From Owenia fusiformis (taxonomy: Eukaryota > Annelida > Polychaeta > Sabellida > Oweniidae): a stretch of 64,000 bases of DNA. Location: contig CAIIXF020000008.1 of assembly GCA_903813345.2 (NCBI GenBank), positions 6,147,341 to 6,211,340 of the forward strand, in the 5' to 3' direction. Of this stretch, positions 1 through 64,000 are shown in pieces. Position numbers and translations under genes: made by a program. The notes beneath the pieces were generated by a model, which saw nothing but the letters and a program-made list of their open reading frames with translations, was not told where the DNA came from and made no database searches. Each line of letters starts with the position of its first letter. Position 1 is the first letter of the stretch.

Positions 1-152
1 GTTAATGTTACTGAAATATTGACCATTGCCACTTACTCATCTGAAAGAAATGCATAATACATGTACTGTACATGTGAGCTAAGAGAATTGCCAAAAGGCA
101 TTTTCCATACAGGCCAGATTTTTTGATATTTTTTTTTATTTGATTCTTTCAG

Positions 153-3100
153 AATGACAAAATCCCACCATTACTGAAAGAACAGAAGCAATTAAAAGGA
201 GAGTTTGTTCCATATTTCTTGAATTATTTACGAGACCAGAGTCTTCATCTCTTACAAAACAGCAAATCAACAACAGTCACCCCAGCAAAGACTCCAGTCG
301 GGAAGAGATTAAAAGAAGTCCCAAGACAAAGTACACCAATACAAAACCAAGGACGTGGAAAGCAACTTTTCCCAAACACAAATCAACATGACATTTCATC
401 ATCTTCTATTGATTCGCCTAATTTATATGGAAGCTCATCTAAAGGCAATGGCCGACATAACAATAAACAAACTCACACAAATGATGGCCAGAATAAACCC
501 GATGGGTCATTCAAATATGAACAGCGATCCAGACAGCGGTCGTCCCTTGGTGAGTTCTTTAGAACACCAGAAATTGAGCGTAGAAAGAAAAAATCTCCTA
601 GTCCAAATAACCAGAATTTCAAGGATGATGATTCACCTGTGTTAAACAATCGTAGATCTACTGGTAAAGGCAGTGGTCCTACAAAATCTCCATGTGCAAC
701 AGTACCTCCACCTGTGTTCAACCTGACTATGGAAGAGTTCCCATCTCTGGGTGGAGGAAAGTCAAATGATGCCAGGTAAGAGACCAAATACGTTATTTGT
801 AATTTGTTTAATTTTCATTGAAATCAAACACTACATAACTCTGATTGTTTCAGAATATGCATTACAATTGAATGTCAATGTATACTTATTGATCACCACT
901 CATATGTTCAATCATTGCACATATTCTATGCATACTTCAAGATTTAATAATTCCTCATCTCTTAATGATATTTGCAGTTTAGTCGTTTTTATCTCTTATA
1001 TATTATGGTCTCAATTTACATGTTTACCTTGACTCTATATTTATTGCTTTAAAATTGTAAAACCTTTTGACTTCTACAAAAACATGTGTCACCCATATAT
1101 TCTTTTTCAGTATTCAAGCTCAGATGGGACCATTGAGCCCAGTAGATGAAGAGACGAGTGGGGCAAGCACTACATCTACCACACAGAGCTCTTGCAATAA
1201 CATTAACCCAGCCAACACTCTCAATATAAAACCTAAACACAATGGAATTAAAGATAACACTGAAAACGAAGTACCTAGTTGTAAAACAAAGGATTGGGAC
1301 TCAAACCAGCGTCTTATATCACCAGGGGGAACTTTCCTACAAGGAAAGAAATCAAATGACTATGTGTATACTTTAACTGGAGATATTCAAAAACTATCAC
1401 CAAAATCGCCGAATAAGAACAAGAAGGGTAAAAATAAGAGAGCAAAGTCTCCGTTAGTTTCAGTACTGGACACAAAACCTCAACCAACGAGTGCTGTAAT
1501 AAAACGACTGAGTCTTAATAAACCGTCATTACCTGACGAATCTAAATCTGACACGTATAGTACAGTTAACCAGAAACCAACAAAGAAGTCGGACAAACCA
1601 AAACGAATGGCTTTTACTACTTTAGAAAAATATGAACCAAATACAGAACCAACCAATACAAAATCAGACTCCAAAAGAATTGGCTTCACAACCATTGAAA
1701 AGTATGAAACCCAGAATACTGGCAAGTCAAGTGAATTTTCCAAAAGGCGAATTATTCCTACAATGATTGAGCCTCCGAGTGATAAAAATGCTTCTAAATC
1801 TCAATTAATTGGTGGATTATCATCATCATCAAATACAGGTTCGGCCAAGTTTGTTTGTGCTACAGAGAAGACTAGTGGAGTTGAGGGGGATATAGAGGCT
1901 GAGAGAGAGCTCCTCAGGTAGTTAAAATCATTCTTGCGTGCAGAAACATTTTTTACTTTCCCTTGTGTACTGTTAAATCTAAAAATATTGACATACCTGA
2001 ACTCCAGCCGATAAATACAAATGTTTGTTGATATCCCATTGATATAAAGTTGGCTTTGATAATTCTGGGACCATTCATTTCCATCTCTTTACACATTGGG
2101 CATTTTATATGGAACTCATCATAAATGCTATGGCTGTGTAACTGAATTGAAAAACTGCTGAGAGCTACTCAGGTAAAAATCATTCTTAGCATTTATATCA
2201 TCCTCCTAAGCAGGTGTCCAGAATCCGTACCTCCTTCTTCCCCCTGCTATAAGCAGTTAGCATTTCCCCGATTAAGAACTCGCAATTTGATTGGCTGTCG
2301 CAACACTGCGACAGCAATCATGTATACGTCATCGGCGCATAATTAGATCACGTGATTCAGTTTAATCGGGTGCGTCCAACTTGGTTATAGCAGGGGGTAA
2401 AAAGAAAGAAGATATTCTGGATTTTGAAGCCCTGTCATTGGAGGATGCATTTATATGGAATTCATTATGAATGCTCATTATGTTAGTTGTGTAACAGAAT
2501 TGAAAAAACTGCATATATGTGTATATATATGATTTAAGAAAATCGTTTTCAATTTTCAGACAAGAAAGAACCAGACGAGAAAGTGAAAGTGGAGGTCCAC
2601 TTCCAACTCCAACAAAAACCCCAACAAAAGGACAGCTTGATCGACTCTTTAGTGTGGATGTTGTAAAAGCAGACCATGAGGAAGTGACATCTAAAAAGGA
2701 ACTTGATATTCTTGTGGAAGTCTACTGTGGTTGTATAAACAGTAAGTACTTATTCTTTCAATGTTGTCATAGTTTTTACAAAACACACAAATGAGAAAAT
2801 GTAATATTTGACTGAATCATAAGTTGCAAGTTTAAACGTAGGAGTGGAAATGGAAAAATATTTTTAAAATCCTTTCTTTTTTGCCCTTTTTTCTGAAAAT
2901 TTTAACCCACTTGATTTAATTGAACCCATGTTTCAAAATTCAAGGTCTACTTTTACGATAAATTGGCCTGTTTTTGAAAGTATAACCTATTTTGATGCCC
3001 AAAATTGCCCCCTCTAGATCAGCAAATAAATCTCCTATTGCTCCTTTATGTTTGGCCATTCCTCATGTGTAACTATACACACAGTTTAGTTTGAATTGTG

Positions 3101-6100
3101 CTGATGGGTTGCACTGTACATAAACTCACATCGGCTGACTAAACTAAATAAAAATGCCCCAAAAGCTTTAATTATTGAAATTGGTACCTGTCTAAAAGAA
3201 ATGATTTACAGCTTAAAGTGATACTCTTTTTTTCAGATCATTTGGTGCCAAACCTGACTGTAGAGCTTTATTTTGTGATTCAACTGTTGACAGCAAGACA
3301 TGGGGAGATGGAACTGAGTATAGATAGCATGGCAGGTAATGGTTAACATTCTTAATGTATTCAATGTTCTACCCAGAAGTAATCTCTAACGTTGCCCAAA
3401 ATCACATTTTATAATGATTTCCATAATGTTCAAAAGAGTGGACATAATTATTATGTCACCACCAAAAAGTGGCGACATATTGTTATGGTCTTCGTTTACA
3501 GTGGTTGGTGATCAGCGGTTGGCGTCTGTAACACTTCCAATAACTTAACAAATACTGTTTAGATTGACTTCAGTTTATGTCAAAATCATCTATAAGTTTT
3601 CAGAAGTTCAAATCTGACTTTATATTTAAGATTTGACCTTCGGTGGCCTTTTCAAGGTCAAAAAAGGTCAAAAAGGTCTTTTTTCAATTTGCTTAAATTG
3701 ACCAATTTTTTTTTCAAATCATCTACAAATTATCAGAAGTTCAAATCTGACTTTAGATTTGAGATTTGATCTTCATTGAAGTTCAAAAAAAAGTCAGAAG
3801 GTCTTTTTTAAACTTGCTTCAAATTGACCAATTTTTTTTCAAAATCATCTAGAAGTTCTCAAAAGATTTGACCTTCAATGACATTCTCAAGGCCAAAAAA
3901 TTATTTGACCTTCTCGAGGTGCGGGCGGGCGGGCGGGCGGCACATAAACAATCTTGTCATCAAATTTCCAGGATAACTGCTTACCTATTCAACTTGAAAT
4001 TTTTACAGATGCAGGAGCAGACTAGTACCATTTTGAATTTTTCAATTTGGCGGCCATTTTGAATTTTTCAACTTGCTCCAAATTGACCAAATTTTTTTTT
4101 AAAAACATCTACAAGTTCTCAGAAGTTCAAATCTGACCTTAGATTTGAGATTTGACCTTTCATTCACCTTCAGTGACCTTGAAAAGGTCAAAAAAGTTGA
4201 TTTTCTAAATTGATATTTTGGATTTAAATTTAGGTCAGCTTAATTACAAAACACCTACTGAGGTCTGAAAAAGTGAAATTTTCAAGGTCGAAGGTCAAGG
4301 TAATTAAACTAGGTCACAGATTTCACCTTTCATTCACCTTCAGTAACCTTGAAAAGGTCAAAAAACTTGATTTTCTAAATTGATATTTGAAATTTTCAAG
4401 GTCAAGGTCATTAAACTAGGTCACAAATGATGTTATCCAAGTTTCTCAAAGTTTGAGACTACAAATCAATTCTTGTCATCAAAATTCCAAGAAAACCGCT
4501 AACCTGTTCAACTTGAAATTTTTACACATGCAATAGCAGACTAGTGCCATTAGGTTTAGGGCATGCTTGGTAAACTACATGGTGGCCATTTTGAATTTTT
4601 CAACAAATCTTGTCATCAAAATTCCAGGAAAACCACTTATCCGTTCAACTGGAAATTTTTACAGATGCAAGAGCAGACTATTGCCAAGATCTGATTAGGT
4701 TTTGGGTATGCTGGCTGAATTACATGGTGGCCATTTTGAATTTTTCAATTTGGCGGCCATTTTGAATTTTTCAACTTGCTCCAATTGACCAAATTTTTTT
4801 TAAAAACATGTACAAGTTCTCAGAAGTTCAAATCTGACCTTAGATTTCAGATTTGACCTTTCGTTCACCTTCAGTGACCTTGAAAAGGTCAAAAAAGTTG
4901 ATTTTCTAAATTGATATTTTGGATTTAAATTTAGGTCAGCTTAATTACAAAACACCTACTGAGGTCTGAAAAAGTGAAATTTTCAAGGTCGAAGGTCATC
5001 AAATTAGGTCACAAACAATGTTATCTAAATTTTTCCAAAGTTCAAGACTACAAATAAATTCTTGTCATCAAAATTGCAGAAAAACTGCTAACCTTGTCAA
5101 CTTGAAATGTTTACAGATGCAAGAGCAGACCAGTGCCAAGGTCTGATTTGGTTTTGGCCATGCTGGGTAAATTGCATGGTCGCCAGTTTGCTCTTCAAAG
5201 TGCGATATTTATCACTGTGTGTCTTGTTTTTTTCAAAATCATGCACAATTTCTCAGAAATTCAAATCTGACTTAAGATTGAACTAATAGTATTGTGAGCA
5301 ACTACAAGTTAGGTGGTGACATTTTCTCATGTTAATGCCTTGTTGTAAAATGTGTCTTACAAACTAAAAAGTATAAGTTGTCTACATCTAAAGTGTTGTA
5401 AATGGAAATAAGATTTTCATTTGAATTGTTATGCATTTTCTAGTGTTTATATGTATCTTCTCATTATAGATATAGATGAGGTTAATTACCTGGGGTCTGT
5501 CCACAATGCTGTCTACTTTGCTGTTGCAGTCCTTGAGAGACAGGAGAGGTAAAGCCTCAGTCAATCTGCTCTATGACGGGCATGTGGCGGCTGTAGCTTC
5601 AAAAATTGATATAGAAAATTGACATTGTACTGCTTATCCCTATATTTTATGCTTCATATTTCTCTTGATTTTGGGAAGCTATGGCTGCCATACAGTTGCC
5701 GTAGATCAAATGTGACCGAGGTGATAATCCAATCAAACTTTTGATTGTAAAATATATGCATATTATCATCGGTGTTTCCACGTAGGGTTTTACAGTATTT
5801 GGGAGAAATATTGGAATCAGAATTTAACTCGATTTTAGCGTGATGTACATTTTTTTTTATTTCATGAATTTTTAATACATGGCAGATATATCAATTTGAG
5901 TTGTATTTAAGTGTTATGATGAAAAAAGAAGTTTGATGATTTTATATCAAATCTTCCAATAGAGTGACATAATAACCCCTTTAATGGTCATTATTTGTCT
6001 TTTTAGATTTCTGTCTCTCATGGATAGAGGTACTTTGCGTTTATTAGCAGATAATCCCAGAGTTACTGAGTTCTCCCAAGACCTGCAGAATAAACTCACT

Positions 6101-9100
6101 GTGTTTTATAGCAACACAAAAGCAGAAGTAAGTATTTTTGATTTTGTGAAAATATCAGTATTATGTATATCCGACTGTTAAATGATCCCCTGGGAGTTAT
6201 ATTAGGTCAAGTTCCTTTATCTTGGATTTAAGAAAAATATAGGAGAGACCTCATTTTTTTTTTACATAGCTGTGTTCTCATAACAATGTATCTCCTTATT
6301 GGCGATGTTTTCTCATCAGTACTATACTATTTTTACAGGTGAGCCAGAATGTGTTTGCATCACCAGTTGCTGCCGTGTCCTTCCAGGTAGAAACAGACAA
6401 CAGGAAGAATTTCCCCTCAGATAAATCATTCCACACATTTAAGAAGCAAAGGTAGGGCCAATCATAGTTGTTTAAAAGGCAAGGCTGTAACCAGGCATAA
6501 CATAGGCACAGACATTTATGTCAAAGAATTCTTCATATTTTATTTCTTATACTTCTACATGTTCTGTTTACATTTGTATGACAGTTTCTTTGCGTTAATA
6601 CACGCCATCAGCTCGCACTACTTCCTCTATCCAATTAAGGTATGCATTGACTTTGATGAACACACTAGGCTCCTCTCCACATACGCCACCCCTAGACACA
6701 ACCCCCATCTGAACATAAGTGTCATCCTCCTCGTCATAGCACACCAGGGGACTGCCTGAATCACCCTACATATAACAGGGATAAGTGAGAGATGTTTTGA
6801 CAGAAAATGGGGCACATTTTAAAGGTCAAATTTTAGCAATATATAGGTTAGTGTTTTGTCCCGGAGTCCATCCCTATCTCAAAAAAAACAAAGTTACCTC
6901 ATATAAAATTACGACAATGAATGTGTTTCACTTTTCTTACATGACATACTCCAATGACTGTATCCTCTGCATGCACACAGATTTCACTCTCAGCTATCGT
7001 AATGTTATGTAGTCCACCAAGTATGCTAGTGTTGCATTCCTCAGGGTCGACAATAGGGAGTCTCACATGTTTAACCACATCAGATAGACTGCCATCTTTA
7101 GATGAAGAATAACAAGTTTATGTTGTTTTGATGATTTGCGATCACCGGATGGATTCTATCTTGTAGTGATGTCACAATTAGGCCACACTTCTAAAGCTAC
7201 ACTGCTAAAGCTGTTTGATTGTGAGAAATTATCATCTGTATTTCGTACTTTATTAATTATTTCTCACGAAAGTATTCGATTTGACTAGATTAACATTCAT
7301 TCTAAGCAAATGCCAAGTCTAAGATCTTACAGACATAATTTAGATAGCGGTTAAGCATCCCCCGATTTTGAAAAAATGGGGGGCTCTTATGGGCATCAAT
7401 GTTTATTATGAATTTCCAAAAACAAAATACTTGAATTTTGATCGCAAAAGGTCAATTGTACAGAATATCCTCTATGAACTTTTGAAATCTGTGTGCACTA
7501 AACATCCATTATCTTTGAATATCATTGAATTTTTATGTCACTACCAGAAGTAATGACATATTATTACAGTCACTAAATTGTTTGTGGATGGCAGTTGGTG
7601 GCTGGTATATTTATTATCCCACCGAACGAAGTTCGAGGGGGATATAGAGAAGCTGTCCGTCCTTCCGTTTGTCTGTCCGTCCGTCCGGGCGATAACTCCA
7701 ATACCGGTTGACGGATTTGGTTAAAATTTTATAGGCTTATGCCTTATGAGTGTAGGACCTCTGCTCGAGAAGGAATTTTCAATATGGCCACTCAATTCAA
7801 AATGGCTGCCGTTTTTCGTAAAAAATGTAATTGTTGATAACTCAAATACAAGTTGACGGATTTGGTTCAAATTTTATATGCTGATGCCTAGGGACAAAGG
7901 AATTTCGCACAAAAGGGATTTTCAAGATGGCCGCTTGATTTCAAAATGGCGGCCATTTTTCGTAAAAATATGTAATCTTTGATAACTCAAATACCAGTGA
8001 ACGGATTTGGTCCAAATTTTATATGATGATGCTTAGGGACACAGTAGGTATGTTCGACAAAAAAATTTCAAGATGACCGCTTAATTTCAAAATGGTGGCA
8101 ATTTTTTGTAAAAAAATGCAATCTTTGATAACTCAAATACCAGTTAACAGATTTGGTTGAAGTTTTATATGATTATGCCTAGGGACACAGTAGCTCTGTT
8201 CAAGAAATAATTTTCAAGATGGCGGCTGAATTTCAAGATGGCGGCCAATTTTTGTAAAAAACGTAATCTTTGATAACTCATATACCAGTGAACGGATTTG
8301 GTTCAAATTTTTTATGATAATGCCTAGTTCACAATGGTATAAACTAACTTTGTGCCAAATTTCATGCTTCTATCACAAAGTGCACAAACATTTCAACATT
8401 TACACTAGCTATAATAAGCATAATATGTTTTGTTCGGTGGGATTTGCTACTCCGTGGAGTTGCTGTTTTTCTAGTTGAAAATATCTCATACTATATCCTG
8501 CCACTTCGTTTTTGTAATAACAGCATCCCTAATTTGTTCAAGCTAGAGTTGTTGCACTTACTATACATGTAATCCTTTGTCCGGCCCCATCCTGCCACCA
8601 TACAATGTCTCCCTGGTTGGATTTTGTTCAGGTCTTCCTCATCAGGCAAGCATACAACATTGACATTCTCATTAAGCACAGCTGGTTCACTTAGCTTCAC
8701 CAATGCTATGTCAGATAAAACAGTGTCTGAAATTACAATAAATATAATAAGTAAAGTATTGGAAATGAATACCTGTTACACATACTGTACAGTTATGCTT
8801 CGACAACTGTTTATTGTTGAAAGACAAAACTGAAAAAAACATACTTAGCTAAAAATCAATCCACAGACCAAGGCCAAAATTATATGTGACTGAGGAGTTC
8901 AGCATAAGCACTCACACTGCTATTGGCATGGGTTAGATTTTCAGTGTGGGAACCGCTCTGTCAGGGCACAGCCTAGAAAGCAGAGTATTCCCTTCTCCTG
9001 CGAATTTTCATGAATCTCCCTTTACTTCTAAAATTCTATTTGATATTTTAAGTTTGTTTATTTCTATACCTCCTTATGTTTAATAGATTTTTTTCAGTTT

Positions 9101-12100
9101 ACTCATACTTTGAACTAATTATTGTACCTAATACTGAAATCTCTGTTAAAACAGGATTTTTATCACAAAATCAGCAGTTCCATGCTCTTTCATTTCAGTG
9201 GGAGATTAACAAGATGATTTATAAAACATACCATTCTCCCAAAACCATTCTGGGTGTTTATATATCCTCTCGACTGGTACATCAATATGTGGAGCTGTGT
9301 CATCTAACATGTTGTGTTCCCCGAGTCTCATCATCCACTGTTTAGTGTCATTATTAACATCACTACCAACACAAGAATATGAGTTAAATATGTATATTTT
9401 AGTAAAAGTCAAAGTTTTTTTTAGTCAAGGTCAAGTTAGTTTTCTAAAAACACATTTTTCCTGTTTTTACAGGGTGTTCAAAAAAAACGCAACCCAAAGA
9501 AATCGCTATATCTTGAGAAATACTGGTTCAATTATGTTCATATTTTCAGGAAATAAAGAAGAGATTGTGTATGTATAGCTCCTGTAAATGGTTAGTTGTA
9601 AAACATGATGCCTTGGACACATGCTCAAAAGACAGTTGTACTAGGAAAATACGAAAAACGCAGTCAGGGGTGACTGCAACCGGAAAAAAACTAAATAACT
9701 TCCTAACTATAGTGTTTAGGCTCTTCAAATTTGGCACAAATCATCTTCAATTACTGAATGGTAAATCTGTAAAGTGAAATCAAAATCACTTCAGGGACTT
9801 TACAGTCATGGTCAAAATGCTTTCAAATCGCAGTCAAACGCCCTGGTTCAGGGAGACTTAAGAAGGCATTTTGACCATGACTATAAAGTCCCTGCAGTGA
9901 TATTGATGAAACTCATCAGATTCACCACACATTGAATGAAGATAATTTGTGCCAAATCTGAAGTGCCAAAACACTGTGGTTAGAAAGTTATTTGGTTTTA
10001 CTGCTGTGGCAGTCACCTCTGACTGCGTTTTCATATTTTCCTAGTACAACTGTCATTTGAGCAGGTGTCCAAGGCATCATGTTTTACAACTTACTGACAA
10101 CAGGAGCTATACATACATAGCCTTTTCTTTCTTTTCCTGAAAAAATGAATATAATTGAATTAGTATTTTCCAAGATAAAGTGATTTTTCATTAACGTTTT
10201 TCGTATTTTGCTAGTATAACTGTCTTTTGAGCAAGTGTCCAAGACATCATGATTTACAACTAACTAACAGCAGGGGATATACATACACAGTCTCTTCTTT
10301 CTTTCCTGAAAATTTGAACATAATTGGATTAGTATTTTCCAAGATATTGCGATTTCTTTGGGTTGCGTTTTTTTTTGAACACCCTGTATTATTGGGAATG
10401 TTGTGTTGAGATATGTTCAGAATGAACCAGAGAGGGTCTAAATTTGAAAAATTCCTGGGGGCTTGCCCCCAATCCCCTAGATTGCACTTCGCGTGCGGTG
10501 CTCTTCACGCATGACCCATCCAGACCCAAAAGTCGCCCCCTCCCTTGGCAAATCCTTCCGACGCCCCTGGCTACTGTTCAATACTATTACTTACATGCAA
10601 TGGGCTGCAGTGAGAACCCATTGTGGATGTATCAGTGAGCCTCCACACAAAAATTCATATGACATGTTTGAACAGTTACCGATACAACTGGCATTAAGAA
10701 TATCATAAGGTAAAGGGGTAAATCTCATGTTCACCAGCCATGGCCATTCGCCAAGTTGCGAAACCTCTCCACCTACTATCCTCTTTTGACGGTCTCCAGA
10801 ATTCCTCATGCCACAGTGAGAAGGAATAGCTAAATGAAAAATATTAAAGTGATTAGGAAAATACATTAGACGTATTTCTTTGTTCCTGTCCATATACACA
10901 AAACTATCATACCTTGATATTAAACCAACCGGGAAATCTCTAAAAATGTCTTGCATAAACAGAATCATTGAGAAATCCCTTAAACTTAAAGCATACAAAT
11001 TAGTAATGATTAGTTAAACATACGCTGTAGTTTCACTTCGCTTGTTTCCTCACTACTTTCTGCTTCTATTTCAGTTCCATTGCCACCTTTAAATTGGTGT
11101 ATTGCATTCTCAATGCTATTCTGTTTTGGCTGGAATATAAAGAGAATAAAAGCATTATCCAAACTTTAACATTTTGTACCAAAAGTTCACTTTATTATAG
11201 ATAAACCAGATATGCAAAGATAAGGAAACTCACAAAATTTTCATAATATGGCACTCAATCCTAATTCTATTTGACCTATTATGGTCAAAATATTGCAATA
11301 TTTCACTGAATAGATCAAATACCATTGGATTTTCTTCATACTAAAGGAAAATGAATCATAGCTAATTAAATTGTGATGTTATAGGGATATCTAATATTCC
11401 TACCTTTGCCTTGACTGCAATAACCAGGATATACAGTGAAACAACTGACTTGATATACATTATCTGGAAAATATATATACGAGGGGTGATCCAAAAGTCT
11501 TGGACGCCCTGCTCTAATTTTGTTGGTTTTTGATAAAATTACTTTAAACTTTCCAATAATAAAGACCAACAACCTAACTACTTTGTGTATTTATTTCATG
11601 GAGAAATGATATGTTTTATGTAGTTTTCTAGACAGTTTTTAATATGGGGACCCTGCCACCCGGAACGGTATTCACACATGACAACTTTCAGCCTTAAATG
11701 TTGCAGCCATTTGACTTGTTTCGCAAGTCTTGACCACTGTCTTTCTTTGAATTGTGAATGTTAAATCATGTTAGTTTACTTCCTTTCTTACTAGGCAACC
11801 AACTAATTGTGTTTTAATTAAAATGTCCCATATGACAATGATCATATCTGTCACATTCTAAGAAAATGACAAGACAAGCAACCCTCATTCTGGTATCATT
11901 TTTGCTCCAAAATGGCTGCTGAAATGCAGAACATGAAAGAAATCAAAGTGGAACAAAGAATACTACAATATATTTTCACTATTATTGACCTTTAGCAGCT
12001 ACCATATGCACAATACAGTCTAGATATGGCTCCATGTGATTTTCTTCCTTTTCTCGAAGTTGAAAGGAGGGTTGAAAGAAAATGTTTTTTTACTCATTGG

Positions 12101-15100
12101 ATGAGGCTTAGAGTGGCACTCCAGCAGCATTTGTATCACATAAGCAATGGCGGTTTCATAAATGTCTTCCATTCATTGGTAAAGCGGTATGAAAAATGGG
12201 TTCAAATTCGTGGAAAATATGTTGAAAAGTAGGTCTTAATATGTGAAGATGATGATAGCAGATGACAGTCAGATTGAAAATCGGAAATTCTCTCATATAA
12301 TGACTGGTTGTGCACCCGCACCTAAAGTATTTGCCATATTATAACAGTTGTGACGTGATTTGCTATATTTAAATACCGTTCCGGGTGGCAGGGACCCAGT
12401 GTTAAAAAATCTTTACCTAAAAGCTAAAATATATTATTTTCTGTTAAAACTTATACACAAAGTTGTTAAGATGTTGATCTTTATTATCTGAAAGTTTCGT
12501 GCAATTATATTAGAAAATAGCAAAGTTAGAGCGGGGCGTCCAAGACTTTTGGATCACCCCTCGTACATGTATGTATTTCTTATTTTTTGTACATATTTAG
12601 AGAACTGCTATATTCTCTACATAATAGAAGTGTAATATGGAGAATTGTTGTTGTTTTTAGAATTGATTTGGCATGGTGTCTAACTTTGTCATAATTAAAC
12701 ACATATTTTAAGCTAAGTTATAAAAATCTGAATAAGCACAAAATACTGTAGAATAGTCAAATGAGAGAGAACATTAGTTGATTTATTTTTATGCTTTTAT
12801 GACACATGTTACTACAGAGCGACAGTTAATTGATGTATATCTTATGACAAAGATTTACGACTTACTTTTTTCAACTGAAGCTCCAGTATGAAGTTTTTAA
12901 GGGTGAATGAATAAAGAACTCCCTGCTTAGTATTATACTCCAAAAATTATGAAATCGATCCATTTATTTCATAAGACTGATTGGTATAATTCAACAAATA
13001 ATTGCTTTTTGAATTATTTATTTGAAGTAAATGATTAAATGGACACGATCATCAGATATAATTGTTTTAATCATTATTAAGTATTGGTATGACACAATAA
13101 TTGTCTTGGTTTTAACATGGGGTAGTTGAAAGACCATGGTTTTAACATGTATAACATTTTGATAGAATATTAAATACTATTTATTTTTATAATAACTAAA
13201 TAATGTCCACATCCAGGAGAAACTCCAGAAAGATTAACGGATTAACAAATGAGGCTTTTGTATTTTTCTCTATAATTGCAAAAAGCTACATGAAATTGAG
13301 ATTTTTTAAATCCTTTAAAAGTATAAATGGTTTGACCAAGTAGATTGAAAGAATATTTGGCCGGAGGGGGGGGGTGAATCCTCTGAACCCTCCTGGCTAC
13401 ATGTCTGCTCGTCCTTTTAAATAATGACTTAAATAATGTTTGCAGGGATACATTCTATGAACTACTACGTGAGTGGGAGGAGAAGCACACGAGTCCTGGG
13501 TGGTCTATAGCAACTGCAATGGCCCCAAGAGTCCAGTCTCTAGTCAATGCAAGCATGGACCTTGTTAATCATATGCATTTTGCCAGATTGTTTCAATCAC
13601 AGCTCATAGCAGTAAGTATAAAATCATTACACCAAAAACTGCAATCTGCAACCATTATTGTAGTGCCATCATAATGATGATTTGATGTCAAAACAGCATC
13701 AAGTTTTGACATTGTGTTTTTGAGCTATAACATTCAGTTTAGGTTCCAAAACAATGTGAAATATATAGCAAATATTTGTGCTTCATATCATCACTAGTGG
13801 ATAAACACCACAAAAAAGTTGATGCTATCACAGCAATTTTCTAGTAACAAATGAGCAAAACACTTTCATCACTGAAATTCAATGTCGTCAATCGACTGCA
13901 TCGAATCAGCTCTAAACTATATGAGCATTGTTCTGGGCTAAATGGGAAGGTCGAATTCATTACACCTAATATTATTATTCCCATTTATAAGATTGGAAAA
14001 ACAACGAAGACTGAAGAACCTATTGATAGTTGAAATCTATAACCTCAGTTTATGGTCATAAAAACCCTAATTTATATGAACCTGCACCTTTATTTATATT
14101 TATTTGTAGACTTGTAAAGATGATTCAGGATTTAAACAACAAGGCGACGATGGAAATATTTCTCTATTGGCTCAGCTGAAGCAGACTAACCCTGAAAAGT
14201 TCAAAAGGTAAATACAGTGTACATGCTGTTTTTAGCTCACATGTGAGCTATTATCACTCACTTTACCATCTGTCTGTCAGTCAGTCTATCAGTCAACAAG
14301 AGTGACATGTTTTAAAACCTCTGTTGATAACGTCCCTGTTTTAAGTAATTTATGTTTTATTATCAAGACAGAAAAAAACCATATGACCCCAGGTTCAAAA
14401 GCTCGCCTATTTTCAGAATGGTTGCCATTTTTGTCATGTCCCAGAAGATTTACTTTTTACTTGCTCACAGTATTTATTACTATACTAGCTCTCAATCATA
14501 CAATAACTGATAAATCTTAATATTTCAGATTACAAGAGAGGTTCATCACCCCATCATCCAGTGGTGGCCCATGTCCCCAACCAAGTTTTTCAGGATCGCA
14601 GGAATTTTTCCGTGATTTTATCCTTACTGCTTGCTGTGCAACATTTAATCAACACCTACTTGATAGCTTGAATGCTAAGATTATTGAGGTGGGTGAAAAA
14701 GAATTAAGATTTTAAATATTGAAATGTAAATGTGAAAAATGTTTATGCTTCATCTAATTTAATATTTGTGCATATTTATGATTTCCTATTATGTAATTCA
14801 GTGATGAATTCGTATTTAGTTTTACAGTTTTCATTTTAGAATAATGTCATGAACAAAAAGCTTTCTGTCACTCTTTGATAAGGTGCTATATTGTGGCTTT
14901 ATTAATTTGGCTGTAGTATTGGTTTTGCTATTGACTCGAATTTGATGAGATCAGGGTGTTATCTAATGTAGCATATTTAATGTGATATGGTTTGTTTACT
15001 GAAGATTCGTACCAGAGCATTTCTGACTTTTTTCCGTGTCTTAATTGAGAACTAGTGAAAAATAATTACAATGTTGGTACACAGCCATGTTATGTATTTG

Positions 15101-18100
15101 GAATAAATCTGTTTGGTATTTTAGTTGAATTCTGTGCAGTATGAATGTTTGGATCAAGAATCTGAGGATGGGACAGGGCTGAACCAGGTAAGTGCTTAGA
15201 TTGCACAGTATAGATTTGTAATCATTTACTGGACAAAATGTGTTTTAAGGTTATCAATTAGATTGTCACTTCAGGTATATGCCAAGAGCAAGCCAAAAGG
15301 TTATGTCAACATGTCTCAAATATCTGGTTTGTCTACAAGGCACTAACTGAAAGTATGTATTCGTAACATGTGTTAAGCCAATTAAATCCTTCAAATTGGT
15401 GGGTGTGTTCATGAAAATGCCAACTATTTTCATTTTATCACCAATCTAACAAAATCCAACAAACTTTCGAAGTAATGAATGACCCAGGGCACAGAAAAGG
15501 GGGTCTTAACAAAGATTTTTTCAATATTTTGATATTGATTTTTTTGTTTATCTTAAAAAGCAGAAACCTTTCAAATGAGCCATGGCTCATGTCAAAACAA
15601 TTTTTCTCTGCAGATATAGACCAAAAAGACGGATTTGAATTTAACACATTTTGCTCTTAATCTTGGGCACATTTTTGTCTCTGTAGCGCAATTTTTTTTG
15701 AGACACAGGGGCGGATCCAGGAACCAACAAGGGGGGGGGCCCAAATTTCAGGTCAGAGAAAAAACGGCCGCGCTTGCGCGGAAAAAAATTTTGGGCCCCT
15801 AAAATCCAAAAGTGGGCCCAAATTTTGAAATTTTGAGGCCCATTTTCTTCAAAATTTGGCCTGAAATTAACAAATAAGGCCTTAAAAGGCCCAGTAATGA
15901 CCAAAAAGGCCCACTTTTTGGGGCCTGAAGGCCTTGTTTGGCCCAAAAATTTTTTTGGGCCCAATTTTTTTTTTCTGGGCCCACCCAAGGGGGGGGGGGG
16001 GGGGCCCGGGCCCCTGGGCCCCCCCCCCTAATCCGCCAGTGAGACAAGACCAGTTTCCCGTGTTGAGGCTCAAATGTAGAGAAGGTTTTCAGAATTGAAT
16101 TCTCTACAACATGTAATATTTAACTCACTTATTTGCAGGAGGAGTTAGAGTCGTTTGGTACAAGCCTGTTGATGCTACGTTTACTCGGCAAATTCTCTGG
16201 CTTTGTCACATTCATGCCATACCAGACACCTGATAGACCCCCTGATAGTGTTGAGAAGTCATACATACTCCTGAGGAATAAGGTAAGTTGGCCTCTTCTT
16301 GTGCTAGTTATGGTTCAGATATATTATCAAGAGCAACAGAGACAACATTGCAATCTGATCTTGGACAATCTTGAAAGGATTGAAATTCTTTGAAAGAATT
16401 ATCTGGATTTACAAATACTTTGGATAAATTATTACCAGATAAAAATTACAGTTTCCAACTTTTTGTGGACAGTGTTCGGCAGTCAGTGTCTCTAAAAATG
16501 GCAGTTGGTGACATAATGCCTTGTTTGCACTTAAAATTAAATGATCCCTGATGTATTCCAAAGGTGATTGACTCATTATTGGGTTTTAATAATCCTATGG
16601 TTTATCTTTAGACAACCCCTAGCCTGGACATAGAAGAGATGATACAATGTGCAATAAGAGATGAAAGATTGATGGTGACCATACCATGGGTAGTGGAGTA
16701 TCTAAGTATGTTGGATCCTGTAGCTCCTCAGCTACAATACTACACATGGGTTCTTTTACTGTTGGTGCAAATACATAGGTGAGGCCTAAATTGCTTATTT
16801 CTCTGTTTACTAGAACTGCATACATAGGTTAGGCCATAGCAGCTTAATTCTCTGTTTAGCAGAACCACACACTTAGATAAGGTCTAAACAGTGAAATATA
16901 TGTTTAACAAAATCCAATAAAAGGCAGGCAGGTTTGACTACATGAATGACAAACCTTAAACAGTTATATTAATATTTTCAGAATGAGCAGTGGGAAATCA
17001 GGAACAAATTGGCTAATGGTCTCTCTTGTGTTAGGATGGCTGTTTGAGGTAAAGTTCGTTTAATTTATTAATGAATTTAAGCATAATCTTTTTCATTAAT
17101 TTATATAAATATTTTATTTTATTTAAATTTTCATATTATCAACACACAAAAGTTATGCGTATTGTTATAGTCTCCGACTTTTTTGTGACAGTGTTTGGCA
17201 ATTGGCATCTGGGGTTTAGCATCTGTAACAAATGGTAGGTGGTGATATTTTGCATGTTAATTAATGCCTTGTATATTTATATTATAGTAACCTGTTCTAT
17301 AGGTTGTATATATTCATATACTTTTTACAGACACATATCTTCCCAGATGGTTTATTCTTCACTGCCAGTGGAGAGTGTGCTAATACTGACCTAGCTGCTC
17401 CTACAAGCTCTCATACTGGTCTGGATAACCTTCCCTTGGTCACTCAGGATCTTCTACATTCGTGTTGTCCATACCTAGGTGAGCTGTTTTAACAGTATGG
17501 TCATGCATGGATAATATAGTAACCCACACACATTTTGTGTCACCTACTTTGACATGTTGTAGAAAAATATGCAACAAGAATTTACTCATGAAATTTGCAT
17601 ACTTTAACTTGAAACAGTTTGTGACACTATGTCTTCAGCAAATTTTGTGTACTGTATATGAAAATAATTGAATGTAACTTTTAAAGCATTTTTGTAACAT
17701 TAATAGCCTCCTCATTTTGTAACCATATTTGGATAGAGCATCAAATTCAATTATCTTGAACAAAAAGCAGTAAAAAGGCGCTCTTCGAATTTATACAAAC
17801 TTTTCCCATCTTGATAGCATTGGGTAAGGTGCCATAATATTATTATTAGTTGGCAGACTCGTGCAATAGAGGTGTACATTCTATTTAAGGTGAGATCAGG
17901 TCACTACTTGTTGAGTTTGCAGTAGGGATGAGTGGTAACAGTAATACAGTGAGGAAAATCACTCCTATAACTGCTGAGACACCACTGCCAACTGTAGTCA
18001 CACAGAAACAATTACAGGTACACAAGAGAGTGGCAAACATCTGTCACCATTTTCTTGACCTTTTTTTTTACTTGAGTGCCATACACTTTACCAAGGTGGT

Positions 18101-21100
18101 GCCTTGGAGGTATTTCTCAACTTTATGATATCTATCCTTTTTCATAAAATAATTCTGTCAAAAAGCTGAATTAAATGAATTACAAAAAAAACTGAATTAC
18201 AAAAACCATTACTCTATTATAATAATATTCATATGAAAGGTATAAACCTTGACATTGCACCCCTGTCTTTCTGATTATTTCATATCTGAATGTTAAACCA
18301 TAGGTTGCAATAATCATTCTTAAATCCAGAAATATTGTTGCTTGTAGCTTCAATTAGAAGAGAATTTCTTCCACAATCATCCAGCTTCCATGAAAAGAAC
18401 AGTTGAATTTGTGGCAGATCGAATATCTTCCAACTATATCAAGAGGTTCAGATCAGGGAAACTGCCACAGTTAATAAAGGAAGCTACTGGCAAAGTGAGA
18501 CCACTTATGCAAGAAATGTCACAAATTTCACCAGACCGTAGAGCTAAGGTAAACTCTTTGAGATATTTATGTCTTTTATTTTGTTGTTTTTTTGTCAGGA
18601 AAATGACAAAAAATCTGATTTTCATTGAAAAAACTATTACATGAAATGACTTATGAAAATATTCTTCTTTTTTCAATGAACTTTAGAAATAGAATAACTC
18701 AATAAGTATTACTTTAAGAAATGTGTATTTATATTCTAGATGTACACTTTGTAGAGTACCATTCTTGTAAAAAAGACTATTAAACCTTTTTTTAGCATTG
18801 TTTATTATCTTTCATAGTCATAAAATACATATCAGCTACTACCAATCGCCTAGGCATTATTTCATAATGATGGCTATTGGTTGTAAACTATGAAAACTAA
18901 TGAACCATTAAAATAGATAAAAGATACAGAATGGAAAATACTTTCAGGACAAATTGATCAGCCATGTGAAGGAGTGTGGCAGGTTGATAGCAGAAAAGGG
19001 ACGTTCAACTGCTATTGAGTTGTCAAACAGGTGTGTATGAATTTCATGTTAAACCTTGAAAAACTAATCTCTCTTAAGTCTAACTTAGTATACAGATATC
19101 TACTACTATGTAAATGCAAACATTGAATGGAAAATATGAATTAAATATAGATCTGAATAATATTTCAAAATTTACAAAAAATGATTAGATTTCAGGAATG
19201 TTGTGCTGCATTAAATATGTAATTTAATCATATTTCATGATCCTATTTATAGTTACTGTGATAAGAAGGTGTCGGATACTCTGTCAATGTTACTTCCTGA
19301 GGAAACGACATCATTTGTCGTTGCTATGACATCTAAGATCTCTAGTCGATTAGCTGTAGAGCGAGTGTCACAATGGATGAACACTTACATCACTACTGGT
19401 AAGTAATACGCTGAAGGGGATCACCTGTCAGAATACCTACCTGTTGTTGTTTATTACACCTTATATTTTTCATTGTGTATAAGAATTCAAAACCTCTCTT
19501 TACAACATGTTATAAGATAATGTGTATTATAATGTATACTCCCCTAATAAGAAGCCCAACAGATTTATTAATAAGGTAAAAGAAATACAGGTACATCAAT
19601 AGACTCCCTGAAACTAGTAATTCTTCAAATTCATTTCCCCTTTCATATAACTGTGTGCCTTAATGTTTTTAATGTTGACTGCTGTCACCTTAGTATTTAC
19701 CTTCATTGTTACAGCTATGTTCACTAAAGAAATGAACTCTGAATATGAAAAGGTACTGAAATCTCAAAAGTTCTGGCCACTTTCTGGCTGTGGTGAGGAT
19801 GAAAACCCCAAAGTACAGAAAAACTTCATAGATGGCAGCAGTGCTTCTGAACATGATGAACGTGTCACAAGCCCCTCAGAATTGCTGACTCATGTAAAGG
19901 TATTGAATATTGAAATTCATGATTCTCCATATAAAAACGTCATGTTTCCAATATACTGTTTTCTATATATAAACAGTTATAATATATATTTGCTTTTTCT
20001 CCCTCCCCTTCTCTCTTTGTCCCCATTCTTTATATGTCTGAGAAAGAAAATAGAGCAGATATAAGAGGAATTGCAGTGTGAAAACTGCAACCAGGCTCCC
20101 CGTGACCCTAGCTGTTATTGATTACAAGCCAATTAATCGTAGTAAGAATAGGAGTTGGCTGCGTTGAGTCGGGAGTCTGGTTGCAGTTTACTCAGACCCG
20201 GGAGGAATTTAATATTATTATTATCGGACCCTATAGGTCGAAAATGTTCATGAAATAAATTGACATCTCTGGAGAAATGAATAAAGTGTTTAAAAAGTAA
20301 ATATTATTGTGTTTGTTACAGAATGTGCTGCTTGATTTGACTCAAGGCCAGGGGGATGAAATGGAAGTACACAAAGCTGTTGATCTGATACGTGAGGTGC
20401 TGGAGAAACGTCAGGATATCATGCATATGGTATTGAAATGTATTGGAAATCTATCTCTGCAGCTGGCCGTTGAATTAGGTATCACATATGTCTATGTTAT
20501 AGATTTTATGATCATACACAAAATTGAACATCTCTTTAATATGTAGCAGTGTATGTGAATTGTTGGTAATGTCAAAATATAAAAAAATTGATTTTTTCAT
20601 TTTGAGATTAACCATATCTCTTCCCTATAATAAAATATGAAAAATTATTTTTGCAATATTTGTTTATTTACTGTTTTAGTGAGATCATACCCTGACATCT
20701 ACAATGAGTCCCTACAGAGACAGTTTATGAAGCTATGGAGAGGTCCTTTGAATAACGTCCTGTCGTTTGATAGTATTCTCTCAAAGTCATCCATCTCGAC
20801 CATCACACATTCTGAGACACGGGAGGTACAGTTAATATGCATGTTTTTCAAACTCTCACAAGCTGGAGTCATGCTTAAATATAATTTACTAATATTCCAT
20901 ATGTATCTATTCTGGCAAAGAAAAATTGTTATATCCTCTAATTTTTTGTAGATGGTGCATGGCAGTTGGTGTTCAATGTCTGGTGGTTGGTGTTTGGCAT
21001 CTGTAACAGATGACTTCTTGTGACATTTTGCCTTGTTTAAAATTGGATTGAACTGAATTTTAAAACAACTGTTTCATTTCAGAAATGCAGAGTTAATCTT

Positions 21101-21642
21101 GAATTGCTGTTAGCAGAACTTGTAGAATCTCAGTTGATTACAAGTGCCCAGCTTGAGACTATGGCTAGTACCTTATTGGAGAAAACATTGAGCAATGTAA
21201 GGAAATTAAGGGCCAGGGATTTGTCATTTTGTGTGCATCTATTTCTGTCAAATGACATGATTAAGTTTGTTTATTTTTTGTCAAATGAACAATGGCAAGA
21301 TTGATTTTGTTTTTATTTTTGTCAAATGACATGATTAATTTCATTTGGAGAGAGTTTCTAGGACAATTTGTATAAGAGCTAAATTCAATATTTCTAGTTT
21401 ACATGTAGGCCTAGTTTTTTTTTACATATTATTAGACTTGGCTTAGTTGTCAATGACTCAATTTCTTGACAGTATGCTACTTTTCATGATTTTCTCTGTT
21501 TTATGTATTACAGGAAAAACAGGAATGTGTCACAAGAATTGTATGCAGCATAGCGAATATGTGTCATAAAACAAATACAGACCAAGAAAAACATCAAAAG
21601 TCTTGTAATTCTATACAAGAAAATGGAGAAATTATTTCTTGA
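153..21642 (+). CDS. CDAN1: Codanin-1 homologue, 5'-truncated by window edge
   Basis: Known role: codanin-1 binds the histone H3-H4 chaperone ASF1 and restrains it, with CDIN1 as partner. Seen: 24 exons (153-775, 1111-1917, 2560-2741, 3237-3335, 5470-5548, 6007-6127, 6339-6451, 13446-13611, 14110-14207, 14529-14688, 15125-15187, 16139-16282, 16612-16778, 16982-17048, 17331-17478, 17923-18017, 18348-18548, 18948-19030, 19253-19398, 19715-19899, 20322-20478, 20680-20825, 21083-21196, 21514-21642). They total 4293 nt, giving 1430 residues plus TGA, in one continuous phase. Similarity to vertebrate codanin runs from the N-terminal part ([14 protein letters not shown]) through [30 protein letters not shown] and [10 protein letters not shown]. 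The first coding exon(s) lie upstream. Intron 7 (about 7 kb) hosts an antisense protease gene. A linker present after the GEL motif in the human protein seems absent at the 17478/17923 junction. Identity is near certain; individual boundaries are manual. Confidence 0.95.
1600..1775 (+). other. Three tandem ASF1 B-domain-like motifs in codanin exon 2
   Basis: Three short copies are encoded at about 1600-1635 ([12 protein letters not shown]), 1670-1708 ([12 protein letters not shown]) and 1737-1775 ([12 protein letters not shown]), spaced 23-24 residues. ASF1 partners such as HIRA and CAF-1 p60 carry a basic-Ile-x-Pro B-domain motif, and human codanin has one SRRINPTP-like copy. The third copy aligns with that one. 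The first two look like diverged duplicates with Phe in place of Pro. Binding by any copy is inference. Confidence 0.6.
2199..2446. mobile_element. MITE-like element, family A, copy 1
   Basis: Inverted ends (ATCCTCC... and ...GGAGGAT) and inner inverted blocks CCCCCTGCTATAA / TTATAGCAGGGGG enclose a core that recurs at 36060-36293. No coding capacity. It lies in codanin intron 2. Confidence 0.7.
3450..5342. repeat. TGTCACCACC-family copy expanded by internal degenerate repeats
   Basis: The left arm (3450-3535) carries TATGTCACCACC and a GTTGG-rich segment. The right arm (5303-5342) carries GGTGGTGACATTTT and the GTTAATGCCTTGT end. Between them is about 1.75 kb of degenerate repeats of AGGTCA-, TTCAAATCTGAC- and GGCGGCCATTTTGAA-type motifs, plus a (GGGC)n run at about 3925-3942. 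It fills most of codanin intron 4. No ORF of interest. Confidence 0.65.
5553..5732. mobile_element. MITE-like element, family B, copy 1
   Basis: Ends resemble GCCTCAGTCACATTTG and its inverse; the interior contains GGCGGCTGTAGCTTC and TTTTGGGAAGCTATGG. A related copy in the opposite orientation lies at 33802-33962. It sits in codanin intron 5. Confidence 0.6.
6539..6544 (-). promoter_or_regulatory. Candidate poly(A) signal of the nested protease
   Basis: AATAAA on the minus strand, about 50 nt downstream of the protease stop codon. Confidence 0.5.
6595..11460 (-). CDS. Secreted S1-family serine protease nested in codanin intron 7
   Basis: Seven coding exons in minus-strand order: 11460-11404, 11129-11024, 10829-10595, 9362-9232, 8726-8562, 7095-6941, 6765-6595. 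They total 1020 nt, 339 residues plus stop, all in phase. The protein opens with a short hydrophobic signal peptide ([18 protein letters not shown]), then an acidic propeptide, an activation site (KR|IVGG), His in LTAAHC, Asp in DIALVKL and Ser in GDSGSPL: a complete catalytic triad. By chymotrypsin numbering residue 189 reads Gly, 190 Val, 215 Arg instead of Trp and 226 Ser, so trypsin-type Arg/Lys specificity is unlikely; small hydrophobic residues are a guess. An acceptor three bases before the ATG implies at least one upstream non-coding exon. Substrate unknown. Confidence 0.9.
7535..7605. repeat. Dispersed TGTCACCACC-family repeat, partial copy
   Basis: TATGTCACTACC end and GTTGGTGG segment; it stops where the next element (7618) begins. 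Confidence 0.5.
7618..8441. mobile_element. TIR element with internal tandem repeats
   Basis: Terminal CCCACCGAAC / GTTCGGTGGG inverted repeat. Inside are a (GTCC)n microsatellite (about 7663-7692) and roughly five degenerate units of about 120 bp, each with GATAACTC, ACGGATTTGGTT, TATATGATGATGCC and an AAAATGGCGGCC-like part. Non-coding; in a protease intron. Confidence 0.65.
9470..10386. mobile_element. Foldback DNA transposon with TA target duplication
   Basis: The ends CAGGGTGTTC and GAACACCCTG are flanked by TA on both sides. The inverted arms extend over hundreds of bases and meet near 9850. The right arm has an extra internal duplication of about 150 bp (TTTTCGTATTTT units near 10030 and 10200). 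No intact transposase ORF. A half copy lies at 45824-46460. It occupies a protease intron. Confidence 0.8.
11480..12563. mobile_element. Mariner-like element with long TIRs
   Basis: CGAGGGGTGATCCAAAAG ends on both sides with TA flanks (11478-11479, 12564-12565). The inverted repeats align for about 190 bp, with the innermost 22 bp (around 11650-11671 and 12372-12393) nearly perfect. A broken transposase C-terminus is visible at about 12018-12231: MAPCDFLPF resembles the DxAPCDF block with the last catalytic Asp of mariner, and KRYEKWVQ...YVEK resembles the mariner tail. Defective, non-autonomous. It ends 14 bp from the acceptor of protease coding exon 1. Confidence 0.85.
14232..14460. repeat. 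Partial copy of the AGCTCACATG element
   Basis: Starts with TTTAGCTCACATGTGAGC, then a TCTGTCAG microsatellite, then TTTTAAAACCTCTG and GGTTCAAAAGCTCGCC. This matches the reverse complement of the right end of the 36912-38750 element. It lies in codanin intron 9. Confidence 0.65.
15707..16039. mobile_element. hAT-type MITE with poly-G/C interior
   Basis: Ends GGGGCGGATCC and ATCCGCC, flanked by a near-perfect 8-bp duplication (TGAGACAC / TGAGACAA). The interior is repeated GGGCCC/AAAATTT blocks with G and C homopolymers. Apparent minus-strand ORFs here are low-complexity artefacts. In codanin intron 11. Confidence 0.65.
16449..16524. repeat. Dispersed TGTCACCACC-family copy
   Basis: TTTGTGGACAGTGTTCGGCA to GTGACATAATGCCTTGT; ends 87 bp before codanin exon 13. 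Confidence 0.6.
17161..17274. repeat. Dispersed TGTCACCACC-family copy
   Basis: ATTGTTATAGTCTCC to GGTGGTGATATTTTGCATG; ends 56 bp before codanin exon 15. Confidence 0.7.
20941..21036. repeat. Dispersed TGTCACCACC-family copy
   Basis: GATGGTGCATGGCAGTTGG to GTGACATTTTGCCTTG; ends 46 bp before codanin exon 23. Confidence 0.65.
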
Positions 21643-21935
21643 AACTGAATCAAGGAGAACTTGGTATTGCTTTGTGTATGTGTATTCTATGATTATGAAA
21701 ATAACTTTTTAAAAGTTCAATTCAGTGCTGCTGATTGACAATTAGGAGCAAACCATACAATCTATAGACTTGCAGTCACTTGTAAAACTTAAGTTGGCAA
21801 TTAACAAAATCCATACAGCTTAAAATGGAGTGTGGACTTCTATAACAGACTGACTGGGAAACTGGGAAATGAGGATATTATTTTGTTAAATGCATCTTCG
21901 AAAGAGAGTAGATACTGATAAATATTCATTTGTTG

Positions 21936-22074
21936 TGTCACCACCACAATTGGTGACATATTGTTAGTCTCCAAATTTTTTTGTGGATGATGTTCGGCGT
22001 TTGGCAGGGAGCATTCGTCGGTTGTATTAGGCATCTGTAACAGATGGCGACATTTTGCATGTTAATCCCTCGTT
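21936..22074. repeat. Dispersed TGTCACCACC-family copy
   Basis: Near full-length: TGTCACCACCACAATTGGTG, then ATTGTTAGTCTCC, then GCATCTGTAACAGATGG and GCATGTTAAT. Lies in the probable codanin 3' UTR. Confidence 0.75.
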
Positions 22075-23062
22075 TATTTATGAAAAAATACTCTAATTAA
22101 GTATCCTCAGGAGAGGATCGTGACTTTTTAATGGTGCAAATGATGCTTATAATATTTAGGGATTTATTTAACATGCAATAATATGTCACTTTGAGTAATG
22201 TGTCAAGTGATATATTTTATTTTGTAAAATCCCCGAATAAAATTATACCACAAACAGTAGTAAGATAATTGCAGTATTTTGATCAGTAAGCTACTTTGAA
22301 ATATAAGAAAATTGCAGAGAATTGTGTTTTTTGTTTTGTTAAAAAAGCAAATTATGTAAATTCAATGACTAATGCATGCTTATTTTTAATACTGAATATT
22401 GAGAATCTAAATAAATTTTATTTTATAGAAAATCTCATAGATTATGTTATAAGTATATTATATATAGGTATGCCAGGATGTTTGGTGACTTATAAGGGAG
22501 TTTAAGCTTGTATATAAATCGAAACGCCAACCTATACATATGACCTGAGACCAATCGCCCATACAAATGCTTCGCTTAAATATTTTATGTTCACATTGAG
22601 GTTATGAAAAACATTGCAAGCTTAAAGGAGAAAAGTGATAAATTATTCATCATTATATTCACAATATCTGATTTCCTCCTCTTTGTACAAGTGCAATCTC
22701 AGGTACCTGCGATAGTTTTCTAATTTTAATAGGTGAACCATGACTTCAAGTGGCCTTAATCTAGTAATTTTAATTAAGGCAAATCTAATATGTTAATGAA
22801 TTGACCTTTATGTGTGCATGTGCCTTGCCTGCTAGTTGGGCCTAAAAATTTTGTAGGGCCTCAATTAGTGGGCCTTTTTGGGCATTACTTGGCCTTTTTG
22901 GGCCAAATTATCAAAAATGGGCCAAGGAATTGAAATGATTTGTCTGATTTGAAATGTGCCCCCCCCTGTTAGATATATTACTTCATTTGTGTGTTTGAAG
23001 GGGTGCAGCGCTTATTCCAAAATTATATCAACTTAGTATCAGCTTGATAGTCCAAATTGCAG

Positions 23063-23203
23063 GCTGATTGCCTGGCTATATGTGAATAATGATCATGGTA
23101 CATGGAAGCATGAACCTCTGATGGAAGTAAACAACTGTAACCTGCGACAATGGGATGGAGAGGATCAAAAATACTGTACAGACCTCGGGTACAGACTGGA
23201 AAG
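23063..23203 (+). other. Orphan exon-like ORF of unknown origin
   Basis: 46 complete codons between a CAG acceptor (ending 23062) and a GTATGT donor, entering with one base of a split codon and leaving with two. The peptide is Trp/Asn-rich with four Trp or Tyr pairs (WLYVNND, TWKHEP, RQWDGED, LGYRLER). Splicing to the next exons (24281 or 24664) meets stop codons, so it does not belong to the GTPase model as built. It could be an exon of an unseen transcript or a pseudo-exon. I do not recognise the domain. Confidence 0.35.
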
Positions 23204-23539
23204 GTATGTAAGCTTATGTCATATCATATCAATATTCATTTAATGTCATATTTGTTTTAAACAATAAAACATTAGTGCAAATCCTCGATTGGTATTAGTA
23301 GAGAGTGAATATTCTATGTAGATATAGTCAGAGCGATATAGTATAATCCTCATCGTGTTGATCATTAGATTAGAATTTCTTTTACAAATTCAGACATTGT
23401 TTTGGTCAAATCGGCAAATACCAATGTGATTTATTTTTAGATTTCTATGTTTGTAAATAAACCTTAAGCCAATTACATTCCACAACAGTAATTTTTGACC
23501 AATCAGAGCGCTAGTTATTTTTAGCCTCTAATACCTAGG

Positions 23540-23621
23540 TATATAAGCCGCCATGATGGTTATTGAATTTACATGGCTTATAATTTGTATCTGGAAACTC
23601 GATGTATCTCAAAGATCCAGG
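23540..23621 (+). promoter_or_regulatory. Candidate TATA promoter and 5' UTR exon of the Ras-VWA gene
   Basis: TATATAAG at 23540-23547, then a short segment ending in CCAG|GTAAGA at 23621. The next acceptor (24280) leads to the start ATG at 24313. So a transcript starting near 23570 with a spliced 5' UTR is plausible. No expression evidence. Confidence 0.4.
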
Positions 23622-24312
23622 TAAGAACATTTTCTGAAATCAAGGTAGCTAATTTATGAAATCTTTGCACTATTTCAACGTATATACAACATTCGCTTAA
23701 TTATGCGCTAGTGACTGTTTTTAGTGTTTTACAATCATGGATTTTCATTCTCATTTCATTTTTATTCAATTTGAAAAATACACCGAACGAACCAAGTATT
23801 AAGCAAACAGAAAATGAAAGTGAAAACATTTATAACAGCGTTTCGTATCTCTTCATTCTTTGTATTCTGATCATGTAACAAACATTGATATAAACATTTT
23901 ATATACATTTCACATAACCATGGGGTTAATCGACTTCAAATGGAAGTGAAGGTTCCACGTTTTCTGGTAATGATACCCAAAGGCCAAGGGAAAAGTACTA
24001 AAATCTTCATTTTCAATCATTGAAGAAATGAAATAAACAATCAATTCCATGCAATGGGTATAATCCATAGGCCATGGGGAAAAGTACTATTACCAATGAA
24101 GAAGTCACATGCCTTATTTCTTGTCTGACATCTCTCGTGGCCACAAGAAAATTCCAATTATTGGGCTTAACAGGATACCCCTCTGAGTTGTGACAACTTA
24201 TATGAGTCAGGATGATCAAGATGATTGAACCTACAGTGCATTTTTCTCCAGCTATTACCCAGCAATTTCTGTCATTGCAGGTTCCTATTTCATCTAGATA
24301 CAGGGTAGCATT

Positions 24313-27300
24313 ATGGAATTTGGCAGTGACTTCATCTATCTTCCAAAAGATGGCATCACAGATGAGTATGATATGGTACCAGAGGAGGAACTTATGTCCC
24401 ATAAACTTACAAGAAATCCTACCCATGCTTCATCAAATGATGATGGAAAGGTACATATAATTCTTTGAGTTTTTTGTATGGTATTAAGATATTGCCTTCT
24501 TTTAATTCTTTTCTCTGATTTTACGTATTGGTCTAGAAAGTTGTAGTTATCTATTACAGTATACAATAAATGAACAAAACATAATTAAACTAACTACTAT
24601 CTTACATATTCAATATTCATACTCATACATAGTAGATACCGACACATTACGCTTTCTTTCCAGACATGTCTTCTTGATATCTTAGATACTGCAGGCCAGG
24701 AAGAGTATTCTAACATGCGTGATGCCTACATGAGATGTGGTGATGCGTTTGTTATTGTATACGATGTTACCTCCAGAGCAACATTTGAGGAGGCTCTCTG
24801 TATCTGTCAGTGGATAAAGCGAATAAAAGATTCAGAGAATATAAGCGCAGTGAGTATAAAATAGTCAAAGTGTGTATTAAGTCCTGCTTATAAACAAAAA
24901 AAACATTACGTCAAGCTTGTAACTGAGCTTCCTAAACAATCAGCATTTGAAAAATACTTCAGTGATCTTTACAATTCAAACACTTGAGCAATTAGTGTCA
25001 CATGCATCTCAAACACCTCAACAATCAGCACTACACTATGTTAGAACTTTAACAATCAGAGTCATAACCTTTAACAATCAGCACCAATATCAAACACTTG
25101 AGTGATTAGCATCATATGCATATCAAACAGACAATCAGCATTTCATCAAACACTCAGGATCATAAAACTTTCAGCAACATTTGTATTGCAGTTCATAATT
25201 TTAACTGCAGTGTGTGTTATTTTAGGTGTTATGTGCCAACAAGATAGATCTTAATGAGCAACGTGATGTTCCAACCATTGATGGTATCCAGAAAGCTAAG
25301 GAACACAATCTTGGTTACCAGGAGGTATCTGCTAAGACAGGGCAGTCCATATCACAACTATACCATGAAGTTATCAAACAAACTGACAGAAATGGTGCTG
25401 AATATAAGGTATATTTACATTGTACATCATATTTGATTATTTCCACATTATACTGATATAACTCCAGAGACATTATTGCTACTGAGATTGTCCCTTCCGT
25501 ACCAATATTTTCTGTATTGCGACGGATATGATCAACAGGGACAATCTCATACAGATTGGTACAGCACAAGAACTGACCAATCAGAGGGCTTCATTTTACA
25601 GATCATACGATAATCAGTTTTACGTATGTCCTATCGACCCTATTTTATACCACATTGACACCCATATTTAATATTCTGAATATACAAGGGGCGATCCATA
25701 TATTCTGATAAAAATGCTCTCATTTTGTGATTTTTTTTCACATATCCCTCTAATTTTTCAGAACTTGAAGATTATGTAATTACACATACATTACTAAAAT
25801 ATTATAGCTATATCTTAAACTATTTTTGAGATAAGGTTGCCATGGTAACCTGTATTTAGGGTAGGCAGGTCAGTTAAGTTATAACGTATAAAATAGATTT
25901 TGTTAATTTAATCATTCCTCGGTTCCTATTTCAAGCAGATCAAACGCATTATCCAGGTCATTACCAACTATTCTTTGAACTGCTCCATACCCCTATTGCC
26001 CTTGTTTGCTATTTCCACATTGGAATAGTTCTTTTTTCATAATTTGCATCTCAAATTATCATAGTGTTATTCTCTGTCCGCAAGCTCTTCTTGCAACCAG
26101 ATTGAGAATGATATTCAACAGTGACTAGCCTTCCTCAAATTTACAATACTACCTAGAGATCCTTAGAGCAGATATAACACCTTGTCCATACACTATACGA
26201 GTCCATGTATGTCTCTGGCAGTGTCCTCTTACTTATTCTTGATAGTACATAAAATCTAATGGTACTCCTAATGTATCTGTTAATGTCACACTCTACAACA
26301 GCCGCACTAACCTCATCTGATCTGTCATTTTGATATTTGGTGTGTCTCATGACATGTAATTTCAATTTGCCAATCCTGTCATACATTGCTATTGTGAGTT
26401 GTTGTGATGTTATAATGATCACAAATAAACATTGGTTTAGCAACAAACAATGAGAAACAATACCAAACTTTTTTCAGAAAAAATGAATGATATCTGCATG
26501 CTTTAAAATAATTAAAATAACAAGTTATTATGATATTTTATATGTTATAATTTAAGTGACCTGCCTACCCTTAATACAGGTTACCATGGTAACCTTTTCT
26601 CTTAATTAATTTAAGATGTAGCTATAATATTTGAGCATTGTATGTGTAATTACATAATCTACATTTTCTGAAAATATGAGATGGATATGTGAAAAAATAG
26701 CAAAATGAGAGCATTTTTATCAGAATATATGTATCATCTATGAGTTGGTTAAATTATGTTTATGTATTTCTTTCTGTTCACATTGAACTCTCTTAGAGTA
26801 TTGTAATTTGAGATAAACGTGAGTGCTGTAGTGATCGTCACAGTTATGATATTTAACATTTACACTATAACATAGGTTGTTATGCTGGGTGCAGGGGGTG
26901 TTGGGAAATCAGCCATCACAGTGAGGTTTGTTGCTGATGTCTTTGTGGATGAGTATGACCCAACCATAGAAGACTCATATAGGAAACAAATCGTCATACC
27001 TGATATTCCCAAACATAAAATGAAAAGTAAGCTTTCAGATGATATATAAGAGTATTTTAGTAAACATGTTAAGTTTAAGTTGAAATAATGGGATTTTAGA
27101 AACATATGCTTAAAAATATGCTTTTAGTTTATACATATCAAAATAGACCCATATCCCCAATGACATTTTCTTTTAACATAGAGGTCAAGAAAAGAAAGGA
27201 TGGTCTTGCCAGAAAGCTTAGTTATTTACTGGACAAGAAGCATTCTAAGGTATCAACAGCTTCAACCACATCCTGCCCTATGATACGATGTCCCAAGGCA

Positions 27301-30300
27301 TCATCAAACTGCATCCTGTTGAGATTAGGTTCAATAGCAGAGCAGGTGAACATTATGACTGGAGATCCAATGAATTGTGGGAAGTGTGGTATTGTGATGT
27401 CACACTTGTCAAGTTTACAAGAACGAAATGGCAAAGTGTTATGGCAGTGGTAAGTCTTTGGTCAAATGTTAAACCGTTGCTATCTGAATTAAAAAGCTCA
27501 ATGTCTGTTGTATATAGAGAATTGATTCAATAATTGTAAATTTAGTCATTTACATTCTAACAAATGAATTTAAATATTGCATTATGAAGACTCGTGGAAA
27601 GGCACCTGTCATATAATAATGGTGAAATATTTTTAGTGAATTCTGTGATTACAACAACATAGATATAGATATTGATGCAAATGAGATGCCAACTCATCCA
27701 GATGTTGATTACATCATATCATCACCAGATGTCACTGCACAGGAAGTAACAGGACAAGGAATTCTGGTCTACTGTGTTGACGTTAGTGGCTCGATGTGTA
27801 TGAGTACAAATATTCCCTCATTACAAGGTGAATAATTGAGTTAGATAATTGGTTTAGTTTTATGTCACCACCACAATAAAAATCAATAAAAATGACTTTT
27901 TATTGTGGATGTGTTCCGTGGGTGGTGTTTGACAGTTGGTGTTCAGCAGTCCGCATTTGGCATCTGCAACAAATGGTGACATCTTGCATGTTAATGCCCT
28001 GTATTTGTTTATTCAACATTCAACATAAGTAGCGTTTAATTACTTTGATCATTCATAATAAGTTGGTAGCCCTGCGGTAGAATGCTAGCTTAGCACGCAG
28101 GCGGGCCGGGTTCGAATCCCACAATCACTTTTTTATTTTTTTTTAACTAAATGATTGTTCTTTGATATTACGCAGTAAAATAACAATTTTTATTTACAGA
28201 AACTTTATATTAGAGCTTGAAAATTTAAAAACAATATATGTCAACATATTGCGTTTTGGAGCTATGTGCAGGTTTAAGTTTTCAGTTTCATTTGAATGTC
28301 CACCTCATGCCTGACTGCACCCCTGATCACATGAAGCATTGTATTCATAAAATACTAATTCCAGGTCTACAATACAATTACATATTATTCTACACACTGT
28401 TTTCTAGCTGAATGGAGTAGCATTAGAAGCGGCTCTATTAAGAAGCAGTACATCTCTAGGCTTCAATGTGTACAGACAGCAATAAAGAGGTATAGTTTGT
28501 CCAACTGATCATGTGGTATGTGTCACCATAATTTCCAAGAACAGCTTTCCTTTTTGACATCCATATCTTGTTTGTGCATAGGCCTTTAATACAGATATTT
28601 GTTTTACCTAAGAACTATTGTTATTACATCTTTGTAACACACACTTATCAACTCAATAGAGTAAGAGATTACAATTACGATATACTGTGTCTACTGTACT
28701 TAATAATCATATATTAAGCAGCGATAAAAACGTGATACATTGTACCAATAATCTTGTCACCATAGCTGCAGATGTGCCTGATAATAGTGACAGTGTTTCT
28801 AAAAAGTTGGCAACTAACCTTCCAGGCAACTAGAAAGATTGAAGATTGAAAACCCAGAGAAGCGTGTTGCTATGGTAACATTTAGTAATGATGTCACAGT
28901 ACTAGGGGATGCTGACGGTGTACCAATAACTATTGCTGGAGACAAACTTGAGGACTTTGACAAACTTATTGCTGAAGGGTGTGCTCTTGGGAAGACTTTG
29001 AATATAGATTGTTTGGCAAGATCGGACAGGTGCGTCGAAATGACTTTGAGTTTTACAAAAAACAGATATTTAAAAGATGGATATTGGTAATAAAAATATA
29101 TTAATGTAAATATTAATATTAGTATATTAATATAAATATGAAAAAGATGGATATTCATTATCCACATAAAATGTTTGATTTCAAACAAAGTGTAAATGGT
29201 ATCAATCTTTGAATGTTTAGTTTTGTGAAATATTTTTTAATTTAACATCTTCATTCAGACTTCATTTTGAAGAGATTTATGAAAAGTATTTCTATTTATT
29301 TAATCTACAGCAATCTCTCAAAGAAGATTGATGAGCTAGAGGAGGGAGGACAAACAGCTCTTGGACCTGCTCTTGCTATCTGTGCCGGTTTAGTGTCTCA
29401 CTCCCCATGCTCAGAAATAGTGTTGTGTACAGATGGACTGCCAAATATTGCACTTGGAGCTTTAGATGATCCTCAAAGTGCAGATGAGGCATTTTATTCC
29501 AAGGTAAGTGTGTCTCATATGTTTAAAGCAAAGATGTGGCCAAACCTGTCTGATAAAGAGATCATGGTACATTAAATACCCATACCCTGACGGCAAAGAT
29601 TAGTTACAGAATAATGTTAGGAAATGAAGTAAATGGGTAACGGGGACTTACAGAGGTACATACTGGTTCACTGGTTTTAGTATACAGTATACAATTATTG
29701 ACCTCTCCATTCGGTTTACTGTCAAAATTATATCCCGAGACTGTAAACCGAGACCGTAGTCTCGGTTTACATTCTCGGGATATAATTTTGACAATAAACC
29801 GAATGGAGAGGTCTATAATTGTTTTGTTAGTCCGAAGAATATCTTAGATTTTTCTGACCCTTGAAGTTGACTTGAAGTTGGATGCAGACCCTCGAGACGT
29901 TCATGTTGTATCTACATCTGCCACGGCAGTAAGTTCACTCAATGGAGTCAAATTACTCTCCTGGGCGAAGTCCACTAAAAGCTTTGTACAAAGTTTTAGA
30001 TTTTTCTTCGTATTTTGACTGTCTTTACTCTCTAAGAGACTAATAATATCCTCATCTTCAACATTTTTGAAACGGCTAGTGCTAGCGGCGGCCATTTTAT
30101 CGTCTGATAATGACGTCATTTTAGTGGAATGCTGGGAATATTATTCACCGGCAATGCATTGCGCGGTGTACAGTTAAAATTATTCACCGCTCGTTGACCA
30201 ATCAAAATCGAGTATTTCAACTGAGGTACTAACAATAAAACCTGTCTCAGTGGAACATTTTTGGTACCTCTAAAAAGTGTTCCACTTGGAAGGTGTTCCA

Positions 30301-32977
30301 CTTATAGAGGTTCATTAAACATTAAGTCAGTTGGTCTGACTGAAAAGTGTTCCACAAATAGGGGTGTTCCACTTGTAGGAGTGTTCCACTTTACAGGTTT
30401 CACTGTACTTGTACACTGTATCTGGTTTTAGATAGGGAAATATGCTAGAGGAAACCAGACAAAGATTTCCATCATAGGAATAGAGGGTGAGGAGTGCCAG
30501 ATAGAAACAATAGGACAATGTGTCACAGAAACATCAGGGACCATCAACATTTTGAATCCGTTAGAGCTGATTCGACAATTGAGACTCATCTCCCAGAATC
30601 CCACAGTGGCAACAGATGTTATTTTGAAATGTTTCCTCCATCCTGATATGCAGTTTGAAAGGGAGGTGCGTATAATTTGTGAATAAGTTTGTTGTGCTAT
30701 TCATTGGAACCCTCATTAACAAGAATCAACCTGTAAATGATTATGTCAGGAACCTCACTTAGGACCTTAAATAAATACAAGGCATTAACATGCAAAATGT
30801 CACCACCTGCCATTTGTTTCAGACAGAACACCAACTGCAAACACCAAGCACCAAACATTGTCCACAAAAGTTAGATACTAAAATAGTTGGAGACTATAAG
30901 AATATGTCGCAACCATGTCATCACTTCTGGTAGTGACATAATAGACTGCATACCATGTTAAAAGATTTGAGATTTACTTGTGTACATGAGAAATATTTTA
31001 TATTTCAGGACACCAACATTGTTGAGAGAGCCATCGGAAATGTTACCAAAGACATGGATGTAACGTTTAGTTTCAAGTCCAGTGAGCATACTGACAGAAA
31101 GAGAAAAAACATACCTTTCCAAGTAAGATATTCAACGCCTTTCCTCAAGGAATTTTTAAACATATATTAAGTTATATATAATGATTTCATTCCAAGGGTC
31201 AATGTTACATATTATACAGATAAAATTGCAGTGAATCATTTTATCAGAAATGCAAACTGTATGATCTACCAGCTGAGGGTTTATGTTACATTACATTACA
31301 GGCACAACAGAAGTTACAGAAACCATACCTTTACCAGCTGTCACTTAGTTGCCTAGGTAATTTCTTACTGTTCTATTGTGTTTTAGGCACAGATAGTTTA
31401 CACAAGACCAGATGGTATGAAATGTATGAGGGTAATTACAAAGAAGAAAAATACAACAGAAGAAAGATTTAAAATGGAACAGGTACATTGTAATTTTTTC
31501 ATGAATTCATTGAAGACATCATATTTTGAATTTTCATTGTTACTTTACTCCTTAGGGGGTGGCAGGGGTATGTATGTATCATGTCTAAAAACCGCAAGTG
31601 AAAGAAATCTTACTTTTAATTTTGTCCAGTTGGTCAGTTGTTTGTCCTAATTTGGTAACCCTTCAGCCTCACATTCAATGTACCACAGCTAACTTAAAAT
31701 CCTGAATCTGGTACAGCGTGTGACCTAAACTTCGTCGTGTATAAATAAATAGTTGTAACATATTGTTAGAGTCTCCAACTCTTTTTGTCGACAGTGTTGG
31801 AACTTCAGTTTCTGTAACAAGTGGTAGGTGGTTACATTTTCATGTTATATAATGCCTTGATGTTTGATTTTTTAGACTGTCAATGTTGCTGTAACGGGGC
31901 TTGCTTGTGTACAAAGATCAGCTGATATAGCACAAAAGGGAGAATATAGTGAGGCCATGAACCATATGTAAGTACATATACCATATGTAAGTACATATAC
32001 CATATGTAAGTACATATACATACAATCTAGCTTATAGTGGTTCCTTAGATGAGAATTATACAATTATATGTTGAGATTTTAACCTCATATGTCCAATAAT
32101 GGTACAGGGTTATGTGAGGTTATGAACTCGACAGATCATTCTGGGATTGTAGACCCTGAGACCATTCTTTTAGTTGTGAATGTACAGGAGAATGCCCTTG
32201 GTTCTACAAGAAGTGGGCAATTTTACTGTGAAAAACCTACCATTTGTAACAGACACCAACCACAGAACACCATCCACAAAAAGTTGGAGACTATAACAAT
32301 ATGTCACCACTTGTGGTGGTGGTGACATAATAAAACAAAATGTCAACACTTGAGGTGGTCATGACGTAATAGTAAAATGGGAGATCACACATATATCTAG
32401 TATAAGTCTCCAATATATTTCCAGTTTGTCAGTAGAAAGGCTGGTTTCAAGAGGGGCCCATCTCAATAGCCAGATGGAGGAACAATATAATTTTAAAACA
32501 GAGAGTGAGGACTTGAGACAAACCCTCTTTGAATGTGAACAAAAGGTAATGTCATGTATAATATTTATATCAATACGAAACCCATTTCTTTTCGTATAGA
32601 GGATGGAGGCAATGACGTCCATGTAGGTAATTACCGGACAAAGGAAGGCCTGCATTGAGTGTCCGACAATTACCTACATGGACGCGTTGCATCCGTATAC
32701 TCTATATTATAATCACTGCGATATAGTGTTTTAATGAAGATATGCAAGACCGACAGAGATTTTGTACCATGTATTCTATTGCATTGTAATTCATAATTGC
32801 ATGTATTCCTATTTTCAGAAGAGCAATAAAACATCAGACAATGTGTCCAAACTTTTCCACACTAAGAAGTCCTGTTACCTTGGACAGTTTCTAAGTGGAG
32901 CTGCTAAGAAAGACCTTGCGATTAAACGCAAAACTGATGATTCTCTGAGGAGACAATATTATGACTACAGATATTAA
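24313..32977 (+). CDS. Circularly permuted Ras GTPase fused to Sec23/24-like zinc finger and VWA
   Basis: 15 coding exons (24313-24450, 24664-24849, 25226-25408, 26876-27026, 27182-27449, 27637-27827, 28408-28489, 28826-29029, 29311-29503, 30432-30665, 31009-31122, 31387-31482, 31876-31967, 32425-32545, 32819-32977) total 2412 nt, 803 residues plus TAA, fully in phase. The G motifs occur in the order G3 (DTAGQE, 54), G4 (NKID, 113), G5 (SAK, 143), G1 (GAGGVGKS, 174), G2 (YDPTIEDS, 196): canonical Ras cut before G3 with the termini swapped. The Ras Gly12 and Gln61 equivalents are intact, so GTP hydrolysis is likely. Next come a CxxC-x20-CxxC zinc finger (285-312) and a VWA domain with MIDAS DVSGS (357-361) and TDG. 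No CaaX box. The family matches circularly permutated Ras proteins known from Dictyostelium and invertebrates. Cellular role unknown; a Sec23/24-like trafficking role is inference. Confidence 0.92.
25685..26735. mobile_element. Long-TIR mariner-related element
   Basis: The left end is TA then CAAGGGGCGATCCATA, like the 11480 mariner end (CGAGGGGTGATCCA). Arms of about 230 bp (25693-25930 and 26505-26735) are inverted copies sharing CATATATTCTGATAAAAATG and GGTTACCATGGTAACC-type blocks. The right terminus is degraded. No transposase recognised inside. It lies between the G5 and G1 exons of the permuted Ras. Confidence 0.7.
27861..28002. repeat. Dispersed TGTCACCACC-family copy
   Basis: TATGTCACCACCACAAT to GCATGTTAATGCCCTGT, starting 34 bp after a VWA-exon donor. 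Confidence 0.75.
28061..28129 (+). pseudogene. tRNA-Ala(AGC)-like sequence
   Basis: A-box-like GGTAGCCCTGCGGTAGAATG, anticodon region GCTTAGCACGC with AGC, a perfect B box GGGTTCGAATCCC and a following T run suited to Pol III termination. The acceptor stem pairs poorly, so this is a tRNA pseudogene or tRNA-derived SINE head rather than a working tRNA. Confidence 0.6.
29691..29822. repeat. Near-perfect 132-bp hairpin palindrome
   Basis: Two 64-nt arms differ at three positions around a CGTA loop; the ends are ACAATTA / TAATTGT. Probably a foldback MITE. It sits in an intron of the Ras-VWA gene. Confidence 0.85.
30231..30409. mobile_element. MITE with GTTCCACTT tandem motifs, copy 1
   Basis: AACAATAAAACCTGT ... 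ACAGGTTTCACTGTA ends with several internal GTGTTCCACTT units. Sister copy at 40257-40422. Confidence 0.65.
30778..30948. repeat. Dispersed TGTCACCACC-family copy, inverted
   Basis: AAGGCATTAACATGCAAAATG to GGTAGTGACATAATAG; ends 60 bp before the exon at 31009. Confidence 0.75.
31755..31860. repeat. Dispersed TGTCACCACC-family copy next to an acceptor
   Basis: GTAACATATTGTTAGAGTCTCC to CATGTTATATAATGCC; ends 15 bp before the exon at 31876, so it supplies the upstream part of that 3' splice region. Confidence 0.65.
31961..32017 (+). repeat. 3 x 19-bp repeat that triplicates a splice donor
   Basis: Unit ACCATATGTAAGTACATAT, starting inside the coding exon, repeats three times exactly. Each unit contains AT|GTAAGT, so three equivalent donors stand at 19-nt spacing. 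Only the first (exon end 31967) keeps frame with the next exon. Confidence 0.85.
32236..32331. repeat. Dispersed TGTCACCACC-family copy, inverted
   Basis: CCTACCATTTGTAACAGACA to GTGGTGGTGACATAATA, followed by a short degenerate echo to about 32370; 93 bp before the exon at 32425. Confidence 0.7.
32595..32706. repeat. Hairpin palindrome
   Basis: Core arms CGTCCATGTAGGTAATT (from 32616) and its complement (to 32684) with looser flanking pairing (TATAGAGGAT / ATCC...CTATA). In the last intron of the Ras-VWA gene; likely a MITE remnant. Confidence 0.7.
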
Positions 32978-34607
32978 CCCAACATGGGAGCAGAGAATAT
33001 ATTTTATAGAAGAGGTCAGTTAATCTCAAGACTGAATTGAATTTGAATTATTGCTAGAGAAAGCTGTGTAAATTACATGGTAGCCATTTTGCTCTTTAAG
33101 AGTGCAACATTTATTACTCTGTATCTTGTTGGGGAATTGTATGTACTGTTATAAACCACATTATTGTGATATCAATTTATGCAATAAGCAATATATTTTC
33201 ATAATACTTGTACATTGACTTGTGACTTCTGAATAAATCAATACACTTGTAACTCAAGCTGACATTAAATAAGAAACACAACGTAACATTGTCCAGTTGG
33301 ATCTTCATTTTATTAATATTGGCACATAAAAATGTACAAAATACAAATTGGAATGTTTATATATCAGCTGTGTCAAAAACAGTAAAAAATAAACTTTAAA
33401 CCATCAGGGGCATATTACCAGAAGACTTTGTAAACATGAAGAATGTATTCTTCTCGTTAATTATACGGTTACAACAGTGCATTTGGGGTTCAAAATGTTT
33501 TGGTAATATACTCCTATGTAACAGTCTATGAACTGTACAAATTAATAATCATTGTATATATGGCACAAATCATCTGTAAATTTTTTATTCTAGTATTCAT
33601 CATTTAAAAGATGATTGATATTGATTAATGATTACATAATTAAATTGCACTTGAATTGTTACATCATAATACTACAATTTTACATAATAGCACCACAGTG
33701 TACACTATTTACTTATCTGATAATACAGTTTAAGTCACATTGTTAAAAATTTCAATCTTACTTTCAGCTTTACAATTTGGAAATACATATATAATGTATA
33801 ATGCCTCAGTCACATTTGATCTACGGCAATGCACGGCGCATGTAGCTTCCCAAAATCGAGAGAAATATGCAGCATAAAACATATAGAATAAGCAGTATGA
33901 TGTAGATTTTCTATGACGATTTTGTGAAGCTACAGCCGCCAAAGAGCAAATGTGATTGAGGCTTTATTACAGCAAAACCTTATATCTGATCAACTCTAAT
34001 CTGAACACCTCTCAATATGAACACTCTCTCAGTTGAATTTTTGTAATCGACCATTGACTACCTCTTTAATTAAAGAAACACAGGGAACAACTACTATTCT
34101 GAACACGTTAAAAAGCCTAAATCCTCAAACACAATGCATTGCTGTAATACATAACTTACATGTCCAAGTGGTGTTCCAATTAGACAGCTTTAACTGTACC
34201 TTTAAAAGCACTGTATAAATGATGTATATATTTACTCTTGCAAAATACTGTATATCATTATAATTGAGCGATAATGTACTTTGTATGGAAAATGTATTCA
34301 GTGATCTCCCCAGTGCAAGATCAACTGGGTCCGACATGTCATTGATCAATCTGTTTGCATCCTGTCCAAAATATGAAATATTGAGGAATTTGGTAAAAAT
34401 GAAGTTTTTGCACCCTGTTGGTAAAAACCTGGGGAGATTACTGATGTTTCACACATTAATGCCATGCTCACATTTACTCTTATATTCAGTACTGGTGCTC
34501 AGCTGATGAGCATTTTGTTCAAAATTGAACAAAATACTCATCAACTAGGTGGCAGTGTTGAAGATCAGAGCAAATGTGATGATGGCATAAAGCTAAATCT
34601 CAGAAAT
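32978..34607. other. 3' region between convergent genes
   Basis: Contains the Ras-VWA 3' UTR with a candidate AATAAA at 33232-33237. A family B MITE lies at 33802-33962, in opposite orientation to 5553-5732. A TIR relic lies at 33970-34200 (CAGCAAAACCTTATATC ... AGCTTTAACTGTA). No ORF supported. Confidence 0.5.
33802..33962. mobile_element. MITE-like element, family B, copy 2
   Basis: GCCTCAGTCACATTTGATCT to AAATGTGATTGAGGC, with CTTCCCAAAATCGAGAG inside; reverse-oriented relative of 5553-5732. Confidence 0.7.
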
Positions 34608-34891
34608 CTAAATAAATGCCAAATAATACCTATATCTCATGTCTTTATCTTCATCAACAAGAGGGTACCAGAGTACATAGTTAGTACTCCAAACATTGTT
34701 ATGTATATTATATCCTATACCTGCAACACATTCCCCTCTCGTTATCTGCCCAAGAGGCACTGGGAAGGGGGTAGGTCCATAAGTGGGAGTTGGCATTGAA
34801 GTGTAAACTATCGGAGAAATCAATGGAACATCAGGAGATTTCAAAGAAAACTGACGATTTACCCCATCTTTGTATAACAGACCTTCAACCA
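34608..34891 (-). CDS. Distal alternative last exon of the GH38-like gene
   Basis: Begins after a TTTCAG acceptor and completes the split codon left by the exon ending at 36476 (reads H-V-V-E-G). 94 codons plus stop with DVPLISPIVYT, YGPTPFPVPL and WSTNYVLWYP. Intact and roughly half identical to the proximal version at 35650-35927. Confidence 0.8.
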
Positions 34892-37800
34892 CTGAAATTA
34901 GTAGACAAAATAATCTTTTTATAATTTACTAATATTCAGTTTTTAGTCTTCTTGTTTAAATGTCATAGATGTGCAGCTAAATTGGTAACTACATTGTACT
35001 TGAGAACTTGTTTGACAATTTCTGATATTCATTATATTCATTATGTCTCGCCTCAAATTAAGAAATTGTAACATTCATATTTCATAAGAAAATCTAAAAA
35101 TAGTAACAATTAACATATACAGCAAGTTGGTTAGAAATTCAAAATTTGTCAAAACTGCATGAATCGCATACATGAAACATGTATTGCATGGCAACCACCC
35201 ATTGTGTGAATTGTCATAAAAGATACACTACATGTAACATGTCCTTTATGTAGTAGTAAAATAGAGAAGAGGGGGTATTCTCAAGAGAAGAGGTAAAGGG
35301 CTAGAGCTTGATATTGACTGGTAGACTAGGGTACAAATTAAGTGCATTAATTATTGTAGAATTTGATTGTATAATCATGGGAGATCAATCATTGATTTTT
35401 CAAAGTAAACTCAGACCTAGCACTTCTCCAAAATTGTCTCAATGTCCATACCTTTTTGTGTCAAACCTAAACTATGTTATTTCAAGTAATGTTAATGAAA
35501 GTACCTCTTTTCTTCATTTTAAATTAATTACACATTTTTAACACACATTGTTTAAAACACAGGCATGGATCTTTTTGAGATAGATGAATATTTGTTGGTT
35601 TGCTGTAAATGTTAATAACAATTTTGTCAATCTATCTTTGATTCCATCTTTAAGTGATTCTGCGTAAAAAGAACCTAGATTTCAGATTTTTATCGTCATT
35701 TATAAATGGATACCAAAATATCCAATTGGTGCTCCAAATATTGTTTTGAACATTAAAACCAGCGCCATGTATGCATCCATCAATTCGCTGAAGTGGAACA
35801 GGGAATGGTGTAGGCCCATAACTAAAAGGTGGCTTATCAGTGTGTACTATGGGAGATACTAAGGGAACATCATAAGAGATCACGGCTAAATGTTGTTTAT
35901 TTCCCATGTTTGTGACTCTTTCAACCACTGCAATGAAACAAGCGCTATAACAGTAAAGACCACTTAAAGTCAATAGTGATAAGGTGATTACAAAACTGTG
36001 CACTCTTAACTCAAATTTGTACAACTTCTTTTATTAGTCATTGAGGAATGGAGGTATGCATCCTCCGATCACAGGGCTTCAAAATCAAGAATATATTATT
36101 TCTTTTTACCCCTTGCGATAAGCTGTTAGCATTTCCCCGATTAAGAACTCGCAATCTGATTGGCTGTGACAGAAATCATGTATAAGTCATTGAGCATAAT
36201 TAGATCATGTGATTCAGTTTAATTGGGCGCTTCCAAATTGGTTATAGCAGGGGGAAGGAGGTATGGATTCTGGATACCTGCTTTAAGGAGGATGGAGGGA
36301 TGAAGCCTGTGAAATGTGAGCTGTAGATATGAACCAATTCACGAGTTGGGAAGACAAGAAAAAGAGAAAATCAAGCGCTAGCCTTATCTGAAAACCTTAA
36401 TATTAAACTAGGTATAGAAATTTGGGGTCATGAATGTTGCCATTTGTGCTCTCCATATTTTATACTGATACTTACCATGTTGGTATTGGCTGCCATTTTT
36501 CATGACATTGTAGAAACTGACAGGTCGGCCTATTTTCACCATGTCCCAATGACAGCTGCTTTCGTCCCCATCATTCACAAACTCCACAAAAGACGCTTCT
36601 GGCATCCTGGTTGATGTTTTACCAAACAGCTCCAATGTAATATCAACCCCTATAATAAAAATTCAATCATTTTCTATCTATATTGTGACCTATGGTGTTT
36701 ACATCTTCAAAATACAAAATGTAGCTTATGAATGCCATTATGCCAAGCAGAGTGAAAAATCACTGAGACACTTTAGTACTGAATATACTGGTTTGTCTCA
36801 AAAAGACTTGATCATCTTATTTATTTCATTATGTTTTAACTCACTCAAATAATAATTTTTGAAAATGTTGTTTTGCATTCACTTAAAAAAAATTAGTACC
36901 GTGGGTACTGGGCTCACATGGTGACAGAAAAAAACTGATATAATTTTTTGCTGATTTTTTGTAACAAAATTATTTCAAGCCATCTGTCTCTCAGTCAATT
37001 AAAATGGCTGAAAAAAAACGGATATAATTTTTTGCCAATAATTTGTAACAAAATTATTTCATACAACTACTCTTTACAGTGACATGGCTTTTTGCAATGC
37101 AAGACACCTGAAATTATTTGTAAAGCTAGGAAATGGGCCAAAATTGAATTCCGCGAGACAAAAATGGGGACCATTTTGAAATCAGGCAAGCTTTTGAACC
37201 AGGAGTCATAGGGGAGTTTTTTGTATTGATGTTGAACAAAAATAACTTGAAACTGGAATCCTTTCGACAGAGGTTTTAAGCAAATGGTCCAAAAGAGGAT
37301 TTCGCGAGACAGATGGACAAATCAATGTTAACTAAAATGGCTGAAAAAAAAAAATAAATAAAATGGATATAATATTTTGCCGATTTTTTGTAACAAAATT
37401 ATTTCATACAACTACCTTTTACAGTGACATGGCTTTTTACAATGCAGGACAGCTGAAATTATTTGTAAAGCTAGGAAATGGGCAAAAAGTGAATTTCGCG
37501 AAACAAGAATGGCAACCATTTTGAAAATAGGCGAGCTTTTGAACCAAGAGTCATAGGAGAGTTTTTTGTATTGATGTTGAACAAAATTAACTTAAAATGG
37601 GAATCCTATCGACAGAGGGTTTAAGGTAAATGGTCCAAAAGTGGATTTTGTGAGACAGATGGACAAATCAATGTTAACTAAAATGGCTGAAAATAAAGAA
37701 ATGGATACAATTTTTCGCTGATTTTTTGTAACAAAATTATTTCATACATCTACTCTTTACATTGACATGGATTTTTACAATGTAGGACACTTGAAATTAT

Positions 37801-40800
37801 TTGTAAAGCTAGGAAATGGGTCAAAAGTGAATTTCGCGAGACAAAAGTGACGGCCATTTTGAAAATAGCTGAGCTTTTGAACCAAGAGTCATAGGAGAGT
37901 TTTTTGTATTGATGTTGAACAAAAATAACTTAAAATGGGAATCCTATCGACAGAGGGTTTAAGGTAAATGGTCCAAAAGTGAATTTTGCGAGACAGATGG
38001 ACAAATCAATGTTAACTAAAATGGCTGAAAATAAATAAATGGATATAATTTTTCGCTGATTTTTCGTAACAAAATTATTTCATACATCTACTCTTTACTT
38101 TGCAATGAATTTCTACATTGTAGGACACTTGAAATTATTTGTAAAGCTAAGAAATGGGTCAAAAGTGAATTTTGCGAGACTAAAATGGGGGCCATTTTGA
38201 AAATAGGCGAGCTTTTGAACCAGGAGTTATAGGGGAGTTTTCTGAATTCATGTTGAACAGAAATAACTTAAAACAGGAATCCTATCGACAGAGGTTTTAA
38301 AACGTGCCACTGTTATTGACAGAAAGTGGATTTCGCTAGTCAGATAGACAAATCAATGTTAACTAAAATGGCTGAAAATAAAAAAATGGATACAATTTTT
38401 CGCTGATTTTTTGTAACAAAATTATTTCATATATCTAATCTTTACATTGACATGGATTTTTACAATGTAGGACACCTGAAATTATTTGTAAAGCTAGGAA
38501 ATGGGCCAAAAGTGAATTTCGCGAGACAAAAGTGACGGCCATTTTGAAAATAGGCGAGCTTTTGAACCAGGAGTCATAGGGGGGTTTTCTGTATTGATGT
38601 TGAACAGAAATAACTTAAAACAGGAATCCTATCGACAGAGGTTTTAAAACGTGCCACTATTGTTGACGGACGGACAGACGGACGGACAGACGGACGGACG
38701 GACAGACAGACGGACAAGTGAGTGATTGCAAAAGCTCACCATGTGAGCTAATAATAATAATAATAACCCCCACCCCCTAACTCAATCAACTTCTGACTGT
38801 TGACAATTGGATTTCATCCCTTACCCTCTGGAGATATAGTGTATGTCTGCCAGATTTCTTTAGGAGCACCATAGTATGTGTACATCTCTGTCTCCTTGGC
38901 AATAAGGTGAAGAAGGAATGTACAGTCAGCATCTGGAAATATATGGAACTTTTTTAGGAAATTGACCTTCAGTCACATGCAGTTTGTACCACCATAAGCT
39001 GGTGGAAGCATTCTCCAACAAAAAGCATGCCAATGTTTCCTTGCCTTCTTTTTTATCTGAAAAAGGAATATCTATGTGACCAAATATGGTCATATTGAAG
39101 TAAGTAAAGATTAAGATGCTAAAATTATTTGAAAATGAAAAAGGGTACCTTGATTTTTTCAATTTCTTGTGTCAAATAACTTTCAATATCAAAGAATAAC
39201 TCAAAACTATTTGAATCATAAAAATGTTGTGAGCAAAAATTATTGTAACAATCTTTTTTAAAATTTACCCAATTAGTCATTGTTGCAACTTTAATATTTT
39301 GTCAACACAGTCAATATAATACAAATACAAACAAATATCATACTTTACCTTTAGATCTATATAGTTCCGTCAAAGCCATAGACCACTTTCTGCTCTCAGC
39401 ATGTGTGTTGTTGGTGAGATTAGTTTTGTAGAAGACATTGCCATAGAGATATGTGTATTGTTTAGCAAAGTTGTCAAAGTCAGAGAGATTGTATGTGTGA
39501 TATGTATACTCTCCCAAAGTGCCCTTCCATTTTATTGGTTCTTTCTGCAATAAAGGTGGTCATAGTTATCGATAATAGTTCAGGCCCGTAGCCAGGGAGT
39601 GAGGTTTTGAGCAGTTTTCACTTTTCACCATTCCGAGCACTTTTCAAGGGATTTGGGCCAAAAGTGAACCCCCTTGGCAAAAACTGGCTACTGGCGCCTG
39701 TAGTTGGTTAAATACCATGTTGTACTGATCAAATTGAAGATATGTGTATGTACATGCTACAGAACCAGTTACTATGTTTAATAGATTAAGTTAATTAATT
39801 TTGAAATATAAAAAGGTCAGAACATCAAAAGTTTGTATCAGAGTCTATTGATTAAAAAAACTCTTTCGAACATTTATCATACTACAAATAAACCTCATAA
39901 CTATATCACAAGAACTCACTTTCTCATCAGTTAATGACAGGTGGTTTATAGCCCCTGTATTACTAAAGGTGACCTCCATATTCTTTAAAGTTGGACAAGT
40001 GTATCTTTCAGAGGGGAATGTCATCTTCTCATAATCTGAAATGTTGATTAACAACAGAATCATTAGAGGCTTGTGGGGGTATTGTGAGGTATCATGAAGT
40101 GTACTGTGCACGAGTACAATGCAAATGGTGGAACCATGAACATTCAACTCTAAGTTGAATGCCCATGGTGGAACGCAAAGAGAAAAAGTTGGATTTGCAA
40201 TAAATAAAATAGATATATGAATATGAGTGGTTGTCATTGGAATGTTAGTTATTAGAACAGTAAAACCTGTGTAAGTTGAACATCTTTGGTACCTCTAGTG
40301 TTCCACTTGGGAAGTGTTCCACTTACAGGGATTTATTATTAACAATAAGTCAATAGGCTGCATACAGGACTTTGAAAAGCGTTCCACTTACAGAGGTGTT
40401 CCACTTTACAGGTTTTACTGTATATCATGTTGTCATATTTTGATGTATGTATAATGTTGCTACAGTAAATTAGTATGCACATGTTTTAAAGTTAAGAAAT
40501 TTGAAACTAATGCTTAAAATGCTTACTAGCCAAATCAGGTAGAGTGGCGTCTAACTCTTTAATAGCCTTTTCCATGTCATAGGCAACTTGACGCGGTTTT
40601 AAAGTCTCCACTGTGATTCTAGAGAACTCCCTCTGCTCCAGCCAAGATAAGGTACAATTCTTATAGTTTGCTCCTGTTGGTAAATACATCGGCCATAGTT
40701 TATAAATATTCAAAGGATTCTCTGATTCAGACAGAATATTCTGTAGTTGTAACATAACAGCTTCAAGATTAAGATCTAGTTCATTAATACAATCATGAAT

Positions 40801-43800
40801 TCTTGGAGCTAATGTTTTATTTCATTTCTCTTTAGTTGCACTAATAATATCATTGATAAACAGATCTCAAAAGGAGTAAACTACATAATGTTTATTGTAT
40901 TGCACTGAATTTGTATTGTTTTATGTATGATGTATATTAAGCTTTCCTCGCTTATAATTACTGTCTAAACACAAGTTATTTTTCTCCATTGACTTAATTC
41001 CACAGAACACAAACTTATCATTATTCTTGACATCCTTTGTATAAATTCTTTAACACAATTACCTCACCTGATTTAGCCTTATTGAAAGCAGTGTTTGTCC
41101 AGTTGACATTGTCATTCACAGAAGGTAAACCCCAGGTGTGTTCGGGTGTCTTCAATAGAAATCTTGTAGCATTGTACACATCTTTATCCTCAAAACTGCA
41201 TGCACCTATGACAATAAAATATAAATAATTCAACTCATAATAGTCTTTGATTATAACAGGTATACTTTGTCACACAACAGTTTTTGACCAGCATGGCAAA
41301 CCTATGGAATCACCCAACCATCCATGTGTTTCTGTCTGTCTGTCAGAAAAATGTCTATATTAATATTTTCTTTTGCATTGCAATTTTATTTTGTAAAAAT
41401 TTCATTTTGATATGATTCAACACTTGCCACTAGCCTTTGGTTTTACATACAAAATGACATGAAGGAAATTCTTTATAAGCAAAACAGTGTATTATAACAT
41501 GTCCCAAGGTCATAGATACCTACCACTACTCAAGCATTTCTCCAATAAGCCAGAAACCACTCGATATTCTGCATTCTTCCTTGGATCTGATGCGATACCC
41601 TGTAGTAACACATAAGTTAAAAAATAGCAATTAAAATAAAGTCATATGCACAGTAGAGTGAAACCTGTCTTTATGAAAACCACTCTACTAAGTACTTGCC
41701 CTTTATTCATTGAATAAAGTTGCATAGATTTTTATGAAAAGTTCTGGGAGTGTGGGGAAAACCACCAGCTATCAAGTTTAATGAGTTTGACCAGTGAATA
41801 TCACATGATCTGTCATGTCTTGTACTTTGAAGAGTTATAAGAATGGAATAATGACAGTGACACAGTTATACTCCGATTCTTTACTTAATTTTACCAAAGC
41901 TACATTAAGTTAGAGATAAGATGGAAATTTTACTGTAAATTATATGAAAAAACAAGATATTAACATGTAACCACCTGCCATTTGTTACAGACACTGATCA
42001 CCAAACACCAATTGCCAAACACTATCAACAAAAAAGTTGCAGACTATAACAAGATGTCACCACTTGTGATGGTGACATAAAATTAAAAGAAGGACAAATA
42101 GTTTTTTTTATAAATCACCTGTATCCAAGTGTCTCCTATTTCATTGTATGTTAAAGGGAGAGTGCTCCTCACTTCAGCATCAATGGTTTGGATGTAGTCC
42201 TCAAACGATGAAGCTCTAATGTTGGCTCCGGGAAATTCAGCACGGAGAATCTCATAGTTCAATAAAATTTCCTGGAATGGAAATCATATTGTTTAAAATT
42301 GCAAACAAAATGGCACCAATTTAAGAAGAGATGAATCTATGTATTCCTTGTTGGGCTAGATTTCCATGCACCTGAATATGACAGCACCAAGGAAGTCAGT
42401 GGCTTTGATAATGCTCAACATGCTCAAACAATTCCAACCTTCAAAAATATGTTTTCTACTCATTATATCTAAAATTGCTTCACATACTTTTTTATCACAA
42501 GGATATTAAAGGAAACTCACGAATCATAAATCAATGATTACAACCAATCAAAAAACAATCAATTAATGAACAATCAATCAATCCCTCAATCAATTAATAT
42601 CTCAGCCTCACCTGCACACTTTCTGGGGGTCCAGAATTATCCGTTCGAAAAGCAAAGCACAATACATGCTTGAAGTTTGGAATAATGTGACAGTCCTTCT
42701 TGGAGAGACCCCCAGGGTTAGCTGGGTTAGGTCCAGGATTCATTGGGTAACCTCCTGGAGAAATAAGAATATGATGTGTTTTGTGTAACATGCACACTGT
42801 ACATTGAACATATGATGTAATCACTTATAAGTAATTTCATTTAATTGGAGAAAACAAAATTTCATCCAATAATATAATTCTATGTTTTATGTTCAGTTTT
42901 AATCATGGGGAGTAAGTCACACTTCCCTCTTATATTCTGTAGCCTATATTATAGAGAATATTTAAGAGGGGGGGCTGACTCCCTGTGGTTTTAATTAAGA
43001 AAAATTCCATCGAATTGTCTATGCATTTTGCAAATTACAAAACAAATTTAGATTAATCAACAATCACAATAATCTTTGTAAAAGAGAATTATCAATGGAT
43101 CAACATGAAAATGTCGACTCCGGCAATGGTTTCAACAGTGTAGTTGAAACGACCCTTGGGCACGTCCGTCGGGAAGCTGTAGTGTAACAAACCAGATACC
43201 AGAATTGAAAGAGAGTGTGTTAAATTCAATACCCTGTATGGGAATTGACACCAGGACCTTCCCCTCTCGAGTTAGATGCTCTACCCTTGAGCCATAAGGG
43301 CTAGCCACTACAGCTGAGACTGAAGTAACGACATGCAATCGAAGGTCATTACATAATAATTGTAATTGTTACAGGTACCAGTGAAGCACCAGTTCTAATC
43401 GCTGATCCAAAGTGCCACTCCTAATGTTACCATTATGAGGACATAAAAATGATAGTATAAATCTCACATTAGGCCATTCAGCCTTTGAACTTTTATAATT
43501 ATAGACTATTACCTGGATGCCAAAGCCCCAGCACTTCCCATGACTGTTGAGACCCATGTGGATCTGTGTACTCATAGCCCCATCTAAATACAGGGGCAGG
43601 TACTGCAGGGGGACTTGTAAATGGATTAACACCAACACTTACAGCTTCTACACCCCACTTTTTCAATGTTGGGATAACTGCATTTGTTAAACCTAAAAAT
43701 ATATCTACACATCACAGGTAGTTCTGAAAATTTACAATGAACAGGGGCAAAAAGTTTACAAACTTGTGTTTGTAAAATCTCCGATCCAATTTTCAAAACA

Positions 43801-46660
43801 AGACTTGTCTTTTTTAAAAAGGCGCATTTTCAAGCAATAATATATCTTGAGCTTTTGCTTTTGCTTTTGTCACAAACTTATTTATTCCAGACCTATTATT
43901 ATTAATTTATTATTATTATTATTTATTTATATTATTTTATTTATTTATTATTTATTTATATTATTTAACATTTCATCTGATGGAACACCAAAATACTTGT
44001 ACTAGTATAGTAATATGTGACTGCCAGTTGCCAACAAGATATTACAAAGATATCAACACATGCCTCATACACGCTTTCTCCTAGTCCAAGTTACTAACTA
44101 CACTACACTACAGAATTCCTGTAAGTCTACAACTACACACATACCTGGCACATCTCTTTGACTTAAGACTCTGAGATCACGTTTGATTCCAAACTTTTTA
44201 TCCAAGTCCATTCCAATAAACAAACTGAACTCTAAGAGGAATTCTGCCATCATTTCAGACTGCATGTTCATAGCCCCAGCATGCCATGTGATGTCCCCTG
44301 CATGAATTGCTTCTGTCATATTCTTAATCTGTGTTGCATTGGGACACTGAAACAAATGACATGTTATACAATAAAACTCAAAGTGGAACACCTCTGAAAG
44401 TGGAATGGTGAACACTTTTGTAAATGCAAAACCTTTCTGAGTCCCATGATCAAACAACATTTAAATGAACCTCTATACGAGTAAGAAACAACTCCTAAGT
44501 GAAACACTTTTTTGCCCCAGCACTAGAAAATTACAATCAACTCGTCTCATTTGCACATTTAACATACTGTATGTCTGAATTCTTACTTGTAACTCTAATA
44601 TACATATCCATCAATATGTCTATATGTACACACAATGTCTCACAACTATAATGTTTTTACCTTTAACTTAACACCACTAAGTACTAGATTTGGTGGGCAA
44701 TCAAAATACATGCTCAGCAGCCATGGGTGTGTTGTGTACTTGAACGTTTCTACAAAGCCACCTTCGCGCAATTCTTTGGCAACTTTCACAGCCCTTGGAA
44801 AGTGTTCATGAAAATATGTGTTCAAAACATTGTTGATGAAACCAATTTTGGGGGCTATTCCATTGTAGCCAACATCTAAAAAGTGAAAATTATGTTTCAT
44901 AAATAAAAATAATTATGAATCAATAAAAACCAAATGTATTTAATAAGTACTCTATTGAATACTATACTAGTAATGAAATACATGTACATGGAATCTGATC
45001 GTATAGTATTTAACTAGAAGTATTTTGCACCTGATGTTATCATCAATTTTACAATGGTGTACAGTAAGTATATAAACATTCTTAATATTCAGCAAATATG
45101 AGTTTACTTGAAACAAGAAGTATCATTCAAACCATTTCACAATCAGATAGCACTTGTGAAACTATTCTAATTTTACTATACAGAATTTGATTTGAAATAA
45201 AGTGATACAAGTTTTAGTTTCTACCTAAATGATTCATGAATATAACATGGATAGTTGTGTCTTCATTGGGTCTATCTTTGTCTGGAAGTTCATCAGCGAA
45301 TAACCTCTGGTCCATGTTGAACACCCCATCACCTTCAGCATTTCCAGAAATCACCTTAAAATTAAAAATATTTAATACAAGTTATGGTTTCTATGGAGAT
45401 GATGGCATTCTCTTTAGATCATCTGTGGGTTCTGGTAGAGAAAAGCAACTTCTTTTTCATTTGGGGCTATCTCAAGAGCAAATTGTTGACCACCCCTCCA
45501 TCACATATTTTTACAACATTTTGAGGAAGAATCACCATTGAGGTTGCTTGAAAGAATTAGAAAGAATCACAGAAGAGCTGAGCATGACATGGAGAGATGG
45601 GTCCATCTGAGTGAACAAAGAAATTATGACCATGAGGAGGAGCATATGATGTAATCTAGCATGATTGAAAAATAATATGAGCCAATATCAGACACTGTGA
45701 TGACAGCTCTTAAATGATGACAGGTGACAATTGAGCTGACTGGATCAAGCCTTGTAGACTTAGAATCATGCGGTTGTCAGTTCCAACCACACTGACCTCG
45801 TTCTTTCCACCCGACTATGTTAACGGGTGTTCAAAAAAAACGCAATCCAAAGAAATCGCTATATCTTGGAAAATTCTTATCCAATTTTGTTCATATTTTC
45901 AGGAAAGAAAGAAGAGACTGTGTATGTATAGCTCCTGTTGTTAGTTAGTTGTAAAACATGATGAATTGTACACCTGCTCAAAAGGCAGTAGTGCATGGAA
46001 AATACGAAAAACGTGAATGGAAAATCACTATATCTAATTTAATTATGTTCATTTTTTCAGGAAAAGAAAGGAGATATTGTGTATGTATAGCTCCTGTTGT
46101 TCGTAAGTTGTAAAACATGATGCATTGGACACCTGCCCAAAAGACAGTATGTTCTCGGAAAATACGAAAAAGGCAGTCAGAGGTGACTGCCACAGCAATA
46201 AAACCTCACAACTTTCTAACCATAGTGTTTTGGCACTTCAGATTTGGCACAAATTATCCTTATTCAATGTGTGCTGAAGTTTCATCAAAATCACTTCAGG
46301 GACTTTACAGTTATGGTCAAAATGCCTTCTGAAGTCTGCCTGAACCAGGGCGTTTGACTGAGATTTGAAAGCATTTTGACCATAACTGTAAAGTCGCCTG
46401 AAGTGATTTTAATTTCACTATAGAGATTTACCATACAGTGAATGAAGATGATTTCAAATTTGAATAAAATTCAAAAGTTTCTATTGAAAGTTCACTCACT
46501 GTAAATGATTTATTTTTGGGCTTTAAGAAACATACCAATGTAAAATTATCATACATAAATGAGCAAGCTTATGTCATTATCAATTTGCATATAAATACAG
46601 TACCTTACATACCTTGATCAATGTGATAAGTGCAAAAATATGAAGCAAATTTGGTGTCAT
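34608..46660 (-). CDS. GH38/DUF5054-like secreted glycosidase
   Basis: Minus-strand exons: 46660-46613, 45354-45225, 44875-44661, 44346-44145, 43692-43513, 42754-42612, 42271-42119, 41599-41524, 41205-41063, 40740-40527, 40035-39920, 39544-39349, 38932-38825, 36649-36476, then last exon 35927-35650 (791 residues) or 34891-34608 (793 residues). All phases fit. The N-terminus is a signal peptide (MTPNLLHIFALITLIK). Then come MNHLDVGY (His58, Asp60, as the metal-binding H-x-D of GH38 enzymes), ITWHAGAMNMQSE, QRDVPGLT, LWHPGGYP, GDTWIQGIASDP and a C-terminal WSTN...WYP. These fit the DUF5054 family, related to alpha-mannosidases. A secretory or lysosomal glycan hydrolase is likely; substrate unproven. 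Start shares a divergent promoter with the FEZ homologue. Confidence 0.85.
35650..35927 (-). CDS. Proximal alternative last exon of the GH38-like gene
   Basis: Same acceptor type and phase as the distal copy; reads H-V-V-E-R and continues with DVPLVSPIVHT, YGPTPFPVPL and WSTNWIFWYP to a stop. Either exon gives a complete protein, so a terminal-exon duplication with mutually exclusive use is the simplest reading. Confidence 0.8.
36060..36293. mobile_element. MITE-like element, family A, copy 2
   Basis: Same core as 2199-2446 (TTAGCATTTCCCCGATTAAG) but with its two terminal arms exchanged. In the intron between exon 14 and the last exon. Confidence 0.75.
36912..38750. mobile_element. TIR element with about five 340-bp tandem units
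   Basis: The ends GCTCACATGGTGA and TCACCATGTGAGC form inverted repeats. Units begin near 37003, 37331, 37679, 38019 and 38359 (AAAATGGCTGAAAA), each with ACAAAATTATTTCATA, AGCTAGGAAATGGG and TCCTATCGACAGAGG. A (GGAC/AGAC)n run at about 38665-38715 lies near the right end. Non-coding; intron 13 of the GH38-like gene. Confidence 0.75.
39582..39697. mobile_element. hAT-type MITE
   Basis: Ends CAGGCCCGTAGCCAG and CTGGCTACTGGCGCCTG are imperfect inverted repeats around a 90-bp core. The same left end recurs at about 51115. Confidence 0.6.
40257..40422. mobile_element. MITE with GTTCCACTT tandem motifs, copy 2
   Basis: ACAGTAAAACCTGT ... ACAGGTTTTACTGTA inverted ends, with internal GTGTTCCACTT units as in 30231-30409. 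Confidence 0.75.
41958..42080. repeat. Dispersed TGTCACCACC-family copy, inverted
   Basis: ATTAACATGTAACCACCTGCC to GATGGTGACATAAAATT; begins 39 bp past the donor of the exon at 42271-42119. Confidence 0.7.
43236..43309 (-). repeat. tRNA-derived SINE-like head
   Basis: On the minus strand an A-box-like TGGCTCAAGGGTAGAGC (43294-43278) and a B-box-like GGTGTCAATTCC (43252-43241) at tRNA-like spacing. The B box departs from consensus, so a decayed SINE is more likely than a tRNA gene. Confidence 0.45.
45824..46460. mobile_element. Half copy of the 9470-10386 foldback element
   Basis: Begins GGGTGTTCAAAAAAAACGCA and follows the left arm of the 9470 element, including TATGTATAGCTCCTGTTG, the AATACGAAAAAG block (twice) and the central palindrome around 46330. 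The second terminal arm is missing. Intron 1 of the GH38-like gene. Confidence 0.75.
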
Positions 46661-46799
46661 TTTTACACCCCAATGTTTTGGTCACGTGCACCTGCAAACT
46701 AATCGATCAACTTTTTTGAATGGAGCGCATGCGTCGAATAGAATTTGACCAATCAGGTTTTATCTGGTTAAACGCATGCGCACATTATTTTTGCTGAAG
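46661..46799. promoter_or_regulatory. Divergent promoter between GH38-like gene and FEZ homologue
   Basis: 139 bp separate two start codons on opposite strands. Visible motifs: an E-box GTCACGTG (46681-46688; TFEB/USF type, like CLEAR sites of lysosomal genes), NRF1-like GCGCATGCGT (46725-46734) and ACGCATGCGCA (46772-46782), and an NF-Y-type CCAATCAG (46749-46756). No TATA box. Typical of a housekeeping bidirectional promoter. Confidence 0.7.
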
Positions 46800-49700
46800 A
46801 TGGCGGAGTTGAGATTCGAAGCTCCTTTGGCCAATTTTGAAGGAGAAGAATGGAATGAATTTCACGATTTTCAGACATCAAACGAGGTGGATAATATGAA
46901 TAAGGATATCAACAACATGGCTGAAAAATCTGACGCCGTAAAGACTGACAATTTTGACAATTTCAACGAAACAATCTCAATGTCTTTGGAAGATTTGGTG
47001 AACACTTTTGATGAAAAATTGTCAAAATGTTTCTGTAATTTTGATGAGAAAGTAGAAAAGTTCGCACCAGTTCAAGTACGAACGCAAGAGGAAATTATGT
47101 CTGATTGTCAGTAAGTATAATATGTGGTGATTTGATTATGGTTTGATTTCCAATGTTTTCTAGACATTCTACACTCTGTTAAGCATGATAAAAGGCAAGA
47201 AGTTTAGTTAGAAATAAAAGAGTTATCTCATGAATGGGACCCTTACATGGCTCCTAGAAGGTAGAAGACACTAAATGGTGTGACACTATAAGCTGAATTT
47301 TGTCCACATAGAGCATGTGCACAATACTAAAGACATGTAAAATTGAACTGTCAAAATAATAGAAATTACTCACCAGCTCGCCTCTACCGGAAGTTATGAT
47401 ACGTTATGGTGTAACTACGGTAATTAATTTTAAAATATTGAAAAAATCAACAACATTCAATTTCTAGGGTGTACAACCATTTTCGAGCGAATTTGCCGAT
47501 ATAATAACAATATTTTTGAGTTCCCCTAGGCTATATATAAACTTCATCAATACACAGTATATTCAACATAGGTTTTGCTTCTCGATTTTTAAATATCACT
47601 ATGCAAAGTCAGGGACTCATTTTAGGTAAAATCATTGCTTCACCAATGAAAATTAAAGGGAACGTTAGCTCACAAAATAAATAAATCCATTACAATGTTA
47701 AGTATATGATTTGAAAGATTGTCTGGATTATATGTGTGATCGATTGATGCATAAACAAGCATATTCATTTCAACTTGCAGACCTCCATTCTGGCTCATGT
47801 ATAGGCCTAAGACGCCATATTGCCTTATGTATTGTACTGCCCATGCGTGCATACTTAATGCGTGACGTCACATCGACAGAGATCAGCGATCAAGTTTGAC
47901 TAAAAAATTAAAAGATCCACACTTAACAGCACAAAAATGATATCAATGATCGCCTATTTCATATCAAATAAGTGTAGGATGTAAGGTTTAACATGTTTCA
48001 TGTTATTTAGTATTTACAGAAGCAGAGCTTGTAAAGAAACCAAGTTTTAAATTCCGATTTTGACTGTTGACAAAAATAAAGAAAAGAGAGAAAGAGGCGA
48101 CTTGTTAGAAACAATGACATGAAATTGTGAATAAAAAATATATTATTGTGGGTTTTATTTTTTGAGAGTTCATCAAATACACTAACGTGTATTAATTTAA
48201 ATATGTATCATAATACCTCTCAGTTCTACCAAGGATTATAAAAACTGATCGAAATGGCTTCCTTTTTAAAGTATAAAAAACACTACCCTACCCGGAAGTA
48301 GTATAACATGTATATTGAAACCATGTGTAAACTGTAAATCACGTGAATTGGCTGATGCAATCAGGATGTGACTAGTACAAAGTAACTATGATGCAATCAG
48401 GATATGACTTGTGCAAAATAATTGGCTTCACCTAGAATTCGCGATCTTTGCTCTTTAGCATAACATGAAAACATTTTTTGTGTTTAAGTAGCTAGATTCA
48501 AATACAAACTAAATGAATATAACATAAACCAACCATCATTTGTTCCAATCATGGCGAATTTTCAAGGAAATACGTGTAACTGAATGTAAATCAACAGCGG
48601 AGCTCTTCAATTATGAGGTGAGAAAAATGTAAAAATAAAAACAAAAATAAATCTCACAGAATAGAGCTATTTATACGATTCTAAGTACATTTTAAGTGCT
48701 CCATACATTAATGTAAGTATAAAAGCCATTAACCTCAACTGGGAAACACTTTCCAACTATTTTTACGGCTTGAATTGTAAGAAAATGGCACTTATCTCAA
48801 AAAATGGAAATTTGAAAGAAGCTCAATTTATTGTGAAGATGAAGTTTATATATATCTGACTTATCTGTATATGGGGGTGCGAATATATAATCATAGTATG
48901 GGCTAATTCGCTTAAAAATGGCGATATATACCTCAGAACTTGTATTTTGTGATTTTTTCAATATTTTAAAATTAATTACCGTAGTTACACCATAACGTAT
49001 CATAACTTCCGGTAGAGGCGAGCTGGTAAGTATATTTCAGTTCTTTTGACAGTTCAATTTTACATGTCTTTAGTATTGTGCACATGCTCTATGTGGACAA
49101 AATTCAGCTTATAGTGTCACACCATTTAGTGTCTTCTACCTTCTAGGAGCCATGTAAGGGTCCCATTCATGAGATAACTCTTTTATTTCTAACTAAACTT
49201 CTTGCCTTTTATCATGCTTAACAGAGTGTACAAGAGCCACTGACATGCCCCAGACTTCCACCAACACAAACATCATTTCTGACCTCGCGAACTACGTTCC
49301 TTACACTCAATCACAATTCTTACATCACGAATGTGAAATCTTTAGTTGCGCACCACCATTTCCTTGCTTCTAAACATATTTCTCCATTCGCTCACAGATC
49401 TGTGTTTGCGAACCACACACCTGATCGAAAAAAGTCTGTTATGTTATTCTCATTATTTACGAATAACTAAAAAAATCCCAGGTTAGAACTGATGTTTGCT
49501 TTGGTAGAAGTATAGGAGGCCTGACTGAGTGTGATCGTGAAAGGCAGCTAGATTATTCAGTGTCACTGACACAGGCAAGACTCATCTTTGACAGCTGTTA
49601 CATGCTCATAGAGGGGATTTTGGGCTTGTGCAAATCGGCCTATGCCTCAAACCCTCCTTTCATTACAAAACAAACCCCTGGCCATGAACAACTCCCTTTT

Positions 49701-52700
49701 CTGAAAGATCAACGGATCCCAAGCCAGGAACGAACCCCACTCTCAGAAAGATGACTATTTTTGTGAGAACACTGCCCTTAAGAAAAAAGCCATGGTAACC
49801 ATGGTATTCCATGGTACATCCATGGTAATCCATGGTTTTCCATGGAAATTCATGGTTTTTCATGGTATTTTCAATGGAAATTCATGGACATCCATAGTAA
49901 TCTTCCATGGATATTTATCATGATTTTCCATGATAATTAGCGGTTTGGTTTTTTTTCATGGACGTGTCATGGTTTTTACCAGGACACATGGAGATCCAAG
50001 ATGGACTGAGACTTATCAGTGAGAAAAAAGGGTGGACATTTCATGTTATTTTAGGTTTAGCAGGAACATATTAAACTCAGCTTCCTTACAAATGAGAAAA
50101 TATGTAAAAAGTATGTAACTTTTCTAAAAAGAAATATGATAGTGCAGCACAGAGTAGGCCACAAGATTTCTAAGAGAAATATGTACAGTAAATATGTATC
50201 AAGACTAGATACAGATACAGAGACTCCTTATTTTTTAGGCCAAACACTTCTAGTCTTTTGGAAAGATTAAGTCAAACTAGCCCTACCTCTGTTTTGTTTT
50301 CTTATTGTTTCTTTAATATTTAGTAATGAAAATTAAAATTAAATAATTTCAAAAATAAATAACTCTTTTCCTTAACAATTACATGTCTTACATTTTAGAA
50401 TGCAATAAAAACCATGGTTTCTTTCTTTGAAGTTGAGGAAACTGCAATCAAAAGCCATGGAAGTCGGTTGATTGCAATCGAAAGCCATGCTTTTCCATGA
50501 ATATTTCTTTGATGTTTTGGAAAGTGCAATCAAAAGCCATGGTTTTCCATGGTTATTCTTTTGATCTTTTGAAAAATCCATGGTTTTCCATGACTATTTG
50601 TTTGGTCTTTTGGATGCAGAAAAAAGAATAATGCATAATGAACATTGAACTTTTCCAAATAAAGTCTCATTTATTTAACCTTTATGAGCACATTGTCTGA
50701 AAAATCCATATACTTTTTAGGATTTTGACTTGAAATTAAGGTGGGGGATTAAACACATATAATTATATAATTATGTAATCTATTTAAAAAGAAGTCATTA
50801 TCATTTGCATAATTTTTAAATATTTGGTTGTCTTTGTTCTATGTTAGTTAGGTTTCTTAATACTCTCAAATTAGTGTTAAAATTTCTCTTTGCAACAGAT
50901 TATATAGTTCATTTGCACAATTCTAAAATACATGTATTATGATCTTAATTGTTATTATTTATGATGAGTGCTTCCTCTTCAGTAATTATAATTGTCTGTG
51001 AGTGTAGACAGTGCAAGTCAAAAACTCATTGTTGATCAAATAAAACCAAATAGGATTAAAAACTCCAAGTAAACATGTCTAGATTATGAAAAGAAGGTGC
51101 ATGGTTGTATTTCAGGCCCGTAGCCAGCTTTTGTCAAGGGGGTTGACTTTCTCAAAAAATTGAGGGGGCATCATATTCTTCTCTCTATGATTAGTCTCAA
51201 TCCAGCTTGGATTCATTCATTAAAACATTTATTCAATTTGGACGATTTTGGTTAATACAAAAACTGCCAAAATTGTTGATTTTACAACTCCAAGTCACTT
51301 AGTATCATGGTAAAAACATGGCATTCCATGAAAAACCAATTACCAAACCACTCATTACCATGGAAGATCATGGTAAATATCCATGGAAGATTACCATGGA
51401 CGTCCATGAAATTACATGGAAAATACCATGAAAAACCATGAATTTCCATGGAAAACCATGGATAACCATGAACGGACCATGGAATATCATGGCTACCATG
51501 GCTTTTTTCTTAAGGGAGTGAATAGATTAGATGCGAGTAGAAATAATCTTGATTTTCAGCATTAAATATTAAAGTAATATCATACTTGAAATCTAGATGT
51601 GAAAGTACATCCAGAAATGTGGTGTCAAAAATTGTTTATCAACTTTGAAAATTAAAGATGTATAAACTAGCTGGAGCTTACATGAGTGAATTGAACATGT
51701 TTCAATCATAGAACACAACTGGTAAAATTTTGAAAACGCATGCAAATCATAATATTTAGGCAGTGCTTGATTCAGCTTTTGAAAAATTCCAAGGTTTGGG
51801 ACAGTTTGGCCAAATATCACTCGAAAAGTGCTCATAATGGTAAGAAACTGCAGGACTTAGGACTCACTTTTTTGATCAGGACTCACACTTTTTAATTTTT
51901 TTCCCTCATTGGGACTCACATTTTTCTTAGCCTAATACAAGCCCTGTAATTATGTAATTTTTCCTTGTAACTTCAATCTTTTCCACCTTCATTCAATTTC
52001 ATATCATTATAATTTTTATATAGTCAGAAATCAGAGAAACAAAGCATATATGAAGGAAACTGAAAATGTAAAATTAAAGTCTGAAGAAGGGGTCCTCGAA
52101 AATTATGAAATTGTTTTGAACCTGGGGGTAGAACATGAATTGAGTGGGGGAGAAAATGTCATGTTGAGGAGTAGGAAGTATGGAGGAGGGGTTGGAAAAC
52201 TGAGGTAGCAGAGCATAACTAGAGATGGTGGAATATGAATTAAAACTGGAACCTAAAAATGGGATGCTTTATCAATGTTGAGATGATATTCATGAAGAGT
52301 GGGAGAGGGGGGGGGGGTATACTCACATTCAAAGGACAATGAAAACTGAGAAATGTAAATGGTGAGAAGAAATAAGTATTGGGGGTAGATTGAGAAATAA
52401 AGAGAATTACTGGAAAAAGACACAGGAAGGTGAGAGTGAGAGGTGAAAAATATCTTTGTACTATAAAATTAAAGACAATAGCATATCTTATGTATTTATT
52501 AAAATTTAAGACAATAGCATATCTTATGTATTTCTAAATTGAAGAAAGCCACTCAGCTTTTAAGCAACTGGCTCTGGAAAGAATCAATGATCATTATAAT
52601 AGGAAATGGATCTTCAGCTCTTGTGTTGTTAGTCAGCTCAGCTCAGACACAATCTTGTATACAGCTGCACTAGTGGCAGACTGACAATATTTTGCAGTAT

Positions 52701-55700
52701 TCAGGGAAACAAGAATATCTCTTAACAAGAATGATGAATCAATCCTTTAATCATTGATTATATAAATTTAATGATTCATGCCTATCACATATAAGGTACT
52801 TATCATGTCCAAAGGTGTATACCTCTATGTTATATCATTGATTTTTGATTTGTGAACTATTTTGTGAGACGATTCCGATGATGCAAAGGGAATTCATATA
52901 TATTTGTATTTATTCTATTGATTTTCTGCCACTATAGGCCTCATAGGATCTAGTCTACTCACATAATCGCTCTTCTATGTGCATCATGCTAGAACAGAAA
53001 TTAAAGAGAACCCATACATCACTTTTATGTTTCTTAATTCTATTTTCTTGCTTCTAATTATCCTGGTCTTAACAATTGTTATAGCACCTTGAATTGTTCA
53101 CTTAGTATTGTTATCATCTAGAAATGGGCAAGAATTTTTATTGATCTGTAAGAATGTAACTCCAAAGTGTGAAAATATGTTATTAACCATGCTTATAGAG
53201 TCTTAGTCATAAGAACATAAATTACAATATAGTTCGGACATAATTCGGATTTGAAAATGATGTATATGTAAGACTTTCAAGACATTGTTCTAGGCATTCT
53301 TATGACATATTACTGATGAAGCCTATATAACAAAGGGCAAGGTTTGAAAAATAGCAACTTGAAAACCTTAAAGAGACAGTACAATGTCCAAACGTTTTGT
53401 CCGGTATGGACATGCCACCTTTCTTGCCTCTGCAGACACTTGATTCACATAGGATTTCTAATTGTTCATGAGTTGCTTCTTTACATATCAAATGAAAAAT
53501 GACATGCATTTTAGGTATGTGGAACAGATACTCCAAGAAAGTTTGCAGAGAAGGAATGCACTCATTAAAACAGCTCTGATGATGAGGTTATTTGGAAACA
53601 CACAATTAAATGGTTCTCTGTATGTCCTTCATAATGGTTTCCTTCAGTTTAAGCCAAAATAAGTCTTCTTCTTCTGGAAACCTAGGTGCCTTTAAATATG
53701 TCTTTGTAGCCAGAAGACTGCGTAATGTTGGGGTGACTAACTCTCTGGCAAGTCTGGCTGGTTCATCTAATAATATTAACACTACAATATCTGTCGTGCT
53801 ATCCAAAAGTTTGTTTCTAGCCATTTGAAGCTCAAAGTAACACCATTTACTCTGCAAGAAATTATTTGAGATAACGAGAACCGCCTTATGACTTTCTTCA
53901 ATGCTCACGACAATGTTATCTTGAATGTCATTTCCCGGAGTGAAGTCTCGTTGATGAAGACATAGTTTCAAACCATGCTCTCCTTCCATCACAGAATGAA
54001 GATTTCTAAGCACCCATTCATCATCATTAGCACTGTATGACACAAATGCATCATATTTATATGTTTGATTATGATTTTGTTTGCTTCTTAAAGCTTTCCT
54101 TACTGATTGCTTGGCAAGGAGCGCATAATATTGGAGGCGCCATCTTTTCTTATATATTACCAGTGTTACTATAAGAATGAGAATTGTAGTTAGTGACGTC
54201 ACAGTTATGGCGATTATGAGTGGCATATGGCATTTAATTCTGAGATCATGTACATCTATATCCAGAAGGAGCATCCTTTTTCCATGATAAATGCAGGTAT
54301 ATTTTTCCAAATCGTTAAGAGTCACATTGGTTGTTTGGCACCATTCTATGAAGTCGACAGTTTCGCAACTGCAGATTAATGGATTATTCAACATATCAAC
54401 AATTAAACGTTTATTGCTTCTTGCAGTTGAATTTTTCTTTAATCCTGAGTTTATTCTGTCTAATATTTCAGTGAAATCTTCACTCAATCTGCTGATCATG
54501 TTGTTAGAGACATTAAGAAGCTCCAATCTGTAGTTATTAGAGAGGTTCACGTCAAATATGACAAGATTATTCTGGCTGACATTCACTTCTCTGAGATAGG
54601 CTGCATCTATGAAAGAATCCTTAGAGAGTTTATCTATGTGGCTATCTGCAAGGTCTATCACATTGAGGTGGTGGCATGACTTGAAATGATTATAGGTATT
54701 GTCTGTTTGGTTAAATACTTGATACAGGTTGTTTCCTCCCATAAGTAATGTCCTTATGTTTGGCCAGTGTTTGCAGTCAAATACATCATGTGTCACCATC
54801 GTTGTATCTCCATTTTGAAAATTGAAGTACTCAAGATGGGTCAGATTAACAAAGTGACCTCTCACTGACCCCACATTCGTGTCACTCAGGTGTAATTCAC
54901 GGATGTTGTTGCGACAAAACAAAAAATTGTTGATATCAATGAAGTGGCGGTACCAGGTTGAGTGGCTGAAAAATACTAATTCTAGTCCAATAGGAACAGG
55001 CATACATTGGTTTCCATCTAAATGGACATCAATTCTCCCAGGCCCTATGTGACCATGGACGTTGAAAGACGCATCAAACAACCGCATCTTCTGCAGAGAT
55101 AGAAAATTCAAAAGTAATGTCAGGCGTTGGTTTGGGTCGATGTAAACGAAGAAATTAAATCCAATGTTCAAGTGTTCAACATTTGGTATGAAATCTGAGA
55201 ATCCTGGTTCTAGGCTTATTATATGGTTCCAATATAATGAAAGAGTTTTAATATTGTGCCTCTTTAAGACTTGAAGTTTTTCATTCCTTATTTGGTAAAT
55301 TCCTGAATTAACCAAAAAGTTCATATTATCCAAGAAAGCATGCTCTAAAGTCCCATTGGGTAAACTGTCTATGGCTTCAAATCCTTTGTCCAACAGCAGC
55401 CGGAATGAATCTGAGAATGCTAATGTTTTCAAGTTTGTTAGTGATGTGAATATATCTGATGTTATATGTTGTAGCATTGAACATTGTCTTATATGTAGCA
55501 CCTGTAGATTAATGAGTCCAGTAAAGACTTCCTTGTCCAGGCTAGTAATGCTTGTATTCGAAATATCCAAATATGTTAATTTTGAGTATTTCTTCAATGG
55601 AGGAATATAAGTAATAGGGTTATTTCTTACTGATATGCCATTAACTGATGTTGGTAAATCAGGAAATGTTTTTAAAGCCAGATTGTCACAATTGATTGTA

Positions 55701-58280
55701 TTTAGCAGCTCATCAAAAATACAGACATTTTTGTGTACATGTTCAATCCTAGTGTTATTCAGATCAGCTGTCACATTTTTGCGGTTATGTGTTTCAATCA
55801 CATTTGTTGCAGCATTTTGACGATGTTCAACGCTATAAATTGCACATGTGATATATTTTTGAAGCAATAAAAACACTAACAAGTCATATATGAATCCTAG
55901 TGTCTTGTTGTTTTCCATCACGTCATAATGTCTTAAATACGCAGATTCTTAAAATTCTCAAATTTAACTCATTCCTTTCATACACCTGAATTAAAACTGT
56001 TTCAAGTAAGAACATAATGATACCCTTTGTACATTTGTGTGTATGAAGTTGTTTAGAACATCTCTGTTGTTTCAGTTCGTTAACTATAGATTGTTATTAC
56101 TTCTAGGTGGGGCAGCTTGACTTTGGTGAACTTCAAGTTTATGTCATCTTTCTGAAAGAAATGAATGTCACATTCAGCATCAGTTCATGTCAACACAAAC
56201 GTTATTTTATTTTTATATAGTTTATGAACTCTGGTCATTGTCATTATTGTCATTATTGTTATATTGTCATTATTGTCATTGTTGTTATATTGTCATTATT
56301 GTCATTATTGTTATATTGTTAAAGTACCAACTAGAATCAGATAAGAAACAAGAACATGCATCATCTAATTATAACTAAAAGTTCAAACCTTCTGTTGGCC
56401 TCTATTAATCAATGTTAATAGATGTTATCAATCACAATATCCTTTCAAATTTTATTCTATGAATTTTAACAGTTTTAGACGTGATCAGTAGTTTGGCATA
56501 TTACTGTATGATCAGTACTTGAGGCTACAACAATACTTTATGATATAAACTTACCAATATCTTCTATATTGTTTAGTTTTAAGCCATCTTGTATCATTGA
56601 ACACTATGTTGTCTCATGGTCCAAGTGGTGATTATATGTTCTTGTGGTGTTGATAACTTATCTATATCAACAGTTACAGGACTTTCTTAGAATTCAGCCA
56701 TAACCAGGAAGTTAGGTGTACCATTATGGCTGGAGCTATGTATTCTTATTTAATTTAGTACTTAGAAATTGTTTAAACATTAACTTGTTTTAGGGTTTAA
56801 TGCCCTTTGAATGAGGTAAGTTATAAAAAGGGTATTTTTGGTCTTAAAAACAAATGTTTGAGTTCATGATGATCTTTAACTTAAACCATCAATGGTTTTG
56901 TGAAAATATCTATGCTTGAAAAAATTTAAGAAAAATAAATGTTTTCAGAAATTTTTTTCACTGAATTTTCTAGGTTTTTATACATTTTACTAAACAAATC
57001 TTCTCACCAGTCTTCTAGGCACATAAGTGCACTCTTAATGCAAAACTGGAATCATAACAGAAACTGCAGGTTTATTTCAAAGTATATCAATGGTGCAAAT
57101 TACATGTAGTTGGGACTTTCAATATTTTCAGGTATAAAGGGTACCCAGGGTTAGACACTGAACCTTTAAATGTATTCATACAGTATAGTATCCCACTATC
57201 CAGAAACATAGACACTTACCCATTACACATTTTATGTCACCACCACAAGTGGTATTTTTATTGTAATGGTCTCCAAGTTTTTATGGATGGTGTTCGAAGG
57301 TTGATGTTTGGCATTCATCAGTCAGTGTTCGGTGTCCGTAACAAATGTCAGGTAGTGACATTTTGCATGTTAATGCCTTTCTAGTAAAATTCAGTTTTGC
57401 ATTCATCCTGAAAATCTTGCTTTACATGAATCAGCAGTTTTGCAAAAAACCGATTCTTACATATGATACAAGGAATGCAGGGTGATGTTTACATAGAATA
57501 GTGAAAGAGATTCTCCTGTCATCGACAAAAGTAGGGATGTTCACAAAATGCAAATTGGTAATCAATAAAGCCAGTTAGTTAAAGGTCATGTCTATCTTAT
57601 TAATGCTTTGCTGTTGTATTGTACCTTTAGCTTTATGATATCAAGTTAATTGTCCGTTTATTTATGTCTCACGGCTTCCTCAGAAAATTGAATTTTGGGG
57701 AAAGTACTTAGTGAATGAATTTTTCTAAAGGTTGATATTCATCTAACTTGATATACATGTAGTGCTCTCTTTAATCATTATAAGCCACGTTACCTCTTTT
57801 CCCTCACGTTGCTAATAATACAGAAAGATGTGTTGAGTATCCAAATGTATTTTTGATAATTTTGAACTTCGTTTGTTCCTCATAGTATTCACTCCTCCTC
57901 TAGGAGGGCAGACAAAATAATCCTAAACCTAACAGAGACAGAATTTTGATTTTCACTAATTCTGTAGGATTTGTCACAGAATCAACACATTTTCAGAAAA
58001 AGTTAAAAATTTGATGAATTATCAGTGACTTACCATGATAATTTTCCAGTTTCATTTCTGGTACAGTTCTACCCAAAAGGAAAAAATAATTTCAAACAAT
58101 AGTTACACTATTGAAATTGCACCCATGTGGCAGATTTTCTTCTGTTAATACCCTTTCTTTGTTTTCAGAATGTGGTGGACTATAACAGGTAACTTTGGCA
58201 ACATACTTCCAATAGACTGGTCAAAGTCATACGCCAGACAACTCCATACACAGGCACTAAACCTCAATGAAAAACGACTG
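46800..58280 (+). CDS. FEZ: FEZ1/FEZ2 (UNC-76) homologue, first two coding exons
   Basis: Exon 1 is 46800-47110 and exon 2 is 58169-58280; they join in phase (CA|A) and the second ends in phase 0 at a GTAAGT donor. Start ATG at 46800 gives MAELRFEAPL. Exon 1 has SLEDLVNTFDEKLSKCF, close to the FEZ1 SMEDLVNEFDEKL block. Exon 2 has GNFGNILPIDWSKS and LNLNEK, matching the conserved FEZ2 NYGNVMPVDW and LNLSEK parts. FEZ proteins are kinesin-1 adaptors for axonal cargo transport. The coiled-coil C-terminal exons are not in the window, so the model is partial. A minus-strand Toll-like receptor lies inside intron 1. Confidence 0.88.
47170..49230. mobile_element. 2-kb DNA transposon relic with long TIRs
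   Basis: The ends CACTCTGTTAAGCATGATAA and the inverse are flanked by TA. Arms 47170-47455 and 48946-49230 are nearly identical inverted copies, with one about 27-bp segment (CATTCATGAGATAACTCTTT type) well kept, and similarity fades over a further 150 bp inward. The interior (47600-48800) is AT-rich and shows no transposase. In FEZ intron 1. Confidence 0.8.
49770..51520. mobile_element. Long-TIR element built of CCATGG palindromes
   Basis: The ends CACTGCCCTTAAG and CTTAAGGGAGTG are inverted. Arms of about 220 bp (49770-49995; 51300-51520) are packed with CCATGG/CATGG words every 8-15 bp. A third cluster lies at 50400-50600. The middle is plain AT-rich DNA, with a hAT-MITE fragment near 51115 (CAGGCCCGTAGCCAG). 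No coding region recognised. In FEZ intron 1. Confidence 0.75.
51521..53605. other. FEZ intron 1, no feature recognised
   Basis: AT-rich sequence with purine-rich stretches near 52080-52460 and a 31-bp direct repeat (ATTAAAGACAATAGCATATC, about 52468 and 52505). It probably includes the TLR 3' UTR. Short ORFs here have no family features. Confidence 0.4.
53606..55918 (-). CDS. Toll-like receptor, intronless coding region
   Basis: 770 residues from the ATG at 55918; an upstream in-frame GTG is not a plausible start. Order: hydrophobic N-terminal signal region (about 1-28), an N-terminal Cys pair (CIFDELLNTINC), about a dozen leucine-rich repeats (LTYLDISNTSIT, LQVLHI, LELLNVSNNMIS), an LRR C-terminal cap with CSC...C...C just before the membrane, a transmembrane helix at about 565-589, then a TIR domain at 622-770. 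TIR box 1 YDAFVSYS, box 2 RDFTPG (Arg657, Pro661) and box 3 FW are all present, so signalling through MyD88-type adaptors is expected. A single membrane-proximal cysteine cluster makes it a vertebrate-like (sccTLR) type. Ligand unknown. Antisense within FEZ intron 1. Confidence 0.95.
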   Translation of the reverse strand: MENNKTLGFIYDLLVFLLLQKYITCAIYSVEHRQNAATNVIETHNRKNVTADLNNTRIEHVHKNVCIFDELLNTINCDNLALKTFPDLPTSVNGISVRNNPITYIPPLKKYSKLTYLDISNTSITSLDKEVFTGLINLQVLHIRQCSMLQHITSDIFTSLTNLKTLAFSDSFRLLLDKGFEAIDSLPNGTLEHAFLDNMNFLVNSGIYQIRNEKLQVLKRHNIKTLSLYWNHIISLEPGFSDFIPNVEHLNIGFNFFVYIDPNQRLTLLLNFLSLQKMRLFDASFNVHGHIGPGRIDVHLDGNQCMPVPIGLELVFFSHSTWYRHFIDINNFLFCRNNIRELHLSDTNVGSVRGHFVNLTHLEYFNFQNGDTTMVTHDVFDCKHWPNIRTLLMGGNNLYQVFNQTDNTYNHFKSCHHLNVIDLADSHIDKLSKDSFIDAAYLREVNVSQNNLVIFDVNLSNNYRLELLNVSNNMISRLSEDFTEILDRINSGLKKNSTARSNKRLIVDMLNNPLICSCETVDFIEWCQTTNVTLNDLEKYTCIYHGKRMLLLDIDVHDLRIKCHMPLIIAITVTSLTTILILIVTLVIYKKRWRLQYYALLAKQSVRKALRSKQNHNQTYKYDAFVSYSANDDEWVLRNLHSVMEGEHGLKLCLHQRDFTPGNDIQDNIVVSIEESHKAVLVISNNFLQSKWCYFELQMARNKLLDSTTDIVVLILLDEPARLARELVTPTLRSLLATKTYLKAPRFPEEEDLFWLKLKETIMKDIQRTI
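55919..58168. other. TLR upstream region and rest of FEZ intron 1
   Basis: Holds a 3 x 26-bp minisatellite of ATTGTC/TTATATT words (56234-56319) and a dispersed repeat at 57232-57379. TLR promoter elements are not evident. No further ORF supported. Confidence 0.5.
57232..57379. repeat. Dispersed TGTCACCACC-family copy
   Basis: TTATGTCACCACCACAAGTG to GCATGTTAATGCC; one of the most complete copies. Confidence 0.8.
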
Positions 58281-59560
58281 GTAAGTCAAACATTATCTTT
58301 TACAGACATGTCATGTATCACCTCAGGGTTGTTACCCTTTATCACAACACACCACTCTGACTACTAAAATGATTTTGAGCTTGATCTTAACTGTCTCACA
58401 TGGAGCTTTTCAAGGTGTTACAATTTGAAGTGAATGTTAGCTTATTTATTCACAGAAATGTCACTCCTATTCACTACAATTGTATTATAACATTATGAAA
58501 TGAAACAGATGATAAATTAAAATTTTAGTGATTTTTCCCATTCACAAATCTAATTGGATAAAGGCTAAATCATTGAATAAATTCTAATTGTCAGATGAAG
58601 TTTAGTTCTTATCAAGGGTAAGTGAAAGATTACCTCACACAGACAAATGATATATGGTCTTAGGATTTTTGTTTCATGTAAGAAAATTACAATATTCCTT
58701 GTTTGCAAATCCAGAGATATGATTGATCTTATGAGTTAAATGACTGGAACTAATACATCTTTACATATAATACATCAAATAAGGGAAGCTGTCAAAAGAT
58801 CAATATTTGAACAGAAACATATCTTATAGAGTTTTTTTACCAGACAAAATTCAATACGTGAAATAATCCTAATTTTCCCTTTATGTGCTTTGTAGATTGA
58901 TATTTTTAGTAAACTGAGAGTTGTCTGGTTTATCATGTATCCGAATATCAGAAGTATAAAGGGGAGGGCATAATTCATTAAGTAGTTCTTGGGCAAGACT
59001 ACTAATCATTTAGTTAAATTACTAGAGAAAATCCTTTGTTTTATTTTCTAGTTCCCTTTTGGCTGTATTTTCAGATAAATATGATCAAGAGAGAATGCTA
59101 GATACATCAGATCTATATGACATTTTGCAGCTTTCGCCACTTTGATGAATCTATCACTTTGAAATTCTTTTCGTCATGGGTATATTCAGACCACAGAGCT
59201 TGATATTAAAATCTTTATAAGGATTTCAACTGACTTTTCGATGACTAAATATAGTCGGATTTAGAAGCTCAAGAACAAATGACGCAAATACTGATTCATT
59301 GTCTGGTTCATTCCAGTTGATAACATTTCCTGATTCAGTAAGCTTAATTTGAACATTTGATTCTTGCATATTATTTGTGGGTCAAGTACAAACTTACTGA
59401 TTCATGGAATAACAAAGTTTTCATTACCCTGTCTCCCCATTGGCAAATCACACTATACTCTAACTATAGCAGATACATACAGTTTTGATGCTGATTCGAT
59501 CTTTCTTGTAGTTTGAATAGGAATTAAATGATAGGCAGAAAATGTTTTACATATTCTGGT

Positions 59561-59646
59561 TATGTTCCGTGGCTGATATTCAGCGGTCGGCATTTGGCAT
59601 CTGTAACAAATGGCAAGTGGTGACATTTTTCATGTTAATGTCTTGT
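59561..59646. repeat. Dispersed TGTCACCACC-family copy, 5'-truncated
   Basis: GTTCCGTGGCTGATATTCAGC to GTGACATTTTTCATGTTAAT. Confidence 0.65.
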
Positions 59647-61032
59647 TTGACAGTGTATTTTGATTAGATAATGGTTATAGATTTATATCTTATTTTAAGA
59701 GGCTAGATGAATGTAAGCTCTTGTGTAGTGTAACTTCTCATTATATTGGTAGACATTGAACAACCATCCCTGAATACACTCTGTTTATTAGAACAGAACT
59801 GGACGATTTCCCTTGAGGCAAAAACTAAGATCCGTCTACTGATTTGCTAAGCAATATGTAAAGATCACTGTGATGTAAAAATCTTCTTGACAATGTTGGC
59901 AGATTTTAGTTTGCCGGATATTACTTCAGTATTCTGGAGATACCTCAGTTTAAAATATCTGTATGGTCATGCTTATTTCACTCAATTTCTCTCTAAAATT
60001 TGAATGAATTGACAGATTTTCTTGCATTTCTGTACAATTAAGAGTATTTACTGCATATCTGATTTGTTCATTTCTTGCTAATTCCACTGAATTTCACTCT
60101 GTTTTGTGTTTTAAATATGACCCCAGTGACTTTTATTTAAAGGGAAACCTGCCATAATGCTAGACCTTCAATATATTGTACAATATTCTCTACAGAGTAG
60201 AATATTGATTTTTCCGAGCAATATCGTGGATATAGTAGTACTTTTTCAAATATCATCCTGAATTGTCCCTCAGAATTGAGGATCAACTCAATCAACTCTC
60301 TCCCTTCGCACGTTTTCATGAGGTTTTTAAGCATGTAACTTCCTCATTCGGAATGTCATTCATTTATTATGCAATCGTAAATAATGAGGTATTTTTACAG
60401 GCCATTCACCCATGCTATTTGTTCAAAATTCTCAGCCATTCCATTATATTTTTGACTGTAGGCTTATGGCTTTCATCAATACAGATTGTAATATTTTTAG
60501 AAGGGGTTCTAAATCTTAGGATTAAAGGAATTATCTGCATCAAAAGTAATCAATTGCTCTTGATGCTTTCAGCAATTCTCCAGTTTTTTATGATAATGCG
60601 GCTCAAAGCTAAAATTTCTCTTTACAAAGTAGAGAGAAGTATTAATCAAAAATAAAGGAAGAGAGGCTGTATGTAAGGGAATTATCTAGTTTAAAATCTT
60701 CACCATCTACAGATAAGGGATATTTTTGTGACTTTTCTACTTTTGTGACTTTTCTGTTTCTTACACTGCATAGCCTGATCATATTAGCAAGTACCCTTTG
60801 CATTGGTTCGACTTCGCTTCTCAAAAGATAGCTTCGTCTTCTCTCTTTCAGTTTTTGATAAATCTCTGAACTCACCGAACTAACCAGAGTTTATGGTCAG
60901 AATAAGGACAACTTTCTATTTATGGTCATTTTCTCTGACGTTATCGAATAATTAATGTGAACGCTTTTATCACATGTTCTTTTCAGCTCTGCACTAATTG
61001 AGATTGAGAAAAAGGTCAGCGTGGTAGGTTTT

Positions 61033-61760
61033 CAAATAATTTATGGCCCGAATTTTCATGGGCATCGGTCGTTGGGGTGGGGTTGCTTAACTGTAATATA
61101 GTCTATGCTAGGCAGAGGGTAGTTAAGAACCAGACTCAAATAATTTATGGCCCGAGTTGTCATGGGCATCGGTCGTTGGGGTGGGGTTGCTTAACTGTAA
61201 TATAGTCTATGCTAGGCAGAGGGTAGTTAAGAACCAGACTCAAATAATTTATGGCCCGAGTTGTCATGGGCATCGGTCGTTGGGGTGGGGTTGCTTAACT
61301 GTAATATAGTCTATGCTAGGCAGAGGGTAGTTAAGAACCAGACTCAAATAATTTATGGCCCGAGTTGTCATGGGCATCGGTCGTTGGGGTGGGGTTGCTT
61401 AACTGTAATATAGTCTATGCTAGGCAGAGGGTAGTTAAGAACCAGACTCAAATAATTTATGGCCCGAGCTGTCATGGGCATCGGTCTTGGGGGCGGGGTT
61501 GCTAAACTGTAATATAGTCTATGCTAGGCAGAGGGTAGTTAGAACCAGACTCAAATAATTTATGGCCCGAGTTGTCATGGGCATCGGTCGTTGGGGCGGG
61601 GTTGCTAAACTGTAATATAGTCTATGCTAGGCAGAGGGTAGTTTAGAACCAGACTCAAATAATTTATGGCCCGAGCTGTCATGGACATCGGTCGTGGGGG
61701 CGGGGTTGCTAAACTGTAATATAGTCTATGCTAGGCAGAGGGTAGTTTATAACTAGACTC
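61033..61760. repeat. 7 x 104-bp tandem array
   Basis: Units start at 61033, 61137, 61241, 61345, 61449, 61552 and 61656. Units 2-4 read identically; units 5-7 share changes (GCGGGG, CTAAACTG) and unit 5 lacks one base. Each begins CAAATAATTTATGGCCCGAG and ends AACCAGACT. Non-coding: stops in all frames. Confidence 0.95.
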
Positions 61761-64000
61761 TGCGTGCAGGGTAATTAGCAAGCACTTTTATGGAAACAAA
61801 ACCTGACAAACAAACAATATGCCATCAGAACAAGTCAAGGTTGTCAAAGTCTGATGGTCATAGTCTGTTTCTAAGATCAATACAGCCAGATTGTAGACTC
61901 AGTATAATGTCTTTGTTTTAATGGTTATATTGGAATATTTATGGTTTGTAGTCTAAGAGGTTCAGTATCCTGAAAGCTAGGTTCATTACCAACAGAGTAA
62001 TACAATTACAGTATTCTCTGCATGTAGATGATAAAGTTAGTCTAGGGTCTCACTATATTATACCCTAGGCTGATCAGTTAGCTAGAGAACTACCCTCTAG
62101 CTAGGTATTTAACATTTTTATGATTGATCATTTTTGATTAAGTTTTGTGTTTAACCTAAGAGAGACCGCTGCAAAACTACTGTTATATGTTTACTATCGG
62201 AAATTGCTGCAATAGCCGAGTGATTATTCTGATTTATCAGAGTCTCTCTTTATCTAAAGCTTGTGTGTCTGTCTATTCCAAGGGATAGAACAGACTGTGG
62301 ATCCTACAATAGCTCACAATGGCGAGCAATGTCAGGCTCTGTGCTGCTCGTCAAGGTGTTGAAAAAAAGAGAAGTCAATTATTCTTTTAAAGAGTAACTC
62401 TCTTCATAAGATCTATGCCCAACAGGGTTTATTTCCTATCAGGTGATATCATTTATTTGGCTTTCTTTAGTAGCATATATCATGTTAAGCCATGTCATCT
62501 TGTTCCTTTTAGTCTTTCAAAACAGAAAACTGTGATGAGATCAGAATAAGGAATTTTGCTTATGTAGTCTTGTATAAAGCCTCTACTTCTTGCCTGTTAT
62601 CTTAGTCCATAGATGATGTATAATATGTACTATAATGTTAGTATGGGAGATACACAAGGGCTTGATGCAAGACTATTATTAAAATTGCTCTTTGTCAATT
62701 CATATACCCTTTGCATTTTTAGACTTCTTCTTAAAAGAGAGCTTCATCTACATTGTCTAATCTTTTAGAACAAGAGTGCTCTTTAGTTTTATTATGAAGT
62801 TGAAGTTCTCTTTTAAGGAAGCCAAATCAAACTATTAGAAAGGGTTAAGTTTACTGATGATTACTATTTGATCTCTATTATTTTCATAAACCCTTCAGTT
62901 ACAGATCAGTTATAGTAGAACCATTGCTTGGGAAAAGCAATTTAGATGATGTTTATGGATTATAATGATACTATTATTTCATGATCTATATATTTGTATC
63001 ATTTGTTATATTGCTGGCGCCAGTTTATATCTTTATGCATTATTAGATGCTGTAAGCAGATCAATTGGAAGATTAATGTAGTTTGAAAACAAGATTGTGA
63101 TATGAATGCCTTAGTTGATGGCCTTTTAATAATGTTCTCTTATTTATCAAACTGTGCCCTTACTTACACCCCCAATCTGCACTCTGAAATCATGGTAATT
63201 ACTGTATAGTGCATTAAGAGTAAGGTACCATTCGAGTATGGTACTGTACAGTGTTTACGGTATGGTTCGGTACTGTTTTAGTTAACGGTATCGTACTGTA
63301 CCATATATACGGTAACATACAATACCATTGTCAAAATGGTACTGTTGGAGATTGGCTATGTATATATGTCCAGTGGTATGTGAAGGTTAACATATTCTGA
63401 TGGAATGTTAGATACACGCCCCATGTGATCCCATGAGATTTGGGGAATCAAGTCTGATTATTTGCCCGTTAGGTCCAATGCAAAACTCACTAGATCCCAC
63501 TCTAAAAGTGAATGTTTTTTTCTCCCTGTCTATCATATGGGACAAATGGAGCAATAGTCAAAAGGAATACCATGGTCCTTCATCATGAGAAATCATGGCT
63601 TTCTATTAGCTTCTTCAAGAATATTTCTAGTTGAAGGCAATAAGACATGATGAGTATCAGGATGATGCTCCTTAGGATTTCATGTTTCCATTTACATACT
63701 TTTGAAAGGTACTCATGGGCACTTGTTTCACTGTATGAAGAGCACCAATATATATTCCACAGTGCTTGCTAGAAAAGTAGGATTAAGAGTCACATCTGGT
63801 CTGAAATGTTGAAGTTTGGTTATCAATACTCAATCAGTACTTTGCAATCAACCATTCATTTATTCATGATTTGAACAATGAAGGCAGCGAAAGCTTCATC
63901 TTACATTTTAAAATAAAAATTTCTATGATTTTGAGAAATGAAATTTGAGAAATATTATTCCTATTTTGGCTATATAGTAAAATCTGTCTTGGTGAACACC

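Follow-up and report, generated by a model that had tools for sequence, protein, structure and literature searches.

A Circularly Permuted Ras Gene of Owenia fusiformis with a C-Terminal Half That May Be Akin to Sec23/Sec24

A gene of the annelid Owenia fusiformis encodes a Ras-like GTPase domain whose G boxes stand in permuted order, and this domain is followed by a zinc finger and a VWA domain. A preliminary description had found the latter arrangement reminiscent of the finger-trunk order of Sec23 and had raised the idea of a COPII coat subunit carrying its own GTPase. We analyzed the window (the whole stretch of 64,000 nucleotides in which the gene lies) together with the 498-Mb genome of the species (G000), in which the window lies on C8 and which served for all own-genome searches. 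A search for COX1 gave no match.

Gene structure and the permuted Ras domain

The coding gene, which we refer to as cpRAS-VWA, occupies positions 24313..32977 on the plus strand and comprises 15 exons (24313-24450, 24664-24849, 25226-25408, 26876-27026, 27182-27449, 27637-27827, 28408-28489, 28826-29029, 29311-29503, 30432-30665, 31009-31122, 31387-31482, 31876-31967, 32425-32545, and 32819-32977). The coding sequence of 2,412 nt specifies 803 amino acids with no internal stops, and the 14 introns are GT-AG introns with coherent phases; the 15-exon model of the preliminary description had the same length and is upheld. An in-frame TAG begins 18 nt 5' of the ATG, and the GC content is 0.405 in exons versus 0.331 in introns. 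Since the splice sites were picked by eye, the GT-AG borders cannot by themselves serve as independent evidence for the model. It is independently backed, because the Ras homology crosses the three exon junctions within the Ras domain without a gap (phmmer alignment to HRas) and because a paralogue in the same genome matches pieces of residues 258-632. When the whole protein was used to search the genome (45 matches; 56 of 94 candidates scored), the exons of the gene itself topped the matches, and no further Ras-like exon was found in the window. With the Ras domain as the query (153 matches; 150 of 302 candidates scored), three of the matches listed fell in the window and corresponded to exons 2, 3, and 4, in permuted order; none of the window matches listed could restore the canonical order. 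The possible poly-A signal AATAAA at 33232-33237 says little, as this hexamer occurs 171 times on both strands of the window (146.8 expected). Judged from its sequence, the coding gene is in good order.

Three of the introns contain repeat-like or RNA-like features. Intron 3 carries a MITE-like element (25693-26735) with inverted arms of 141 nt that are 88% complementary and lie 638 nt apart, flanked by outer arms of 65 nt (82% complementary). A foldback in intron 9 (29691-29822) has 64-nt arms that are 95% complementary, with 4 nt between them. By eye, intron 6 includes a tRNA-like stretch at about 28060-28130, perhaps a tRNA-derived SINE, which was not called by ARAGORN or Rfam; ARAGORN returned no match, and neither did Rfam at the gathering threshold.

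The permuted Ras domain spans residues 44-210 (exons 1-4 including introns, 24442..26998, plus strand) and matched the Pfam Ras model with an E value of 6.4e-44, split into two pieces. Alignment revealed that HRas residues 47-162 correspond to residues 44-160, with one single-residue gap away from the exon junctions, and that HRas residues 2-46 correspond ungapped to residues 166-210. The domain is cut once, between HRas residues 46 and 47, which is the beta2-beta3 turn. The HRas alignment and a motif check placed the boxes, all on the plus strand, in the order G3 (DTAGQEE, 24685..24705), G4 (NKID, 25238..25249), G5 (SAK, 25328..25336), G1 or P-loop (GAGGVGKS, 26888..26911), and G2 or switch I effector loop (YDPTIEDSY, 26954..26980). 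The last of these is identical to HRas, as is the longer stretch of residues 196-207 (HRas 32-43). HRas Gly12, Lys16, Thr35, and Gln61 are kept as G176, K180, T199, and Q58, respectively. The reported order of the boxes across exon boundaries and the retention of the Gly12, Thr35, and Gln61 equivalents are thus borne out. An intact catalytic core had also been proposed, and the nucleotide-binding and catalytic motifs of this Ras G domain are apparently complete.

A phmmer search of the PDB with the Ras domain returned 804 distinct sequences at an E value of 0.001 or better, the best being 7jhp_A (3.1e-45), and all 60 of the matches listed from these 804 were H-, K-, or N-Ras. Identity to 7jhp_A extended to 32 of 45 columns over HRas 2-46 and to 52 of 117 columns (including one gap) over HRas 47-162. 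The NCBIfam matches were to GTPase models of a general kind and, weakly, to a chelatase model. The protein resembles canonical Ras (HRas, KRas, and NRas) in its five G boxes and agrees with the best PDB chain in 84 of 162 columns but differs in being permuted and in having no CaaX box. Its C terminus reads DYRY; the absence of a CaaX box had been noted in the preliminary description, and a canonical prenylated Ras is ruled out. The YRG (YawG/YlqF) GTPases likewise are circularly permuted P-loop GTPases but have an order of their own, G4-G5-G1-G2-G3, with another cut site (PMC2430557). Membership in that group is ruled out: here, G3 precedes G4, and G1 and G2 come last.

The permutation itself is not new. 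Circularly permuted Ras proteins had been referred to as a known but little-studied family, and indeed Elias and Novotny (2008; PMC2430557) described the same permutation and named it cpRAS. They reported cpRAS joined to a four-cysteine finger and a VWA domain, the latter called the Sec23/Sec24 trunk by Pfam, so the arrangement, including the name of its trunk, is already known. According to the same source, the hosts of cpRAS are amphioxus, sea urchin, sponge, and several unicellular eukaryotes, a scattered phylogenetic distribution, and VWA-finger proteins without cpRAS are on record too. The annelid protein shares with the CPRas1-type (cpRAS-VWA) proteins of that paper the order G3-G4-G5-G1-G2, a TIE-type G2, an N-terminal stretch, a linker, the four-cysteine finger, and the VWA/Sec23-trunk half, although it is shorter (803 versus about 840-970 amino acids). 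Its G domain is preceded by 43 residues versus 40-66 unconserved N-terminal residues in the CPRas1 type, a comparison by lengths in which no orthologue was aligned. From these features, the gene is almost certainly an animal member of the CPRas1-type family. PMC2430557 relates an earlier claim by Anand et al. that such a permutation would prevent proper folding, and the cpRAS domain contradicts this claim. What we offer as a new lead, from sequence comparison, is a putative beta-sandwich match, shared by two paralogues, together with the placement of a basic linker; in a word search of the main text of PMC2430557, beta-sandwich, MIDAS, and polybasic were absent.

We also searched the literature in full text, with most subscription papers and preprints outside the reach of the search, and found, among the papers listed, no experimental or biochemical study of a cpRAS protein; GTP binding is for this reason inferred here. 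The name appears as a table annotation in papers on abalone circRNA, Physarum primers, Naegleria fowleri proteomics, and the eel transcriptome, and a 2021 N. fowleri genome paper cites PMC2430557 in its reference list. Among the papers listed by one of these searches, PMC2430557 and PMC5125639 apart, the letters mean something else, as judged from titles and abstracts. Peptide patterns made from one or two sequences were matched in viral contigs and prokaryote genomes, with no relative confirmed, which is a weak negative.

The finger, the VWA domain, and a weak likeness to Sec23/Sec24

The C-terminal half carries a four-cysteine finger, C285-x2-C288-x20-C309-x2-C312, encoded in exons 5 and 6 (27376..27646, plus strand, a span that includes the intervening intron). 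It is followed at about residues 350-545 by the VWA domain (27758..30470, plus strand; exons 6-10), for which VWA_2 (1.4e-6) was the best single Pfam model of the C-terminal half and the sole one over its cut-off. All four cysteines are present, as are D357, S359, and S361 in the motif DVSGSM (27779..27796), T483 (29354..29356), and D509 (29432..29434), all on the plus strand. By the rules for such sites, these five residues presumably make up a full MIDAS, and the finger and the MIDAS-bearing VWA domain reported earlier are both found. MIDAS residues are kept in adhesion VWAs. In two Sec24 genes of the same genome, inspected by eye, the first motif reads DVSFN or DVSYN, S or I stands in place of the later threonine, and no counterpart of the aspartate could be made out. 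Because the MIDAS residues are kept here and look degenerate in these Sec24 genes, metal binding by the VWA domain is plausible, and less so in Sec24.

Pfam analysis revealed that three Sec23/Sec24 models match the protein in the right order, each below its curated cut-off: the finger at residues 282-316 (zf-Sec23_Sec24, E value of 0.01; 16.3 bits versus a cut-off of 25), the trunk with its best stretch at 482-571 (Sec23_trunk, 0.012, with no single stretch passing alone), and the beta-sandwich at 618-671 (PF08033, 9.8e-5; 23.3 versus 33.5 bits). The last of these falls in exons 11-12 (31030..31455, plus strand). With the C-terminal half alone as the query, the values were 0.007, 0.0042, and 6.8e-5, respectively. 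Decoys made from the C-terminal half (one reversed, two shuffled) gave nothing at an E value of 1 or better, and a Sec24 piece from the same genome strongly matched all three models. No Sec23 model matched any of three generic VWA domains of the genome at E values up to 1; as these pieces contain neither finger nor sandwich, this control tests the trunk only. When exons were searched apart, the own-genome matches to the trunk and finger models (E ≤ 0.001) and to the beta-sandwich model (E ≤ 1) did not include the window. Among the VWA exons of the genome, a dense cluster at 37.81-37.87 Mb of G000:C1 showed many equal scores and a spacing of about 1.9 kb.

The own-genome search also identified one paralogue of the C-terminal half, on the minus strand of G000:C3 at about 4.636-4.650 Mb. 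Over that half, it is 37% identical and keeps the MIDAS residues, and its intron positions mostly differ by eye from those of cpRAS-VWA. Its joined exon pieces matched the finger (0.22), the trunk (1.3e-6; 28.6 versus a cut-off of 27 bits), and the beta-sandwich (1.1e-4) in the same order. A search for cpRAS in 26.3 kb at this locus, including about 7 kb upstream, found nothing better than an E value of 8. The paralogue thus represents, in the O. fusiformis genome, the cpRAS-less finger-VWA proteins of PMC2430557. At about 4.636-4.640 Mb, two exon-like segments, one from the VWA end and one helical looking, are tandemly repeated several times, through either exon amplification or assembly expansion.

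A profile of the C-terminal half was built from two sequences, cpRAS-VWA and the paralogue joined from exon pieces, and compared with 177,635 distinct PDB sequences. It returned 33 at an E value of 10 or better; the best five were Sec24A at 0.015, so none matched at 0.001. Sec23/Sec24 accounted for 10 of the 33, and no other chain in this list was named as a VWA protein. A further 21 were zinc-finger proteins aligned to the finger region, which we take from their names to be of the C2H2 type. In two of the alignments to Sec24A, the finger piece contributed about -2 bits. Nine of the 11 sequences found at E values up to 10 with a profile of the VWA region were Sec24 (best 0.057, not significant). 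By itself, a profile of the beta-sandwich retrieved no Sec23/Sec24 and two unrelated chains, and phmmer with the single C-terminal sequence gave nothing at an E value of 10 or better. Profile comparison (hhalign) favored the Sec24 of the same genome, with a P of 1.8e-4 and a probability of 48%, over generic VWAs, with a P of 3.1e-3 and a probability of 10%; the alignment to Sec24 was confined to the second half of the VWA domain.

The likeness to Sec23 suggested in the preliminary description holds in part: the three models for finger, trunk, and beta-sandwich follow one another in the expected order, and this is repeated in the paralogue, whereas every match in the cpRAS-VWA protein stays below its cut-off. 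The protein shares with the Sec23/Sec24 core of COPII the order of finger, VWA trunk, and beta-sandwich and has Sec24 as its best PDB match. It differs in the strength of these matches, in its MIDAS, in its N-terminal Ras domain, and in the helical (PF04815) and gelsolin-like domains. At an E value of 1 or better, the former was found in neither the protein nor the window, and Pfam did not find the latter in the protein; the separate Sec23/Sec24 loci that the genome carries do match the helical model. Membership in Sec23/Sec24 is rejected on these grounds. At most, the C-terminal half is Sec23-like, and we put the chance that it is distantly related to the Sec23/Sec24 core, or has its architecture in common with it, at about even.

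A candidate switch on its own scaffold and the competing explanations

Since the chain is cut at the beta2-beta3 turn, the new C-terminal end of the Ras domain is strand beta2, beside switch I, and it continues into a polybasic linker encoded by the end of exon 4 and the start of exon 5 (residues 214-236; 27008..27231, plus strand). Its net charge of +9 in 18 residues is the highest among all 18-residue windows of the protein, and its hydrophobic moment reaches 0.46. This basic stretch could substitute for the missing CaaX anchor. The authors of PMC2430557 described the linker as poorly conserved, which weakens the case for a conserved role.

We propose that the cpRAS-VWA protein may be a GTP switch built into its own scaffold. 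GTP/GDP exchange would alter switch I together with the interswitch strand, which enters the basic linker at its new C-terminal end, and the nucleotide state could be relayed through beta2 to the linker and scaffold. As a result, the platform of finger, VWA domain, and sandwich, serving as an adaptor, would bind membranes or partners differently, with the basic linker standing in for the lipid anchor. The CPRas1-type identity taken together with this mechanism falls a little short of an even bet; the notion of a Ras switch hard-wired to its own scaffold is itself advanced tentatively. If the C-terminal half is truly kin to the Sec23/Sec24 core, its function could be framed as a concrete hypothesis. 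Such a kinship would point to coat-type scaffolds of finger, VWA domain, and sandwich beyond COPII, and it would account for how a Ras could act at membranes with no lipid anchor.

The C-terminal half might instead consist of an unrelated zinc finger and a VWA module of the generic adhesion or scaffold type, with the Sec23/Sec24 likeness reflecting just the shared VWA fold; the protein then would simply fuse Ras with a scaffold and have no tie to coats. This reading, which we consider possible if somewhat doubtful, accommodates the lead of VWA_2 as the sole model over its cut-off, the retained MIDAS residues, a feature of adhesion VWAs, the preference of the finger region for C2H2 fingers, the negative beta-sandwich search, and the lack of a significant PDB match for the C-terminal half. 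It sits poorly with a beta-sandwich match that lies outside the VWA domain and reaches about 1e-4 in each of two diverged paralogues, with a trunk slightly over its cut-off in the paralogue, with Sec24 at the top of the PDB lists, and with generic VWAs of the same genome that have no trunk match. The opposite extreme, a divergent Sec23/Sec24 paralogue with its own GTPase that acts in export from the ER, draws on the colinear finger, trunk, and beta-sandwich matches in the protein and its paralogue. This was the idea raised in the preliminary description, and it is very unlikely: the helical and gelsolin-like domains were not found at an E value of 1 or better, the Sec23 matches lie below cut-off, the MIDAS is kept, the finger prefers C2H2 proteins, the G domain is that of Ras and not Sar1/Arf, separate Sec23/Sec24 loci exist in the same genome, and the scattered distribution of cpRAS (PMC2430557) misfits a core coat role.

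A switch built into its own scaffold also has to be set against a signaling protein whose permuted domain draws on the same effectors, GEFs, or GAPs as Ras, the role of the VWA part being confined to localization. Such sharing is suggested because the effector loop is identical to that of HRas, and the Gly12 and Gln61 equivalents are kept as well; the beta2/beta3 cut, however, adjoins effector strand beta2 and may disturb the predicted binding, and we regard this as rather unlikely. A misassembled or mis-spliced canonical Ras beside a VWA gene is scarcely credible. The model does come from genomic DNA alone, with splice sites chosen by eye, but the exons stand in permuted order in the DNA, the window has no second set of G boxes among the matches listed, and the same architecture has been published from unrelated eukaryotes (PMC2430557).

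The switch-on-scaffold reading can be carried one step further by analogy. The interswitch moves on GTP loading in Arf/Sar1. CPRas might be a one-chain version of the Sar1-plus-Sec23/24 principle, made from Ras and a MIDAS-competent sister of the Sec23/Sec24 core, in which GTP would move the interswitch, release or present the basic amphipathic stretch, and so recruit a coat-like adaptor to the membrane without a lipid anchor. The permutation then would be a functional invention and not a neutral accident. We consider this extension a long shot.

Several other features were noted in the window. Two long open frames at 144-1918 (plus strand), with no Pfam match at an E value of 0.01 or better, perhaps resemble codanin-1. 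A trypsin-like protease exon lies at 10594-11013 (minus strand). A Toll-like receptor gene at 53609-55948 (minus strand) combines leucine-rich repeats and a TIR domain in one intronless stop-to-stop frame of 780 residues.
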